From the NCBI GenBank assembly GCA_021324735.1, contig JAJPIO010000006.1, forward strand, positions 79,667 through 143,666: 64,000 nucleotides of DNA, written 5' to 3'. A program made the position numbers and the translations under genes. Below, piece after piece: positions 1 through 64,000 of the stretch. How positions within the stretch are numbered: the stretch's first letter is position 1; each line of letters begins with the position of its first letter. A model generated the notes under the pieces. It saw nothing but the letters and a program-made list of their open reading frames with translations, searched no databases and was not told the DNA's origin. This DNA comes from Bacteroidota bacterium (GTDB taxonomy: Bacteria; Bacteroidota; Ignavibacteria; Palsa-1295).

Positions 1-310
1 TCTCGACGCCGAATGCCGGATCGCCATCACCGCCCAGGCACTCCCAGTAGACATCGTGTAAGAGGGTACCAGAGTGATTCCAGGTCCAGCGGCGCTTAAG
101 CTCGCCGAACGTTGAATAATTGCCGTTAGCTTTTGCCGGGTCTGCATCGAGCAGCGATTTCTCGATCTCGTTCAGCTTATCGACATAGCCTTTGTGGTGT
201 GTATTGTAGTGCCAATCCGATGTTTCCGCGTCCATGACTTTCGCGAGCAGCGTTTTTGCCTGCTCATCGGAATATGGGCGCTTCTTCAGTGTGAATTCTG
301 TAGCCTTCAT
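1..310 (-). CDS. Fe/Mn superoxide dismutase, 3' part beyond window
   Basis: The first 103 residues are readable from the ATG at 310. The N-terminal part carries a YNTHHKGYVDKLNEIE stretch matching the metal-binding helix of Fe/Mn superoxide dismutases. A later WNHSGTLLHDVYWE matches the second metal-ligand helix (N-H-S..W in the family). The enzyme converts superoxide to peroxide and oxygen. It lies 80 bases downstream of hscA on the same strand, so co-expression with iron-sulfur assembly is plausible. The gene runs off the window, so the C-terminal metal ligands (DxWEH region) cannot be checked and the metal cannot be assigned. Confidence 0.85.
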   Translation of the reverse strand, partial: MKATEFTLKKRPYSDEQAKTLLAKVMDAETSDWHYNTHHKGYVDKLNEIEKSLLDADPAKANGNYSTFGELKRRWTWNHSGTLLHDVYWECLGGDGDPAFGVE

Positions 311-390
311 GGAGAGTCAAAGATTATTGGTGAAAATGCATTCGTGTGCGCCTGAGCATAACCTGGCGGAAGTCATACTCACGCGTAGCG

Positions 391-2295
391 TTAAACTTGT
401 TCGACCGTTTTGCCTTCGAGCGCTTCGGCAACAGCGGCATTCATAATTTCGCGAGCCAGCGGCTCCGTAGCTCGTTCGAGTAAACTTTGTTGCTTCGCAA
501 TCTCTGCTGGGTCGTCCCCGTTGACAGCGCGACGAAGAGCATACAGCGCATCGATAACATCCGCAACATTGATACCCTTGAGCTTTGCGGCTGTAACCGG
601 CAACTGGCCACGTCGAAGCTGACCGAGCACTTTCTCGGTCGCTGCGAGTATACGTTGCGCCTCGGTTTTTGCTTCAACCAATCGGCGGCCCGCAATGTCG
701 GTCGAAGCATTTTCGATCGATTCTTTCAGCATTCGATCGATCTCTTCTTCGCTGAGGCCATACGATGGCTTTACCTCCACCTGCTGCTCGATACCGGTAT
801 GGGTTTCACGCGCTTTGACCTGCAAAATACCGTCGGCATCGATGAGGAAGGTCACTTCCACTTTTGCGGCTCCGGCTGGTAGCGGCGGAATTCCTTTCAG
901 TGTAAATGAGGCGAGATGGCGATTATCTTTAACGAAATCTCGCTCGCCCTGAAAGACATTAACCTCCACCCCGGTCTGATTATCGACGAACGTAGTATAC
1001 GTTTCCGTCACTTTGGTGGGGATCGTGGAGTTGCGTGGAATAATGGTACTCATCATGCCACCCATCGTCTCGATACCGAGCGAAAGCGGAGTTACATCAA
1101 GCAGTAAGATGTCCTTTGTTTCCCCGGCCAGAATGTTGGCTTGAATGGCCGCACCTAAGGCAACGGTCTCATCCGGATTCAACTCGTCGTGAGGTTTGCG
1201 CTGGAAAATTTCGTGCACGAGTGCCTTTACCATTGGCATTCGAGTAGCGCCACCGACGAGCACAACCTCGTCGATATCGATCACGTCGATCTTCGCATCG
1301 CGGATGGCATCTTCGCATGGCTTGCGCGTGCGTTCGATCACCGTCTTGGCAACGCGTTCGAACTCCTGTAGCGTCAGGTTACGTCGATAGGATACTCCGG
1401 CTTCCGGAAGATCGATCTCGATCATGACCCGCGATTGTGTCGAGAGATCGATCTTTGCCTTCTCCGCGATCTGCCGAATCTTTTGCATTTGCTCCGGCGT
1501 CGGATCGAAGGTCGGCGTCATATACTTGATCTGCGTGATGAAGAGCTCCATCAGTCGCCGATCGATATCATCGCCGCCTAAGTAGGTATCACCATTCGTC
1601 GAAAGCACCTCAAAGATGCCGTTCGTGATCTTAAGGATCGAAATATCGAACGTGCCACCGCCAAGATCGTAGACAGCTACGATTCCTTCTTTGGTTTTGT
1701 CAAGGCCATACGCAAGTGCCGCAGCGGTCGGCTCGCTAATAATGCGTAGAACGTCGAGGCCAGCTAAGCGACCAGCGTCCTTCGTAGCATGGCGCTGAGC
1801 ATCATTGAAGTATGCAGGTACCGTAATGACTGCCCGAGTTACCGGCTCGTTAAAAAATGCCTCCGCTCTCTTTTTAAGCTCGACGAGTACGTAGCTCGAA
1901 AGTTCGATCGGTGTGTAAAGCTTTTTCCCGATCTGAACGCGGACGAGTCCTTCGTCTGCCGGAACAAGACGATACGTAAGCAGCCCCGCCTCTTTTTTTA
2001 CATCCTGATAGGACTTTCCCATCAAGCGCTTCACAGAATAAACAGTATGCTGTGCGTCCTGTGTCGATCGCTCTTTAGCTTTATTCCCCACCGCTACAAC
2101 CGAACCGTAATCATCCAAGGTGACAACCGAAGGCACCAACTTGCTGGACGATCGCTCATCCCCTCGCCCCTCGATGATCTTTGCGATACCATTTTCGACA
2201 AAAGCCACCAGCGAATTGGTCGTACCTAAGTCGATACCGACGACACGTCCAGTCGATTGAGCAGTTTGTCCGGGGAGTTGAATTTCAAGCGGCAT
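391..2295 (-). CDS. hscA: Fe-S assembly chaperone HscA (Hsp70 family)
   Basis: This 634-residue protein has the Hsp70 ATPase signatures: GIDLGTTN at residues 20-27, a [10 protein letters not shown] motif near 208 and a [10 protein letters not shown] motif near 345. A substrate-binding domain follows. In the ISC pathway HscA with HscB releases clusters from IscU by binding its LPPVK motif, which is present in the IscU at 4056-4469. Assignment as HscA and not DnaK rests on the neighbouring hscB, iscA and iscU and on the length, close to 616-620 in Proteobacteria. The start lies 15 bases after the gmhA stop, so the two are probably cotranscribed. Confidence 0.92.
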
Positions 2296-2310
2296 TAGTT
2301 GGGCAAATAA

Positions 2311-2895
2311 TCAGTATAATTCTGGAAATAGACGGCGCTCTGCGCACTCGATAGCAATATGAATGATCTTAATATGAAGCTCCTGAATGCGGTCGCTCGT
2401 TGAACCGGGCACGATGATCGGGATATCGCATAGGTCCTTCATTGCGCCACCGCCTTTGCCCAACAGGCCGACAACCTTCATGCCCTTCTGCTTTGCGGCT
2501 TCCGCAGCGAGCAATAGATTCTTGCTATTGCCTGACGTCGTGATCGCGAGGAGGACATCTCCTTTATTTCCAAAGGCTTCCACCATCCGTTCGAAGACAT
2601 GCTCGAACCCATAGTCGTTGGACGTACAGGTAATGTGAGATGGATCCGAGAACGCTAAGGCTGGCAACGGCTTACGGTCTTTTCGGTAGCGTCCGGTCCA
2701 CTCCTCAGCGAAGTGCATGGCGTCGCAGTGGCTGCCGCCGTTACCAGCGGAATAGACTTTATTGCCACTATTGAATGTGCCTACCAGCAGATCAACAAAT
2801 CGGTCGATCAGGGATAGATTGGACTCATCTGCGAGGAAAGTCTGGAGGCAATCTTGTGCCTCTCGAAGACTTGCTAAAATATGTGAGTCAGCCAC
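2311..2895 (-). CDS. gmhA: Sedoheptulose 7-phosphate isomerase GmhA
   Basis: A SIS-domain sugar isomerase of 194 residues. AGNGGSHCDAMHFAEEW at residues 50-66 and TTSGNSKN near 118-125 are the phosphosugar-binding and catalytic signatures of GmhA, and the first is close to the E. coli enzyme. It makes D-glycero-D-manno-heptose 7-phosphate, the first step of ADP-heptose synthesis for lipopolysaccharide core. The position is odd. It sits between hscB (6-base gap) and hscA (15-base gap) inside an iron-sulfur operon. No other heptose gene is in the window. The family call is firm; why it is here is unknown. Confidence 0.93.
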   Translation of the reverse strand: MADSHILASLREAQDCLQTFLADESNLSLIDRFVDLLVGTFNSGNKVYSAGNGGSHCDAMHFAEEWTGRYRKDRKPLPALAFSDPSHITCTSNDYGFEHVFERMVEAFGNKGDVLLAITTSGNSKNLLLAAEAAKQKGMKVVGLLGKGGGAMKDLCDIPIIVPGSTSDRIQELHIKIIHIAIECAERRLFPELY

Positions 2896-2901
2896 AGTAT
2901 G

Positions 2902-3498
2902 TTAATGTTGTATAAACGCCGGCTTTCCGTGCCGGGCTGCGCTAACAGAAAGTCGCAAAGTTTCAAGGTAGGCTCGTTCACTTAAGAGTTGAGCCATACG
3001 GCCAAGCGTCTCTTTTTCTTCTGCCGAGAGCAAAGCCGGATCGCCCGTGTGCATACCCAGGTCCCACTTTCTTGCAAGGCGTTCGCGCTCGGCATCGATC
3101 GTTTCACGCTGGCCCTCCAGTTCTTCGACGATCGCAAGAAGTTCATGCATGATCTTCTCCTTCACCAGTCGGTCCCGAGCCATCTCGAGTTCAGCGATCT
3201 TCTCCTGTGCCTCCATTACGGTCATAAGAAGTGACGGAGGTACACTCTTTTGCTCGGAGATCGGGAAGCCGTAGAGTTCGACCAGGTGCTTCGCCCTTGG
3301 GATCGACTCGCGCAGTGTGCGGTATGCGGCATTAATATCACTCGACTCCGCAAGTGCCTGCTCACGCCTCCCCATCTCGGAGGTCACATGGCGGTCCGGA
3401 TGAGAAGCCGATTGCATTTCGTGAAAACGGCGCTCGAGCCGGTCGCGGTCCACCGCGAACGTACGATCGATACCAAACCTGCAAAAGTGATCGGTCAT
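2902..3498 (-). CDS. hscB: Fe-S assembly J-domain co-chaperone HscB
   Basis: A 198-residue J-domain protein with the HPD triad at residues 33-35 in an otherwise unusual N-terminus, followed by the long HscB-type C-terminal helices that bind IscU. HscB delivers IscU to HscA and stimulates its ATPase. There is no N-terminal zinc finger as seen in mitochondrial forms. It is separated from the A-type carrier gene by 136 bases that hold a pair of inverted palindromes, and is tightly followed by gmhA and hscA. Confidence 0.9.
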   Translation of the reverse strand: MTDHFCRFGIDRTFAVDRDRLERRFHEMQSASHPDRHVTSEMGRREQALAESSDINAAYRTLRESIPRAKHLVELYGFPISEQKSVPPSLLMTVMEAQEKIAELEMARDRLVKEKIMHELLAIVEELEGQRETIDAERERLARKWDLGMHTGDPALLSAEEKETLGRMAQLLSERAYLETLRLSVSAARHGKPAFIQH

Positions 3499-3513
3499 GA
3501 GAGCAAAGAGGTA

Positions 3514-3612
3514 GCCGTGACCTTTAGGTCACGGCAAATTGCTATCGTCAAATTATTATCGTGGCCCTGAGATATCCCGACAATTCGTTCGCCGTGACCT
3601 AAAGGTCACGGC
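3514..3612. repeat. Inverted pair of REP-like palindromes (REPIN-like)
   Basis: Two near-identical 22-base palindromes, at 3514-3535 and 3591-3612, each have arms GCCGTGACCT/AGGTCACGGC. Each carries a TAC tail on its outer side and an AATT-containing stretch on its inner side, so the two copies face each other as mirror images. This is the geometry of REPIN elements mobilised by RAYT transposases. The same palindrome with the same tail recurs at 60883-60902. No transposase is seen in the window. Confidence 0.75.
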
Positions 3613-3634
3613 TACGAGATGCTGCTACGAGATA

Positions 3635-4033
3635 CTATGCTCCGAAGGAGCTACCGCAGCCACAGGTCTTCGACGCGTTCGGGTTATTGAACACGAAGCC
3701 ACGACCATTCAAGCCATCGGTGAAATCGAGCTGGGTACCCGAGAGATAAAAGAGCGATTTCGGATCGACGAAAATACGGATGCCGTCCTTCATAATGATC
3801 TTATCGTTCTCGCGAGCTTCCGAATCGAAGCCGAGCGAATACGAAAGACCCGAACAGCCGCCGCCCTTTACGCCAACGCGAAGCCCATAGGTCTCTGGGA
3901 TCTTATTCTGCTCCATGATCTTCCTGACCTCGCTCGAAGCCTTTTCGGTCAGCGTGATCTCATTCTCGAGATCGGTAAACGCTTGTTCTACCGTGGTTTC
4001 CTCTAACGAGGGCATTGTCATTACGTCTGCCAT
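3635..4033 (-). CDS. iscA: A-type Fe-S carrier (IscA/ErpA family)
   Basis: A 132-residue HesB-like protein with the three invariant cluster-binding cysteines: C60 in GGGCSGLSY, and C124 and C126 in CGCGSSF at the C-terminus. It accepts clusters from IscU and passes them to apo-proteins. The N-terminus is about 25 residues longer than E. coli IscA. The gene starts 22 bases after the iscU stop. Sequence alone cannot separate IscA from ErpA; the location in the ISC cluster favours the IscA name. Confidence 0.9.
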   Translation of the reverse strand: MADVMTMPSLEETTVEQAFTDLENEITLTEKASSEVRKIMEQNKIPETYGLRVGVKGGGCSGLSYSLGFDSEARENDKIIMKDGIRIFVDPKSLFYLSGTQLDFTDGLNGRGFVFNNPNASKTCGCGSSFGA

Positions 4034-4055
4034 TTCTTAGTTCTCCTCTAAAAAC

Positions 4056-4469
4056 TTATTGTGCTACCGGTTCGGCGTGCGCCACCGACTCCTGCTTCTT
4101 CTTATAGTCCTCAATTGCGGCTTTGATCGCATCTTCGGCAAGCACCGAGCAATGGATCTTTACCGGCGGAAGATTCAGCTCTTTTACGATGGTCGTGTTC
4201 TTGATCTCGTACGCTTCGTCCACCGTCTTGCCTTTGATCATTTCGGTCGCGAACGAACTCGAAGCGATCGCACTGCCGCAGCCGAACGTCTTGAACTTCG
4301 CATCTTCGATAACACCCGAGTCCGGATTGATACGAAGCTGAAGCCGCATAACGTCGCCGCACTCCGGCGCACCGACGAGCCCCGTACCGACGCTTGGATC
4401 GTTCGGGTCGAGCGTACCCACGTTACGCGGGTTCTGATAATGATCGATTACTTTTTCTGAGTATGCCAT
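4056..4469 (-). CDS. iscU: Fe-S cluster scaffold IscU
   Basis: A 137-residue scaffold on which [2Fe-2S] clusters are built from sulfur supplied by IscS. The conserved ligands are visible: C37 and D39 in APECGD, C64 in TFGCGSAIASSS, H106 and C107. The HscA recognition motif LPPVK is at 100-104. The C-terminal tail after residue 123 is polar and slightly longer than in E. coli. The upstream gap to the unknown gene holds several small palindromes. Confidence 0.95.
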   Translation of the reverse strand: MAYSEKVIDHYQNPRNVGTLDPNDPSVGTGLVGAPECGDVMRLQLRINPDSGVIEDAKFKTFGCGSAIASSSFATEMIKGKTVDEAYEIKNTTIVKELNLPPVKIHCSVLAEDAIKAAIEDYKKKQESVAHAEPVAQ

Positions 4470-4496
4470 ATTGCACTCCCTAACCTAACTCCTGTC

Positions 4497-4577
4497 GTCC
4501 CTTTTTAGGACTTCAGGCCTAATTAAACTTCTTTCTGGTGACTTACGTCACCGGCTACTACTGACCGTCCCTTCGGA
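4497..4577. repeat. Cluster of short palindromes upstream of iscU
   Basis: Three stem-loops lie side by side: GTCC/GGAC at 4497-4511, GGTGAC/GTCACC at 4537-4552 followed by GGCTAC, and GTCC/GGAC at 4567-4578. The GGCTAC tail is the same tail found on the palindromes at 3591-3612 and 60883-60902, so these look like members of one dispersed family with changing stems. Confidence 0.55.
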
Positions 4578-5201
4578 CTAATTTCTCTTTACCCACGGTG
4601 GCACTGGTTTCGGCTTCGTGTTCGTCACCGATTGCGGGTCCACGTGAGGCTCTTCGGGTGCGCCGCTTCGCGCAGCCTCCGATGGATACAAATGCCCTTT
4701 TTCTGCATTTGCCGGCGGCGCGATCGGAAGTGTTAGCTCTGCCAGCTTCGAACCATCGTGACTAACATCGCCGCCTTTTAGCTTACCCGGCGCTTCCTGG
4801 AAGCTCGGATCGGCTGCAGTGCCAGCGGTCGCTTCTTCCAGCGACTCGTTTGCTTCCCCTGGCAGCGGCGCTCCGTGTATCGTAAGCATCGCGTACGTAC
4901 CAGCTTTCGGCGTCGAAAACTCCGGAAAGTTCAGCAGGTAAGCCTGATTGTTCACCTGGCGTAACAGACCGCGCTTCGTGTAAAGAGCGATCACCTCGTT
5001 CGCCATTTCAGCGGCTTCCGGAATGCTTACCGGCTCGCGTTCCACGGTATCGAAGTAATCGCGAATAGCATATTGCACATCGCGAAAAAAAATGTTCGAC
5101 TTGTGGAACACCGGCTTTCGAGTCCGCCGCATAAAACCAAGCAAGACCTCGGGATTCCCGAAGTACTTCTCGACTTCCTCATGCAGTTCTGCGGCGTTCA
5201 T
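4578..5201 (-). CDS. Unknown protein inside the ISC operon
   Basis: I do not recognise this 207-residue protein. Residues 1-105 look folded and mostly helical, with conserved-looking aromatic positions (FFRDVQYAIRDYF near 40-52) and a possible winged-helix-like end. Residues 106-207 are a low-complexity tail rich in Pro, Ala, Glu and Gly, ending PPWVKRN. There is no signal peptide, no membrane segment and no cysteine, so it is unlikely to hold a cluster itself. It lies between iscS and iscU on the same strand, where an ISC partner would be expected. Neither ferredoxin nor iscX is present in the locus. A role in cluster assembly is only inferred from position. Confidence 0.8.
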   Translation of the reverse strand: MNAAELHEEVEKYFGNPEVLLGFMRRTRKPVFHKSNIFFRDVQYAIRDYFDTVEREPVSIPEAAEMANEVIALYTKRGLLRQVNNQAYLLNFPEFSTPKAGTYAMLTIHGAPLPGEANESLEEATAGTAADPSFQEAPGKLKGGDVSHDGSKLAELTLPIAPPANAEKGHLYPSEAARSGAPEEPHVDPQSVTNTKPKPVPPWVKRN

Positions 5202-5230
5202 TCAATGAACTAAGCTAAAAACTTCTATCA

Positions 5231-5284
5231 AATCCTGCGAATCAATCCTATCAATCCGCATAATCCTGAAAATCCAGGTTCTGG
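5231..5284. repeat. 9-bp-phased AATCC element, copy 1
   Basis: AATCC occurs at 5231, 5244, 5253, 5262 and 5271, the last four exactly 9 bases apart. The element ends in the small palindrome CCAG-GTT-CTGG at 5274-5284. A second element of the same design is at 42240-42280. It fills the gap between iscS and the unknown gene 4578-5201. Confidence 0.7.
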
Positions 5285-5289
5285 TCCCT

Positions 5290-6522
5290 TTAGTGTGCTG
5301 CCCACGCAACCGACTTAAGGTCGATGCCCATCTTCGCCATCTCGTAGAGCGGCGACATATCACGCAAATGCTTCACGGCTTCCACGACTTGTTTCACCGT
5401 GTAATCACACTCTTCCTGCGTATTGAAACGCCCGATACCAAAACGGATCGACGTATGAGCTAAGTCCTCCCCAACGCCAAGCGCCTTGAGTACATAGCTC
5501 GGCTCGAGGCTCGCTGAGGTACAGGCAGAACCTGACGATACGGCGATGTCCTTAATGCCCATCATTAGCGCTTCACCTTCCACGAAGGCAAAACTAACAT
5601 TCAAGTTACCGGGCAAGCGGCGATCCGGCTTTTCAATCGGATCCGGACCGTTGATGTAGATCTCATCAAGCTCGGCTTGGAAATCCATCCACATTTTATC
5701 GCGCATGCCTTGAACGCGCTTCGTCTCGGTTGGCATCTCCTCGATACAAATCTCGAGTGCTTTCGCAAGACCGACAATACCTGGTACGTTCAGCGTACCC
5801 GAACGCATACCGCGTTCGTGTCCGCCGCCATCCATTTGCGACGCCAGTTTAACGCGCGGGCTCTTCTTGCGAACGTAGAGTGCACCGACACCCTTCGGTC
5901 CATAGATCTTATGACCCGAGAGCGACGCAAGATCGACATTCATCTTCTGGACATCGAACGGCACCTTACCGATCGACTGTGTTGAATCCGTGTGGAAGAT
6001 GACTCCCTTTTCGTGGCAAAGCTTTCCTATCGACTCGATATCCTGAATGACGCCGATCTCGTTATTAGCATGCATGATCGTAACGAGCACCGTTTTATCG
6101 GTGATCGCGTCACGCAGCATATCGAGATCGACAAAACCTTCTTTCCCGACCGGCAAATACGTCACACGCAAGCCACGGCGCTCGAGCGCCTTGCACGTAT
6201 CGAGCACAGCCTTGTGCTCTGTGGTGAGCGTGATAATGTGATCGCCCTTTGAAGCGTACATCTCTGCGATACCTTTGATCGCAAGATTATCCGACTCCGT
6301 CGCACCACTGGTGAATACGATCTCTTTCGGATCGGCATTGATCGACTTGGCGATCGTTTCGCGCGCCCAATCGACCGCTTCTTCAGCCTTCCAGCCAAAC
6401 TCGTGATTGCGACTTGCGGCATTACCGAAATACTCGATAAAATATGGACGCATGGCCTCGAAGACCCGCTCGTCCATCCGAGTGGTCGCGTTGTTGTCTA
6501 AGTATATGGGCAGTTTTACCAT
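5290..6522 (-). CDS. iscS: Cysteine desulfurase IscS
   Basis: A 410-residue class V aminotransferase-fold PLP enzyme that takes sulfur from cysteine for Isc[11 protein letters not shown] holds the PLP lysine (residue 205), and [17 protein letters not shown] holds the catalytic cysteine (residue 334) on the long flexible loop of IscS-type enzymes. TTEHKAVLD carries the PLP-stacking histidine. I use the ATG at 6522; a TTG two codons upstream is also open. It follows iscR after a 249-base gap filled with palindromes. A second desulfurase gene is at 10220-11371. Confidence 0.95.
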
Positions 6523-6572
6523 CGTCAAAAAAATCTACATTTTGCAGTGACTACGATACCCGTAGTTACAAA

Positions 6573-6765
6573 GTCCCAAAGGGACGGAATGTCAATAGGC
6601 CGGGGACGTTAGTCCCCGGATGGCGATTCCGTTTTGATCTCTGAGTCCCGGAGGGACGAAAGGAATCTCACAATAACCTTTCGTCCCTTCGGGACTAAAC
6701 CCAGCTTTCAACTTTTACTTCCGTGGACTAACGTCCACGGCTATTTCCTTTTGTCCCTATGGGAC
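6573..6765. repeat. Array of six short palindromes between iscR and iscS
   Basis: Four 13-base palindromes of form GTCCC-NNN-GGGAC lie at 6573-6585, 6645-6657, 6683-6695 and 6753-6765. Two 20-base palindromes of form CCGkGGAC-N4-GTCCmCGG lie at 6600-6619 and 6721-6740. The second and third small ones are embedded in a larger inverted pair (6644-6663 against 6677-6696, one mismatch in 20). The array could form several hairpins in the mRNA between the regulator and the biosynthetic genes. Confidence 0.75.
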
Positions 6766-6771
6766 AATATT

Positions 6772-7182
6772 TTAAAGCAATTGGGCTACGGTCATCGAAC
6801 TCATGAGCTGTTCCATCGCGCCCTGAAATGCGTGCATCGGCCCCTTGATCGTGCAAACGCCTTCCCGGTGACAGCATTCGTCGCTCGTCGAGGTACACTC
6901 GGTGATCGACGTCTCTTTCTCCAGCGCATTTACGATTCGCGTAAGCGAGATCTGGCTCGGCGCCATCATGAGTGCATAGCCGCCGCGCACTCCCTGAAAC
7001 GAGGAGATAAGTCCATCCCGCTTGAGCTCCTGCATGATCTTAGCAAGCAGATCGTACGGCACATTGCACTCGTCCGATATCTCGCGGACGGTCGCAGCGG
7101 ATTGCCCAGTTGCCTGACCGCGTTTGGCCAGAAACTGTAGGGCAACCAAGCCATACTCCACCCGCTTCGATAACCTCAGCAT
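6772..7182 (-). CDS. iscR: Rrf2-family regulator IscR
   Basis: A 136-residue winged-helix regulator of the Rrf2 family. The N-terminal domain (residues 1-75) contains the GVRGGYALM wing motif. Cysteines C96, C103, C104 and C110 lie in the loop that binds a [2Fe-2S] cluster in IscR, though the spacing differs from E. coli (C92, C98, C104). Being first in the ISC cluster, it most likely represses the locus when clusters are sufficient. The ATG at 7182 is the only good start. Confidence 0.9.
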   Translation of the reverse strand: MLRLSKRVEYGLVALQFLAKRGQATGQSAATVREISDECNVPYDLLAKIMQELKRDGLISSFQGVRGGYALMMAPSQISLTRIVNALEKETSITECTSTSDECCHREGVCTIKGPMHAFQGAMEQLMSSMTVAQLL

Positions 7183-7231
7183 TCGCTTTTGTTCGCTTCT
7201 AATTGCTTGTTGAACCGGATAACACGATACA

Positions 7232-7291
7232 GGACTGAAAGAGTCCGATTTGCGAATGACCAGCGATAAATTCTTTTAGTCCTTCAGTATA
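7232..7291 (-). promoter_or_regulatory. Candidate iscR promoter and operator
   Basis: On the minus strand an extended -10 box TGnTATACT covers 7286-7294, which would start the transcript near 7280, about 100 bases before the iscR start. GGACT half-sites follow it: one at 7278-7282 and an inverted pair (GGACT-N5-AGTCC) at 7232-7246. Rrf2 proteins bind short dyads near their own promoters. Nothing here matches the E. coli IscR consensus, so this is only a candidate. Confidence 0.35.
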
Positions 7292-7422
7292 TCAGAATTC
7301 TGTATTTCGCGGAACCCAGTACGGGCACCGTTTTCAAGAAATTGGTGCCTTCATGAAAACAGAACTCAATTCTCTTCCTTAAGCTTAGTTCGGCTAAAGA
7401 AATTTATCGAAAATAAGCCAAA

Positions 7423-7983
7423 TTATTGTTCTTCGAATACCGCGTTACTGTCAATCGCTGTTCTTATGTTGGGCGGAATCGAATCGGGGTAGCGGGCAAA
7501 CTGACTGATGAAGTTGTAGTCTTCCGGTGTCGATTGCGGAAAGACCATATCGGTGTCTTTAAGGAGAGTGCCTCCCCAGAAGCCAAGTACGCCTCCAGCG
7601 AGTCCACCAGCTACCGCACCGAGTGTTATTCTGGTGCCGCCGCGAGAGGCCAGTTTTGCGGAATCGAATGAGCCGCCTCCGACAACGAATATTCCGGCTG
7701 CAATACCAACGAGTGCCCCGACCACCGCTCCTGCTCCCTGACTTTGAGCGGTGCTTCTGCCGAATACTCGAAGCGTATCGACGAGCGAATAATCGAGCAG
7801 CATCAGTTGGGCCTTATCGAGCGTCTCGACGTGATCGAGCACCAGCCAGTCAGTATCGACGGTCACTAGCCTGCCACCGACGTTCGTACCGTCAGTGAGC
7901 GTGATATCGACATCGGATGCCTTCTGCGATTCGCATGACGGCAAAAAGAGGAGCAAGAAGAGAAGAAGAATTCGGGGTCTCAT
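7423..7983 (-). CDS. Lipoprotein with glycine-zipper segments
   Basis: A 186-residue protein with a signal peptide and lipobox LPSC (Cys17). An N-terminal beta-rich domain is followed by two glycine-rich hydrophobic stretches (about residues 83-103 and 120-141) typical of glycine-zipper proteins that insert in or stabilise the outer membrane. The C-terminus is polar. I recognise no specific family. It sits alone, facing away from the sigma-factor operon. Confidence 0.8.
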   Translation of the reverse strand: MRPRILLLFLLLFLPSCESQKASDVDITLTDGTNVGGRLVTVDTDWLVLDHVETLDKAQLMLLDYSLVDTLRVFGRSTAQSQGAGAVVGALVGIAAGIFVVGGGSFDSAKLASRGGTRITLGAVAGGLAGGVLGFWGGTLLKDTDMVFPQSTPEDYNFISQFARYPDSIPPNIRTAIDSNAVFEEQ

Positions 7984-8052
7984 ACAGTCGCTTCAAAAAT
8001 AGTGAATAAAGATGAAGCCTACGAGCGATCTCCATATTTATTACTAATTATA

Positions 8053-8088
8053 CACGATTAAACTTTGTCCCCCCGAGCGTTGTCTTTT
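8053..8088 (+). promoter_or_regulatory. Putative ECF promoter of the sigma-factor gene
   Basis: CACGATTAAACTT at 8053-8065 is followed after 16 bases by GTCT at 8082-8085. The identical 13-mer with the GTCT box 15 bases later occurs ahead of the next gene (8797-8828). The layout (AAACTT-type -35, GTCT -10) resembles promoters read by RpoE-like ECF sigma factors. Confidence 0.6.
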
Positions 8089-8134
8089 ATATAACGCGTC
8101 GTAACTGCCCGAATATCGATCCCGAAAAGAACGG

Positions 8135-8779
8135 ATGGCCTATCGCCCCGAATACCAAACGCTAGCAGATGAAGAACTTGTACGCCTGTTTCAGGCGGCG
8201 GATGCTGGTTCACAGCGTTCTGAGCAGGACGCGATCTTCACGACGCTCGTCGAGCGATACCAAAAGCGTATTTATTTTTCTGCAAAGAAAATGGTCCACG
8301 GAGACCATGACGAGGCCGATGAGATCACACAGGAAACATTCGTAAAAGCTTATCAAGCGCTAAAATCTTTTCGGAGTGAGTCGAAACTATATACGTGGCT
8401 GTATCGCATAATGATGAATGCGGCGATCCAAAAGTCACGCAAGAAAAAAGTACGAGAATTTTTCGGATTGGATAGCGTAAAGGAGTTGGCGGAAGAAGGT
8501 ATCGAACCGGAAGATCGACTTCTTAAATTGGAAACGACCCAACTCATCGAGGAAGCTATTGGGACCCTGCCACCCAAGCAGCAACGCGTATTTATGATGC
8601 GTTTCTACGACGAAATGCCCTATGAGGACATCGCAACGATCATAGGGACCAGCGTAGGCGGCCTAAAAGCCAACTATTTTCATGCGGTCAAGAAAATCGG
8701 TGAATATCTGCAGGCTTCCGGTAAAGTTATGACCACCGAAGATAGCGATTTTGCTGAGTTTTCCGGTGGCTTAAGTTAG
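8135..8779 (+). CDS. ECF RNA polymerase sigma factor
   Basis: A 214-residue sigma-70 family protein lacking regions 1 and 3. Region 2 covers about residues 30-105, with the DEADEITQETFVKAYQAL core-binding helix and YTWLYRIMMNAAIQ. Region 4 covers about 145-195, with LPPKQQRVFMMRFYDEMPYEDIA and an ending typical of the -35 recognition helix. It is followed by a one-pass membrane protein and an exported sensor-like protein, the usual layout for an envelope-stress ECF system. A shared promoter motif upstream suggests it activates its own gene. Confidence 0.93.
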   Translation: MAYRPEYQTLADEELVRLFQAADAGSQRSEQDAIFTTLVERYQKRIYFSAKKMVHGDHDEADEITQETFVKAYQALKSFRSESKLYTWLYRIMMNAAIQKSRKKKVREFFGLDSVKELAEEGIEPEDRLLKLETTQLIEEAIGTLPPKQQRVFMMRFYDEMPYEDIATIIGTSVGGLKANYFHAVKKIGEYLQASGKVMTTEDSDFAEFSGGLS

Positions 8780-8796
8780 CTAAATGATTCGAATAT

Positions 8797-8830
8797 CACG
8801 ATTAAACTTGAAGTGAGACTGTGCGTCTCA
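8797..8830 (+). promoter_or_regulatory. Putative ECF promoter of the anti-sigma gene
   Basis: The 13-mer CACGATTAAACTT (8797-8809) is repeated exactly from 8053-8065, with GTCTCA at 8825-8830 after 15 bases. A start near 8836 would leave a leader of about ten bases containing the ribosome site AGAGG just before the ATG at 8847. Confidence 0.6.
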
Positions 8831-8846
8831 TAAGTAAGAGGGAAAA

Positions 8847-9461
8847 ATGAAGAGATCTGAAGAACCAAAGGACATTCAAAAGCTGACGGAAGAAATCCGC
8901 AAGCTTGGTGTGCCTTACTCTTCCGAAGAGCCGGAACCTCTCTTTTGGGCAAACCAGCGCGTCCGCATTATGGACCGCATTTCAGGTACTCAAAAACCTG
9001 CTTCGATCACCGATCAGGTTATTGGGTGGGTGTCAGGCCACGTCATGGGGACAAGTATTGCTGGGGCGGCGTTAGCAATCTTGATCGCTGCCGCAATAGT
9101 CTTTAACCCACTCGGTAACGGGTCCAGACAAATTGCAATGGCTCCACAAACTTCGTCAAGTGCTTCTGTGGTAAAACCTGCCTCGCCGCAAGTACCAGAA
9201 AAGCCACCAGTGGAAAAGGAGACTATCGAAGAGAGTATCGCCCAGGTTCAGGGACACGCGCAGCAAACTAAAGCGGGGGCGGATCATCAATTGGCGATGC
9301 GCCATCATAATGCAAAGCCTTCTGTAGAAATGGCTGCGTTGACAGATGAAGTTAGTGCACCCGTTCTTAGTTCATCGGATGTCGAGCATCCGGTGAGCCT
9401 TGAAGATCTTTCGCAGCCGGAGCTCGAGGATGTGCTTCATAGCATCCAGAGTTCAGAATAA
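8847..9461 (+). CDS. Probable membrane anti-sigma factor
   Basis: A 204-residue protein with a cytoplasmic N-terminus of about 67 residues, one membrane helix (about 68-88) and a polar periplasmic C-terminus rich in Ser, Pro and Gln. The segment PLFWANQRVRIMDRI near 31-45 resembles what is found in membrane anti-sigma factors paired with Bacteroidota ECF factors. No zinc-binding HxxxCxxC motif is present. The anti-sigma role is inferred from gene order and topology. An AGAGG ribosome site lies 4 bases before the start. Confidence 0.75.
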   Translation: MKRSEEPKDIQKLTEEIRKLGVPYSSEEPEPLFWANQRVRIMDRISGTQKPASITDQVIGWVSGHVMGTSIAGAALAILIAAAIVFNPLGNGSRQIAMAPQTSSSASVVKPASPQVPEKPPVEKETIEESIAQVQGHAQQTKAGADHQLAMRHHNAKPSVEMAALTDEVSAPVLSSSDVEHPVSLEDLSQPELEDVLHSIQSSE

Positions 9462-9491
9462 GATAAGAATTTGTTAGGTATAGTTACTTCC

Positions 9492-10082
9492 ATGAAATTC
9501 GTTCAATATCTTGCAGTCATACTTAGCCTGATGATAGCATCAGTGGCGGGTTATGCGCAGGAATCGCTGCAGGAACGTCAGGCGGACCAGCAGGCGATCA
9601 AGCAGGAGCTCGTCCAGAAAATCGAACAGATCAAGTACGAGAAAATAAAAACAGCACTCGGACTGGACGACGAATCAGCAAAGAAGTTTTTCGAGACGTA
9701 TAAACCTGCCGAAAAAGACATCCAGGGATTAGTTAAGCAACGGAACGACGAGCTCAAGAAGCTCGCAGAAATGATGAACGGAGCAAAGACCGATGCCGAT
9801 GTCGACCCAGAGATGCAGAAGATTCGGGACTTGAATCAGCAGATATCGAATCGCGAACAGCGGCTCGATTCCGACTTAAAGCCGATCTTATCTCCACGTC
9901 AGCGCGCTCGCCTGCTCATGTTCGAGCACGAGTTCAATCAACGCGTCCGAGAGCAGTTAGCCAAGCGTGCTAAGAATGGACAACTGCAGGCCCTTCGCCG
10001 CCAGATAGCGCAGCAGCGCCTAAAGAACCGGTTGCTTAAGCAAAAGAACCAGGCAAAAGGTAATGGCTTGGAGCATCCATAA
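9492..10082 (+). CDS. Exported Spy/CpxP-like coiled-coil protein
   Basis: The start is placed at the ATG at 9492, which gives a clean signal peptide ending near AGYAQ (residues 1-22). The mature part is almost wholly helical, charged and Gln/Lys-rich, with an ILSPRQRARLLMFEHEFN segment resembling the LTxxQ region of Spy/CpxP-type periplasmic chaperones and metal sensors. As the third gene of the ECF module it may sense or buffer envelope stress. The very basic C-terminus is unusual for a periplasmic protein. Confidence 0.8.
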   Translation: MKFVQYLAVILSLMIASVAGYAQESLQERQADQQAIKQELVQKIEQIKYEKIKTALGLDDESAKKFFETYKPAEKDIQGLVKQRNDELKKLAEMMNGAKTDADVDPEMQKIRDLNQQISNREQRLDSDLKPILSPRQRARLLMFEHEFNQRVREQLAKRAKNGQLQALRRQIAQQRLKNRLLKQKNQAKGNGLEHP

Positions 10083-10110
10083 GTGTGTGGCATTAGTGAC
10101 TTAAGAAAGG

Positions 10111-10135
10111 TGGCGGGAAGGTCCCGCCATTTTTA
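10111..10135 (+). terminator. Intrinsic terminator of the ECF operon
   Basis: A perfect 8-base stem TGGCGGGA/TCCCGCCA with a four-base loop spans 10111-10130 and is followed by ATTTTTA. It ends the 8135-10082 transcription unit. Confidence 0.9.
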
Positions 10136-10219
10136 TTTCCTCGAAAGGCACACGCTTCCCTCTTCCCTTGTTGCGGCCACCACTAAGATCCGTTCAGGTG
10201 GTCTATTAATATTCGTTAG

Positions 10220-11371
10220 GTGATTTATCTTGATAATAGTGCGACGACAGCCATTGCTCCGGAAGTACTGGAAGCAATGTTGCCCTATCTTCAAGTGGAA
10301 TATGGCAACGCTTCAAGTGTTCACTCGCTGGGAAGTAAAGCTCGCGTTGCGTTAGAAGAGGCCCGAGAGACGATCGCTCGCTTTATCAATGCTGAACCTC
10401 GAGAGATCGTCTTTACATCGGGAGGTTCGGAGTCCAACAATGCCGCGATCAAAGGTACGCTCTTTCATGCCGCTCTTTCGAATAAAGCGCTGAGCGACTT
10501 GCATGCTATTACGAGCCCGGTCGAGCATCATGCCGTGCTTGAACCGCTCGAGTGGATGTCAAAATTCGGCGTGAGCATTAGCTACGCTCCCGTTGATGAG
10601 TTTGGCCGCGTAATAGTGCCTGCGGCGCAAGAGCTGTTTTATACCAAGACCACTCTCGCCTCTTTTATGATGGTCAATAACGAAACTGGCACCATCAATC
10701 CGATCCGCGATCTTGCAGAAGCAATAAAAGGAAACTCAAACGCGATCTTTCATTCGGATGCTGTTCAGGCACTTGGGAAAGTAAAGATCGATGTAAAAGA
10801 TCTGGGCGTTGATCTACTCTCTCTTTCTGCACATAAAATTCATGGGCCCAAAGGTATTGGTGCCCTATATATCAAAAGTGGAACACCCTGGGAGCCATTC
10901 ATCCACGGAGGATCGCAGGAGCGTAATCGCAGAGGAGGCACCGAAGCGACGGCATTGGCTATCGGCTTTGCAAAAGCCGTAGAGTTGTTGAGCGGTCACA
11001 AGACCGAACTGCACATCCTCCATGGCTATCTTCTTTCGAGACTCCAGGCTGTTTCCGGCGTCATTCTAAACTCCGCGACGGGCGACGCATCCGTCAATGA
11101 GATCGTAAACTTCAGCTTTACGCCGGAAATCCTTGGTCAGTTGGATGCGGATGCACTTATTATCCGATTCGATATGGAAGGCATCGCGGTATCTAATGGT
11201 GCAGCGTGTACGTCGGGTAGCCAGCAGCCCTCTCATGTGCTGTTAGCACTTGGCAAATCCAGGGACATAGCGACAAAGTCGATCCGTGTCTCGCTCTCTC
11301 GTTACAACACCTTGTCGGATATCGACCGCTTTATCGAAGCCCTTCGCCGAATTATTCCGCAAGATCAGTGA
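10220..11371 (+). CDS. Second cysteine desulfurase (NifS/IscS family)
   Basis: A 383-residue PLP enzyme. SAHKIHGPKG holds the PLP lysine (K206), and SNGAACTSGSQQPSHVL the catalytic cysteine (C330). VEHHAVLEPL carries the cofactor-stacking histidine. It starts with GTG. It is shorter than IscS at 5290 and outside the ISC cluster, so it may serve another sulfur acceptor such as tRNA thiolation or cofactor synthesis; the sequence does not decide this. Its 3' end overlaps the convergent phosphatase gene by 20 bases. Confidence 0.92.
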   Translation: MIYLDNSATTAIAPEVLEAMLPYLQVEYGNASSVHSLGSKARVALEEARETIARFINAEPREIVFTSGGSESNNAAIKGTLFHAALSNKALSDLHAITSPVEHHAVLEPLEWMSKFGVSISYAPVDEFGRVIVPAAQELFYTKTTLASFMMVNNETGTINPIRDLAEAIKGNSNAIFHSDAVQALGKVKIDVKDLGVDLLSLSAHKIHGPKGIGALYIKSGTPWEPFIHGGSQERNRRGGTEATALAIGFAKAVELLSGHKTELHILHGYLLSRLQAVSGVILNSATGDASVNEIVNFSFTPEILGQLDADALIIRFDMEGIAVSNGAACTSGSQQPSHVLLALGKSRDIATKSIRVSLSRYNTLSDIDRFIEALRRIIPQDQ

Positions 11372-12329
11372 TATGCCCCCCTGTAAGCCGTTCGGCTTCG
11401 CGAAGAGCAATACCATAGCGAAGCCCATGCGTGCTAACTCGTATCTGATCTACGCCTAAAATTTCCATAGCTTCGGAAAGGATCAACGTACCGGCCGGAA
11501 GAATATCGGCGCGTGCCTTATTTACCGCTTGAAATCGTTCAAGAATCGTTGTCGTATCTATTTTGATGAGAATATCCAGGAGTTGATCGACCGCTTGTTT
11601 TCGGAGCACATAATTATGTACTTTGTGAGCATCGAATACCGAAAGCGCCTGATGCATTGCAGCAAGGGTGGTTGGTGTTCCGGCAACAGCTATCAATTCA
11701 TTCAAGGCACCCAAATCCTTGAGGTGTTGAAGTGTCGAGCGAATTAATAGCTTTGCAGTATCTGCTGTTTCCTGAGTAATTGGATTAGTGGCAAAACAGC
11801 GCTCCGTGATCCGCACAGCACCAATGTTAAAGCTCTGCCCTTTATTGAAATTGGCACCATCACCGAACGAGATTTCAGTGCTTCCACCGCCTATATCAAT
11901 AACGGCAATATTTGATCTGGAAGGGAATGTCATTCCAACAAGAGCACCGCGATACGTCCACAGCGCTTCATCATCTCCACTCAGTATGTCGATAGAAACC
12001 TCTGTCTCCGTCTTAATCCGCTGAAGGATCTCTTCCCTATTTTCGGCGTCCCGCAAGGCACTCGTTCCGATTGCAGCGATATGCCGGACCTCAAGCGATC
12101 GTATCGTCCTAAGATGTGCAGTTAAAGTCGCTCTTAAGCGTTGATAGGCTTCATCACTGATACGCTTCGTTCGGTCGACCCCTTCGCCAAGCCGAGCGAT
12201 CGCATGATCGTCGCGCAGTACTCGAAGGGTTTCGCCTTCGATATTTGTAATGAGCGAAAGTACTGTATTCGTCCCAATATCGAGTGCTGCGATCTTCAAG
12301 TCGGAAGCGTCATAATTAAACAGGCCCAT
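11352..12329 (-). CDS. Ppx/GppA family phosphatase
   Basis: A 325-residue member of the ASKHA exopolyphosphatase/guanosine pentaphosphate phosphatase family. ALDIGTNTVLSLI near 14-26 and VIDIGGGSTEISFG near 140-153 are the two phosphate-binding loops, and ADILPAGTLILSEAM near 283-297 is the third family motif. It is the short single-module form, without the C-terminal HD domain of E. coli Ppx. The start overlaps the prmA end by 34 bases, so the two are translationally linked. Confidence 0.92.
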   Translation of the reverse strand: MGLFNYDASDLKIAALDIGTNTVLSLITNIEGETLRVLRDDHAIARLGEGVDRTKRISDEAYQRLRATLTAHLRTIRSLEVRHIAAIGTSALRDAENREEILQRIKTETEVSIDILSGDDEALWTYRGALVGMTFPSRSNIAVIDIGGGSTEISFGDGANFNKGQSFNIGAVRITERCFATNPITQETADTAKLLIRSTLQHLKDLGALNELIAVAGTPTTLAAMHQALSVFDAHKVHNYVLRKQAVDQLLDILIKIDTTTILERFQAVNKARADILPAGTLILSEAMEILGVDQIRVSTHGLRYGIALREAERLTGGHITDLAE

Positions 12330-13159
12330 TCATTCTCCTGCAACTCGCGAACAAACGAGAATCCAACGGACACATACCTTTCTCGAACTTCTTTCGAATC
12401 GTAAATAAGTATCCCAGAGAGGATCAGCATACCGCCGGCAGCAATGTGCGATCGAATTTGCTCGGCCATTTCTATCAGGACATTCCTGTGAATGTTCGCC
12501 AGAATAACGCTAAATTCCTCTTCCGCTTTTACAGCTTCGGTGAGGATACCAGTACGAATGGAGAGTTCATTCGCAGTAAAATTGTTCAGAGTACGATTCT
12601 CAATAGAATTAGCAATAGACCAAGTGTCCGTATCGATACCGACGGCAAATTTTGCTCCGCGTAAAAGCGCGTAGATGGCAAGAACGCCGGTACCGGTGCC
12701 AATATCCAGCACCATTTTATCTTTTACATCGAGCAATTCAATAGCCTTGAGGCAGAGTCGGGTCGTCTCATGATGTCCTGTCCCAAAGCTCATCTTAGGG
12801 TCGATCGTAATAAGATGCGTCGGCCCTAGGGCCTTAGCTTCATCAAGCCGCCAGGATGGCGCGATGAGAAGCTCGCTTGTCGCCCATTGCGGGAGAATAG
12901 TTGCTTCCCACTCTGCATTCCAGTCGTGGTCTTCCAGTATTTCTGACCTGATATTCTCAATATTGTTGGAGGCACAAAGCTGATCTAATTCAGCCTGCTG
13001 GGAATTATCCCAGACCGATTGCTCCACAAAGAAAGTAAAGGACCCATCGTCGTTCTCCTGGGATCCTGCAAAGATCTCCCGAGAAAGGAAAAATCCATGA
13101 AGAAGCTCAATGCCTTCGTCTGAAGCACGGAAACGAAGAGCGACATGCTCGTTCGCCAT
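12296..13159 (-). CDS. prmA: Ribosomal protein L11 methyltransferase PrmA
   Basis: A 287-residue SAM-dependent methyltransferase. DPKMSFGTGHHETTRLCL is the PrmA-specific motif and VLDIGTGTGVLAI is motif I of the SAM-binding fold. ILANIHRNVLIEM replaces the usual NI..N motif of PrmA. It methylates ribosomal protein L11. It is followed by the overlapping phosphatase gene and preceded by the M28 peptidase with an 11-base gap. Confidence 0.92.
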   Translation of the reverse strand: MANEHVALRFRASDEGIELLHGFFLSREIFAGSQENDDGSFTFFVEQSVWDNSQQAELDQLCASNNIENIRSEILEDHDWNAEWEATILPQWATSELLIAPSWRLDEAKALGPTHLITIDPKMSFGTGHHETTRLCLKAIELLDVKDKMVLDIGTGTGVLAIYALLRGAKFAVGIDTDTWSIANSIENRTLNNFTANELSIRTGILTEAVKAEEEFSVILANIHRNVLIEMAEQIRSHIAAGGMLILSGILIYDSKEVRERYVSVGFSFVRELQENEWACLIMTLPT

Positions 13160-13170
13160 ACGGATGTATT

Positions 13171-14259
13171 TTAGAGTGAGGGAATGTCGCGCGGAATGCG
13201 ATCGTAAATCAGCGTAAGCAAGAGCTTGCCAACCTCGCCGAGGGTTTCTGGCGAGAGATGTTTCGGCAGGTCATCTATCGTATGCCAGTACTTTCGATCG
13301 GGCTGAGGTGCTACATGACCAACCAACTCGCCATCAATGATATCGACGGATGGTATTCCTGCCTGAATTAAGGGCATATGGTCATCAGATATCGATTGTC
13401 CTTGCACCGACTTAAAATGACTAAGCCCCAATGCTGTTGCCGTATTCCATACCTCAGACACATAATTAGGCGCCGACTGAACGGAATTTTGCTCCGGTTC
13501 GAATTGCGCGTTCTTATCACCAACCATATCCAGCAAAATGGCAAAGCGTGGATTAAAATTGGCTGGCTTGGAAGCAACGAAGTTCTTTACTCCAAGAAAA
13601 TATCGGTTCAATTCATCGACGGTATACTTACCATAGTCTTCGCCATCATCAAAAAGCAAGTCGACACCGATGGGAGGAGCGTGTTCTTTCATTTCGCGGG
13701 CAAGCTCAAGCATTACTGCCGTGCCTGATCCGCCATCGTTAGCGGCCGGTACCGGCTTATCATGGTTAGCGGGATTTGGATCTTCATCCGCCCACGGTCT
13801 CGAATCGTAATGGGTAAGGATGAGGATCCTCCATGTTGCACTCGGGTTAAATGAGGCAATAATATTGGTAAGGTTAAGCGTTTCTCCCGCCTTATATCCT
13901 TGGGCGGTAAAGGGTTGTAGCACCACACTGGGTGTACATGCCAAAAGCTCCTTTTGTAAGAATTCAACCTCTTTACTATGGGCGGGAGTGTTCGGCACTC
14001 GCGGACCGAAATCAACCTGCGTCTCGATATCCTTGAATGCCCGGTCGGCATCGAAACTGGGAACAGGCGCTGGCGGAATTGCTGAAGCCGACGGAGAAGA
14101 CGGTTGTGCTGGCGGCGGAGTGCTCGTGTCCTGCTCCCGTTTGCAACTATTGCAGTTTGTAACGAGGAGTCCCAGGACGGCGATATATAAGAAACGACGA
14201 AGGTGTGTCAAAGTTGTGAAAAAAATGAGTCGGGGGTGTAACAAAACTAGTCGAGGCAA
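13171..14259 (-). CDS. M28 peptidase / glutaminyl cyclase-like lipoprotein
   Basis: A zinc hydrolase of the M28 family related to bacterial glutaminyl-peptide cyclotransferases. Ligand candidates counted from the TTG at 14259 are H150 in LTHYDSRPWAD, D175 in ANDGGSGTAVM, E207/D208 in DDGEDYG, D244 in LDMVGD and H326 in YWHTIDD. The signal is followed by a probable lipobox ending at Cys36. Starting at the TTG at 14211 would give a more normal 20-residue signal peptide, so the true start is uncertain. A Pro/Ser linker joins signal and domain. Whether it is an aminopeptidase or a cyclase cannot be told. Confidence 0.85.
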   Translation of the reverse strand: MPRLVLLHPRLIFFTTLTHLRRFLYIAVLGLLVTNCNSCKREQDTSTPPPAQPSSPSASAIPPAPVPSFDADRAFKDIETQVDFGPRVPNTPAHSKEVEFLQKELLACTPSVVLQPFTAQGYKAGETLNLTNIIASFNPSATWRILILTHYDSRPWADEDPNPANHDKPVPAANDGGSGTAVMLELAREMKEHAPPIGVDLLFDDGEDYGKYTVDELNRYFLGVKNFVASKPANFNPRFAILLDMVGDKNAQFEPEQNSVQSAPNYVSEVWNTATALGLSHFKSVQGQSISDDHMPLIQAGIPSVDIIDGELVGHVAPQPDRKYWHTIDDLPKHLSPETLGEVGKLLLTLIYDRIPRDIPSL

Positions 14260-14372
14260 GTTCTTCCAAGTGCAACGGTAACGAGCGCTGCAGTTCGAAG
14301 GCGTTGCAGTTTGCCGGGGTGAGCAATGCTATGGTGAGTGACCTCTCCCGCCAATCTCAATCATTTCCGTAT

Positions 14373-14434
14373 GAACTGCCGGCTCCGGCCTTGATCGCCC
14401 TCTCGGTCAAGGATTAGAGCCGGCAGTTCCTTTT
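14373..14434 (+). terminator. Nested 57-base stem-loop followed by T-run
   Basis: An outer 13-base perfect stem (14373-14385 with 14417-14429, GAACTGCCGGCTC and its complement) encloses a 9-base inner stem (14389-14397 with 14404-14412, one G-U pair). TTTT follows the right arm. The form is that of a strong intrinsic terminator on the + strand, yet no + strand gene lies upstream: the neighbour is the divergent peptidase. It may end a small RNA transcribed from 14260-14372, or attenuate the gene at 14507. Confidence 0.6.
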
Positions 14435-14506
14435 ATCGGCCTACCCGTTCTTGCGAGGGGTTCTTTCTTTTCGAACCCAGCCCCCAGCGGCATCGTTAGA
14501 ACACCC

Positions 14507-15262
14507 ATGATCTCGACCCCAAAATTCTTTTTTCTTTCGCTCCTCAGTATCTCCTTGCTATTTACCACGAGGGCTGTAGCCCAGGGAGTCTTCGAGCAGT
14601 CCACACCGCCTCTCCCACTTCAAAAAGATGAGGGTTCGCTTGCCTTCGAGCATGAACGGATGTCCTTTGCTCCGCAGAGCGTTGGTATTGAGAACTGCGC
14701 GAATATCGCGATCAATAATACGACCGATCATCCTCGATTGCTTACCGAATTACGAACGCTCGACCGGAAGCATTTTTATGTGACATCCCCGGCCCGTGAA
14801 ATGCTGCCACTTACGATCGGCGCAAATACCACATTCTATCTCAATCTATGCTTTAAGGCTGACGAACCGAAAGCGTTTGAAAGTGAACTGGTGGCGATCT
14901 TTCAGAGCGATACGATCCATATGAAGTTAGCGGGGCGAGGAGTACCTGCCCCGGAAGTCATGCCGGTGCCCAAGACGACCGAGATTACGAATGTTAAGTA
15001 CAAGAAGCATCAATGGACCTTTGAGTTCGCTCTTAACAAACGAGGCGCTGTTCACCTTATTCTCGAAAATATGCTCGGCAAAGCCGTAAAGACTTTTCCG
15101 TTCGATGAAGTGAAAACGCCTGGATATTATCAGGTCAATTTTGATGGTAAATCGGACCTGGGCAAAAAATTAGAGAAAGGCAGTTATATTCTTCGTCTCG
15201 AGGTTTCGGATCAGCAAACCATGACGAAGCTACACGCCTCGCGCCTGATCAATATTAAATAA
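14507..15262 (+). CDS. Exported protein with Ig-like and FlgD-like domains
   Basis: A 251-residue protein with a signal peptide cleaved near VAQG (residues 23-27). Residues about 45-145 resemble an immunoglobulin-like ASH/choice-of-anchor fold (F..QSVG......I.N at its start). Residues 165-251 resemble the FlgD-like repeat and sorting domains often found at the end of FCB surface proteins (GYYQVNFDGKSDLGKKLEKG). A surface structural role is likely. The precise family is uncertain. Confidence 0.75.
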   Translation: MISTPKFFFLSLLSISLLFTTRAVAQGVFEQSTPPLPLQKDEGSLAFEHERMSFAPQSVGIENCANIAINNTTDHPRLLTELRTLDRKHFYVTSPAREMLPLTIGANTTFYLNLCFKADEPKAFESELVAIFQSDTIHMKLAGRGVPAPEVMPVPKTTEITNVKYKKHQWTFEFALNKRGAVHLILENMLGKAVKTFPFDEVKTPGYYQVNFDGKSDLGKKLEKGSYILRLEVSDQQTMTKLHASRLINIK

Positions 15263-15263
15263 C

Positions 15264-15836
15264 TCACTGCTGGTCCGGCGGTGCAGCCCAATCGGGATGG
15301 ATGATCTCGACCTGGCTCTTTTCGAGCGCCTGTACAACTACATCGTCCGATTCTTTTAGCTTCGTCCAGCCTCGAAACACTGTATCGCAGTTGAAGACGA
15401 CCTGCATGTAGTTGTTTTCGGAGAATAGCGCTACTCGAACAGGGTCGTTAGGTGCGATCATAAGATCGGGACGCGAGACGATCACATGGCCTCCCTGCTC
15501 GAGCGAAATCCCGGAGCGAGTCGCTATCACTACGATACCAGAGTCTTTCACGTCGCGTGCCTCGACAACAGGACGTAATAAAATCCGGTAACCGCTACCC
15601 TGCTGGAGAGTGATCCCCATTGTGATCAGATACTGCGTCGCCCCGAAGTAATTCATATCGATCGCGGCAGTATCCACTAATGTAGCCGTCATGCCCGTAT
15701 GATCGACGCCAGGAAGCGAAGTGAGGATCTCGCACGTAGTCACATGCGGGCCACCCATACGGAATTCATAGGGATTGCACCCCGCCATCATGAGGAGAGT
15801 CGCAATCACTAATGTTATGTAATTCGATCGCTTCAA
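15264..15836 (-). CDS. Small lipoprotein of unknown function
   Basis: 190 residues with signal peptide and lipobox MAGC (Cys20). The rest is predicted beta-rich with no motif I recognise. It is the last gene of a minus-strand run that starts with the OmpA-family gene at 20520, only 3 bases after the preceding stop, so it belongs to that envelope operon. Confidence 0.8.
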   Translation of the reverse strand: MKRSNYITLVIATLLMMAGCNPYEFRMGGPHVTTCEILTSLPGVDHTGMTATLVDTAAIDMNYFGATQYLITMGITLQQGSGYRILLRPVVEARDVKDSGIVVIATRSGISLEQGGHVIVSRPDLMIAPNDPVRVALFSENNYMQVVFNCDTVFRGWTKLKESDDVVVQALEKSQVEIIHPDWAAPPDQQ

Positions 15837-15839
15837 CTC

Positions 15840-17285
15840 TTAATGCTCCGTTGCCCTTAATGCCTTAACCGTTTCCGGTGATTTATTCCAGTCCCCAAAG
15901 TATAGAGAAATACCCAGATAGAACGAATCGAAATTAAAAAGACTATTCGCTCCGGCTGTGTTGAATATCTGCGGAGTGAAGCTGCCCGGCGAACCGGACG
16001 TATATCCTGCTTCCAACGCAATATTATCGGTGGTATAAGTATCCAGTTTTAGTCTCGCACCTATATTGAAAAAGCTCGATGGGTAATAAGCGTATTCAAT
16101 GAACGGCTCCAGCATCAAGTCTTCCGCAAAGATATATTGCCGATAGCCAAGACGAAGCGGAAATACGCCGAGTCCCTGTCCTGAAAATCCGACCATCATA
16201 TAATCCAACAATGATGTGCCGGCCCAAAAATGCCCATCCGCAAACGGTAGCGGAAATTGTACATTTGCTAATCGGAATTGGAGCCCTGTCCAGGGAAAGT
16301 TATCGGCGAAGATGCTGGTGTCCGTCTTCGTTCTTAGCATCGCGACCTCCAGCACATTCACATTGATCGCCGAATGAACGTAGTACTTCCATTCTCGCTC
16401 TGTTTCTTCCGGCTTATTTGTAAAATCCATCACGCTCATACCAAGGCCTAAATACGGGAAGCCGGTAAGCGGCGGAATCGACGCCGCACTGATCCACGAC
16501 GAATATCCAAATGCTGCTCCGGCATAAGCGCGTAGATTAAGCCCCCCGAACGAACCGAGTTGAAGTTCGCCGCCGATATTAGCATACGCGGAAGGCAATG
16601 CGCTAACGCCTAAGTAGGGTGCAAAAATGATGTATGGAATTTGGTCCCGAATATAAAATCGCTTACGGAGGTAAGCATTCGCAGCAATACTAAAAAATTG
16701 ATTACTGCTATGTTCGTCCTGAGCCAGGAATTCTAATCCGCTCCATCCGATCGTCCAGTTCGGGGCATCGTTGAACCAGCGCAGTCGATACTCGAACGGC
16801 GCAATTCGCAGTAGCTCACCTTTGAATAAATGATTGGGTGTCGGCTGATTAGTCACCCCGTTGCTACCGATCACCGTATTGGAAGCGCCCAGATTATCGA
16901 GATCAAAGAAAGAGTAGATGCCCAGAAATCCAAATGGAAGCCCGGCCGAACTGGAAGTGGTAAGCAACCCCGCTGTTTCTAATCCGCCGGCGCGAAGAAA
17001 ATTTGGATATTTACGATCGTAGGTCGAATCGTGCGACAAAGTATTACGATCGATCTCCGTTATACGAGAGGATGGAAAGATAACACCATTATCACTCGAC
17101 GAACCGGGCACTGCCGGTGCAATATGCTTTGCCGTAGTATCGCGATCGGTGATCGTATAGTAGTCCGTTTCCGTTCGAGTAATAGCACACCCCGAAATAA
17201 TACCACCTGCCAGAACAAACAGCACAAGCGAAGTGGCGATCCAAACGCCGCTTAGCACCCGCCGATATGTTCTCCGTTCGTTCAT
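15840..17285 (-). CDS. Large outer-membrane lipoprotein, paralogue B
   Basis: A 481-residue protein with a long signal peptide and lipobox SGCA (Cys33), then the conserved start RTETDYYTIT also seen in the next gene upstream. The body has alternating aromatic and polar residues and repeated Tyr/Phe-ended strands typical of an outer-membrane beta barrel. A lipidated barrel is unusual. It overlaps the upstream paralogue (17282-18715) by 4 bases, and the two share a motif order throughout, so they arose by tandem duplication. Confidence 0.85.
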   Translation of the reverse strand: MNERRTYRRVLSGVWIATSLVLFVLAGGIISGCAITRTETDYYTITDRDTTAKHIAPAVPGSSSDNGVIFPSSRITEIDRNTLSHDSTYDRKYPNFLRAGGLETAGLLTTSSSAGLPFGFLGIYSFFDLDNLGASNTVIGSNGVTNQPTPNHLFKGELLRIAPFEYRLRWFNDAPNWTIGWSGLEFLAQDEHSSNQFFSIAANAYLRKRFYIRDQIPYIIFAPYLGVSALPSAYANIGGELQLGSFGGLNLRAYAGAAFGYSSWISAASIPPLTGFPYLGLGMSVMDFTNKPEETEREWKYYVHSAINVNVLEVAMLRTKTDTSIFADNFPWTGLQFRLANVQFPLPFADGHFWAGTSLLDYMMVGFSGQGLGVFPLRLGYRQYIFAEDLMLEPFIEYAYYPSSFFNIGARLKLDTYTTDNIALEAGYTSGSPGSFTPQIFNTAGANSLFNFDSFYLGISLYFGDWNKSPETVKALRATEH

Positions 17286-18715
17286 AGCTTAGATGATATT
17301 TCGTTCGCTCGCGATTCTTTAATTTCCTCTGGTGTAAAATTCCAATCGCCTACGTACAAACTAAGCCCAACATATGGCGTTGAATAGGAAGAGCCAAATT
17401 CCGGTGCACCGCTATTAAATGCTTGCGGTGTGAACTGCCCCGGAGATCCGGCCGCAAACCCGGCCGTTATCCCAAGATTAAAATTGGAATGAGTATCGAT
17501 CTTTAGCCTTGCTCCCAGATTCACCGTTTGAGACGGATAGTAACAGAGTTCGATGAATGGCTCGAGCATTAAGTCGTTCGTAAAAAGATATTGCCGATAC
17601 CCTGCCTCGAGAGGAAGAACACCCAGCGACTGCTGCGCGAAACCATAGACGGTCCAGTCAAAGAGAGAGGTACCTGCCCAGAAATGATAGTTCGCAAATG
17701 GCAGCGGGACCTGAATACTCGCAAACTTCACTCGGCTACCTTCGAAGGGGAAAGTACTATTGTTAAAATTCGTCTCGTACGGAGAAGCACTCTTTGTAAG
17801 TGCCAGTTCAAGGATATTAAGATTGATGGCGGTGTGCGTATAATATTTCCATTCTCGTTCCGTTTCTTCTACGCGGTTGGTGAAATCGAAGACGCTAACG
17901 CCCATACCAAAATATGGGAAGGTACTGCCATTCTGCGGCAAAAACCACCAGTAACCGCTCGCAAGGCCCGCGTAAGCACGGAAATTGAGTCCGGCAAGGG
18001 AGCCAACATGAAACTCCCCACCTAAATTGACATACGCAGCCGGGAAGGCGCTTGCTCCCAGGAACGGAGAAAATATAATGTAAGGGATTTGGTCGCGAAG
18101 GAAGAAACGACGACGAACATATACATTTGAGCCAATGCTCAGCAACGCATGATTTTGATCTTCATCTGGTGCAATATATTCGACAGCGCTCCAACCGAAG
18201 GTCCAATTCGGAGCATTATTGAACCAATGTAATTCCCATTCAAATGGCATTAACCTGGCAAGTTCGCCTTTCGTAAGGTATGAAGTATTTCCTGTTCCAC
18301 CATTCCATAGCGTACCGGAATTCTTAATTTGATCGTGATCGAATAAAGAATAAGCGCCAAAAAGTCCGGTACCGACTCCGTTTTGAGATGAAGACCCGAT
18401 AAGTCCGGCTATCTCCAAACCTCCTGCTCTTAAAAAATTGGGGTAATTCCTTGTCGCGGTGGAGTCGTACGATATGGTGACGTCGCGTGTGTTCACCTTC
18501 CGCGAGGAAGGTGCGGTCACACTTCCTTCCGTCGTTGTTCCCGGTACGTTTCGTACGGTTTCCGTTACGACAGTATCATGATTCGTAATGGTGTAATAGT
18601 CGGTCTCGGTCCGGGTAAGCTTAATAAAACTGCATCCTGTGACGAGCACCGATATCGCTACATAGCAAATACTGCTAATAGCGACCGATCGAGCGAGTGT
18701 TCGTAAGCTCATCAT
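17282..18715 (-). CDS. Large outer-membrane lipoprotein, paralogue A
   Basis: A 477-residue protein with lipobox TGCS (Cys28). It shares with the following gene RTETDYYTIT after the lipid anchor, YPNFLRAGGLE near 97, FLRDQIPYIIF in the middle and an ending in LSLYxGDWN. It is probably a beta-barrel surface protein. It follows the OmpA-family gene after 5 bases. No described family comes to mind. Confidence 0.85.
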   Translation of the reverse strand: MMSLRTLARSVAISSICYVAISVLVTGCSFIKLTRTETDYYTITNHDTVVTETVRNVPGTTTEGSVTAPSSRKVNTRDVTISYDSTATRNYPNFLRAGGLEIAGLIGSSSQNGVGTGLFGAYSLFDHDQIKNSGTLWNGGTGNTSYLTKGELARLMPFEWELHWFNNAPNWTFGWSAVEYIAPDEDQNHALLSIGSNVYVRRRFFLRDQIPYIIFSPFLGASAFPAAYVNLGGEFHVGSLAGLNFRAYAGLASGYWWFLPQNGSTFPYFGMGVSVFDFTNRVEETEREWKYYTHTAINLNILELALTKSASPYETNFNNSTFPFEGSRVKFASIQVPLPFANYHFWAGTSLFDWTVYGFAQQSLGVLPLEAGYRQYLFTNDLMLEPFIELCYYPSQTVNLGARLKIDTHSNFNLGITAGFAAGSPGQFTPQAFNSGAPEFGSSYSTPYVGLSLYVGDWNFTPEEIKESRANEISSKL

Positions 18716-18720
18716 GCAGT

Positions 18721-20520
18721 TTACTGAAATACTTTAATAAATTCTACACGTCTCGAACGCAATCGGAATAGCTCATCCGATTCACCTGGCCTGCGAGCGA
18801 CCGGCTGTGTACGCCCACGCGACTCCACCTTGATAATGCGGGCCGGAACACCGCGCTTTTCGAGTTCGAGCGCGACAAACGTGGCGCGGCGATAACCGAG
18901 GCGATCGTTATATGCATCGGATCCTAACGAATCGGTGTGACCGATCAGTACAAGCTGCTTTAAGTGGTCGAGCGATTGCAACGCTGAATGTGCGGTTAGA
19001 TCCAACGCCTGCTGCCAGGTGATCGCCGATGACTGGCCATTCTCATCGATCGTAAACTCATACGGGTTCTGGTAATCGTCGAAGGGGAAATTGATGCGTA
19101 TAACTAACGTATCCGGCAAATGAAGATACACATGAACGAGCGAATCCTTTGAGCCGCGAAGATCGAGTTGTTTGACGTCGAAGAAGGCATCCTCTGTTTC
19201 AGCCCCGACGTCATAGACCGCATCGCGATTAACCTTGAATCCCATTTGGCCGGTAGCTGGCACCTTCCCACGAAATATCTCTGTCGAATCTTTGCGGACG
19301 AAGATGTCTGAGCCTGCAGCGGGCCGATTCTCGGCACCGCGCGTTACATGGGCCACAATCTCCACAGAGCCCAGCGGTTTGGCAGGAGTCGTTTCTTTTA
19401 CGGGCGGGATTTCCGTTACAACCGAAGAAGTGTCCTGCTGCGGATTGTTAACATTTGGTTGTTCGGGTTCTACCTTACCACGACCGGCCAACTGTCCCAT
19501 ATAGCTACGCGTGGTCGTATAGAGGTTCATCCCCTGCTCGCTCGAAGGCATGTTGGACGACCAGAAAAAGGCGGTATCGTTTAGTGCAACTGGAAAGGTC
19601 TCATCGTATTGCGTATTGATCGGCTTGCCTAAATTTTCTGGCTCGGAATAACGTCCGTCAATGATCCGAGTCTTAAAGAGATCGTACCCGCCAACAGTCG
19701 CATGGCCATTAGAGGCAAAGTATAGTGTATGCGGATCGTACGACGGAATGTAAGGCGAAAGCTCGTCACAGGCAGAGTTGACCGGCTCCGGTAACGGACG
19801 AGGTTCTGACCAATCCGCCGAAGAGATCGACGTTCGTTCAGAATACCAAATGTCGGTGCCACCCATACCCCCTGGCCGGTCACTTATGAAGTATATTCGG
19901 GTACCGGTAGCATCGAGCGTGGGCTGACTATCAAAATGATGCTCGCTGTTTAATGCGGTGAGTTCTCGAACATCAGAAAAAGCAAGGCCTTCCGCCGAAA
20001 CGTGAAGCGTTGCGGTATAGAGATCGAAATCGTCCGGATCGGTATTATGAGCCTTAGCCGAAAAGTAGAAGAGATTATCTGCCTTAGAATAAAAGCCGGC
20101 ACCAATGGGAACAGGGGCGGTACCCTCTTCTACCATCTTTAATTCGCCGTAGCGCAGCTTCGAAATGAAAGGAGCAGAGTAAAAGCGCTGAACCCCTCTC
20201 TCTGATGAAGCCCCAGCAACACTCGCTCGATCGCTCGATATCAGCGCAACATATCCACCCGATGATGGGATAAATGTGATGGCATAGTCATCGGCAGCAC
20301 TATTGATCGGCGCCGGCAGCATTGTAATGTGGTTCTGCCAGTGCCCAACACCATGGAAGATGGTGTCGAATAGAATTTTATCGAAGGTGCCTGGGGTACA
20401 GATGGGTTCGGGTGGCGGAGGGCAAATGAGAGGCCGTACCTGCGGCTGGTTACAGCTCGACACTCCAAGAAGGAGCGCAAGCGCCAGAAATAAGTACGAA
20501 CGGTTAAGAGAACGAACCAC
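18721..20520 (-). CDS. OmpA-family lipoprotein with PD40 propeller repeats
   Basis: A 599-residue protein with lipobox VSSC (Cys23). Residues about 150-330 hold PD40/WD40-like propeller repeats (FISDRPGGMGGTDIWYSER, LYFASNGHATVGGYDLFKT). A carboxypeptidase-like or linker segment follows, and residues about 485-599 form an OmpA C-terminal domain (LIGHTDSLGSDAYNDRLGYRRA trimmed to its core here) that binds peptidoglycan. This architecture is common in FCB bacteria, for example PorE-type proteins of the T9SS. It heads an operon with two barrel-like lipoproteins it may anchor to the wall. Confidence 0.88.
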   Translation of the reverse strand: MVRSLNRSYLFLALALLLGVSSCNQPQVRPLICPPPPEPICTPGTFDKILFDTIFHGVGHWQNHITMLPAPINSAADDYAITFIPSSGGYVALISSDRASVAGASSERGVQRFYSAPFISKLRYGELKMVEEGTAPVPIGAGFYSKADNLFYFSAKAHNTDPDDFDLYTATLHVSAEGLAFSDVRELTALNSEHHFDSQPTLDATGTRIYFISDRPGGMGGTDIWYSERTSISSADWSEPRPLPEPVNSACDELSPYIPSYDPHTLYFASNGHATVGGYDLFKTRIIDGRYSEPENLGKPINTQYDETFPVALNDTAFFWSSNMPSSEQGMNLYTTTRSYMGQLAGRGKVEPEQPNVNNPQQDTSSVVTEIPPVKETTPAKPLGSVEIVAHVTRGAENRPAAGSDIFVRKDSTEIFRGKVPATGQMGFKVNRDAVYDVGAETEDAFFDVKQLDLRGSKDSLVHVYLHLPDTLVIRINFPFDDYQNPYEFTIDENGQSSAITWQQALDLTAHSALQSLDHLKQLVLIGHTDSLGSDAYNDRLGYRRATFVALELEKRGVPARIIKVESRGRTQPVARRPGESDELFRLRSRRVEFIKVFQ

Positions 20521-20563
20521 GAACTCGCCAGATACTTAATGTAACAAAGCCGACGATTCGAAT

Positions 20564-21307
20564 TTACGAAATTCTCTTCGTCACCAGGCTAAATAGGTCA
20601 CTTGTCCCCAACGGCTCAGGGGACCAGAATGGCTCGGCGTATCGCACACCGATCTGCAAACCATAAGCGCTTGCACGCGAGCGCATCCATTCAAAGAATC
20701 CTTCCTGAGACAAGAATGTCTCCCGCTCAGCTTTATTACTGGCCTTATTGCCGAATTGAGTGCTATACGCTTCAATGGCTCGCATCCGCTCGTCGAAGAC
20801 TGGAGTTATATCAAGGATAACGGTCGGCTGAAACGAATAGGCTTGCATATAATGAAGCATAAGTAGTGGCCGATGCGGCTCCTGAAGGTTGCCCTCATCA
20901 TCCTTCGTTTCGATCTTTGCCAGCCCTGCATAGAAATTGGCTCGGTGAGCGAGTTCAGAAGCCGCTTCATGGTCCGGATGCCGCTCATACTTACTGGGGG
21001 CAAGCAAAATCGTTGGCCGGGTACGACGTATCTCTCGAATGAGCAAGGATAGATTCTCTTGCTTTAGCTCGATATTCCCATCGCTCATTTCAAGATTGAA
21101 CCGATAATCCAGTCCAAGTATCTTGCTGGCTTCTTCGGTCTCACGTGCACGCGTTTCGAGCGTGCCTCGAGTGGATAATTCTCCCCTGGTGAGATCGATG
21201 ATCCCGATTCGCTTGCCGGCGCGCCGGGCCATTAGCAGCGTACCGGCGCACGCAAGTTCCACATCATCCGGGTGAGCAGCAATTGCAAGAAGATCGATCG
21301 GTGCCAT
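20564..21307 (-). CDS. bshB1: Bacillithiol biosynthesis deacetylase BshB1
   Basis: A 247-residue zinc deacetylase of the PIG-L family. AAHPDDVELACAGTL (H12, D14, D15) and RHPDHEAASEL (H110, D112, H113) carry the metal and catalytic residues, and GELSTRGT matches the BshB1 subgroup. BshB1 removes the acetyl group from GlcNAc-malate in bacillithiol synthesis, a thiol used by many Bacteroidota and Firmicutes. bshA and bshC are not in the window. Confidence 0.88.
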   Translation of the reverse strand: MAPIDLLAIAAHPDDVELACAGTLLMARRAGKRIGIIDLTRGELSTRGTLETRARETEEASKILGLDYRFNLEMSDGNIELKQENLSLLIREIRRTRPTILLAPSKYERHPDHEAASELAHRANFYAGLAKIETKDDEGNLQEPHRPLLMLHYMQAYSFQPTVILDITPVFDERMRAIEAYSTQFGNKASNKAERETFLSQEGFFEWMRSRASAYGLQIGVRYAEPFWSPEPLGTSDLFSLVTKRIS

Positions 21308-21410
21308 TATTAATTGATACGACGCTCGTTTAGCAATTCACGCTTGCGGGCAGTTCCCAATACATGTTCTTTAGTAATCAAAATAGCCGTCCCTATAGAT
21401 ACGAATTCAA

Positions 21411-22883
21411 TCATTCAACAGCTTGAATTTTTCTCTTACGTTTCGATCGCCAATAGAAATAGAAGGGAAGACCTAAGAGCACCAGCATCAGGCCGGTTAC
21501 ACTACGGATTAGTGGCTGCGTACCGGCATTATAGGCTTGAATGTCCGTGACTAGCGTAATAAGAACGTAGGTGCTTGCAAAGACGACAAAGATAGCCGGG
21601 ATCCACGGATAACCGGGCACCGAAAAAGGTCGCTCAAAATTTGGCTGCCTCTTCCGTAACACAAAAACAGCGATCGCCATAAGATCATAGAGCACCCAGT
21701 TCACGAATACGTACATACTCGTAATAAGGTCGAACGAGCCTGTAAGTAACAGCACGAGCGACCACGCTCCCTGTACGAGTAACGCCACATACGGTGTTTG
21801 AAATTTCGAGTGAATTTGGGCAGATGGCCTATAGAACAGTCCATCATGTGCCATCGCATAATATACTCGCGCGTTCGTAAGCACTGTGGAGTTCGTCGTG
21901 TCAAATGCAGAAAGCATCATGAGTGCGGCAATAATACCAGCACCGCCGGCCCCTACGACTGTAAAGATCATCTGTGATGCTACGCGGTCATCCGGCGCAT
22001 TTGCAACTCCTTCCACCGAAAGAATATAAAGATACGCCAGATTAACAATAATGTATAGCGCAATAAATGTCAGTGTTCCCGTAATAATAGCTCGTGGAAT
22101 GGTCCGTTGAGGTTCACGGACTTCTCCGGCTATATAAGCAACATTTCCCCAGCCATCGTACGACCAAAATGCACCGGACATCGCAAGTACGAATGCCCCT
22201 ACCAGCGACCATCCGGAGAGTGTACTACCGGCTGCAGTAGCATGGCCCCAATTCGCCGTTGAACCAACATGCGATCCAGCGAGAAATGCAACTAAGACGA
22301 TCGCAAGGATCGCGACCATTTTTGCTGTCGTGGAAATACTCTGAAGCGTCCCTCCCAACTTAACACCGCGAATATTCAGGACGGTTAAAAAGACAACAAG
22401 CCCTGAAGCCACCAATTTTCTACCCAGTACCTGATATGGAAAGATCGAACCGAGAAACGGAATATTCCAAGGAGTATTTTCGCTCACTCCAAGCATCTGC
22501 AATAGTCGGGTGAAGTGTGGAAGCTGAATAAAATTTTCGGAATATTGAGCGAAGAAGAAACTAATCGCAGCAATAGCTCCGGAGCCTGCGATCATCAGGT
22601 TAGCCCATCCATATAAAAAGCCCAACCCTTCGCCATATACTTCGCGGAAGTATTCATAAAGACCTCCGGTACGGGGCATTTGGCCGGTCAATTCACATTG
22701 CGTCAACGCGCCGAATAGCGTGAGCACACCAGTTAGCGCCCATACCCCAAGAAGCAAAGGAGCACTTGGGAGATCGCGCGACATTTGAGAGGGCGACGAA
22801 AATATTCCGGACCCTACAACAGAACCGATCACGATCGCCGTGGTGGCATAAAGACCAAGAGCGCGTTTTAAGTGGGGATGCAC
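21411..22883 (-). CDS. APC-family amino acid permease
   Basis: A 490-residue inner-membrane protein with about 12 hydrophobic helices. The first helix contains IVIGSVVGSGIFSSP, the substrate-binding GSGIF-type motif of the APC superfamily, and FWSYDGWGNVAYIAGEVREP is the typical sixth-helix region of the LAT/glycoprotein-associated type. It probably moves amino acids by exchange or proton symport; the substrate is not readable. Confidence 0.9.
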   Translation of the reverse strand: MHPHLKRALGLYATTAIVIGSVVGSGIFSSPSQMSRDLPSAPLLLGVWALTGVLTLFGALTQCELTGQMPRTGGLYEYFREVYGEGLGFLYGWANLMIAGSGAIAAISFFFAQYSENFIQLPHFTRLLQMLGVSENTPWNIPFLGSIFPYQVLGRKLVASGLVVFLTVLNIRGVKLGGTLQSISTTAKMVAILAIVLVAFLAGSHVGSTANWGHATAAGSTLSGWSLVGAFVLAMSGAFWSYDGWGNVAYIAGEVREPQRTIPRAIITGTLTFIALYIIVNLAYLYILSVEGVANAPDDRVASQMIFTVVGAGGAGIIAALMMLSAFDTTNSTVLTNARVYYAMAHDGLFYRPSAQIHSKFQTPYVALLVQGAWSLVLLLTGSFDLITSMYVFVNWVLYDLMAIAVFVLRKRQPNFERPFSVPGYPWIPAIFVVFASTYVLITLVTDIQAYNAGTQPLIRSVTGLMLVLLGLPFYFYWRSKRKRKIQAVE

Positions 22884-22911
22884 AACAATCAGAAATTAAT
22901 ACGGGGCGATC

Positions 22912-24681
22912 CTATTTTACTACGAAATCAATATTAGCAATGGTCCACCGTGGACGGGTATCGAATTGTGTAGAGTATTCCCCCGTTGGGACTCCGAAGC
23001 GCCACGGCCACACCGACCCGGGATCGTACGTGCCACTTCCATCGCGGGAAAGATATGCTCGAACGCGATAGGTGGAAGTCGGGAGTTGATCGAACTCAAA
23101 CGAACGCTCTCCATGCGGTAATATTTTTTGAGCGACCACCGTGGTTCCGCCTTGCGTAACCTGTACAACCAGTGCACTCTTTGGTTCAGCGAAAAAAGAA
23201 TCGGCGATCGTAATAGTGCCGGATATTTTCCCAAAATCCCGAACATTTACCGTACGGAATCGAAAACGAAGGGTAGTATCTTTTGAGGTCGGCAAAATTA
23301 ATGCATTGGGACTGCGAATGCCACCCGTTCGTATCCACACAGTGTAAAGTTGATTCGACAACAAACTATCGGACGTGCTGACATACACTTTAGCGTCATC
23401 ATACCAATGAAAACGCGTTGCCACCGGTTTCCGGCCAGTGTCTGTGATCGTAATAGCACGCTGAATGGAATCACGATCTACAGCATCCGTGAATGTAATA
23501 AAAATAGCTGGTATTGTGGAAATATCAAGGGCACTATCGCGTATTGCGATCGTCCCAAACTTTGGTGGTGATACTTCCCGAAGTGTCTGCGGAGAAGTAA
23601 ACGTTACCTGATAAGAGCTATCGCTAAGCCGGTTGTTTGCAAGATCTCGAACGCTATCTCGCCGCGCAGTTAGCGTGTAATTCTTATTGGGTAAAACCGG
23701 AGCGGTAGTAAGAAGTGTGACTTGACTGGGCCTCTTATCGGGACTTTCACGGAAGGCTGCAAGCAGGCCACTTCCCCATGCCGTATCGGGTGTCGATGAG
23801 GAAAGACTGAAGTTCAAAGCCCGAACACTATTACTATCGATCGCTTCTGAAAAGTGAGCACGCAGATGGAAAGAATCTACCACTTCAACGTCCTGTAATT
23901 CCGGTCGAATCGTATCCGTCTGCGGCGACATCCGGATATAGATGCTTGGCTTCACTGTTGTATCCGGCAATGCATCGCTTGACGGTACACCGAAGGCATC
24001 GATGCCGGGATCGAATACTTTATTTCGATAGACGTCCCCGATTGCGAAGACTCGGTATCGATGCCCAGTCTTCATAGCTAGAAATTGCCAAACACCCTGA
24101 TCGTTCGGCTGAGTTAAAAGATCGGGCGGCGTATGGGTGAAATTTAATGTATCGGCTTTGTCGACGGTAATATCGTACGCAAAAACAAAGAGATCGCTCG
24201 GCTTCATCGGAGGAGCGGAGATCGGCGTAAGAAGATAGCCGGCCAGAGCACCAGTATCGATGTTCGGGCCTGTAGAGAACGACAGGACGAGTGGCACAGC
24301 CAACGCATTTCCTCGCCGCGATTTTAGATCACGAGAAAGCTGAACGGTGTACGTGGTGGAATCACGAAGTTTTTCCGGTAGTTCGACACGCACCTCATCA
24401 TGACCCGACCAATGCAATTTCGGGGTGCCATTAAGATACGGTGTGATCGAAAATGCTGTTGCGAAGGAGCCCTCGTCGACATCGCGATCGAAATGAAAAT
24501 AAAGCCGCATGTCACGAGGAACGTTGACCGTTCTATTGCGCGGAAAGATCGAGTCAACTTTGGGCGGCGTCTTCTCTTCTGGTCCGCCGGGCGGTGGTTG
24601 CTGGGCTGCGCAGGAAGCAAGTACCGTAGCAGCGAGAAAGAACAGGTTGAGTCGTAACAGGGCGAGGCGAATCCGCGTCAT
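22912..24681 (-). CDS. Ig-like (Big_5) domain lipoprotein
   Basis: A 589-residue lipoprotein with lipobox LASC (Cys24) and PPxGGPEEKTPPKVDS after it, a start common to Bacteroidota Ig-like lipoproteins. At least two Big_5-type repeats are visible, with the phrases FHFDRDVDEGSF and FITFTDAVDRDSIQ near 70 and 395. A third Ig-like region is near 270. It overlaps the epimerase stop by ATGA, so the genes are translationally coupled. Likely a surface or periplasmic structural protein. Confidence 0.85.
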   Translation of the reverse strand: MTRIRLALLRLNLFFLAATVLASCAAQQPPPGGPEEKTPPKVDSIFPRNRTVNVPRDMRLYFHFDRDVDEGSFATAFSITPYLNGTPKLHWSGHDEVRVELPEKLRDSTTYTVQLSRDLKSRRGNALAVPLVLSFSTGPNIDTGALAGYLLTPISAPPMKPSDLFVFAYDITVDKADTLNFTHTPPDLLTQPNDQGVWQFLAMKTGHRYRVFAIGDVYRNKVFDPGIDAFGVPSSDALPDTTVKPSIYIRMSPQTDTIRPELQDVEVVDSFHLRAHFSEAIDSNSVRALNFSLSSSTPDTAWGSGLLAAFRESPDKRPSQVTLLTTAPVLPNKNYTLTARRDSVRDLANNRLSDSSYQVTFTSPQTLREVSPPKFGTIAIRDSALDISTIPAIFITFTDAVDRDSIQRAITITDTGRKPVATRFHWYDDAKVYVSTSDSLLSNQLYTVWIRTGGIRSPNALILPTSKDTTLRFRFRTVNVRDFGKISGTITIADSFFAEPKSALVVQVTQGGTTVVAQKILPHGERSFEFDQLPTSTYRVRAYLSRDGSGTYDPGSVWPWRFGVPTGEYSTQFDTRPRWTIANIDFVVK

Positions 24682-25670
24682 GAAGTCTGCGCTTTTATAG
24701 GCTGTCCGGTTCGAGAAGAATGGCCATTGCTACCAGCCGAGTGTTTACGCTTAAAGAACTCAACCGTTTCGAGTAGACCGTCCCGCAGTTCAACTTGAGG
24801 GCGCCATCCCAGGACCTGTTCCGCGTGATCATAAGCGCACACACTGCGCTGCTGTTCACCCGTTTTTGCAGGGCCATGTTTTGACTTAATGCGGCCACCG
24901 GTCGTGTGTTGGCTTAAGATCTCAAATATTTCGTTGACATTTGTTTCCTTCGCCGTTGAAATATTGAAGATATCAGAACCTGATAGTTTATCGAGCGCAA
25001 GCATGTGGGCGCGGACGACATCACCGACATAGACATAATCTCGTGTTTGCGTACCATCACCATTAATGATTGGCTGCTCGCCGTTCAATAATTTCTCCGT
25101 GAAGATCGCAACGACACCGGCTTCTCCATGCGGGCTTTGCCTCGGACCATATACATTCGTGTATCGAAATGCGACGTACTCGATCCCTTGCTCCTCATGG
25201 TAATAGTGGAGGTACAATTCGATGCTCCGTTTAGCGACCCCATACGGAGAGATGGGGCGAGTAGGATGCTGTTCGTCAGCCGGGAAATAATCCTGCTCAC
25301 CATAAATAGCGCCGCCAGTTGAGGCAAGCATGAACCTCTTTAATCCGCCTTGCTCGCGGGCCGCTTCGAGTAAATTCAGGGAGCCAATAATATTCTGTTG
25401 GCAGTCGTAGATGGGATCGGCAACACTTTTGCGAACATCAAGCTGAGCAGCATGATGATTCACAATATCGAATGAATGCTCTTTGAATAATCGGCGGACG
25501 AGTGCGCTATCGGTAACATCGCCGCGCACAAACTCAGCATTAGGATTTAAATTATCGAGCGACCCCGACGATAAATTGTCGAGTACAACGACCGAGTCGC
25601 CCCGCTTGATAAAAGCATCGGCGACATGCGACCCAATAAACCCTGCCCCTCCTGTAACTAATACCTTCAC
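24678..25670 (-). CDS. NAD-dependent nucleotide-sugar epimerase
   Basis: A 330-residue extended short-chain dehydrogenase. VTGGAGFIGSHVADAF near 5-20 is the NAD-binding motif. ASTGGAIYG and YGVAKRSIELY give the S-Y-K catalytic set. It resembles UDP-glucose 4-epimerase (GalE/WbpP type); the exact sugar is not readable. The tail after residue 310 is polar and extra. It begins the two-gene unit with the Ig-like lipoprotein. Confidence 0.88.
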   Translation of the reverse strand: MKVLVTGGAGFIGSHVADAFIKRGDSVVVLDNLSSGSLDNLNPNAEFVRGDVTDSALVRRLFKEHSFDIVNHHAAQLDVRKSVADPIYDCQQNIIGSLNLLEAAREQGGLKRFMLASTGGAIYGEQDYFPADEQHPTRPISPYGVAKRSIELYLHYYHEEQGIEYVAFRYTNVYGPRQSPHGEAGVVAIFTEKLLNGEQPIINGDGTQTRDYVYVGDVVRAHMLALDKLSGSDIFNISTAKETNVNEIFEILSQHTTGGRIKSKHGPAKTGEQQRSVCAYDHAEQVLGWRPQVELRDGLLETVEFFKRKHSAGSNGHSSRTGQPIKAQTS

Positions 25671-25870
25671 GGTATACTCCTTCCTATTGGAAACATGCTA
25701 TTACTGCGTAAAAGAGCCTGCTTTTGAAATCTTTCAGGGCTCGTGCAAAGAACAAGCAAGAACTACTCCACCGGGACTAATAAATGACCTATCGACATTT
25801 GTCGATAAAAGCGACCAAATGGTTGGATCGCCCCGAACGTTTGGATCGGATTCTAAGGATCTATTCGCTC

Positions 25871-26935
25871 TTATTCAAATGGGTTCTTGAAATCAGCTCG
25901 ACGCAAAAAAGCAGTATCGGTCAACGAAAAGAGAAATGCTTTCAAATCCTGAAGATCATTATCGGACAGATCGAGCGGACGGATGAGCGTATCTTGTGTC
26001 GAGTTATGCTTTCCACCCATATTGTAGTGTTGAAGCACCTCGTCCAGTGTAAAGCGCCCGTTATGTTCATAGGGACCGGTCATCATAACGTTACGCAACG
26101 ACGGAGTGAGAAATTTGCCGTAGTCAGAGCCCAGATGAGTAACGTTTGCACGGCCGCCATCGACGTAGAAAGAAAAGAGGCCGGTCGAGTGATATTGATT
26201 GTCTGTAAAGTTGAGTCCGGAGTGGCATGAATTACAATGAGCTTTCGAGCCGGTAAAGATCGAAAAACCTCGCTTTGCCGATATTGTAAGTGCATTCGAA
26301 TCCCCTGAGCGGTAGCGATCGTACGCGCTTCCCCCACTCAAAAAACATCGTTCAAAGGTCGCAATGGCTTTTGCAATTCGCGACATCGTAACCCTCTCGT
26401 CGCCAAATGCTTTTGCAAAAAGAGCTGGATATTTCGGATCCGCAGTCAACTTTGCAACAAGCACAGTAGTGTCCTGGCCCAGCTCGAGCGGGTTTAGGAT
26501 CGGGCCGATAGCCTGCTCCTCCAGAGTATGTGCGCGGCCATCCCAAAAGAATGCGGTATCATATGCAATATTTGCAAGTGCCGGCGAATTTCTCGCACCT
26601 CGCCGGCCGAGAATTCCGGTACTAACACGATTCGTATCGCAAAATCCTGCCGCAAGCGAGTGGCAAGAGGCGCAGGCGAGCGTATTGGTCGAGCTAAACT
26701 GCTTCTCATAAAAAAGCCGACGGCCTAATTCAAATTTATCCCATGTGACCCGATTATCTGCCGGTATTGGTGGTGTAGGAAAGCCGGCAGGTACGATCAA
26801 TGGACTTCCCGGGCGAGCAGAATTCTGCTGCGACTCTACGGACGACTGGCACGAACTAATGGCGAGCAACGCCGCAAAGACAGACATTGCTGCGATCGCC
26901 ATCGTAGTAGAAACACATTTCGTTCTTAACTTCAT
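25871..26935 (-). CDS. Dihaem cytochrome c peroxidase (MauG/CcpA family)
   Basis: A 354-residue exported protein with lipobox ISSC (Cys29) and two haem c sites, CASCH (C88-H92) and CNSCH (C234-H238). WDGRAHTLEEQAIGPI and MMTGPYEHNGRFTLDEV are typical of bacterial dihaem peroxidases, which reduce hydrogen peroxide in the periplasm. It lies 13 bases downstream of the BNR-repeat gene on the same strand. About 200 bases upstream of the epimerase gene, at 25671-25870, hold nothing I can name. Confidence 0.92.
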   Translation of the reverse strand: MKLRTKCVSTTMAIAAMSVFAALLAISSCQSSVESQQNSARPGSPLIVPAGFPTPPIPADNRVTWDKFELGRRLFYEKQFSSTNTLACASCHSLAAGFCDTNRVSTGILGRRGARNSPALANIAYDTAFFWDGRAHTLEEQAIGPILNPLELGQDTTVLVAKLTADPKYPALFAKAFGDERVTMSRIAKAIATFERCFLSGGSAYDRYRSGDSNALTISAKRGFSIFTGSKAHCNSCHSGLNFTDNQYHSTGLFSFYVDGGRANVTHLGSDYGKFLTPSLRNVMMTGPYEHNGRFTLDEVLQHYNMGGKHNSTQDTLIRPLDLSDNDLQDLKAFLFSLTDTAFLRRADFKNPFE

Positions 26936-26948
26936 ACGCGTCGGATGA

Positions 26949-28334
26949 TTAAGGGAGCTCGATCATCGTAACTGTTTTGGTATTGCCAACCCGCTCTATC
27001 GAAAGCGCGTAGACACCCGGAGGATAAGAGGCTGTTTCTATACTGGTTGATTCACCATCAACGCTTCGAGATTCGATCGCTCGACCAACAATATCGTAAA
27101 GAACCCAGCCGGTCAGACCCGTCTCCGAATTTATTTCGATCGTATGGCCGTAATGCAACACGGATACATCCGTCGCCGTACTTGAAGTACTATACGCAAT
27201 TCCGCTCGATAGTTCACCTATATACAACCCAGCATCGGCAGCAACGGCAATGCGACCGGAGGTCGTATCATATTTCAATACCCATATTTGTCGGGCCAAT
27301 GGGTTATTCGTGTCACCAGCAACGCCATTCGGAAAGTTTGTACCATGCCATGTCACTCCACCGTCGGTCGTTTCTTGTATAAGGTTTGGAAGAGTCGCGG
27401 AATCGCCGGGATCTTCGAAAAGTCCCATAAAGATATGAAGCGGCAATGGGTAGGCAGCACTATTGGGTGCAGATATTTTCGAACGCCGCTGATCGATATC
27501 CAGCGCCCATGTATGCCGGTCGGGAGAATTAAGGGATTGCCACGTCATGCCGCCATCCGGCGTAGCCATAACACCATTGTAAAATGAGCGCCATAGTGTT
27601 ACGACAGCCACATCATGCTTCGTCTTATCGTCTTTCTCAGATGCATAATATGAAAACACGATCTTCGGTACTTCGACATTTGTCGGTCCCAGCGGCTCTT
27701 TGGCAAAACCCACCTGCCACGTCTCGCCAAGATCGCTCGAATATTGTAGCAAGGTATCCTGGCTTCCTTCTATAACATGGGATGGCACGTCTTGCGAAAC
27801 GTCACACGAACCGAAGAGAATACCAGGTGAAGCCGGCGTTTTGTTCGTTGCTACCCACGTTGCACCGTGGTCGGTCGATCTCCAAATATGAAAGCCGATA
27901 TTCTGCGCATAATAAATGGCACGCTCTGCCGCATTATATGAAATACCTTCACCATCGACGCCATACAAATTAGATGTATCACTCCAGTGCCATCCCCCAT
28001 CGGTCGAGCGATAAAATTGTGTCGGCGTTACTGCCAGGACCACATTCGTATCACCCGGATCGCAAAAGACCTGATGGGCATCGGTAATAGGACGGTCCGG
28101 CGGTTGATTGGTAGCCTTCCACGTTATGCCTCCATCATCGGACCGAAAGACGCCGGTATTTAATTCGGAGCCGGCGAAGAGAATTCGTCCCTTCGATAAC
28201 GGATTAAAGGCTATCGAATGCCAACTCTCGAGAGGAAGCTTCGCTCGCCGCCAATGATACTGCTGGGCCTCGCTTGAGAAGGATAGAAGTGTGACGAAGA
28301 GAAAAGATAATGCGATGATCCGTTGAATACGCAT
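26949..28334 (-). CDS. Exported BNR/sortilin-like propeller protein
   Basis: I use the ATG at 28334 instead of a TTG five codons earlier, since it gives a clean signal peptide ending near SSEAQQ. Repeated phrases of the type FRSDDGGITWKATN, YRSTDGGWHWSD and WRSTDHGATWVATN mark BNR/sortilin-type beta-propeller blades, at least five of them. The last 70 residues (WVLYDIVGRAIESRS, PPGVYALSIERVG) form a likely type IX secretion sorting domain. It is therefore expected on the cell surface or in the medium. Confidence 0.85.
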   Translation of the reverse strand: MRIQRIIALSFLFVTLLSFSSEAQQYHWRRAKLPLESWHSIAFNPLSKGRILFAGSELNTGVFRSDDGGITWKATNQPPDRPITDAHQVFCDPGDTNVVLAVTPTQFYRSTDGGWHWSDTSNLYGVDGEGISYNAAERAIYYAQNIGFHIWRSTDHGATWVATNKTPASPGILFGSCDVSQDVPSHVIEGSQDTLLQYSSDLGETWQVGFAKEPLGPTNVEVPKIVFSYYASEKDDKTKHDVAVVTLWRSFYNGVMATPDGGMTWQSLNSPDRHTWALDIDQRRSKISAPNSAAYPLPLHIFMGLFEDPGDSATLPNLIQETTDGGVTWHGTNFPNGVAGDTNNPLARQIWVLKYDTTSGRIAVAADAGLYIGELSSGIAYSTSSTATDVSVLHYGHTIEINSETGLTGWVLYDIVGRAIESRSVDGESTSIETASYPPGVYALSIERVGNTKTVTMIELP

Positions 28335-28402
28335 GATCGGGAACTCCAAATAAAGGACCGTTTCGAGGGCAACTCAACAGTATATGGCTCTCAAACAATT
28401 CG

Positions 28403-28924
28403 TTACGGCGTTCTTGGCTTTCCTAACTTTAGAAATACCCGAAAGTATTTATCCGAATGGGATAGCTCACTGGTACCGTCTTCCGTTTCCCACCGGTGAT
28501 ATGTTAGCGATTGATCGTTAAAGACGATACCATGACCGAGATATCGCTCGAGATAAGAAACAAGCACGTCCCGCAATCCGGTGTATCCCCCGCCCCCCAG
28601 TGGATGCCAGTTAATCACGATCGTCTTTACACGATCGTTTACCATTTGCACCTGAAGATACGCAGGTTGTCCGAAGACCCGTACAGAATCTGATTCGAGC
28701 AGAGTAAGGGAATCAACTTCCAAAGTATCGCGGCGAAGAGCGATACGACGCATGATCATATAGGCAGAATCCGCGGGCATACCAACATGCAATCCCACGA
28801 ATGGCGGTCGCGGCGGATAATAGTCAGCCGGAGGATCAAGAGCAGGCACTTCAGATGAAAACGAAGTTCTGGCAGATCCGGCAAGCAGCAGGCAAACGAC
28901 GAAGGCGGAAAGAAGTGGCTTCAT
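28403..28924 (-). CDS. Exported protein of unknown function
   Basis: The start at 28924 (ATG, 7 bases after the preceding stop) gives a signal peptide of about 22 residues; longer readings run into the upstream gene. The mature part (about 150 residues) starts with a proline-rich stretch and then PFVGLHVGMPADSAYMIM, recalling SmpA/OmlA-like or tellurite-resistance-like small folds, but I cannot name a family. Confidence 0.75.
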   Translation of the reverse strand: MKPLLSAFVVCLLLAGSARTSFSSEVPALDPPADYYPPRPPFVGLHVGMPADSAYMIMRRIALRRDTLEVDSLTLLESDSVRVFGQPAYLQVQMVNDRVKTIVINWHPLGGGGYTGLRDVLVSYLERYLGHGIVFNDQSLTYHRWETEDGTSELSHSDKYFRVFLKLGKPRTP

Positions 28925-28931
28925 GACCCGA

Positions 28932-30305
28932 TCATATTCGTTGCTGTACATGGACGACCTGACCGTTGCGAATGCCAACAAACTCCACCGTCTTTCCATC
29001 TGGCGTCCAGCTAATACGTCCGATCTGCTCAAAAAGCGCGGAGCGCTTACCATTGGCAACCACAAAAAATTTACCGTGAGTACCTGCAGCTACAAACGCT
29101 AATTTCGATTCATCCGGAGACCATGCTGCGTCGGTTATACCACTCGTCTTCGCAAGGACTTTCTTATCGAGATAAAACTTCTGTACTCCGGCCGCAAGAG
29201 AATAAGCAAGATGCTTCCCGCTCGGGCTCATAAAGAGCAAGCGAACACCCGGATACGGCCCCGCATATATTTTACCGTCCTGCACGATGACCGCGGGCCG
29301 TTCATTCGTGCTTGGCAACTTCATTTTTGGATCGGCCGCGAAATACGCAATATGGTCGCCGGAATTGTCGATCAATACCTGTGATATCCACCGGTATAAG
29401 CTTTGATTCCGATTATTGAAGTTGATATACATTCGAGAAGTATCGGCAGCCAACGAAGAATAAGCTGTCCTGTTTAACTTCGCCACATGCTCCCAAAGGA
29501 AATCGTAATCGCGGCCTTCGAGCCGTTTCGGATTGGCTCGAACATCAGGAGTATAACGCCAGATCGTCGGATCGTAAGTCGATTGGCCGGTGGGAATGTT
29601 ACCATTATATAACAGGACGGGCGTAGGCGTGCGGTCGGTCACATAGCGCTCAGCAAAATTTTCCGTCGTGCGATAGGCCCAGTGCTGCTCATCGTGAGAG
29701 AATGAGAATTGGTGTGGATAAATATTCCCTTTACTTACAACTTGTCCATCCACAATAACAAGATCGCGATCGCCCTTTTGAAGATAGTACGCGTAGGGCA
29801 GCGTCTCGGCCCAGTGCTTACCGCTATGGGAGAATTCGACCTCCGGATTATCGCTTACGTAATGGGCGACGAGTGATGTATCCTTATGCACGTAGACCGT
29901 AGTGGAATCGAACCCTTTTTCGGTCACTGCGTGCATCATGCCGGACCAGATCAGATAGTCCCCGTTCGGACTCAATCTCGTTCCCGTACCCGCAATTTCG
30001 TGATATCGATCGGCAAAAGGATGGCCGTCAATTGTAATGTATTGCCAGTTCGCAAACTCATCCACCACATACCAATGCGCTCCATCGGCTGTTGCATCCA
30101 TTTGCTTTACGGTTCGCGCCTCATCGAGCCTGTAGAGAACGCTTTCATCGACCGAAGCCGGCTTGAACAGATTTTCGGCGTTCGGCAGGCCGAACGTGGT
30201 ATCGCGATACATCTTCGCGATCTGTGCGGAACTGGGGTGTACGGCGACAAAAAGAAGAATGGCCGCAAGAACGAGACGGCTATACGTGCTTTTAGAAAAG
30301 GTCAT
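28932..30305 (-). CDS. Exported WD40-like (TolB-type) propeller protein
   Basis: A 457-residue protein with a signal peptide cleaved near PSSAQI. Repeats such as FSFSHDEQHWAYRT, FMSPSGKHLAYSL, AWSPDESKLAFVA and SWTPDGKTVEFVG are TolB/PD40 beta-propeller blades. It is followed closely by the small exported protein at 28403, so the two may work together. No enzymatic residues are evident. Confidence 0.82.
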   Translation of the reverse strand: MTFSKSTYSRLVLAAILLFVAVHPSSAQIAKMYRDTTFGLPNAENLFKPASVDESVLYRLDEARTVKQMDATADGAHWYVVDEFANWQYITIDGHPFADRYHEIAGTGTRLSPNGDYLIWSGMMHAVTEKGFDSTTVYVHKDTSLVAHYVSDNPEVEFSHSGKHWAETLPYAYYLQKGDRDLVIVDGQVVSKGNIYPHQFSFSHDEQHWAYRTTENFAERYVTDRTPTPVLLYNGNIPTGQSTYDPTIWRYTPDVRANPKRLEGRDYDFLWEHVAKLNRTAYSSLAADTSRMYINFNNRNQSLYRWISQVLIDNSGDHIAYFAADPKMKLPSTNERPAVIVQDGKIYAGPYPGVRLLFMSPSGKHLAYSLAAGVQKFYLDKKVLAKTSGITDAAWSPDESKLAFVAAGTHGKFFVVANGKRSALFEQIGRISWTPDGKTVEFVGIRNGQVVHVQQRI

Positions 30306-30402
30306 CGATGGTGCGTAACAGACGAGATTATTGCAACGCTCCGCAGGATACGATATTGTGCCTGAATGTTTCTTCAGACGAGTTTGGAGTGGTAGGCCTT
30401 GC

Positions 30403-31761
30403 CTACGGTCGAAGCATTAACCCCAATTGCCGAGCGATCTCCTTTGTGAGCATTCGCCTGTCGAACGACTGCACAAATGGCTGATTCACATTATGGGGTA
30501 GTAAGGACTTGCGCCAACGCCTGTAAAGGTCTAAAATTACTTCAGATAGAGCCTTTACGTCACGTGGCGAGACCACAATACCAGCGCCGTAATCATTTAG
30601 CAATTTCTCTGCATGACTGCCTGGCGGAACGAGGCCAAGGATCGGCTTCATCGTTCCAAAGTACTCATAAAGTTTCCCGGGAGCTGATATTTTATCCCCC
30701 ATTATCATCCATAGGACATCGCTCGAAAGCAACAGCGCGACCTCCTCACGATGTGGCAGGTATCCTTTGATGACCACGTTCTGCATGAGTCCCAGTTTTT
30801 CTGGTGCCCGGAGGTCCTCCTTCTGCATGATACCGGCAAAAACAAGCTCTAGGTCTTCCTTAAGCTGTGGCTCTTTCGACATGGCCAGCTTTGCCGCCTC
30901 GAGCATAGGTATCGGTGAACGCCCGGGATACCCGACGTAAAATGCCCCACCGTAGGTGATTCGAAATTTCTGAGGGTCGCGATACTTCTCTACGGCAGCA
31001 CCAGCCGCGGCAAGATCGGATGGATCGTATCCATGCGGGACAATGGTCACGTCTTCATGCTTGAGGAAGTGATAATTCTGAAGCAACACCTCTTTCATCG
31101 GACGGCTCACGACCGTAATAGCGCCGGATGCACGAAGACAGCTATCCTCCAGCTTTCGGGCATAGGCCTTATGAAATGGCGTTGCATAGAAATTCAGATC
31201 CTTGTTAGCAACCCAGGCATCACGATAATCTATCAGAAGTGGTACGTGATGTTTTCGGGCAAGGTCGCGCGCGATGAGAAAATCGGTGAACGGAGGTGCC
31301 GTGGCTATCACTGCATCGATACGTTCTTCCTTAAAGACTTGCTCCGCCGTTTCAAGAGCTTGTTTCTTCCACTTAATTCGGCTATCCGGCTGATAAAACG
31401 TTTGGATGATATTCGACCGAATACGTTGCCACCGTGCGCTTGGCAGCGCCAACTTTTTACCGTCTGCTTTTGCAAGCTTCCCCCCGGGCATGCCGCTCCC
31501 CTTCGTACGAACTACTCGCACATAGTTCTTTTCGATAAGCGGCCTAAGCTCTTCCATTAGGGACTCATCGTGGGCATAGTACGGCATTTCGGCTGCTGTT
31601 AGCACAATAGGCCGCCAGCCAAACTCCGGCAGATACTTTACAAACTTCAGAATCCGTTGTACGCCCGAAAGCCCCATCGGAGGGAAATAATAGGCGACAA
31701 CGAGTACGTTCAGTCCCGGGGGGGTACCGGGTTCAAGGAGATCGATGTTCATTCGCTGCAA
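30403..31761 (-). CDS. Family 4 (GT-B) glycosyltransferase
   Basis: A 452-residue GT-B transferase. The N-terminal half begins VLVVAYYFPPMGLSGVQRILKFVKYLPEFGW, shown here only in part: the AYYFPPMG motif and VQR are typical of GT4. The C-terminal half has YEYFGTMKPILGLVPPGSHAEKL, the donor-binding region. The likely role is addition of a sugar to surface polysaccharide or lipopolysaccharide. A small palindrome GTAGGC/GCCTAC at 30392-30406 overlaps its stop codon. Confidence 0.88.
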   Translation of the reverse strand: MQRMNIDLLEPGTPPGLNVLVVAYYFPPMGLSGVQRILKFVKYLPEFGWRPIVLTAAEMPYYAHDESLMEELRPLIEKNYVRVVRTKGSGMPGGKLAKADGKKLALPSARWQRIRSNIIQTFYQPDSRIKWKKQALETAEQVFKEERIDAVIATAPPFTDFLIARDLARKHHVPLLIDYRDAWVANKDLNFYATPFHKAYARKLEDSCLRASGAITVVSRPMKEVLLQNYHFLKHEDVTIVPHGYDPSDLAAAGAAVEKYRDPQKFRITYGGAFYVGYPGRSPIPMLEAAKLAMSKEPQLKEDLELVFAGIMQKEDLRAPEKLGLMQNVVIKGYLPHREEVALLLSSDVLWMIMGDKISAPGKLYEYFGTMKPILGLVPPGSHAEKLLNDYGAGIVVSPRDVKALSEVILDLYRRWRKSLLPHNVNQPFVQSFDRRMLTKEIARQLGLMLRP

Positions 31762-31901
31762 AAATACGGAAGTACAGCACCCCGCTAAGACTTATGGGAC
31801 TTCCCGGACAACCGGAGCGGTGAAGAGCAATTCATCTCGTCCCTGATCTGGCTAATTTCGGAACGCCGCCCGTAATAGGGCAGTTAGGTTTTGCGGTCGT
31901 T

Positions 31902-31954
31902 GGTCACGTAGGCTAAGGCCTGCCGACCATTCATCTGACAGGCCGAAGCCTGTC
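31902..31954. repeat. Pair of short palindromes before the DUF4175 gene
   Basis: Two hairpins lie back to back. One is nested, GGTC/GACC outside AGGC/GCCT (31902-31928). The other is GACAGG-C-CGAA-G-CCTGTC (31937-31954). They end only 6 bases before the ATG at 31961, so they would occupy the translation start region of the mRNA. They belong to the general class of short palindromes scattered in this window. Confidence 0.6.
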
Positions 31955-31960
31955 CTGCCA

Positions 31961-34900
31961 ATGCCTCAAGAACTCTATCAGGAATTAATAACACGGCTGA
32001 GCCGTCTTCGTCGCAAGCGCGAATCGGTCGCGCTCTGGAGCGGCGTTTGGAGTTCGCTTGCAGCGATCGTTGTACTCGCCACGCTTGCCATCGCCGCCGA
32101 AATGCTCGGGCATTTTGATATCCCGATGCGTACGTGGATGTTTTGGTCCGGCATTACACTGGCGGTGGCAGCTATCCTGGCCTTCGTCGGACCACCCCTG
32201 CTGGTTCGCCTGGGTATTCGTAAACGAGCTACGGACGACGAACTGGCAACTGCCGTTGGCAGGCATTATCCAAACGTTAGCGACCGGCTGGTCAACACAC
32301 TTCAGCTTGCTCGTCCCCTCTTTGCCGAATCGACCGATCTTTTTGGCTCTCCGCGTTTTGCGCTTGCGGCTTTCCAGAATACCTACAGTGAGGTTCGGTC
32401 GGTCGATTTCAACGCGATCGTCGACGACCGCCCGCTAAAGCGTTCGATCGTTCTATTTCTGGTAAGCCTTGTTCTCGGCAGTGCGTTCTTTGTGGGCGCT
32501 GGCAGCGAAATGTCTGCAGCGGCTAATCGACTTTCGCATTTTCGAACGTTCTATCAAAAGCCTGCACCGTTCACGTTCTTTGTATTTCCTGGCAATCGCC
32601 GAGTGATGCGCGGCGATTCTGTAATAGTTACGGTTGCAACCAGGGGCGAGCAGTTAAGCAACGTTTCCTTCCGCGTTCGGCAAGAGGGTGAAAAAGAATT
32701 TGAAACGATCGCGCTAAAGGCAACACCGCTCGATTCTTCGTTTATTCGCCAGGGCTTCCACACCGGTTTTACATACACTTATCGTGCGATGCATCCGGCA
32801 GAGTATTATGCTGAAGCTCGCGATATCGAGTCCCAGCGATATAATATTTCAGTGTTGGATCACCCGATCATTCGTTCTCTCAAGGTCGAAGTTGACCCAC
32901 CGGCGTATACTCATCAGAAAGTAATACAGCTTACGGAAAACATAGGCGATATTGCTGGCGTCGCCGGGACCAAAGGCGTCTTTCAGGTCATCGCTTCCTC
33001 TCCCCTTCGAAGTGCATTCGTTGTATTTCATAAGTTAGATACGGCGCAGGACAGCATACACAATCCTCGGAATCCGACACCTGATAGCCGCTACCCACTT
33101 TCCATCACCGATAGCATCGCTACAGGTTCGGTCACATTCCTGCAATCGGGCATTTATCACATCGATCTTCTTGACCGGGATTCAGTCGCGAGCGAACACC
33201 CGATCGAGTATACTGTTGCGATCACCAGGGATGCGCCGCCTCAGATCGTGCTTGTCGAGCCGGGCGGCCGCGCCGACCTTCCGAGCGATATGCGCCTCGA
33301 TATGCTCGCTCGCATTCACGACGATTATGGCTTCAGCCGAATGCGCCTGGGCTACCGAATTTCAAAGTCGAAATATTTGAAGGTCGATACGGCATATACG
33401 TGGCTACCGGTGCCGCTGTCCAATTACAATGTTCAGGACCTGGAAGTCCCATACATTTGGAATCTCACTCCCCTCTCCGTTGGTCCGGAGGATGAAGTAT
33501 CGTATGTGATGGAAGTAAGTGATAACGACGCTGTCACGGGACCCAAGTCGACACGGACACCTGAATATACGATCCGTGTTCCATCGGTCGAAGAGATATT
33601 TAAACGCGCCGATGAGCAGGCCAATAAGGCCCAGCGCGATATGAACGAGATCAAACAGGATGCTGCCGACTTGCAGAAGCGAGTCAATGAGGCTCTTTCG
33701 GAGATGCAGCAAATGAAGTCGTCGGATCTCGCGAAGCAATCGCAAGACTTCTCTAAGCAGAAGGATGTCCAACAAATGCTGGAGCGGCAAAAGCAATTGA
33801 ACGATCGCATCGATCAGGTCGCCAAGGACTTGCAAGAGATGACGAATTCGATGGACCAGCAGAATGCTCTTTCGCCGGAGACAATGCAGAAATATGAAGA
33901 GCTTCAAAATCTCTTCAAGCAGATCGACTCGCCGGAGCTTAAGAAGGCAATGCAGGACCTCCAGAATGCGATGCAAAAGAACGTCGATCCGAAAAAGCTG
34001 CAGGAGGCGATGCAGAACATGAAGCTGAACGAAGATCAATTCCGCAAGTCGATCGAACGGACGGCAAATATTCTGAAGAAGATCCAGACCGAGCAAAAGA
34101 TCGACGAGCTGATGAAGAATGCTTCCGAGCTTGCAAAGCAGGAACAACAATCGGCTGACAGTGCTCGCTCGCGCATGGACCAGGGTAAGCCGATGACCCC
34201 GGAGCAAAAAGCTGCTGAGGCCCGCAAGCAGCAGGACGCTCAGAAGCAACTCGACCGTATGCGCGAGCAAATGAAAGATGCTGCGCAAGAAATGAAAAAG
34301 TTACCGGAGAATATGCAGGCTCCGGAAGAGATGAAGCAAGCGGCCGAAGCCCTGAGCGATGAGTCGACCGATAAAGATATGCAGGATGCCGAGCACTCGA
34401 TGCAGAACGGCGACCAGCAAAAGGGCGCTCAGAGTTCGCAATCGGCTGCGCAAAAGATGAAAAACGCGCAGCGGAAGCTAGCGAGCCTAAAGCGCAAGAT
34501 GTCCGAGAATGAAAAGCAGCGGACAATGCGTGAGATGAAGCAGATCCGCGACGAACTGAATCGCTTGTCGCAGTCGGAAGAGCAGATAAAGAACCAAACA
34601 CGTGACGCGCAACCGAATTCGAATGTTTTTCGTGATCTTGCCGAACAGCAATCCCAAAAGAAGGATGAACTCGGTCAGACCGCTTCTAAAGCGATGCAGC
34701 TTGCCCAGAAATCGACCGAGATAACTCCGGAGATGGGCCGCGAGATGGGCAAAGCATTCGCCGAGATGCAAAAGGCGCAGGATGCGATGACCGATCGTAA
34801 TCAGCCGGGAGCGCAACAGAATTCGCAGTCGGCAATGAGTTCGCTCAATAAAGCATCCAATGCCTTCCAGCAGGCTCTGCAAAAAATGGCGAAGAACGGA

Positions 34901-35581
34901 CAGTCTGGTTCGAGTGGATCGGGCGGCGAAGGCACGGAAGGAGAAAGCGGGTCCGGCAGCGAAGGCGATAACGGCGATATGCCTGGCGAAGGCCAGGGTA
35001 CCGGTAGCGCCCTCCAACAATTTATCAATCAGATTAATAAGCTTGCACAGCAGCAACAAGCTCTTAACGATCAGATGCAAGCGATGGCGAGCGGCAAGGA
35101 AGGCGGCAGCCAATCGGCCCAGAAGGAGTTAATGCGTCAGCAGGCTCAGCTTAGCAAACTCGCCGCTCAACAGCAAGCTGTGAAAAAGTCGATCGAGCAG
35201 ATGGCCGATGAGCAGCGGCAAGCAGGCACCGGCATACACCAGTCTGCCGACGAACTGCGTAAAATCGCGGACGAAATGCAGCAAACGATCGGCGATATGA
35301 AATCAAATGGCGTAAAGCCAGAGACGATCCAACGCCAAGAACGTATTCTTTCCCGTCTTTTACAGGCAGAGCATTCGGTACATGAACGAGATAAAGATGA
35401 AGAACGCGAATCGAAACCGGGCCAGGATATTGTCCGCGAATCACCGCGCGATCTAAACATCGCTTCCCCGCAGGCTCAGAAAGAGCTGCAGGACGAGATC
35501 CTCCACGCACAAGAGAATGGCTACACGCCGGACTACAACGCTCTCATTCGGAAGTATTTCCAGGAGTTAGAAAAGAAATAA
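31961..35581 (+). CDS. Giant DUF4175-type membrane coiled-coil protein
   Basis: A 1206-residue protein. Two membrane helices (about 24-46 and 54-78) are followed by a third near 160-180, then an extended extracytoplasmic beta-rich part to about 540. From about 545 to 1200 it is an almost unbroken helical region extremely rich in Gln, Met, Lys, Glu and Asp, broken by a Gly/Ser/Glu linker near 985-1010. This matches the DUF4175 family of FCB bacteria. Its function is unknown. The Met/Gln-rich coil suggests a filament or a large scaffold in the periplasm. Confidence 0.87.
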   Translation: MPQELYQELITRLSRLRRKRESVALWSGVWSSLAAIVVLATLAIAAEMLGHFDIPMRTWMFWSGITLAVAAILAFVGPPLLVRLGIRKRATDDELATAVGRHYPNVSDRLVNTLQLARPLFAESTDLFGSPRFALAAFQNTYSEVRSVDFNAIVDDRPLKRSIVLFLVSLVLGSAFFVGAGSEMSAAANRLSHFRTFYQKPAPFTFFVFPGNRRVMRGDSVIVTVATRGEQLSNVSFRVRQEGEKEFETIALKATPLDSSFIRQGFHTGFTYTYRAMHPAEYYAEARDIESQRYNISVLDHPIIRSLKVEVDPPAYTHQKVIQLTENIGDIAGVAGTKGVFQVIASSPLRSAFVVFHKLDTAQDSIHNPRNPTPDSRYPLSITDSIATGSVTFLQSGIYHIDLLDRDSVASEHPIEYTVAITRDAPPQIVLVEPGGRADLPSDMRLDMLARIHDDYGFSRMRLGYRISKSKYLKVDTAYTWLPVPLSNYNVQDLEVPYIWNLTPLSVGPEDEVSYVMEVSDNDAVTGPKSTRTPEYTIRVPSVEEIFKRADEQANKAQRDMNEIKQDAADLQKRVNEALSEMQQMKSSDLAKQSQDFSKQKDVQQMLERQKQLNDRIDQVAKDLQEMTNSMDQQNALSPETMQKYEELQNLFKQIDSPELKKAMQDLQNAMQKNVDPKKLQEAMQNMKLNEDQFRKSIERTANILKKIQTEQKIDELMKNASELAKQEQQSADSARSRMDQGKPMTPEQKAAEARKQQDAQKQLDRMREQMKDAAQEMKKLPENMQAPEEMKQAAEALSDESTDKDMQDAEHSMQNGDQQKGAQSSQSAAQKMKNAQRKLASLKRKMSENEKQRTMREMKQIRDELNRLSQSEEQIKNQTRDAQPNSNVFRDLAEQQSQKKDELGQTASKAMQLAQKSTEITPEMGREMGKAFAEMQKAQDAMTDRNQPGAQQNSQSAMSSLNKASNAFQQALQKMAKNGQSGSSGSGGEGTEGESGSGSEGDNGDMPGEGQGTGSALQQFINQINKLAQQQQALNDQMQAMASGKEGGSQSAQKELMRQQAQLSKLAAQQQAVKKSIEQMADEQRQAGTGIHQSADELRKIADEMQQTIGDMKSNGVKPETIQRQERILSRLLQAEHSVHERDKDEERESKPGQDIVRESPRDLNIASPQAQKELQDEILHAQENGYTPDYNALIRKYFQELEKK

Positions 35582-35583
35582 AA

Positions 35584-35613
35584 AGGGCAAGCAACGGCTC
35601 GCCCTCTTTGTTT
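35584..35613 (+). terminator. Terminator after the DUF4175 gene
   Basis: AGGGC-A-AGC / GCT-C-GCCCT with an AACG loop (35584-35605), 2 bases after the stop codon, followed by a CTTTGTTT tail. It may also serve the convergent gene at 35625, since an A-run precedes it. Confidence 0.7.
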
Positions 35614-35624
35614 GGAAGCAATTA

Positions 35625-36284
35625 TTACTCTCCGGTCAGCGGAAACATTACGCCAGCTGCGATCCTGATATCGCGCGACTTGATATTAACGTTGTCACCA
35701 GTTTGCTGATTATTATCAATGTTGACCAAGCCTAAGGCATAGGCTGCATCGAAAAAGATTTTCGGACCGTTAATATCAATTGAAAGCCCTGCGCCACCCA
35801 CAAGCGAAAAATCGGCACCGTTGTAAGAGGCCTTTACGTCCTGAGAGGCGCCCTGTCCACTCGGTGGATTGTACGTCGCGGAAAGCAAAAACCCAATGGA
35901 AGGCCCAAGAAAAATATAGGGACGCACCATGCCAGTTGCAAATGCTTGCTTGACTAACAATGGAATTTCAAGGTAGCCGAGAACATAGTTATCGGAGACG
36001 CCCTGTTCACTGAAGCCGATTCCTTTTTGATCGAATATCAGCCCTGTTGAGAAGGCCCAGTTATGACTGAACCAGTAATCGAACTGTGGTCCGACCAGGA
36101 TACCAACATGGCTGCCCGCGCTGACGCCTGTGCCAGCGGTCGGATCAGGGTCAAGCGATTCGTTACCGATGTTAATTCCAATCCGCCCCCCAATCATCGG
36201 TTGTGCGGATGCGGAGCCCGAGCTGCAAGCACTAAAAACAATGATAAAAGCAAGCAGGGAGACTGAACACAATAGTTTTGACAT
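35625..36284 (-). CDS. PorT-like outer-membrane beta-barrel protein
   Basis: A 219-residue exported protein. A signal with a lipobox-like FSAC (Cys20) is followed by a second plausible cleavage at SASAQP. The body has the short alternating strands and glycine turns of the outer-membrane beta-barrel (porin_OMP_beta-brl/PorT) family, with a C-terminal strand ending in MFPLTGE. Whether it is lipidated or cleaved at AQ is not decided by sequence. Confidence 0.82.
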   Translation of the reverse strand: MSKLLCSVSLLAFIIVFSACSSGSASAQPMIGGRIGINIGNESLDPDPTAGTGVSAGSHVGILVGPQFDYWFSHNWAFSTGLIFDQKGIGFSEQGVSDNYVLGYLEIPLLVKQAFATGMVRPYIFLGPSIGFLLSATYNPPSGQGASQDVKASYNGADFSLVGGAGLSIDINGPKIFFDAAYALGLVNIDNNQQTGDNVNIKSRDIRIAAGVMFPLTGE

Positions 36285-36356
36285 AGCAATATCCTTCTAA
36301 AAGTAGAACAAGGTATACATAAAATACGAAGCAGATAGCACCTAAGGACAAAAAGC

Positions 36357-38396
36357 CTATCGCAACTTCGTTATGCGTCGAACTTCTGTTCTCGCATTCT
36401 GGTGGATCACCAGCATATATGAACTACTGGACTCGGACTCTACATCCAATGTCGCAGTACTTCCCACGCCTATCGTTAAGGATCGTATCTCACGACCCAG
36501 CTCATCCTTAAGCGAGATCATCGCTGCTTCCCCACTCGAATTTTCTATCCACAAGTTGTTTGCAACAGGGTTCGGATAAACGCGTATGTCGACAATTTGC
36601 CTATCATCACTTACATCGGAAGTAGCCTGTACCGCAACAGCCCAGATGTTGTCTTCACTCGGTTCGATACACAGCGGAACGTCTCCACCGGTCGTATGCA
36701 ATACTAAATATTCGAGAGGAATACGAACGACGTAACCGCGTGATGAGTGATCCCATCGGAATGCGATCGAGCCAAGATCAAGCGGATGCGTCGCTACCGA
36801 GCTGCCATTCTTAAGTTCGAGAGTGATCTGCTGTGGCCCTTGCGATGATCCAATTTGCATCCATCCGTTTACAGGCATGTAGCTACCGAACTGTAATTTC
36901 GTTGAATCATACTGAATAGCCGCAGAAATACCAGTTAAAAATGGCCACAAAGAATCGAGATTAATATTCGGGTTCAGATTTACAGTGAGAGGCAAGTTGA
37001 CGTATGAACCGGGTGTAAGACTGACATACTGTGGATGCTGCGCCGCAACATTCCCAGATGCATTGGGTATCGCCGTGCCAAGCAACGTGATCGTTGTATC
37101 ATGCTGAACGGATGCAAGTTGATAGCGAAGATGCAGGAAAGCAGTATCACCGCTTCCCATTAGCGGCCGGTATTGGATCACGATCGAATCGCCAATGCCA
37201 ACCGTACGCGGCAATACCCGGGTGTCACGAATCGTAAATGCCATCGACCCTGAGATCGACATCGAATCTATGGTCGAATTTACCGGCACGCAACTGGCAA
37301 CCCCCAGAGTAATGACTGAGTGAACCGGTCCGCAGGTTGTGGCCTGAACCCGTTGTGGATTATCAGAGAGGACTAATACCGGCGATCCTTTACTGCTTGG
37401 CCCAAGATGCACAGAATCTCCACCACTATTATGCGTAATCCATACGCTGCCCGTCGAGTCGAGGACAGCGAGTGTATTATTATCGATCGCAGCGATCGTG
37501 CGTGTATCGAAGCTCTCCGTCGGTCCGCCGATGTTCTGCCAGGTCTCGCCAAAGTCGAGCGATCGCAGAAGACCGTTCCCTCCGTTTGGCACGGTACCAA
37601 CATACAACACTTGTGCTGTACTTGCAAAAGAGCCGGAGAAATAATCGAGTGCACGTGATGCCGGAGTGGTCCAGCTTACCCCGCCATTGGTGCTTACGTC
37701 GATATTAGTAACGCCGTTCGTCCGCAGAACGCTGTTCTCATTTACGAGATACAATCGTTGGTTATCACAGGAGTCGACGGATAGACTATTGGAATCGCCA
37801 TCGATGTAATTCGTATTAGCGCTCCAAGTCACACCAAGATCGCTGGAGGAATTAACCCATCCCCCACCAATGTCACTCGAGAAAACATAAACAGTCTTAT
37901 CGGCCGCGATACCAAAGCTTAGCCCTTCCGATCCCAGATCGACCGTACTCCAATTGACGCCGCCATCGGTGCTGGTCGAAAATAAACTCGTACCATATTG
38001 CAGCGTATGGATTATTAAAGGAGAGCCGTTAAATGCAGAACGAACATAGGTCACGCCGGGCGCCGGGGAGATATTGATCCAGGTCGCACCTGCATCGTTG
38101 GTTAAATAGATACCACTTTGTGTGGATACAACACCGTTAGTACGATCGAAGAATGAAATATCGGTGATGCCGGCAAACGCAGAGAGGTTCGAACGACGCC
38201 ACGTTTTGCCGGTGTCTTTCGAATAAAAGAGCGACATCGTACCAGCCCATAAGGTACCGTCCACGAAGCAAACGGCGCCGATCCGCTGGGCTTCCGGCCC
38301 AACTAAATGCGATGCGACATTGGCCCACTGAGCGAATAAATTGCTAGCGTAAAGACTGAAAACAACCGAGAGCGTTATTCGAGAATATCGAGCCAT
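36357..38396 (-). CDS. T9SS-exported protein with sialidase-like propeller
   Basis: I choose the ATG at 38396, which gives the signal peptide ARYSRITLSVVFSLYASNLFAQ trimmed to about 23 residues. Residues 30-340 carry propeller blades with phrases such as STDGGVNWSTVD and LRSLDFGETWQNIGG. Residues about 370-590 contain an Ig-like/cohesin-like part. The end holds the sorting signal VYPNPVANNLWIENSSG followed by the usual beta domain of type IX secretion. It is a secreted or surface-attached protein. Confidence 0.87.
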   Translation of the reverse strand: MARYSRITLSVVFSLYASNLFAQWANVASHLVGPEAQRIGAVCFVDGTLWAGTMSLFYSKDTGKTWRRSNLSAFAGITDISFFDRTNGVVSTQSGIYLTNDAGATWINISPAPGVTYVRSAFNGSPLIIHTLQYGTSLFSTSTDGGVNWSTVDLGSEGLSFGIAADKTVYVFSSDIGGGWVNSSSDLGVTWSANTNYIDGDSNSLSVDSCDNQRLYLVNENSVLRTNGVTNIDVSTNGGVSWTTPASRALDYFSGSFASTAQVLYVGTVPNGGNGLLRSLDFGETWQNIGGPTESFDTRTIAAIDNNTLAVLDSTGSVWITHNSGGDSVHLGPSSKGSPVLVLSDNPQRVQATTCGPVHSVITLGVASCVPVNSTIDSMSISGSMAFTIRDTRVLPRTVGIGDSIVIQYRPLMGSGDTAFLHLRYQLASVQHDTTITLLGTAIPNASGNVAAQHPQYVSLTPGSYVNLPLTVNLNPNINLDSLWPFLTGISAAIQYDSTKLQFGSYMPVNGWMQIGSSQGPQQITLELKNGSSVATHPLDLGSIAFRWDHSSRGYVVRIPLEYLVLHTTGGDVPLCIEPSEDNIWAVAVQATSDVSDDRQIVDIRVYPNPVANNLWIENSSGEAAMISLKDELGREIRSLTIGVGSTATLDVESESSSSYMLVIHQNARTEVRRITKLR

Positions 38397-38481
38397 ATTC
38401 CGTGCGGTTTGTGATGGGGCAAATATACGCACAACGTAACCGGAAACAAGCACCCCTTACAATTGTTAGCGGCTCATCTTT

Positions 38482-39132
38482 ATGAAATACGCAACAGTAA
38501 AGCCCGCGGACTCAACAGGTAAGCCTCCGGTCCTTTTGGTTCTTCATGGTTATGGCGCCAATGAATACGATCTTATACCCATTGCGGAGGCTGTTGCTCC
38601 GAATTTCCTCACGATCAGCTTTCGTGCTCCGATCGAATTAATGCAAGGCGGATACGCCTGGTATCATCTCACCCAAACAGCGACCGGACTACATCCTGAC
38701 GATCTCTCGCGACATGAGAGCGAAGATATGCTCGTCAACAATCTTGCGGCGATAGTGGAGCAGGAAGGCGGAGATCCGACACGAGTAGTATTAATGGGTT
38801 TCAGTCAGGGCGCTGCGATGTGTTATTCACTGCTTATCACCTACAATTTAAAGAATTACGGCATCTCTCCGCTCGCTTCGATCAATCTTTCCGGATACAT
38901 TCCGCGCGATGTCCTTCCTGCTTTGAAGGAGAAAAGATTTGACAACTTCCCGTTCTTTATGAGTCATGGTGAATACGACGAACTCATCCCCTCCATGGCA
39001 ATGGATGAGGCCGATCGTCTACTGAGCGCGCAAGGTGCGTCCGTCACAACAAGTTTGCACGAGGCAGGGCATGGAGTGTTACCGGAGACAATGGAGGAAT
39101 TGGCCAAGTGGGTTTCGAAACTTCGAATTTGA
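38482..39132 (+). CDS. Carboxylesterase / acyl-protein thioesterase family
   Basis: A 216-residue alpha/beta hydrolase of the phospholipase/carboxylesterase family. The nucleophile S108 is in GFSQGAAM, with D166 in GEYDELIP and H197 in EAGHGVLPE. There is no signal peptide, so it acts in the cytoplasm on small esters or acyl groups. Its length fits the family (about 220). Confidence 0.9.
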   Translation: MKYATVKPADSTGKPPVLLVLHGYGANEYDLIPIAEAVAPNFLTISFRAPIELMQGGYAWYHLTQTATGLHPDDLSRHESEDMLVNNLAAIVEQEGGDPTRVVLMGFSQGAAMCYSLLITYNLKNYGISPLASINLSGYIPRDVLPALKEKRFDNFPFFMSHGEYDELIPSMAMDEADRLLSAQGASVTTSLHEAGHGVLPETMEELAKWVSKLRI

Positions 39133-39225
39133 AAACGAATTCAAACCTTGACAAACGTGTTATGTTGCCCGCTTAAAGTAGGTATTAGCCTCACTTAATT
39201 TTTTAGTTATTCCTCCAGATTCTCT

Positions 39226-40302
39226 ATGGCCCAGACGATGATCGCACTGCGAAAGACAAAACGAGCACGCGGTGCTGAAATTCAGGAAATTCCAATTCCG
39301 GATGTTAAACCGAATGAAGTGCTCATTAAAGTACAGGCTTCCAGCCTTTGTGGCACCGACGTTCATATCTATGAATGGGATTCCTGGGCTCAGTCGAGGG
39401 TACAGAATGTACCGTATACGGTTGGCCATGAAACAACCGGCGTGGTCGTAAAGAAGGGCTCCGTTGTAAGCCGAGTAGAAGAAGGTGATATCGTTTCCGT
39501 AGAGACGCATATTCCCTGCATGCATTGTAAGCAGTGCATGACCGGACAAATGCACATTTGTCACAACCTTAAGATCCTGGGTGTCGATACCAACGGCGCG
39601 TTTGCCGAATACCTCGTCGTTCCCGAGATCGTGGTATGGAAGAATGACAAGACGATCCCTCCTGAATTCTTAAGTATTCAAGAGCCTCTTGGCAACGCAG
39701 TACATGCCACGCTCATCGAGCCGGTACATGGCAAAAGTGTTGCAATCCTTGGCGACGGCCCGATCGGCCTCTTCTCGGTTGGTGTAGCGCGTGCCTCCGG
39801 TGCAACACAGATCTTCCTGACAGGCATTGAGCCATTCCGCCTAGATATCGGTAAGAAGATGGGCGCGGACCATATTATCAACGTCGCTAAAGAAGACGCC
39901 GTTAAGTTTGTAAAAGAACAGACCGGCGGACTTGGAGCTGACGTGGTAATTGAAATGTCGGGTGTACCAAGCGCGATGCAGGACGGAGTAAAAATGCTCC
40001 GCCGCGGCGGACGCTATTGCTTCTTCGGTATCTTCCGCGAGAACCTCGTACCGACGCCCCTTAATGACATCATCTTTAACGGTGGCCGCTTCTATGGCAT
40101 CAATGGTCGCCTCATGATGGACACGTGGTTCACGGTTTCGAATTTACTTTCCTCGAAGCGCCTCGATGTGCGTCCGGTAGTGACGCATAAAATGCCGCTC
40201 ACTAATTTCGAGGAGGCATTCGAACTGATGATCGAATCCCCGAAGAAAGTCGGCAAGATCGTTCTCTTCCCCGACGTTGCATTTATGAACGGACGCAACT
40301 AG
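39226..40302 (+). CDS. tdh: L-threonine 3-dehydrogenase
   Basis: A 358-residue zinc-dependent medium-chain dehydrogenase. Catalytic zinc ligands are C42 in SLCGTDVHIYEWD and H68-E69 in VGHETTG. C98, C101, C104 and C112 form the structural zinc site. LGDGPIGLFSVG is the NAD-binding loop. CGTDVHIYEWDxWAQ is the usual threonine dehydrogenase signature. It oxidises threonine to 2-amino-3-ketobutyrate. No kbl gene is next to it. Confidence 0.9.
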   Translation: MAQTMIALRKTKRARGAEIQEIPIPDVKPNEVLIKVQASSLCGTDVHIYEWDSWAQSRVQNVPYTVGHETTGVVVKKGSVVSRVEEGDIVSVETHIPCMHCKQCMTGQMHICHNLKILGVDTNGAFAEYLVVPEIVVWKNDKTIPPEFLSIQEPLGNAVHATLIEPVHGKSVAILGDGPIGLFSVGVARASGATQIFLTGIEPFRLDIGKKMGADHIINVAKEDAVKFVKEQTGGLGADVVIEMSGVPSAMQDGVKMLRRGGRYCFFGIFRENLVPTPLNDIIFNGGRFYGINGRLMMDTWFTVSNLLSSKRLDVRPVVTHKMPLTNFEEAFELMIESPKKVGKIVLFPDVAFMNGRN

Positions 40303-40327
40303 AAGTAAAGATTTGGAAAACGAATCA

Positions 40328-40360
40328 AGAGGCGATGCGCAAGCTTCGCCTCTTTCTTTT
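40328..40360 (+). terminator. Terminator after tdh
   Basis: Perfect 8-base stem AGAGGCGA/TCGCCTCT (40328-40335 with 40346-40353) followed by TTCTTTT. A strong intrinsic terminator 25 bases after the tdh stop. Confidence 0.9.
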
Positions 40361-40419
40361 GAAGGGGACGCGCGGAATACGCTTGTAACTAAGAACCCGC
40401 TCCGGTGTTTTGCCTTTAA

Positions 40420-41190
40420 ATGCATAGATGGGCATTATTGCTGGTTGTCATTGCGTGCGGATTAATTTCTTGCCAGCCACCGCTACACATTGCCGATCCG
40501 ATGCCAATGCCTCTCTTTACCCACTCGTGGCAAGGCAGCTTGCAAGGTAATTACACCAATAATAACAAGCTCTACCTGGAAGGCTCGTGCTCCATCCCAA
40601 ATAATCTCATACTCCTGGCCTCTCATACCGCATGGAGAAAGGGATTAGATTATGACGAAGATCTGACGTCTTTCGGCACGGGTATATTCTGGCCGAATAA
40701 GAACGAATACTCATGGTCTCTGCTCGGTGGTTTCGGTCTGGGCTCCCAACGCATTGGTCCCAGCTATGTATTCGATGGTCCTTGGAATGGAGACAGGACG
40801 TTGATCTCCGAACAAGCCGACCTGCGAACATTCTTTGTCGAATTCTTGGGATCCAAGACGGAAGCTATGCATTTCTATCACTCGACGGAAGAGTTCGGGC
40901 GCTCGTCTACTGGCTATGCTACGCGCATCGAGTATGTAGACCGCTATCACTTTAGCCAGTTAACGAGGACATGGTTTCAGCAGCAAGATAGTTTGTTGCG
41001 CTCCGACACAACAACATCGATAAACGAAATACCAAATCATTCGTGGAACCTCGATCTCGTTGCATTTGGCAGCATCGGATACTCATTCTTCGACCTGATC
41101 GGGTCCGTCATGTTTCGATTTCCGATCGGCGGTTACAGGGATTACACGAACTTTCTTATGTTTAATGCCGGTGTTCGACTGACATTTTAA
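40420..41190 (+). CDS. Lipoprotein of unknown function
   Basis: A 256-residue lipoprotein with lipobox ISCQ (Cys18). The body is beta-rich with many aromatic residues and ends in a strand with terminal Phe (NAGVRLTF), as outer-membrane beta-barrels do. I recognise no family. Confidence 0.8.
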   Translation: MHRWALLLVVIACGLISCQPPLHIADPMPMPLFTHSWQGSLQGNYTNNNKLYLEGSCSIPNNLILLASHTAWRKGLDYDEDLTSFGTGIFWPNKNEYSWSLLGGFGLGSQRIGPSYVFDGPWNGDRTLISEQADLRTFFVEFLGSKTEAMHFYHSTEEFGRSSTGYATRIEYVDRYHFSQLTRTWFQQQDSLLRSDTTTSINEIPNHSWNLDLVAFGSIGYSFFDLIGSVMFRFPIGGYRDYTNFLMFNAGVRLTF

Positions 41191-41206
41191 TCAAGCGTTT
41201 CGTAGT

Positions 41207-41593
41207 ATGCTTACAAATATCAGTGTGAAGGAATATTTTGACCTTCTTTCCCCATCGGAGCGAAAGATCGTTCGTGAGCTTCGCACGGTCATCCGCAAGG
41301 AAATTCCGAGCGTTGAAGAGACGACCTTGTGGGGCAGCCTCTCCTATCACCGCCCATGGATCGGAGGGCGCATAAAAGGCGCGCTGTGTCAGATCACAGT
41401 AAAACACGGCATAGTTAAACTCGAATTTATTCATGGAGTCCGGCTGAGTGACCCCAACCACTTACTGCAAGGCGGCCGAGTCTCGAAGCGATATGTCGTT
41501 ATTTCTTCTGTGGAGGAAGCGAGCAGACCCGAGATCGTGCAGTTAATCCGTGAGGCAGCGGAGCTAAACCCTAAAGAATGGGAAGAATGTTAA
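41207..41593 (+). CDS. DUF1801 (YdhG-like) protein
   Basis: A 128-residue cytoplasmic protein with the DUF1801 features: SPSERKIVRELRTVIRK near the start, then ETTLWGSLSY and LIREAAELNP at the end. The family has an iron-binding frataxin-like fold in its structures; the role is unknown. It starts 16 bases after the previous stop and may be in the same transcript. Confidence 0.8.
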   Translation: MLTNISVKEYFDLLSPSERKIVRELRTVIRKEIPSVEETTLWGSLSYHRPWIGGRIKGALCQITVKHGIVKLEFIHGVRLSDPNHLLQGGRVSKRYVVISSVEEASRPEIVQLIREAAELNPKEWEEC

Positions 41594-41661
41594 TTGCACG
41601 TCCCGAAATGCGATGTGGCAACTATTTGAAGCAATAATTGGATGAAGCCTGCCGAAGACGT

Positions 41662-41886
41662 ATGATCGTTACCCTGCTTGCATTCGCACTACTATTTATC
41701 GGGACCGTTTGGTTTTGGTGGAAATTCACTAAATATTCAAAGCAGGAATGGAGTGAATACCACGCTATTGACCTTCAACACTTTGGCAAGCGGCGCAATT
41801 TTAATGGGCTTGAAATGTATGGTGGTGATCAGGAATTAGTAACTCGTGTCGAGAAGGAATTGATTAAAACTGACAAGGATAAATAG
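41662..41886 (+). CDS. Small membrane protein, 74 residues
   Basis: One hydrophobic helix (about residues 2-18, ending FWWKF) followed by a charged tail with EWSEYHAIDLQHFG. I place the start at the ATG at 41662; a TTG 24 bases earlier is also in frame. The next gene starts one base after its stop, so the two are surely cotranscribed. I know no relative. Confidence 0.65.
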   Translation: MIVTLLAFALLFIGTVWFWWKFTKYSKQEWSEYHAIDLQHFGKRRNFNGLEMYGGDQELVTRVEKELIKTDKDK

Positions 41887-41887
41887 A

Positions 41888-41971
41888 ATGGAGCATACAG
41901 TAATTCTTGCTGTAGTCGTGGGGATATTATTAATCGTTTGGTTTTTTGTCAGTCGGAGATCCTCAAAATAA
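41888..41971 (+). CDS. 27-residue membrane peptide
   Basis: Reading from the ATG at 41888 gives MEHTVILAVVVGILLIVWFF and then the basic tail VSRRSSK. It is a single helix with positive residues inside, like KdpF- or CydX-size subunits. An AAGGA ribosome site lies 8 bases before the start, inside the end of the preceding gene. Its position directly after the 74-residue protein and ahead of a channel gene makes it likely to be translated. Confidence 0.6.
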   Translation: MEHTVILAVVVGILLIVWFFVSRRSSK

Positions 41972-42029
41972 TTCTCTAAGGAATGACAAGGTTAAAGCAA
42001 GAATTAAAGAACGCCCCAAAAGTAATTGC

Positions 42030-42131
42030 ATGAGTGTAGATATCATTTTCGATCTTGTTTTTATGGCCACGCTGTTCGGTGGCGCAATATTCTTTGTTAT
42101 GAAAAAATGGCGCGACAAAGCTAAATCGTAG
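42030..42131 (+). CDS. 33-residue membrane peptide
   Basis: The ATG at 42030 opens a single hydrophobic helix (IIFDLVFMATLFGGAIFFVM) with a basic tail KKWRDKAKS. A 16-codon ORF starting at 41983 ends in a TGA that overlaps this ATG, which could couple translation. No good ribosome site precedes it. Support is the typical small-membrane-protein composition and place. Confidence 0.45.
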   Translation: MSVDIIFDLVFMATLFGGAIFFVMKKWRDKAKS

Positions 42132-42239
42132 CTCTCAGCAGAAACACCAGAGTCCCTCGCCGGCTTTTTCCTCCCTTTACTTTCCCCTACAGCAGAGCTT
42201 CATACGGAACAATCATTGCGTAAAGCTCAAGCTAAATCG

Positions 42240-42280
42240 AATCCGGTAAATCCATCCAATCCCGTAATCCAGTTTTCTGG
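42240..42280. repeat. 9-bp-phased AATCC element, copy 2
   Basis: AATCC at 42240, 42249, 42258 and 42266 (steps of 9, 9 and 8), ending in the palindrome CCAG-TTTT-CTGG at 42269-42280. It has the same design as the element at 5231-5284. It ends 2 bases before the channel start codon at 42283. Confidence 0.65.
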
Positions 42281-42282
42281 CG

Positions 42283-43116
42283 ATGGCAAAACTCACCCCC
42301 GAGCAAAAGAATGAGCTAAACGTCGAGCGCGAAAGCATGCTTGCGAAGCTCGAGCGTGGCGCTCGCACACCCCTTACCGTATTGGGATTCGTCTGGCTGA
42401 TCCTCCTCATCATCCAGCTAACGACAAGCGGCCCACAGCGAGAGCTTCAGCACATAACGACTGCGATCTGGATCATCTTTTTAGTAGATTTTATCATTCG
42501 CTTTATCGTAGCGCCAAAGAAAAAGGAATTTTTAAAACATAATTGGCTTACAACGCTCGCTCTTCTCGTCCCCGCCTTACGGGTATTTCAATTTGCCGGA
42601 GCGATACGAGCGTTTGCTGCGACCGGCGGGATTAGCATTGTACAGATCGTTGGATCGATCAATCGCGGTATAACGGCTCTCAGCCGCACGATGGGGCGGC
42701 GTGGAGCAGAATACGTCCTCATGATAACAGCAATTGTGGCACTCGTCTCTGCCGCAGCAATTTTGCGGTTCGAGCAATCCGTCCCCAATGGACCTAAGAA
42801 TTACGGGCAAGCTCTTTATTGGTCGATCATGATGATCACCACGATCGGCTCGGATTTTTGGCCTCAAACCACAGCGGGGAAAGTGCTTACCGTACTTCTT
42901 TCTCTATATTCCGTTGCGATCCTGAGTTATGTGGCAGCTACCCTCGCATCGTTCTTTGTGGATCGAGATGCCGAAAACCCAGATGCGGCTATTGCCAGCG
43001 ATAAGTCGATCGCCAAGCTACATGCCGAAGTTATTGAACTGCGAGAAGATATTAAACGAATGATGGGTCAAAAAGTAGATTCCCCGGCTCCACTATCCCC
43101 GGGTAAGGCTGCTTAG
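42283..43116 (+). CDS. Two-pore-type ion channel with GSD filter
   Basis: A 277-residue channel. Hydrophobic helices at about 31-48, 58-76 and 88-110 resemble a reduced voltage-sensor part, followed by a pore helix and filter at 178-193 and a last helix at 199-224, then a coiled tail 243-262. The filter reads TTIGSD at 186-191, where potassium channels have TVGYGD. The selectivity is therefore open. The protein resembles annotated bacterial ion transporters of the voltage-gated superfamily, so the family is clear but its ion is not. Confidence 0.85.
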   Translation: MAKLTPEQKNELNVERESMLAKLERGARTPLTVLGFVWLILLIIQLTTSGPQRELQHITTAIWIIFLVDFIIRFIVAPKKKEFLKHNWLTTLALLVPALRVFQFAGAIRAFAATGGISIVQIVGSINRGITALSRTMGRRGAEYVLMITAIVALVSAAAILRFEQSVPNGPKNYGQALYWSIMMITTIGSDFWPQTTAGKVLTVLLSLYSVAILSYVAATLASFFVDRDAENPDAAIASDKSIAKLHAEVIELREDIKRMMGQKVDSPAPLSPGKAA

Positions 43117-43180
43117 AAACGAAATGTTTGGCGACGTAGTCGTTGTTCCTAATGTCACTATTTCCCTTACCGAAACCACT

Positions 43181-43621
43181 ATGAAGAGGATCCTACTCAT
43201 TATATCCCCCATACTGCTTTTTGCCGCTTGTAAAAAGTCCGCGCCGCCACCACCGGCCGAAAAAGATACTGCTACGGTTGCCACTCAGGTCCTTACCGTT
43301 CGCACCATCCTGACGGTTAGCCGCGACACCACAATGAATGCGTTAGATACTACTCATAGCTTTGACATTCGCGATACCATTCATGGCATTATCGAAACTC
43401 GTAATGCGACCAATGGTATGACGCTTGCCGGACGATGGTTCTACGTGAAGACGGGACAAAAGATCGCCGATAACGCAGCCAGGCTATCAACCGGTACAAA
43501 CATGAGCCACTTTGATCTGATGAACGCTGCACCATGGCCGGTCGGGCAATACAAACTGCTCGTTCTCATCGATAGTGTACCAAAGGATAGCGTAATCTTC
43601 GCGATCGAGAATAAGCGCTAA
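43181..43621 (+). CDS. Small lipoprotein of unknown function
   Basis: The ATG at 43181 gives a 146-residue lipoprotein with lipobox FAAC (Cys17) followed by KKSAPPPP. The mature part looks like a beta-sandwich with TVRTILTVSRDTTMNALDTTH and a fold that may be extracellular. I know no name. It converges with the dipeptide epimerase, the stops overlapping by 4 bases. Confidence 0.75.
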   Translation: MKRILLIISPILLFAACKKSAPPPPAEKDTATVATQVLTVRTILTVSRDTTMNALDTTHSFDIRDTIHGIIETRNATNGMTLAGRWFYVKTGQKIADNAARLSTGTNMSHFDLMNAAPWPVGQYKLLVLIDSVPKDSVIFAIENKR

Positions 43622-44667
43622 TGTGCTTGTAACCAGGGACCATTAGCTTTGAAGAGCGATATCGGACGATCGAGATCGAGCAACAGGTGGCCGTCGAGAT
43701 CTATATAGTCGAATACTCCGGTTCCAGAAGCCAGAGCTACACTGGCAGCCATCCCGACTTCACTTTCGAGCATACAGCCCATCATCAGTTTGCGTCCGGC
43801 TGCTTTAGCAATTCGAATAATTTCGAGCGCTCCGCTGATACCGGATTTCATCAGTTTCACATTGAGCCCCTGAGTTGCAGTCTCAGCGCAAATTCGAAAC
43901 GCCTCCTGAGGGCTTCGGCATGCTTCGTCCGCAACGATCGGAATCGGGCTGACCCGTGCGATCTCGTCCAGCGCGGCTAAATCCTCTTTTGGCACCGGCT
44001 GCTCGATAAGTTCGATGTTAATGTCATGCCGTAGTAATTCTTCTGTAAGTTGGAGTGTAGTTTTAGGCGTTAGCGATTGGTTCGCATCCAGACGAAAGAT
44101 CGGAACATCACCACCTATTTCCTGTATCGAATTTTGAATGGCAAGAATGCGGCCCACGTCTTCCTCCATTGCTCCACCACCCACCTTCATTTTGAAGTAA
44201 CGGAATCCATCTCGCCAGGCCTCTTGTGCAACTTCTGTCGCATTGGGAATGCGTGCGATCGTGAGATCAGTCTCGAGTTCTGCGTTCGCGCCACCCAATA
44301 GTTTGTAGACAGGAATATCCTCCTCATCAGCAAACGCATTGTACAGTGCGATCTCGACGCCGGCGCGAGCCGCAACGTCGTGCGGCAACCGATGTGACAT
44401 CTCACTTATAAGTTCGAGAAAGTCTTCAACCTGTGCGCCCCGCAGTATTGCATCGATGTTAGAAACGGTTGCCAATACTGTCTCGGGCGTCTCGCCAGTC
44501 ACATATTGTACAGGTACCGATTCACCGAGAAATTCAAAGCCTTCTTCCGTCGTAAGATGCCAGCGGACAACATTGGCATTCGTTGCTGAGCGAATGGAAA
44601 TAACGAACGGATTTTTCAACGGAAGCCGAAAATATTCTGCTCGAATGGACTTAATGCGATGCTTCAC
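43618..44667 (-). CDS. Dipeptide (L-Ala-D/L-Glu) epimerase family
   Basis: A 349-residue enolase-superfamily enzyme. FKMKVGGG near 163 carries the first lysine pair, and LDANQSL, IEQPVP and ADEACRS are the metal ligand motifs. NVKLMKSG holds the second catalytic lysine, and DYIDLDGH is the DxD motif that marks dipeptide epimerases. It probably recycles the muropeptide L-Ala-D-Glu. The substrate could differ. Confidence 0.87.
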   Translation of the reverse strand: MKHRIKSIRAEYFRLPLKNPFVISIRSATNANVVRWHLTTEEGFEFLGESVPVQYVTGETPETVLATVSNIDAILRGAQVEDFLELISEMSHRLPHDVAARAGVEIALYNAFADEEDIPVYKLLGGANAELETDLTIARIPNATEVAQEAWRDGFRYFKMKVGGGAMEEDVGRILAIQNSIQEIGGDVPIFRLDANQSLTPKTTLQLTEELLRHDINIELIEQPVPKEDLAALDEIARVSPIPIVADEACRSPQEAFRICAETATQGLNVKLMKSGISGALEIIRIAKAAGRKLMMGCMLESEVGMAASVALASGTGVFDYIDLDGHLLLDLDRPISLFKANGPWLQAH

Positions 44668-44751
44668 GTCACAAAATTACTTATCCGGAATGAGCTTTGC
44701 TCCGATAGTGAGCATAATTGTAACACTAATCGTGAATTAAATTCAATTCTT

Positions 44752-45049
44752 ATGAAGAAACAATCGAAAATGGTAGTGGAACGCGAAAAGGAATTAACAG
44801 ACCTGCAGCGCGCACGCGATGAAGAGCAAAAATCGCGTAACAGAAACGGTCGAGAAGTTCGTCACGGCTCTACAGGCCAGCCCGGCTTACGCCGTGCAAT
44901 GGGCGCCGCCACCAAAGATAACCGGCATGGAGTACACACGGACCATACCGATTCCAGACGCAGTGAATCTCGGCGCGATGGCCATATGGGAAGAGAATCC
45001 CAAAGCAAGCAACACCGCAAAAATATTTAGCAGCGCGCGGCCTGGTTAA
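44752..45049 (+). pseudogene. Possible frameshifted small gene
   Basis: Two overlapping frames look protein-like in turn. From the ATG at 44752 the first about 28 codons read as a charged helix (KKQSKMVVEREKELTDLQRA). From about 44829 the next frame (its own ATG at 44819) reads TETVEKFVTALQASPAYAVQW and continues to a stop at 45049. The switch falls at an AAAAA run. It may be one gene broken by a frameshift, two tiny overlapping genes, or a noncoding stretch. No ribosome site supports either start. Confidence 0.3.
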
Positions 45050-47931
45050 TGGCCGCGCTGCATAGAATCGAACACTTGGTGATTGCGAAGATCCTGAATG
45101 TCCGACGCATTGCCAGCGAACCCTCCATAGGCGGCGATCAAGGCTGAATATTTTGCGTAGGCAGAATCATACTGCTTATTCACTTCGAACTTTCGCGCAT
45201 CGCATTCATCGAGCTTGAGCTTTAGGAAGGCCTGCTGCTCCGGCTTGGATTGCGACATCATCGTTGCAAAATCCTTACGTGCTTGATCGATCTCACCCGC
45301 ACGAAGCTCTAGATTTGCAAGCTGATAGTTCGCTTCAAACCCTGCCTGACTTTCTTTGGAGTCGGGGTTTTGGAGTTGTTCCTTTAAGCTTGTTACCCCT
45401 TGTTTCGCATACTTCTCCATCAGCGGCCAATCGCCGGTACGGTCGGCAAGATCGGCGATAAAGGAAGCAAAGGAATAATCGAGCGGTATTTGTGAAAGTG
45501 GAATACGTGCTTCCATAGTATCCAACGCCCTTCTACCGTTCGCAAGATCATTCTTTTGAATGTACCAATTCGCCAGACGCATGAATTCGAAGCGATACGT
45601 TAACGAATATTCGTCGTCCATCGCACTGCGATGTGCCGAAGGATCGGCATACGTACGCAGGATCATTCCCCGATACGGCTCAGCATGCGCCTTCGCAGGA
45701 GTGCTGAACACCGCTTCTGCATATCGAACTGGTTGTAGGCTCCCCCCCAAGCCGTTATGATCGGCCGGCTGTGCAAATGGCGTTACACGGGCAATTAATC
45801 CCTCATAGACGAGATATTTATTAAGTCCTGCCCGCTCGTTCTCCGGGACCGTTACGGAATAACAAATGGGGCGCTTTCCTAAATTGGTATAGACGATATC
45901 AGCAACCAGGAAATCACTTGGCAGGCCGATCTGCGGCGTCCAGGTCATGGTCGTCGCTGTCGCGGTAGAGTCTCCAGTGATCCAGCGTGCTTGTCCGTCC
46001 GTCACCGGAATGACGAATGGCGAGCGCCAGTCGCGCGCCTTCTCCACAGCATCGTAGGTCGCATTATCATCGCCGAGTGCGAGGTTCGCTTTGGTGAAAT
46101 AGGTTAGATCGACAGCATCCGTCCCCCAATCATTCTTATCTACCAATTGCCTGACATTCCACATCATGGTTGCAAGCTGGAGCTGGACGATGCGCACATC
46201 ACGGCGGATCCCGTACGCGTCCTGAATGCACCACAGTGGAAACGTATCGTTATCGCCATAGGTAAATAGTATGGCGTTAGGCTCACAACTCTGCAAGATA
46301 TTGTAGGCATATTCCCACGGTATCCAATTATGCTTCCGTGAATACTCGGCCCATTTCGAAGATTTGCTGAACGGCTGACCGATGATCATACCGGATAAAC
46401 CAATGCACTGATTGAGCGGCCCGAAGATAAACAGCAGAGAACAAGCGGCAATAAGGGCGTACGACATCTTTCGCTCATTCCACAATGCAAAGCGTTCTCG
46501 TATCCACTCCATTATGCCGACCGCCCCGATACCTACCCACATTGCATAAATATAGAAAGCCCCTACATAGAAGTAATCACGCTCGCGCGGTTGCGGGTCT
46601 TGCTGGTTTTGGTACCAGTCGACCAAATACCCCATAATGATGAATGTACCGAGTAATGTCAGTGCCCGCTTGGGGTCTCGCTTGAAATGCCAGTAGATTC
46701 CAAGCAATCCGAGCATGAAGGGTAGCGCCCATGTCTTCGAAAAATCGACGCCGGCACCTTTATCGTCCGTCGTACGCCCGATGAAATTCCATCCGAGATA
46801 GCGATGGTACATGAAATTCGTCTGGTACTCCCAGAAGAATTGCGCGTCACTCGAATAATCCTCCCACGTCGGCTGATGATCTTCTCGCTGCTGCGGTAAT
46901 CGGCGATGAGCAAATTCATCTCCCAAACTCATCGAGCCATACTGGTCGCGATTGATGTAGCCGGCAAGACTCTTAAATGTGGAGGGCGCATTCTCATTCA
47001 TGGGTGGATTCTGCGACGCCCGCACCATGACAAAGAGATATGTTGTATAGCCTAAGAAGACCATAACAAGTATCCACGCACTAAGCGCAACTTTGGGCTT
47101 CCTATTCTTCTCGCCATAAAAGACGGCGAATAGCATGGCCGCAATTACGATCGCAGAGAGAATTCCGAGTCCATTGCCAGCCCAATCGACCAACTTGGAT
47201 AGAATGACCCAAAAGATCACGACAAATGCAATGACCGAAAGGCCCACCATTCCGAACCAACTGGAGAGCGTTACATTCTTTCGTCGGCGATAGTATACCA
47301 GCATAAAGGCCGGGAACATGGTAAGAAGTGCAAGCTGATGCACCCCGAGCGAAAGCCCTACCACATACGCAATGAGCAGAAGGTATTTTTCGCTATGTTC
47401 CTCATCCGCGTGATCGTACCACACCATCAGGAGCCACGGCACGAGCGATATAAAAAGCGAACCGAATGCATAGACCTCGCACTCAAGGGCATTGAACCAA
47501 AAACTGTCGGTCCAGCAATAGGACAATGCGCCAATAAGCGCACCACCGAACAGAATAACAGCATCCGATACGGACTCCGGAAACCCGCGCCATAACCGAA
47601 TGAGGCGAACAAGCGTGAGATAGAGCAGAAGGATCGATACTGCCGATGAGAGGACCGAGAAGAGATTATACCGCGCTGCGTAATCCGAAAAGGTCGGCAG
47701 TATCATCGCGATGCGGCCAACGATGGTCCAGAGTGGTGCTCCTGGCGGATGTGGCACTTGGAGCGCACTGGCAGCAGCGGCAAATTCACCGCAATCCCAG
47801 AATGGGATCGTCGGCTGCATCGTCAGCAAATAGGTAAAGAAGGCTACGGCGAATGCTACGCCGGCCACGACAAAATGGATACGCTTGTATTCAGGACGCA
47901 TTGTTGTAGGCGTGTCAGGCAGCGGCTCCAT
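45046..47931 (-). CDS. DUF2723 membrane protein with TPR-like C-terminus
   Basis: A 961-residue inner-membrane protein. The N-terminal half has about 12 helices. The motif PFWDCGEFAAAASALQVPHPPG near 44-65 (core residues WDCGEF, HPPG) is the DUF2723 signature, found in Bacteroidota and related to protein O-mannosyltransferase-like GT-C enzymes. The C-terminal 350 residues are soluble, with a helical repeat part after about 800. It probably transfers a sugar from a lipid carrier. Its start overlaps the hemW end by 17 bases. Confidence 0.87.
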   Translation of the reverse strand: MEPLPDTPTTMRPEYKRIHFVVAGVAFAVAFFTYLLTMQPTIPFWDCGEFAAAASALQVPHPPGAPLWTIVGRIAMILPTFSDYAARYNLFSVLSSAVSILLLYLTLVRLIRLWRGFPESVSDAVILFGGALIGALSYCWTDSFWFNALECEVYAFGSLFISLVPWLLMVWYDHADEEHSEKYLLLIAYVVGLSLGVHQLALLTMFPAFMLVYYRRRKNVTLSSWFGMVGLSVIAFVVIFWVILSKLVDWAGNGLGILSAIVIAAMLFAVFYGEKNRKPKVALSAWILVMVFLGYTTYLFVMVRASQNPPMNENAPSTFKSLAGYINRDQYGSMSLGDEFAHRRLPQQREDHQPTWEDYSSDAQFFWEYQTNFMYHRYLGWNFIGRTTDDKGAGVDFSKTWALPFMLGLLGIYWHFKRDPKRALTLLGTFIIMGYLVDWYQNQQDPQPRERDYFYVGAFYIYAMWVGIGAVGIMEWIRERFALWNERKMSYALIAACSLLFIFGPLNQCIGLSGMIIGQPFSKSSKWAEYSRKHNWIPWEYAYNILQSCEPNAILFTYGDNDTFPLWCIQDAYGIRRDVRIVQLQLATMMWNVRQLVDKNDWGTDAVDLTYFTKANLALGDDNATYDAVEKARDWRSPFVIPVTDGQARWITGDSTATATTMTWTPQIGLPSDFLVADIVYTNLGKRPICYSVTVPENERAGLNKYLVYEGLIARVTPFAQPADHNGLGGSLQPVRYAEAVFSTPAKAHAEPYRGMILRTYADPSAHRSAMDDEYSLTYRFEFMRLANWYIQKNDLANGRRALDTMEARIPLSQIPLDYSFASFIADLADRTGDWPLMEKYAKQGVTSLKEQLQNPDSKESQAGFEANYQLANLELRAGEIDQARKDFATMMSQSKPEQQAFLKLKLDECDARKFEVNKQYDSAYAKYSALIAAYGGFAGNASDIQDLRNHQVFDSMQRGH

Positions 47932-49123
47932 ACTGCCGCTGAAGCAAGGGTAGAACGATTTCGGTCGGAGTATGCTCCCGCTCGCGCAACAGCCGGGTCA
48001 CAATGCCATCGCAAAAGCGATAGCCTTTTTGCGTGAGCTTCAGAAGTCCCTCTTCTGAGACGAGCATTCCATCTTCCATAAACCATTGGACATCTTGGTT
48101 CTTAAGAAGGTCTTCGCTGAAGTCCGATTCGAAATCCTTAAGTCGAATTCCAGTCGAGCGAAGCTGAAGATAAAGGATCTCGGTCCGGCGATCTTCCGGA
48201 GTAAGCCTTTCGCTATTAATGATCGGCAATTTCCCCGCTCGTATCATCTTGCTATATTCTTCAAGCGACGAGATATTCCAGGCACGAACACCATCAATAA
48301 ACTCGTGTGCCGAGGGACCAAAAGAGACGTAGTCTTTATGACCATCCCAATATACGAGATTATGCTTGGCCCTTTTCTCCGAAGACTTCGCGTAATTCGA
48401 AATTTCGTATTGTGCAAAACCTGCTTCTGAAAGCCGATCCTGAACGATGTCGAACAATGCTGCGGCTCGGTCAGCGTCCAGTTCGATTACCTTACCAAGC
48501 TGTACCAATCGGTATAACGGCGTACCTCGTTCGACGATAAGATTATAGGCGCTGATATGATCTGTCTCGAGCTTGATCGCTTCATCGAGTGTCCGACGAA
48601 GCACCGATTCTTCCTGATCGGGAAGCGCGAAGATGAGATCGAGGCTGACATTATCGAAACCGGCTTGCCTTGCGAGAGCGATCGCTTCTTTTGCTTGCTT
48701 CGCATCGTGAATGCGACCGAGAAATTCTAACTCCCTCGCATCGAATGATTGTACTCCAAAGCTAAGTCTGTTGACTCCGAGCGACCGATACGCTTTGAGT
48801 TTATCAAGGCTAACAGTGCCCGGGTTGCATTCCAGTGTAAACTCGCAGTCTGCAGCTATACTAAAATACTGTTGGAGCTTGCCTATAATTCGTTCTAACT
48901 CCTGTGGAGTAAGAAGCGATGGAGTCCCACCTCCGAAGAAGATCGTTTGTAATGCTCTTCCTTCTAGGGCTGGATTACTTCGGAGTTTAAGATCTATCTC
49001 CGCTAAAAGAAGGTCAACGAAATCCTCACGCAGGGCAAGGTTCTCGATCGAATAGAAGTCGCAATAAATGCACTTTCTTTCGCAGAACGGAATATGGAGA
49101 TATACGCTAAGAGGAGGCATCAT
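47915..49123 (-). CDS. hemW: Radical SAM haem chaperone HemW
   Basis: A 402-residue radical SAM protein of the HemN/HemW family. CERKCIYCDF gives cysteines C14, C18 and C21 for the [4Fe-4S] cluster, followed by Asp-Phe where HemN has a fourth cysteine, which marks HemW. FGGGTPSLL and GVNRLSFGVQSF are family motifs. HemW carries haem to acceptors; it lacks coproporphyrinogen oxidase activity in studied cases. It starts with tandem ATG codons (49123 or 49120). Confidence 0.9.
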   Translation of the reverse strand: MMPPLSVYLHIPFCERKCIYCDFYSIENLALREDFVDLLLAEIDLKLRSNPALEGRALQTIFFGGGTPSLLTPQELERIIGKLQQYFSIAADCEFTLECNPGTVSLDKLKAYRSLGVNRLSFGVQSFDARELEFLGRIHDAKQAKEAIALARQAGFDNVSLDLIFALPDQEESVLRRTLDEAIKLETDHISAYNLIVERGTPLYRLVQLGKVIELDADRAAALFDIVQDRLSEAGFAQYEISNYAKSSEKRAKHNLVYWDGHKDYVSFGPSAHEFIDGVRAWNISSLEEYSKMIRAGKLPIINSERLTPEDRRTEILYLQLRSTGIRLKDFESDFSEDLLKNQDVQWFMEDGMLVSEEGLLKLTQKGYRFCDGIVTRLLREREHTPTEIVLPLLQRQYGAAA

Positions 49124-49128
49124 ACAAT

Positions 49129-49150
49129 GCCCCCTCCCAAAGGAGAGGGC
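49129..49150. repeat. Short palindrome between lepB and hemW
   Basis: GCCCCCTCCC-AA-AGGAGAGGGC-type hairpin (49129-49150, one mismatch). It lacks a T-run on the minus strand, so it does not look like a terminator. It resembles the CCCTCTCC..GGAGAGGG palindromes widespread in bacterial genomes. Confidence 0.5.
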
Positions 49151-49164
49151 CTACAGTGAACGGC

Positions 49165-50172
49165 TTAATGTATTAACCGCCCGATTCTATCCCATCGAAT
49201 GTGGAAGTGCTGCACTTCGTCCGGGTCATAGCCGTCACCCTGACCAGCCGACGGCGGGTTATACCACGACCAGTAAATAATAAACCCGCTACCGACGACA
49301 TTATCCATTGGTGCAAAACCCCAAAAGCGTGAATCTTCGGAGTCATCGCGGTTATCTCCCATCATCCAAAGATAATCACGCTGGACCTTATACTGCGTGG
49401 ACGGCTTACCGTCGATAAGAATTACGTCGTTCGGCCCGATCTCGATCTTATGCCCCTCGCGAGCGATAAAAACTTCCCATTGATCGAAGTTGGCTTTACT
49501 GATCGGTATAATATCTCCTTGTTTTGGAATACGGAGGGGACCAAAATTATCTTTATTCCATTGGGCACCACGTGGGAATATTCTCGGATCGACGACGCCG
49601 GCCTTCTCGGTATCTTGTAGGATCGACTCCGGTGGATTCGGGAATATCTTCCCGTTTACATACACTTGCTTGTTGATAATTTGGATAACGTCCCCCGGCA
49701 AGCCGATACAACGCTTAATATAATTTACTTTCTTTTCGCGAGGAACAACGAGATCGCGATCTCCTGGATACTCGAACACCACGACATCTCCACGCTTTAC
49801 ACTCCAGGTCTTGAGATGTAAGTGCGGAATTTCCGTTTCGGTGAAAGGAATATATTTGGGAGTTTCTATAAAATATCCGATCTTATTAACGAACAGGTAA
49901 TCACCGACAAGCAGCGTGTTCTTCATCGAGCCGGTCGGAATACGAAATGCTTCGAAGAAGAACGTGCGAATAACGAACGCAATGAGCGCGGCTATGAATA
50001 ACGAGCGAAGCCAGCTCTCTTTCTTCTTTCCATTTGGCTTACCGTTCGAGGTATTCTGCTTGCTCTCTCGCTCGGCGCGAATTTCGGCATACGTCTTCGT
50101 GCGCTTTGGTTCACCGTTCGAAGGCGAAGAACCTCGCAATGACGTCGATCCTAAATCTGTGTTCTTTGCCAT
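49165..50172 (-). CDS. lepB: Signal peptidase I, copy 1
   Basis: A 335-residue type I signal peptidase. One membrane helix (about 56-74) is followed by PTGSMKNTLLVGD with the catalytic Ser82, YIKRCIGLPGD with the lysine base K153, and GDNRDDSEDSRFWG (box E). The N-terminus has an extra 50 charged residues. It removes signal peptides at the outer face of the inner membrane. It follows the second copy with a 42-base gap and is closely related to it. Confidence 0.93.
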   Translation of the reverse strand: MAKNTDLGSTSLRGSSPSNGEPKRTKTYAEIRAERESKQNTSNGKPNGKKKESWLRSLFIAALIAFVIRTFFFEAFRIPTGSMKNTLLVGDYLFVNKIGYFIETPKYIPFTETEIPHLHLKTWSVKRGDVVVFEYPGDRDLVVPREKKVNYIKRCIGLPGDVIQIINKQVYVNGKIFPNPPESILQDTEKAGVVDPRIFPRGAQWNKDNFGPLRIPKQGDIIPISKANFDQWEVFIAREGHKIEIGPNDVILIDGKPSTQYKVQRDYLWMMGDNRDDSEDSRFWGFAPMDNVVGSGFIIYWSWYNPPSAGQGDGYDPDEVQHFHIRWDRIGRLIH

Positions 50173-50214
50173 TAGGCTGCTGGATTCCGATCCTAAAAAG
50201 AAATATTACGATTC

Positions 50215-51135
50215 TTACTTAATCAATGTGCCAACTCGATCCCACCGGATATGAAATTTCTGTACCTCATCCGGATCGTAGCCATCTCCGCTGCCCGACG
50301 AAGGAGGGTTATACCACGACCAATAAACGATAGCAGCTTTGCCAATGACGTTGTCCATCGGGGCAAAACCCCACATCCTTGAATCTTCCGAGTTGTCCCG
50401 GTTATCGCCCATCATCCACAGATAGTCGCGCCGGACCGTATAATCCGTGGCCTGTTTCCCGTCGATCAAGACCTGATCGTTCATTCCGAGAGCGACGTGA
50501 TGGCCCTCACGCTCGATAAAAATCTGCCACGCGTCAATATTTTCTTTGTTGATGGAAAGAACGTCCCCGACTTTAGGAATACGTAGTGGACCAAAGTTAT
50601 CGGCATTCCACTGTGCGCCGCGAGGAAAGATTCTTGAATCTACCAGTCCGGCTGGCTCCGTATCCGAAGTCAGAATACTTTCGGATGGGTTAGGAAACGG
50701 CACTCCATTTACAAACAACTGCTTGTTCTTAATTTGAATGATATCCCCGGGCAACCCAACGCACCGCTTGATGTAATTCTCATCACGCTTGTGTGCTGTG
50801 ATCTCGTCTCGATCACCCGGATACTCGAAAACGACCACATCTCCACGAGCCACATCCCATGTTTTGATATGGAGATGTGGGATTTCGATGCTGGTAAACG
50901 GAATGTACTTCGGCGTTTGTATGAAGTACCCTATCTTGTTCACAAATAAATAATCGCCCACAAGAACGGTGTTCTTCATTGAGCCACTCGGAATGTGAAA
51001 TGCGCCCGCGAACGAAGTCCGTACAATGCCTACGACGATCAGCACCATGAAGAGCGACCCGATCCCATTTTTCTTCGTCTTATTGGGACGCAATTTTGAG
51101 GGTTGATTAGAGTGAGAAGTTCTGCGATTTGTCAT
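50215..51135 (-). CDS. lepB: Signal peptidase I, copy 2
   Basis: A 306-residue signal peptidase I with a helix at about 25-42, catalytic Ser52 in PSGSMKNTVLVGD, Lys123 in YIKRCVGLPGD and box E GDNRDNSEDSRMWG. It starts 6 bases after the lepA stop. Both copies keep the full active site and are tandem duplicates. They differ mainly in the N-terminal cytoplasmic tail and a few insertion loops, so division of substrates is possible. Confidence 0.93.
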   Translation of the reverse strand: MTNRRTSHSNQPSKLRPNKTKKNGIGSLFMVLIVVGIVRTSFAGAFHIPSGSMKNTVLVGDYLFVNKIGYFIQTPKYIPFTSIEIPHLHIKTWDVARGDVVVFEYPGDRDEITAHKRDENYIKRCVGLPGDIIQIKNKQLFVNGVPFPNPSESILTSDTEPAGLVDSRIFPRGAQWNADNFGPLRIPKVGDVLSINKENIDAWQIFIEREGHHVALGMNDQVLIDGKQATDYTVRRDYLWMMGDNRDNSEDSRMWGFAPMDNVIGKAAIVYWSWYNPPSSGSGDGYDPDEVQKFHIRWDRVGTLIK

Positions 51136-51141
51136 GATGTG

Positions 51142-52956
51142 TTATTCCGAAATTTGCAACACCGCCAAGAAAGCCTCCTGCGGTACTTCGATTCGGCCGA
51201 CTTGTTTCATGCGCTTTTTGCCCTCTTTCTGCTTTTCGAGCAGCTTGCGCTTACGGGAAATATCTCCACCATAGCACTTTGCTGTAACGTCCTTGCGAAG
51301 AGCACTCACAGTTTCACGGGCGATGATCTTGGCTCCGATAGCTGCCTGAATGGCAACCTCGAACATTTGACGTGGAATCAGCTCCCGAAGTTTCGAGCAT
51401 AATTTTTTCCCATACTCGTAGGCTTTATCCCGGTGGACGATCGTCGAAAAGGCATCGACAGGATCGCCATTGAGCAGAATGTCGAGCTTTACGAGATCGC
51501 TTTGCCGGTACTCCAGGAATTCATAGTCGAGCGAAGCATAGCCCCGCGAGATCGACTTTAGTTTATCGTAGAAATCAAAGATGATCTCGGAGAGCGGAAA
51601 TTCGTAATGAATATCGGCGCGCGTTGGGTCGATATACGATGTCGTTTTGTAGACGCCCCGCCGCTCTGTCGCAAGCTTCATAATGGAGCCGACATATTCC
51701 GATGGTGCGATGATCTGCGCCTTGATGAACGGCTCTTCAACAAACTCGATGCGTCCCGGCTCGGGCATTGCCGAAGGGTTATCGACCACGACCACATCAC
51801 CTTTGGTCGTCATCACGCGATACTCAACGTTCGGGACCGTTGTAACAATATTCTGATCGAACTCGCGGTCGAGGCGCTCCTGTATGATCTCCATGTGGAG
51901 CAGCCCGAGGAAGCCGCAGCGGAATCCGAAGCCTAATGCCACAGAACTTTCCGGCTCATAAACAAGCGAGGAGTCATTGAGCGACAGTTTATCGAGCGAG
52001 TCGCGGAGCATTGCAAAGTCTTCTGCCGACTGTGGATACAGTCCCGCAAAGACCATCGGCTTGGAGACTTTGAATCCGGAGATAGGCGCGGTTGCACCAT
52101 TTCGAAAATGCGTAACGGTATCACCGACACGCGTATCCTTTACGTCCTTTACTCCGGCAATAAGGTAGCCCACATCGCCAGCCGAGAGAGAGTGCTTCTT
52201 TTCCCGGCCCATCCGGAGCGTGCCCAACTCTTCAACGCGATACTTTTGCTTCGTCGCCATGAAGAGGATCTCGTCCCCTTCTTTGATCGTACCATCGAAG
52301 ACGCGCATGTAAACGACGGAGCCACGATAGGGATCGAATACGGAGTCGAAGATGAGGCAGCGAAGCGGAGCAGTGACATCTCCTTTGGGAGCCGGAATAC
52401 GCTCACGCACGGCTTCGAGCACCTCGGTAATTCCGATGCCCGATTTGGCACTCGCGAGAATAATATCTTCCTTCTTGCAACCGATAAGCTCGATGATCTG
52501 ATGGCTCACTTCATCAATCATCGCCGATTGCAGATCGACCTTGTTCAGGACCGGAATAATTTCGAGACCGGCATCGATCGCGAGATAAAGATTGGTGATC
52601 GTCTGCGCTTCCACGCCCTGCGTGGCATCGACCACCAGGATAGCACCCTCGCAGGCGGCAAGGCTTCGGCTTACTTCATACGTAAAATCGACGTGTCCGG
52701 GAGTATCGATGAGGTTGTAGGTATAGTCGTTGCCATCCTGCGCACGATACTTCATCTGGATGGCGTGCAGTTTAATGGTGATACCACGCTCCTGTTCGAG
52801 CGCCATATCATCGAGGATCTGATTGGTCGTCATCTCCCGCGCCTCGATCGTATGCGTTTCCAGTAGCAGTTTATCGGCAAGCGTCGACTTACCGTGATCG
52901 ATATGCGCAATAATGCAGAAATTCCGAATCTTATCTAGCGTCTGGGGTGCGGCCAT
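51142..52956 (-). CDS. lepA: Elongation factor 4 (LepA)
   Basis: A 604-residue GTPase. [15 protein letters not shown] is the P-loop, DTPGHVDF is G3 and NKVDL is G4, with the EF-G-like domains after it and the LepA-specific C-terminal domain ending in [20 protein letters not shown]. It acts on the ribosome, moving it backward or helping initiation. The lepA-lepB order is the classic one. Confidence 0.95.
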
Positions 52957-53113
52957 TCCGTGCCTAAATTTCCCTATTTTCCGAGGTTAGGCGGCTGCAA
53001 CAGCCGGAATTGGGGAAATGCTCCGAAGCTATTGGCTGCTCATTTTCCTGGGACCTCCCCGACTCTTTCGACCTCTACCTACACATCGCTCAAGGCCTTA
53101 TTCTAAGGAATAA

Positions 53114-53524
53114 TTAGCCCACCACCGATCCACACGCCTTACACTTGTGTGCCGCCGCCGGTATCGTCTCCAGGCACTCGGGACATGTCTTCGTTGGCGC
53201 TTCTTCCTTCTTTGGTAAGAGTGCCTTGGTAATGAGGAAGACCACGAACGAGATGATTAGAAAATCGAGAAGGGTCCCAACCAGGTCTCCATACTTAATG
53301 GAGGTTACGGTTACTTTGCCTGTGGCATCAGTTACCTGCTTTAAGATGAATTGCTTCTCGCGCCAGTCACCGGCAGGGAGCACGAGACTTATGATCGGCA
53401 TCAGCAGATCGCTGACTATGCCGGTAACGAGCTTACCCGTCGCCGCGCCGATAATAACACCGATGGCCAATGCGAGCGCATTGCTCTTCGTGAGAAACTC
53501 CTTGAATTGCTTGATCATGTTCAT
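53114..53524 (-). CDS. mscL: MscL mechanosensitive channel with zinc ribbon
   Basis: A 136-residue large-conductance mechanosensitive channel. FKEFLTKSNALALAIGVIIG and PIISLVLP form the first helix region, with a second helix near 82-102. The tail has C114, C117, C128 and C131 in CPECLETIP..HKCKACG, a zinc ribbon replacing the usual C-terminal helical bundle. It protects from osmotic down-shock. It shares ATGA with the acetyltransferase upstream. Confidence 0.9.
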   Translation of the reverse strand: MNMIKQFKEFLTKSNALALAIGVIIGAATGKLVTGIVSDLLMPIISLVLPAGDWREKQFILKQVTDATGKVTVTSIKYGDLVGTLLDFLIISFVVFLITKALLPKKEEAPTKTCPECLETIPAAAHKCKACGSVVG

Positions 53525-54024
53525 CCAGGGTTAAGAGACAACTCCCATGTTTGCGCCATCGTCATCGGTCCGAAGAGTGTATTCGGCTCTTCTTCTACCA
53601 GGCGAAAGCCAAACGTTTCATACAGGTGTCGAGCGGCAAGTAGAACATCATTCGTCCACAATATAATTTTCCGGTATTCCGCCCTTTGGGCGAATTCAAG
53701 ACATTCTTCAATCAGCCGTCGTCCCACTCCTTTGCCTCTGGCGGCCGGCTCAACAAGCAACAGCCGTAGCTTAGCAACGTTATTGCCATTATCGACTAAG
53801 AATATACACCCGGCAAATTCGCCATCGATCTCCGCGATCCAGCAACGCTCACGAACGGGATCATTTCGCTTTAAGAATTTCGCAGCCACTTCAGCCACGA
53901 GCGCTTCGAACTGCTCGTTCCAGCCATATTCCTCCTCATAGATCTTCGCGTGGCGATAGATGATCCAGCCGATGTCACCGATCTTGTGATCTCTCAGTGT
54001 GAGTTCGTGTGAATTACTCGTCAT
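53521..54024 (-). CDS. GNAT-family acetyltransferase
   Basis: I use the ATG at 54024; a GTG 21 bases earlier is also in frame. A 167-residue GNAT fold begins with RDHKIGDIGWIIYRHAKIY, which is typical of the acetyltransferase part of MarR-GNAT fusion proteins but stands alone here. LLLVEPAARGKGVGRRLIEE is the acetyl-CoA binding motif. The substrate is unknown. Its stop and the start of mscL overlap. Confidence 0.87.
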   Translation of the reverse strand: MTSNSHELTLRDHKIGDIGWIIYRHAKIYEEEYGWNEQFEALVAEVAAKFLKRNDPVRERCWIAEIDGEFAGCIFLVDNGNNVAKLRLLLVEPAARGKGVGRRLIEECLEFAQRAEYRKIILWTNDVLLAARHLYETFGFRLVEEEPNTLFGPMTMAQTWELSLNPG

Positions 54025-54112
54025 GCAGTGTATCAAAGAGGTCACAATTTACGCAACGGAACGGCTGAGCATGAGATTTGCGCCGGCAGCTTCATTATAA
54101 ACCTCTTGTACT

Positions 54113-54484
54113 ATGTGGAAGTCACTCGTTATTTTATGCGCAGTTGCGCTAACTTCTTGCGCCGGACCAGAAATTCCAGACACACCGGGTAACTCGGTCG
54201 TTCGTGCGTACTCCGCTATCAACGAGCAGGATTCGCTTGCCTATATGAGTTCGCTCTCTCGTGAAAAGCGCGAAGTCTACGAAGCAATACCCGCCGCACT
54301 CCAAAGCATGCTCAATGAATGGAAAGGCCAGCGTGCTGACGTTAAGGTATTATCGGTCCATCATAACGATACCATGGCGACGATCGTCTACAATTTGAAA
54401 GTTGAAGGTGGCCATCCTGCAGAGCAGGACTCCTTACTCGCGCACGCTTATCTCGAAGAAGACGGCTGGAAATTGGGATACTAA
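54113..54484 (+). CDS. Small lipoprotein, paralogue 1 of 3
   Basis: A 123-residue lipoprotein with lipobox LTSC (Cys16), then AGPEIPDTPGNSVVRAY and an ending in DGWKLGY. The body recalls the NTF2-like DUF4878 fold (short helix with DSLAYMSSLS, then WKG..ADVKVLSV and strands). Two relatives follow directly, at 54549 and 55038. Confidence 0.8.
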   Translation: MWKSLVILCAVALTSCAGPEIPDTPGNSVVRAYSAINEQDSLAYMSSLSREKREVYEAIPAALQSMLNEWKGQRADVKVLSVHHNDTMATIVYNLKVEGGHPAEQDSLLAHAYLEEDGWKLGY

Positions 54485-54548
54485 CCTCGACTTTACGGTC
54501 AGGTAACAACTTCATAGTATATTTGACGGTCGTCAATTTCTATCCGCT

Positions 54549-54923
54549 ATGAAGTCTCTTCTTATTTTCAGCTTATTCTGTATTGCACTCGTCGGATGCG
54601 GTAAATCTGAATCCACGGCAGGCCCGTGAGATGCCGTCAAAGCAACCTTCGATGCACTCAATAATCAGGACTCAGCCGCATATATCGCATCACTTTCGAA
54701 TGACAAAGTCGAGGCTCTCTCAATGGATTCTTCCGGAGTCCGTGCGATCCTCGACCGCTGGAAAGGCCGCCATGCCGACGTGAAAATACTTTCGGTTACC
54801 GGCAACGATTCGATAGCCACCGTTCTCTATAACCTTACTATCACCGGCCGCGAACCACGTACTCATGATTCCATTCGAGGCCGCGCTTATATGGAGAACG
54901 GTATGTGGAAACACGGATACTAA
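54549..54923 (+). pseudogene. Small lipoprotein, paralogue 2 of 3, broken by TGA
   Basis: From the ATG at 54549 the frame gives a 26-residue signal with lipobox VGCG (Cys17), then an in-frame TGA at 54627-54629, then continues without another stop to 54923 with DAVKATFDALNNQDSAAYIA and WKGRHADVKILSV, aligned with both neighbours. The stop falls where the relatives have a Gly/Asn. A likely -7 box TATATTTG is at 54518-54525. It may be a recently broken gene, or a stop that is read through. Confidence 0.7.
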
Positions 54924-55037
54924 GCTATCAGCGCTATCTCTGAACCTGCATACTATCCCCTGCTTCATTAGAATATTCAGAGTAACGCAAGGTACAAAAT
55001 TTGTGGATGAGATTACACTCCACATCTTTTGTATACA

Positions 55038-55409
55038 ATGCTAATACTCTTAGTCGCCGCTACGCTTCTTCTTTTATCTTCGTGCGCAGGCCCAGAAATT
55101 CCCGATACTCCCGGTAATGCCGTTGTGCGCACGTATAATGCACTTACTAGTCAGGATTCTATTGGCTATTTGCAGTGCCTTGCACGGCAAAAGCGCGAGG
55201 TGTTCGAATCGCTACCGGATGCTGTCCATGCACTCTTAGTGAAATGGAAAGGCCAGCATGCCAACGTACAGGTGCTCTCTGCAACTGGCAATGATACCCT
55301 GCAGACCGTAATTTATAATCTCACGGTCACCGGACCAAATCCAATGCATCAGGATTCGATCGTTCAACACGTTCGTCGTGAAGCCGATGGATGGAAAGAG
55401 GGCTATTAA
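55038..55409 (+). CDS. Small lipoprotein, paralogue 3 of 3
   Basis: The ATG at 55038 gives a 123-residue lipoprotein with lipobox SSC, then the same CAGPEIPDTPGNAVVR start as paralogue 1 and the same WKGQHANVQVLS core. It ends DGWKEGY. The near-identical anchor region against a diverged body suggests local duplication with selection on the start. Confidence 0.8.
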   Translation: MLILLVAATLLLLSSCAGPEIPDTPGNAVVRTYNALTSQDSIGYLQCLARQKREVFESLPDAVHALLVKWKGQHANVQVLSATGNDTLQTVIYNLTVTGPNPMHQDSIVQHVRREADGWKEGY

Positions 55410-55415
55410 CTACGG

Positions 55416-56285
55416 TTAAAACACCGCATAGGAAATCCCCAGCGACAGCCCTTCCTTGATCTGAGTGAAGGGCGATACGTCCGGCTCGTTGATAAAGAGC
55501 GCAGTAAGCTGAGTGGAGAACCACTTGCTGATCTTTGCCGTGATGCTTCCCTCGCCGTGCACGACGATCCGGTCGAGCGTTTTTATCGGCGCAAAGAGCT
55601 CGAGTTTCGTGTGAAACAGCACGTTCGTATCGATCGGAAAATCGAGTTGGCTGACAGATTCGAGTCCACCTGTCACTCGTACTTTCTTCACTTCATTCTC
55701 GGTAGGCTCAGCTGCGTAGTTGTTGAATTTGTCGGTAACAATTTCCCGAAGTCCGATACCGAGCCGAGTCTCGAACGCTTTGGAAAGAAGGAATCCGATA
55801 CCAGCACTCTCCTTAATGTAGGCAGGATCGAAGAACGCTGAGACTTGCACCGGCGCGGCGGTGTCGGAATACGTATAACCCGGCGCGAACTGAGTAAGGA
55901 GTGTTGCGTCCACATACGGGTCGATGTGTACCCCCCATTTATAGCTGAGCAACGATTCCAAATTTATTTCGTCGTCCGTTTTTCGTATGTCCTGACCATT
56001 CAACTTCGCCTGACCAAAAGCCAGCTTGTAAGAATTCGTCCAAACGGTAGACGTCAGAGTCTGTGTGGACTTCCCTATCAGCGTTGCAATGTAGGCTAAC
56101 GCGTCCGTTCCCCCCGCCTGCCAATGCGAGAAGCTTACCTGGGACAAATTAAGCTGGGCCGTAAGCTCATGCTTCCAGGTGGTGTCTTTAATCGTCTGTG
56201 CTCGAAGTGGATTTACAAAAATGAGAGCCGATAATGCAAGGAAAAGAAAAAGAGCCGAAGTTAGGAAAAGAAAAAAATGGCGCAT
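55416..56285 (-). CDS. DUF3078 outer-membrane protein
   Basis: A 289-residue protein with a signal peptide cleaved near LRAQT. WKHELTAQLNLSQVSFSHWQAGG, with core LSQVSFSHWQAGG, is the DUF3078 signature. The rest has barrel-like strands ending in Phe. The family is known from Bacteroidota outer membranes and has no assigned role. Its ATG lies inside the T-rich tail of the msrA terminator. Confidence 0.87.
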   Translation of the reverse strand: MRHFFLFLTSALFLFLALSALIFVNPLRAQTIKDTTWKHELTAQLNLSQVSFSHWQAGGTDALAYIATLIGKSTQTLTSTVWTNSYKLAFGQAKLNGQDIRKTDDEINLESLLSYKWGVHIDPYVDATLLTQFAPGYTYSDTAAPVQVSAFFDPAYIKESAGIGFLLSKAFETRLGIGLREIVTDKFNNYAAEPTENEVKKVRVTGGLESVSQLDFPIDTNVLFHTKLELFAPIKTLDRIVVHGEGSITAKISKWFSTQLTALFINEPDVSPFTQIKEGLSLGISYAVF

Positions 56286-56340
56286 AAAAAATAAAGTTTG
56301 TGGTCGAGCGACCGGTCAGGGCCCGCTCTACCACAAACTT
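56286..56340 (-). terminator. Terminator of msrA ahead of DUF3078
   Basis: A 17-base stem with one mismatch (56294-56310 with 56324-56340; CGCTC and ACCACAAACTT arm) and a 13-base loop. On the minus strand it is followed by TATTTTTTATG, so it terminates msrA transcripts directly before the next gene's start codon. Confidence 0.85.
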
Positions 56341-56362
56341 ACTAAAGAAAACAGTACTCTAA

Positions 56363-56836
56363 TTAGATATGGCAGCTCGCCAACCCGCGCTTTTCGAGAT
56401 ATTGCTGATGATAGTCTTCCGCGCGCCAAAAGGTCTGAGCAGGCTCGATCTGCGTAGCGACTGGCCTGCGATAACGACCCGACTCCACACGTTCTTTCTT
56501 CGATTCCTCCGCAACCCGCTTCTGCTCGTCATTATGATAGAAGATGATCGTCCGATATTGCGTACCAACGTCCGGTCCTTGCCTGTTCACTTGCGTAGGA
56601 TCGTGGTTCTCCCAAAAGACATTTAGTAGGTCCGCATAGGAAACCTGCGACGGATCATACTCTACTTCGACGACTTCCGCATGACCGGTCTTGTCCGTGC
56701 AGACATCCTTATAAGTGGGATTTTGTAGTGTGCCGCCTTCATAACCAACGGCTGTGGACTTTACACCTTTTATTTTCCTGAACTCAGCTTCAACGCCCCA
56801 AAAGCAGCCTGCTCCAAATGTTGCTTTCTCAGTCAT
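56363..56836 (-). CDS. msrA: Peptide methionine sulfoxide reductase MsrA
   Basis: A 157-residue MsrA with the catalytic GCFWG motif (Cys11) and [16 protein letters not shown] and [10 protein letters not shown] as family marks. It reduces methionine-S-sulfoxide in proteins. The length is the minimal form without an MsrB fusion. No signal peptide. Confidence 0.93.
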
Positions 56837-56891
56837 TCCGAATTCCTTCTATAATGCTTTTCAGTACACGTCTTTTTGTTTTCGAATTCCC

Positions 56892-56921
56892 TTGAAAATG
56901 GGAAAGAGATTGCTATATTTG
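56892..56921 (+). promoter_or_regulatory. Promoter of the lipoprotein at 56995
   Basis: TTGAAA at 56892-56897 and TATATT at 56914-56919 are 16 bases apart. TATATTTG (56914-56921) also matches the Bacteroidota -7 consensus TAnnTTTG. The start would lie near 56926, about 70 bases ahead of the gene. Confidence 0.6.
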
Positions 56922-56994
56922 TACAAGTACGGTTTGCGAATCACACTGTTCCATCCCACAAGTTTTAGATTGCTCTTATTAACTATAAACACCC

Positions 56995-57627
56995 ATGAAA
57001 TACGACCTTAAAAAAACACTGTCCGCTGTTGCGCTCTTCGGGGCCGCACTCGTTTTTGCTGTCGGATGCGGTAAGAAGAACGACTCCGCTTCGACGGATA
57101 GCGCCGCTACGGCAAACAACATTGCAAAAACCGTCAGCGATGCAATGAACGGTGCATCCGGCGGTGCCGCACAACATAAATCATCGGCTCACGCGCTTCC
57201 TTCTGATAAACTTGCTAGCTTCTTACCACAGTTGAGCGGCTTTACTGCAAAAGAGCCGGAAAAGGCCAGCATGAATGTGCAAGGCACCGAATGGTCGAGC
57301 GCCTCCCAGGAATTCAATAATGGCGATAAATCCATTAAGATCTCGATCTTAGATTATAACTATATCGCCGGCCTTACGGCTGCCTATACGATGGCAATGA
57401 ACATCAATATGGAGAACGGCGAAGAACTTCATAAGGGTGAGAAGTTCGGTAACTATCCGGGCTGGGTCGAGTGGAAAAAGAAAGCCAACGAAGGCACGAT
57501 CGGTGTGATCGTCAACGACCGCGTGTTCGTAGTTGTGGAAGGACGTAATGGCGTTTCGCTCGACGACCTTCGCGCTGCACTCGGCAAGGTCGATCTCGAT
57601 GGTATCGGTAAAGCAGCGTCGGTCTAA
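56995..57627 (+). CDS. Lipoprotein of unknown function
   Basis: A 210-residue lipoprotein with lipobox VGCG (Cys25), then a Ser/Ala-rich linker and a compact domain from about residue 65 with DYNYIAGLTAAYTMAM and GWVEWKKKANEG. I know no name for the domain. The codons are clean throughout. Confidence 0.82.
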   Translation: MKYDLKKTLSAVALFGAALVFAVGCGKKNDSASTDSAATANNIAKTVSDAMNGASGGAAQHKSSAHALPSDKLASFLPQLSGFTAKEPEKASMNVQGTEWSSASQEFNNGDKSIKISILDYNYIAGLTAAYTMAMNINMENGEELHKGEKFGNYPGWVEWKKKANEGTIGVIVNDRVFVVVEGRNGVSLDDLRAALGKVDLDGIGKAASV

Positions 57628-57649
57628 AAAGATCGCGACCTAAGAGATT

Positions 57650-58237
57650 TTATCTCACCTTATTTTCGGCAGGTCTTACCATTGGTAAGACCTGTACGTT
57701 TATTACCCCTTTTATTAGCGATGCAAAAATAGGCTGCATCGTCCCACCGTCACCATAGATCATGTACTCGAACGTTGTTTCAGTGCCTACACTCGGGTCA
57801 CCGATCTCTTGTGTAACCGCAGCCTTAAACCGATCGAAATCATCGAGCGTGGCTTTAACGAATCGGTGCTGACCATAGGGCTCGGTGGGCTTTACGTTCT
57901 TACGCGGCGTGTAAGGCAGGAAGAGATCGAAGCGAGTGGTGCTGTCACTCGAGAACGACGCTTGAACGATCGCAGGAAATCCATCCACATATACCGGGGC
58001 GAATGTGATCTTTCCCTCCTCAACAAATCCTTTTTTACGGAAGAACGAAGAATCGACGATTGCCTTCGCACCAAAGGCTTCAACCGCTTCTTGATAGGAC
58101 ATTTTATGCATCAACGACTTCACTGATACATTTTTTATAAAAGAAGGTCTCATGCTTTGAGCCTGAGACCTTACAGCAAATCCTAAAAAAGCGAGAACAA
58201 GAACAGCTTTAGATGTAAGGCTTATACGTTGGATCAT
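57650..58237 (-). CDS. Exported protein of unknown function
   Basis: The ATG at 58237 gives a 195-residue protein with a signal peptide ending near VRSQAQ; longer starts lie inside the malic enzyme gene. It overlaps that gene by 29 bases and is probably cotranscribed. A perfect 11-base inverted repeat (57670-57680 with 57684-57694) sits inside its last codons. No family is recognised. Confidence 0.78.
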   Translation of the reverse strand: MIQRISLTSKAVLVLAFLGFAVRSQAQSMRPSFIKNVSVKSLMHKMSYQEAVEAFGAKAIVDSSFFRKKGFVEEGKITFAPVYVDGFPAIVQASFSSDSTTRFDLFLPYTPRKNVKPTEPYGQHRFVKATLDDFDRFKAAVTQEIGDPSVGTETTFEYMIYGDGGTMQPIFASLIKGVINVQVLPMVRPAENKVR

Positions 58238-59912
58238 ACATTTGCGACTTGATCCACGATAGAACGTCCGATGGTTCTTCCACAGTTGCAAGCCCCGAAC
58301 GGAAAGCGTATTTCGCTACCGCCGTCGCGATCGTTGCAGAGACATCCCGGACTCGGTCGAGCGAAGGAAATACTCGGCCGATCTTCAGGTCGTCCTCACA
58401 TACTTCACTTGCCAACGCCTTTGCGGCTTCGTAGAACATTTCCTGTGGTACGCGTGTGGCGCCGGTGCTGATCACACCCAGGCCAATACCCGGAAAGACA
58501 TAGGCGTTGTTCGCCTGCCCCGGCACGATCGTTCGATCCCACAGGTGAACTTCCGGAAACGGACTGCCACTCGCAAAGATCGCTCGGCCGTGCGTAGAAC
58601 GATACGCCCCTTCGGCAGTGCACTCGGATTGCGAGGTCGGATTCGACAGCGCAAATACGATCGGATGCTCGCGATAGCTTGCCATCGCGGAAAGTGTTGC
58701 ATACGTAAAGGCATCCGCCTGCCCCGAAGCGCCGATCAGCACCGTGGGGTGAATCGATTGCACGACCGAATAGAGATCGGGCAGCGGCGTATGCTTATGA
58801 GCATAACGCTTTTTGTGTTCGGCCAGATCTTTACGACCGGCAACGACCAAGCCTTTGGAGTCGATCAGCCAGCATCGTTTACGAGCCTCTGGTTCGGAGA
58901 GGCCTTCCCGCGTCATTGCCAGTACGATGAGATCGCTGATACCGACCGCTGCTTCGCCGGCACCGAATAAGACGATCGTCTGATCGGAAAGCTTCTCATC
59001 GGTAATACGAAGGGCGGAGTACAGTCCGGCTAACGTAACGGCAGCGGTGCCTTGAATATCATCGTTAAACAGGCAGGCCTCATTCTTATACTTCTCCAGC
59101 AATCGAAACGCGTTGTGGCTTCCGAAGTCTTCGAGTTGAATGAGTACATTGGGGAACCGCTGTTGTGCGGCACGAATGAACTCGTCGATAAACGCATCGT
59201 ATTCCTCACCACGTATTCTGTGATGCGGCAACCCGAGATATTGTGGATCGGCCAACAGCTCTTCGTTATCGGTACCCACATCCAAAGTGATCGGTAAACA
59301 TTGTGTCGGCTTAACGCCGGCGCACGCCGTATACAGCGAAAGCTTCCCTACCGGAATGCCCATACCATGCGCACCGAGATCACCAAGACCGAGAATGCGC
59401 TCGCCATCCGTTACGACGATCACGCGTACATCGTCGTTCGGCCAGTTATTGAAAACTTCTCGGATATGACCTCGGTCAGCGGTCGAGATATACATCCCCC
59501 GAGCACGCCGAAAGATGTGGCCATACTCCTGGCACGCCTGCCCGATCGTCGGAGTATAGATGATCGGCATGAACTCAGCCAAATGATCGATCAACACGCG
59601 ATAGAACAGCGTCTCATTGCGGTCCTGCAAACCGATGAGGCTATTGTAACGGTCAAGATCGGTCTTTTTGCCGCGCACGGTTGCCAGCACACGGGCGATC
59701 TGTTCGTCGATCGAGATAATACGTGGCGGAAGAAGGCCCCGGAGTCCGAGAGCATCACGCTCTTCTTCTGTAAAAGCGCGGCCCTTATTCAAGGACGGGT
59801 TGTGTAACAGGTCGAGACTTTTCGGCATGGGCCGGTCAGCAAATCGTTTGAGTCCCGGACGACCGTTTTGTCCGGTTTTCTGAAGGGAGTCGGAGATTTT
59901 CACCTGATCCAT
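58209..59912 (-). CDS. maeA: NAD-type malic enzyme
   Basis: A 567-residue malic enzyme. IIYTPTIGQACQEYG near 116 holds the catalytic tyrosine. VTDGERILGLGDLGAHGMGIPVGK, with core LGLGDLGAHGMGIPVGK, holds a nucleotide/metal site. FNDDIQGTAAVTLAG carries metal ligands, and LFGAGEAAVGISDL is the NAD-binding motif. It oxidises malate to pyruvate. The large form (about 560 residues) is usually NAD-specific. Confidence 0.92.
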   Translation of the reverse strand: MDQVKISDSLQKTGQNGRPGLKRFADRPMPKSLDLLHNPSLNKGRAFTEEERDALGLRGLLPPRIISIDEQIARVLATVRGKKTDLDRYNSLIGLQDRNETLFYRVLIDHLAEFMPIIYTPTIGQACQEYGHIFRRARGMYISTADRGHIREVFNNWPNDDVRVIVVTDGERILGLGDLGAHGMGIPVGKLSLYTACAGVKPTQCLPITLDVGTDNEELLADPQYLGLPHHRIRGEEYDAFIDEFIRAAQQRFPNVLIQLEDFGSHNAFRLLEKYKNEACLFNDDIQGTAAVTLAGLYSALRITDEKLSDQTIVLFGAGEAAVGISDLIVLAMTREGLSEPEARKRCWLIDSKGLVVAGRKDLAEHKKRYAHKHTPLPDLYSVVQSIHPTVLIGASGQADAFTYATLSAMASYREHPIVFALSNPTSQSECTAEGAYRSTHGRAIFASGSPFPEVHLWDRTIVPGQANNAYVFPGIGLGVISTGATRVPQEMFYEAAKALASEVCEDDLKIGRVFPSLDRVRDVSATIATAVAKYAFRSGLATVEEPSDVLSWIKSQMYDPTYKPYI

Positions 59913-60006
59913 AACAGTCTTATTAGGGGCAAAAGTGCACCCGCGTACTCTGAAATTGCTCAGAATACGTAAAAATCAAAAAAGGGAGTAGAACCTTAGC
60001 TCTGCG

Positions 60007-60222
60007 TTAACGGCTGCCTCGGGGCTGTCCCATCAACGTATAGCCAAAGAGCGGAGCGAATATACAAAAGTTAAATACGCCGGCGGCTAACGGTACTATT
60101 CCGATAATGCCGACAATTGGCCCTGCATCACCTAAGAATCCCCACCATATCAGCATGATCCCTAAGGCAATTCGTAACGTACGTCCTACACCATTTCTCA
60201 TAAAGCCAATAAACGGATTCAT
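60007..60222 (-). CDS. DUF2892 small membrane protein
   Basis: About 71 residues with two membrane helices and GRTLRIALGIMLIW plus a final GYTLMG, typical of the DUF2892 inner-membrane family. Two ATGs are adjacent (60225 and 60222); an AAAGGAGG ribosome site lies 4 bases before the one at 60222, which I prefer. It is often linked to thiosulfate/sulfide proteins elsewhere. Confidence 0.83.
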   Translation of the reverse strand: MNPFIGFMRNGVGRTLRIALGIMLIWWGFLGDAGPIVGIIGIVPLAAGVFNFCIFAPLFGYTLMGQPRGSR

Positions 60223-60352
60223 CATACCTCCTTTTCTGGCCAAATTCCGCAAAAAGGACGTGCCTAATGAGTAAATAGGCTAAAACGAAGCAAATTCGCC
60301 ACAATCTACCACCGGTCACTAAACGTGGCGTAAAAAATATTTCCGGTATAAA

Positions 60353-60383
60353 CAAAAAGCCCCGGCTCATGCCAGGGCTTTTG
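60353..60383 (-). terminator. Terminator after rplL
   Basis: AAAAGCCC..GGGCTTTT stem with CGG/CCA inside and a CTCATG loop. On the minus strand it ends in CTTTTTGTTT, so it closes the rplJ-rplL transcript; it could work on both strands. Confidence 0.8.
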
Positions 60384-60414
60384 ATAAAGATCGTGATTGA
60401 CCTTAGTGGTGAAC

Positions 60415-60801
60415 TTATTTGAGTTCGACCTTTGCGCCAGCTTCCTCGAGTTTCTTCTTGAGGGCTTCGGCGTCGGCTTTCGGCATACCTTCCTTGACGG
60501 TCTTCGGCGCGCCATCGACGAGATCCTTCGCCTCTTTGAGACCCAGACCCGTCGCCTCACGGACAGCCTTGATGACGTTGATCTTCTGCGCACCGCCATC
60601 GGCGAGTACGACGTCGAACTCCGTCTTCTCTTCGGCTGCCGCAGCCGGGGCTGCACCGCCCGCTGCCGGCATCATGCCGCCCATCATTACCGGGGCTGCT
60701 GCCGTTACACCGAACTTGTCTTCGAGTGCCTTCTTAAGATCTGCTGCCTCGCCAAGCGTAAGGGCACTGATCTGTTCTACGATTGAATTAATATCTGCCA
60801 T
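60415..60801 (-). CDS. rplL: 50S ribosomal protein L7/L12
   Basis: 128 residues with the N-terminal dimerisation helix, an Ala-rich hinge (about 38-58) and the C-terminal domain [37 protein letters not shown]. It forms the ribosomal stalk that recruits translation GTPases. The gene is followed by a terminator, not by rpoB as in most bacteria. Confidence 0.97.
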
Positions 60802-60882
60802 TGTCGTAATTACGGTTAAATGTTAAAAGTCTGTTACTGAACTGGTGACGTGACCATGAGGCCACGTTGGTTTGTCATCGGA

Positions 60883-60902
60883 CCGTGACCTGAAGGTCAC
60901 GG
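60883..60902. repeat. REP-like palindrome between rplJ and rplL
   Basis: A perfect 20-base palindrome CCGTGACCT-GA-AGGTCACGG followed by CTAC. It is the same unit as at 3514-3535 and 3591-3612, in a gap (60802-60908) that also holds the imperfect CGTGACC/GGCCACG hairpin. Confidence 0.75.
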
Positions 60903-60908
60903 CTACGG

Positions 60909-61445
60909 TTACGCACCTGCTTCTGCTTTCTTCTTCTCGATCGCATCGACGAGATAGACGATATCGCGCTGGAGTGCACCCAGTACACCGACGATACCCT
61001 GCATGGGCGCCGCCAGGCTTCCTACGATGCTTGCCATCACGTCCTTCTTCGTCGGAAGTGCAGCGACTTTCTTGAGGTCCTTGCCAGGATAGGTCTGGCC
61101 TTCGAGATACGCAAGCTTGAGGCTTGGCTTCTCTTGGTTCTTCTCAATAAAGTCCTTGAGGATGCGCGCCGGGGCAACCGGATCGTCGAACCCGAATGCA
61201 ACGCCCGTCTGGTTGACGAGGGCATCGCGGAGTTCGTCCGTCAGCTTACCCGACTCATCGAGTGCACGGCGGATCAGCGTGTTCTTCGCGACCTTGTAGG
61301 TCAAACCGGCTTTGCGGAGCTCGTTGCGCAGACGGGTCGTCTGTTCAACGGTCATTCCTTCGAAGTCGGTGAAGTACATGCCGGTCGACCGGTCGATGAC
61401 TTCCTTCAGTTCAGCAACGACTTGCGCTTTTTCTTCGCGTGTCAT
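60909..61445 (-). CDS. rplJ: 50S ribosomal protein L10
   Basis: 178 residues with the L10 start REEKAQVVAELKEVIDRSTG, a typical TVEQTTRLRNELRKAG (residues 30-45) and the C-terminal helix that holds L7/L12 dimers (VGVLGALQRDIVYLVDAI). It binds 23S rRNA and anchors the stalk. Its 107-base gap to rplL holds palindromes. Confidence 0.97.
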   Translation of the reverse strand: MTREEKAQVVAELKEVIDRSTGMYFTDFEGMTVEQTTRLRNELRKAGLTYKVAKNTLIRRALDESGKLTDELRDALVNQTGVAFGFDDPVAPARILKDFIEKNQEKPSLKLAYLEGQTYPGKDLKKVAALPTKKDVMASIVGSLAAPMQGIVGVLGALQRDIVYLVDAIEKKKAEAGA

Positions 61446-61757
61446 TGATGGTTGATTAATAGTGTTGTCCGGCAGTACTTTGCAAACGTGGAAGTTAGAA
61501 GCTCATCCCTGTTTGCCATTTTGCGAAGCAACGCAAGCCCGTAATAACTTACGCCGATCCCTCCGCTGGACTTCGATCTGCAGTCTATCTGCACACCCGC
61601 CCCTGCCAAAGACAGCGCGCCGTTAACTGGTTGCAAAGAGAGATAGTTCTAATAACCATAACGCTTTAAGCGGCTTCTCCCGAGCTAAAAACAACTCCTA
61701 ATATTCTCCCGAATAAAGCAAACCATAGCTTTCTCTTGAAAAATTATTAGAAAACTA
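61446..61757 (-). other. rplJ leader region with no clear gene
   Basis: About 310 bases separate rplJ from the divergent promoter at 61758. On the minus strand the region contains a TGCAG-N5-CTGCA hairpin and several GGGAG/GGAG-rich stretches, and would form the leader of the rplJL mRNA. Many bacteria have an L10-binding leader here. A 64-codon frame (61442-61636, starting TTG) overlaps the rplJ start by ATGA but has no relatives I know. Nothing else is seen. Confidence 0.3.
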
Positions 61758-61786
61758 TTGACAAATGCCCCTCTACATTTTATATT
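61758..61786 (+). promoter_or_regulatory. Consensus-like promoter
   Basis: TTGACA at 61758-61763 and TATATT at 61781-61786 with an exact 17-base spacer. The predicted start is near 61793. A small hairpin AAGCAA-GTTCG-TTGCTT would sit at the very 5' end of the RNA. It drives the small gene at 61808. Confidence 0.7.
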
Positions 61787-61807
61787 AGCTGGCGTTAAGC
61801 AAGTTCG

Positions 61808-62125
61808 TTGCTTGACACCCATATCCTGTTCTTTCCTTTGTTCTTTGCATTTGTGTTCTTCTCTAGTTGGGTTATGCCATACAGTGATTATATTAAAGGC
61901 AGCCGAAATCGCATATTGTTAGCGATCAAGGCGAATGTTGAAGCTATTGACAATGTACTGCGTGCGATCGAGTTTGAATTCCGGCAAGTCGGCCTTCCGC
62001 CGTTGGAATGCCAGTATATTCTTACTCAGCTCGACCGCTCGCTCGAAGGCGAAGTGCCGAACCCATCGCTGGCGAGCTACGCCAAGCAGCAGTTGGCAAA
62101 CCTATCGAGCCGTTTCATGACCTGA
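61808..62125 (+). CDS. Small protein of unknown function
   Basis: The open frame starts with TTG at 61808 (105 residues, with a hydrophobic FFPLFFAFVFFSSW start) or with the ATG at 61874 (83 residues, soluble). The conserved-looking part is SDYIKGSRNRILLAIKANVE and a helical rest. A consensus promoter ahead and a perfect terminator behind show a single-gene unit. If the TTG is used, its codon lies in the 5' hairpin. I know no family. Confidence 0.6.
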   Translation: MLDTHILFFPLFFAFVFFSSWVMPYSDYIKGSRNRILLAIKANVEAIDNVLRAIEFEFRQVGLPPLECQYILTQLDRSLEGEVPNPSLASYAKQQLANLSSRFMT

Positions 62126-62185
62126 CACTCGCAGAGGCGCCCCTAAGAAGAGAGTTCTTATCAACCAAACGATCTCTCTCACCAC

Positions 62186-62228
62186 AAAGCTCGCGATCTT
62201 ACCTAACAGATCGCGAGCTTTTTATTTT
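62186..62228 (+). terminator. Strong intrinsic terminator
   Basis: Perfect 14-base stem AAAGCTCGCGATCT with its complement (62186-62199 and 62208-62221), 8-base loop, followed by TTTTTATTTT. It closes the unit at 61808-62125. Confidence 0.93.
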
Positions 62229-62403
62229 CACACGATCCCTGATCCCGAACAGGCAATTCCTACAATTCCTTGAGCAAGAATTCACCGGCAAAATCTCCGG
62301 CTGAGGAAAAAGCTTTCAGAAATAGCCCGGCAAGATACTTGAACGAACAATTGGGATATTCTTCAAACGAATACTCTTAGAAAGGATATTCTGAAGGTTT
62401 ATT

Positions 62404-62772
62404 ATGAGGAAGCTACTTAAAATGTTCGGACTTGCACTGCTGCTTAGCGCGGGTCTTACGTTCACCGTGCCTGCCTATTCGCAAGCGGTCATTATACAGA
62501 CTGCCCCGCCTGCGGCGCGCGTGGAGGTCCGGCCGGCTAATCCGGGTGGCGGCGCTATCTGGACACCGGGTTATTACCAGTGGAATCCGACCACACAGAG
62601 CTATGACTGGCAAACAGGCTCATGGCAAGTGCCACCAAGCCGACACATGCGTTGGGTACCATCCCACTACATTCAGCAGCCGGATGGCACCTATAATTTC
62701 TACACTGGCCATTGGGCAACCAGACATCAAGCACACGAAGAGCGTGAAGCTGAGCTAAAACACGAGAGATAG
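62404..62772 (+). CDS. YXWGXW-type repeat exported protein
   Basis: A 122-residue protein with a signal peptide cleaved near AYSQA. The mature part has repeated Trp/Gly/Tyr phrases (WTPGYYQWNP, YDWQTGSWQVPP, FYTGHWA), as in the YXWGXW/WXXGXW repeat family, and a charged helical tail. Likely surface or periplasmic. Confidence 0.82.
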   Translation: MRKLLKMFGLALLLSAGLTFTVPAYSQAVIIQTAPPAARVEVRPANPGGGAIWTPGYYQWNPTTQSYDWQTGSWQVPPSRHMRWVPSHYIQQPDGTYNFYTGHWATRHQAHEEREAELKHER

Positions 62773-62810
62773 CTTAGCTTTATCTTGACCAACATCCGAT
62801 AACTACTTGC

Positions 62811-62841
62811 ACCCGCTTTCTTCGGAGAGCGGGTTTCTTTT
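62811..62841 (+). terminator. Terminator after the repeat protein
   Basis: ACCCGCT/AGCGGGT stem (62811-62817 with 62828-62834) extended inside by TC/GA around a TTCG loop, then TTCTTTT. Confidence 0.85.
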
Positions 62842-62923
62842 GCCGCTTTTTTCGAAGCTCAACCAATTATTTTTAATCGGAGAATAGAAGAGAATGGCAT
62901 ACAATCGGAATAATCATTGGGTG

Positions 62924-62947
62924 ATAGTAGACCATTTGGTCTACTAT
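62924..62947. promoter_or_regulatory. 24-bp palindrome, likely operator
   Basis: An 11-base perfect inverted repeat, ATAGTAGACCA and its complement, around TT at the centre. It ends 8 bases before the ATG at 62956. The two-base centre makes an RNA hairpin unlikely and favours a dimeric repressor site. It resembles the general shape of Rrf2/IscR type-1 sites (ATA..GAC..GTC..TAT) but with one base less between halves. Confidence 0.55.
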
Positions 62948-62955
62948 TCTGGGCT

Positions 62956-63144
62956 ATGGACGGAGAGAATAGAGAACAACCAAAACACGAAAGCGGCGCT
63001 TCTTCCTCGCTCGAGCGCCGGTTACGAATGGCAAATGCGGCCATTGCTATCGCTATGCTGAGCCAAACAATACTACAATCGCTCGAATCAAAAAATATGA
63101 GGGGTTACCCCAACGACGGCGACCAACAGACTGAGATGCGCTAG
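62956..63144 (+). CDS. Small protein of unknown function, 62 residues
   Basis: The ATG at 62956 gives MDGENREQPKHESG then a helix with ERRLRMANAAIAIAMLSQTI that could be a weak membrane segment. No ribosome site is visible. It stands 8 bases after a strong palindrome, which supports a regulated small gene. No relatives known. Confidence 0.5.
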   Translation: MDGENREQPKHESGASSSLERRLRMANAAIAIAMLSQTILQSLESKNMRGYPNDGDQQTEMR

Positions 63145-63203
63145 CTAACAGTTGAGCCGAACTCCAACTGTAGAGTTAAAAACGTAGGGTCATAATCGTA
63201 GCG

Positions 63204-63449
63204 TCAACTTACGTTCTTTAATATGCGGTCGATGACCGAATGGGCCTCGTTAACTATATCAGGTCGGCGAATAAGCGTGCTGAGATTCCCTTTCACGGTC
63301 TCCCACATCCGGCGCTTCTGGCCGAGGGGGGCCTGACTGGAAAGAAGAGTTTCGCGCGCCTCAAGTAACAAATTCTCTACCTCATTGCGTGACTTACAAT
63401 GTGGCAGTTCTACGTTCAATTTATGATGTACGTCCTCTAATATTTTCAT
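63204..63449 (-). CDS. Small helical protein of unknown function
   Basis: An 81-residue soluble, probably all-helical protein (EDVHHKLNVELPHC, RNEVENLLLEARETLL) without motifs I recognise. It is divergent from the dehydrogenase gene at 63669. The 219-base gap holds two hairpins (TACAGCTTG at 63506 with 63526-63534, CTCAGCA at 63547 with 63569-63575). Confidence 0.6.
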   Translation of the reverse strand: MKILEDVHHKLNVELPHCKSRNEVENLLLEARETLLSSQAPLGQKRRMWETVKGNLSTLIRRPDIVNEAHSVIDRILKNVS

Positions 63450-63668
63450 TCAACCTCTGATATCTTCCTGCAACCAATATTTTGAACACTTAAAAGATAT
63501 AACAGTACAGCTTGCAAAAGATAACCAAGCTGTATAGAACACAAGTCTCAGCAATACAAAATTACAAATGCTGAGCCAGACCTTTTCAATTTTCATGGCC
63601 CGGCGTTTGGTGAAAATGTTCTCATAGGATCCGCTCACCAGTTTTGCTACGCTAACTCTTCTACGGTC

Positions 63669-64000
63669 ATGGATAAAATGGAGATCACTCGTCGTGAGGT
63701 ACTTACGGGACTTGCAGTTGGGCTCGCGGCTGTAACCGCACCACCACTTGCAACCCCAACTCGTGCCGCATCGCCGGATGAGCCGATGCTTAATGCCGAC
63801 ATGCGTAACCCCGTTGATAAATATCCGAAGCCGCCGTTCAAAGAGCAATTCCAACCGTGGCCTGGCCTTGCTGGTAAGATGGATCCCAAGCCCGATCATG
63901 GTGAATCCAGTTATAAAGGCTCCGGTCGACTCGCCGGGCGCAAGGCGCTTATCACCGGTGGCGATTCCGGCATCGGACGAGCTGCGGCGATCGCGTATGC
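63669..64000 (+). CDS. Tat-exported SDR oxidoreductase, 5' part
   Basis: The frame from the ATG at 63669 reaches the window end. TRREVLTGLAVGLAAVTAPP is a twin-arginine signal. After a linker with NPVDKYPKPPFKEQFQPWPG, typical of the general-stress SDR group (YhdF/YhxC-type), the NAD(P) fold begins at RKALITGGDSGIGRAAAIAY. Export of this SDR subgroup by Tat is unusual. Catalytic Tyr-Lys lie beyond the window. A second ATG is at 63678. Confidence 0.85.
   Translation, partial: MDKMEITRREVLTGLAVGLAAVTAPPLATPTRAASPDEPMLNADMRNPVDKYPKPPFKEQFQPWPGLAGKMDPKPDHGESSYKGSGRLAGRKALITGGDSGIGRAAAIAY

Follow-up and report, generated by a model that had tools for sequence, protein, structure and literature searches.

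In Phocaeicola vulgatus, the CirY-CirZ-Spy operon reported in 2026 comprises co-transcribed genes for an ECF sigma factor, an anti-sigma factor and a Spy-type protein, and expression of sigma and spy rises when the anti-sigma gene is deleted, showing the system to be autoregulated (PMC13114119). The gene trio considered here, located in a 64-kb window (the whole 64,000-nucleotide stretch analyzed) of an Ignavibacteria genome, shows the same gene order. It is likened to CirY-CirZ-Spy by gene order alone, and this shared order places the present case within an already known kind of system. The trio differs, however, in originating from another class of the phylum, in having a second predicted promoter before the anti-sigma gene, and in having predicted unlinked targets that include a DUF1800-DUF1501 gene pair. 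CnrYXH of Cupriavidus metallidurans likewise combines an ECF sigma factor and an anti-sigma factor with a periplasmic helical-hairpin protein, although its gene order is not that of the trio. CnrH matches the sigma profile of the window, and CnrX is a weak fold match of the third protein.

The Escherichia coli sigma-E promoter (GGAACTT-N16-GTCTAA) has the same geometry as the two predicted promoters of this locus (P1 and P2, below), and sigma-E/RseA shares a membrane anti-sigma factor and envelope targets with the module described here. However, the sigma factor encoded in the window scored only 99.7 bits on the E. coli-type RpoE equivalog (TIGR02939, cut-off 236). E. coli spy, moreover, is under Cpx/Bae rather than sigma-E control (PMC13114119). 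The E. coli gene cpxP is also Cpx-controlled.

The literature searched contained no paper joining TTAAAC with an ECF sigma promoter, and none joining ECF sigma factors, anti-sigma factors and Ignavibacteria. The predicted promoter code is newly defined, the putative second promoter is a genus-level feature, and the proposed link to DUF1800-DUF1501 is unreported in that literature. Together they provide a concrete, testable candidate promoter code and predicted targets for an ECF factor from a class whose members are mostly uncultured, and would place the uncharacterized DUF1800-DUF1501 pair and DUF6600 proteins in an envelope-stress response. They also indicate that the combination of sigma factor, anti-sigma factor and Spy-type partner recurs as a unit, as in Bacteroidales.

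Proteins encoded by the trio

The first gene (8135-8779, + strand) encodes an ECF sigma factor of 214 aa with sigma2 and sigma4 domains only (Pfam Sigma70_r2, 2.5e-16; Sigma70_r4_2, 5.1e-15; NCBIfam TIGR02937, 1.5e-31), and E. coli sigma-E was matched by profile (1.7e-36). This domain content is characteristic of ECF (group IV) factors, as is an adjacent anti-sigma gene, which neighbors the sigma gene in all family loci. Further features of the group, namely an AAC-type -35 element, a CGT/GTC-type -10 element and positive autoregulation, were recognized here by sequence comparison only.

The second gene (8847-9461, + strand) encodes an anti-sigma factor of 204 aa, with an N-terminal anti-sigma domain, one transmembrane stretch and a probable periplasmic C-terminal part. 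The protein's own sequence had no Pfam match and its predicted model was of too low a quality for a fold search (pLDDT 65.5); a profile built from 32 relatives matched the anti-sigma domain of RsiW (3.9e-6) and, at 0.0013, chain 3hug_B, which partners the sigma factor in a solved structure. Zinc-finger residues of the zf-HC2 type are kept in some Ignavibacteria relatives (zf-HC2 is present in L048) and are absent from the anti-sigma family of the window.

The third gene (9492-10082, + strand; alternative start TTG at 9471) encodes an exported all-helical protein of 196 aa, and occupies this position in 12 out of 12 family loci as well as in many distant ones. Its AlphaFold (AF2) model is confident (pLDDT 93.6) and shows a helical hairpin bundle of the CnrX/ZraP/Spy-like type, for which the nearest sensible Foldseek matches, CnrX and ZraP, were weak (E 0.2-0.8). 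The initial annotation had described a trio with a Spy-like exported protein. The third protein is exported and helical, but it had no Pfam match to LTXXQ, the domain of the Spy family, and the LTXXQ/Spy-like gene of the predicted regulon is instead unlinked to the trio. In contrast to the CnrX metal sensors, which have conserved His/Met ligands, none of the invariant or nearly invariant columns of the third protein is a His, Met or Cys, and hence there is no sign of a metal site. Its role may be that of a chaperone or of a co-sensor.

Repeated promoter-like sites and their conservation

An exact copy of CACGATTAAACTT is present at 8053-8065 and another at 8797-8809, both on the + strand, with no third copy in the 64-kb window. 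The first precedes the sigma gene and is followed after a 16-base gap by GTCT (8082-8085); the second precedes the anti-sigma gene and is followed after a 15-base gap by the same four bases (8825-8828). This layout, noted initially, is exact. When the two intergenic stretches were dinucleotide-shuffled 2000 times, a shared 13-mer never arose, and a shared 11-mer arose in 0.45% of the shuffles. Exact 13-mer repeats as such are not rare, with 71 on the same strand across the 64 kb, and it is the placement of the pair, not mere repetition, that gives it significance.

Comparison with related genomes indicated which parts of the layout are maintained. The same three genes occur in the same order in all 12 available family loci, and ATTAAAC(C/T)...TC lies upstream of the sigma gene in 11/11 family loci with upstream DNA (one reads GTTAAAC), with TC 18 or 19 bases after TTAAAC. 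These comparison genomes are largely MAGs and, being related, are not independent, though their spacers have diverged. Given that the inter-box DNA differs among family genomes, the boxes are selectively maintained. Of the 13-mer/GTCT layout, relatives keep only ATTAAACTT and GTC; some members of the genus retain CACG at the first site, whereas at the second it is not kept, so that the full 13-base identity is partly coincidence.

We therefore delimit two predicted ECF promoters on the + strand. P1 (8053-8085), the putative autoregulatory promoter of the sigma gene, has its -35 element (ATTAAACTT) at 8057-8065 and its -10 element (GTCT) at 8082-8085. P2 (8797-8828), predicted to serve the anti-sigma and third genes, has the corresponding elements at 8801-8809 and 8825-8828. 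A P2-type site, consisting of ATTAAACTT and (G)TC spaced as at the family sites upstream of the sigma gene, lies between the sigma and anti-sigma genes in 7/7 genus loci. No second site was seen in other genera of the family, where the two genes overlap or nearly abut, or between the sigma and anti-sigma genes at eight distant loci. The predicted second promoter is thus a genus-level addition.

More widely, TTAAAC-N17/18-GTC was located upstream of the sigma gene in 44 out of 55 more distant loci, mostly from Ignavibacteria (spacer N17 in 28 and N18 in 16), the exact motif being absent in the other 11. Dinucleotide shuffles of these 55 upstream regions yielded a mean of 0.125 matches and a maximum of 2, and the motif was present in only 11 of the 2778 pieces taken from elsewhere in these loci (0.4%). 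TTAAAC was also the commonest 6-mer upstream of the distant sigma genes (49/55) with nothing assumed beforehand. These results strongly support (A)TTAAAC-N17/18-GTC(T), in the form ATTAAAC(T/C), rather than the 13-mer, as the conserved predicted signal, and constitute strong comparative evidence that the sigma factor is autoregulated from this putative promoter. ECF promoters as a rule carry AAC at -35 and CGT at -10 (PMC8103513), and the box layout agrees with this. A chance repeat, which could draw on the many repeated 13-mers of the window and on raw motif counts equal to the control (below), is scarcely conceivable, since members of the family and of the class at large carry the motif at orthologous positions; this reading is refuted provided that the comparison with relatives is sound.

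As the signal recurs before the sigma gene class-wide, and before unlinked genes for exported proteins, it is very probably the regulator's own on-switch. Footprinting in the genus, family and class supports the earlier proposal of a shared ECF promoter recognized by the encoded sigma factor. The motif could alternatively act as promoter for a different sigma factor encoded in the genome, or be common to several ECF factors. Cross-regulation of this kind is favored by the presence of 18 other ECF-like genes in the source genome, and overlap between ECF promoters is widespread in other bacteria. Such overlap has been raised for flavobacteria (PMC9723704). Yet the motif precedes orthologs of this sigma gene across the class and none of the 18 paralogs in the source genome (0/18), making cross-regulation improbable. 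We consider it more improbable still that the repeat is bound by some separate regulator or serves as a normal promoter for the primary sigma factor. TTAAAC does resemble a -35 hexamer, and TATATAA follows GTCT at P1, but TATATAA is not at the 17-base spacing, and diverged relatives conserve GTC at N17/18, rather than TATAAT, as their second block. The motif also lacks dyad symmetry, keeps a single orientation relative to the gene, and lies close to the start.

Predicted regulon

The initial annotation had offered the 13-mer/GTCT pattern as a search pattern for the regulon, which proved unusable alone: AAACTT-N15-17-GTCT returned 10 matches genome-wide versus 21 for the reversed control. Similarly, ATTAAACY-N16-18-TCT returned 91 matches versus 82 for the control over 13 genomes, and looser and stricter forms were likewise not enriched over control. 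Because raw counts equal those of the control, the motif alone carries little information and defines no regulon; promoter position and orthology must be added. Matches ≤150 bases upstream of a same-strand gene made up 13 of 30 sampled matches, compared with 4 of 33 for the control. The motif background was 2 in 1990 pieces of 150 nt, and the motif was found upstream of none of 127 unrelated genes. Promoter position combined with conserved downstream genes is what separates the putative signal from noise. One further match in the window (4522-4549, + strand) is flanked by minus-strand genes on both sides and was regarded as a chance occurrence.

The best-supported predicted targets in the source genome are P1, P2, the DUF1800-DUF1501 pair and the unlinked Spy-like gene. 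A site lies upstream of the Tat-exported DUF1800 gene, which is followed by the DUF1501 gene, in 11 out of 12 genomes having the gene (G009 is without the site). In two genomes (L120 and L259 in G009 and G012), the motif was also observed ahead of a TatA-like gene, at a distance of 217-341 bases, and the DUF1800 protein is itself Tat-exported. For the Spy/LTXXQ-like gene, a site is present in 9/12 genomes, including the source genome (G000:C15:345099-345126), and missing in G006, G009 and G012, two of these at contig edges. The source-genome protein (L279) scored 19.9 bits against LTXXQ (Pfam gathering cut-off 24.3), and the protein L333 of family f13 scored 24.6, above the cut-off. A strict pattern had 14 matches versus 2 for the control in f13, with sites preceding sigma, LTXXQ/Spy-type, lipoprotein and DUF6600 genes among them. 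A lipoprotein gene with an upstream site was additionally found in four genomes of two other genera. Two source-genome lipoproteins (L140 and L156) are weak candidates, as their sites are not kept in most orthologs, and an exported protein with ASH-type Ig-like domains (L353) is a candidate member without conservation support. The occurrence of the same signal before genes for exported and Spy-type proteins supports the envelope-stress role suggested earlier.

Proposed mechanism and genomic neighborhood

Taken together, it is very likely that both repeats are promoters of the ECF sigma factor encoded between them, in an autoregulated envelope-stress module of sigma factor, anti-sigma factor and periplasmic helical protein. 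The mechanism we infer draws on the parts found here and on ECF systems in general (PMC8103513). In unstressed cells, the sigma factor would be held by the membrane-bound anti-sigma factor, and an envelope signal, which the exported helical protein may sense or tune, would free it. RNA polymerase carrying the freed sigma factor would then start at P1, transcribing all three genes and creating positive feedback, and at P2, transcribing the anti-sigma and third genes only. Transcription from P2 could supply extra inhibitor and third protein and thereby limit and shut off the response. Free sigma factor would also turn on the unlinked genes for exported proteins (Spy/LTXXQ-like, the DUF1800-DUF1501 pair and lipoproteins), the whole module serving as an envelope-stress (extracytoplasmic protein-quality) response. 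More tentatively, the regulon may be class-wide in Ignavibacteria, with the widespread DUF1800-DUF1501 pair as a core target, the helical protein acting as a CnrX-like, metal-free periplasmic co-sensor of the anti-sigma factor, and the genus-specific P2 adding negative feedback.

Upstream of the trio, a divergent gene (7423-7983, minus strand), whose predicted product is a lipoprotein containing glycine-rich stretches, has no TTAAAC on its own strand in the shared upstream region. Imperfect inverted repeats on GGGAC/GTCCC (6599-6741; arms 6599-6620/6720-6741 and 6644-6663/6677-6696) are flanked on one side by a cysteine-desulfurase-like gene (5290-6528) and on the other by an Rrf2-type regulator gene (6772-7182). 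A second cysteine-desulfurase-like gene (10220-11371) follows the trio, and the same neighbor adjoins the trio in L043, L048, L049, L050, L052, L053 and L054.
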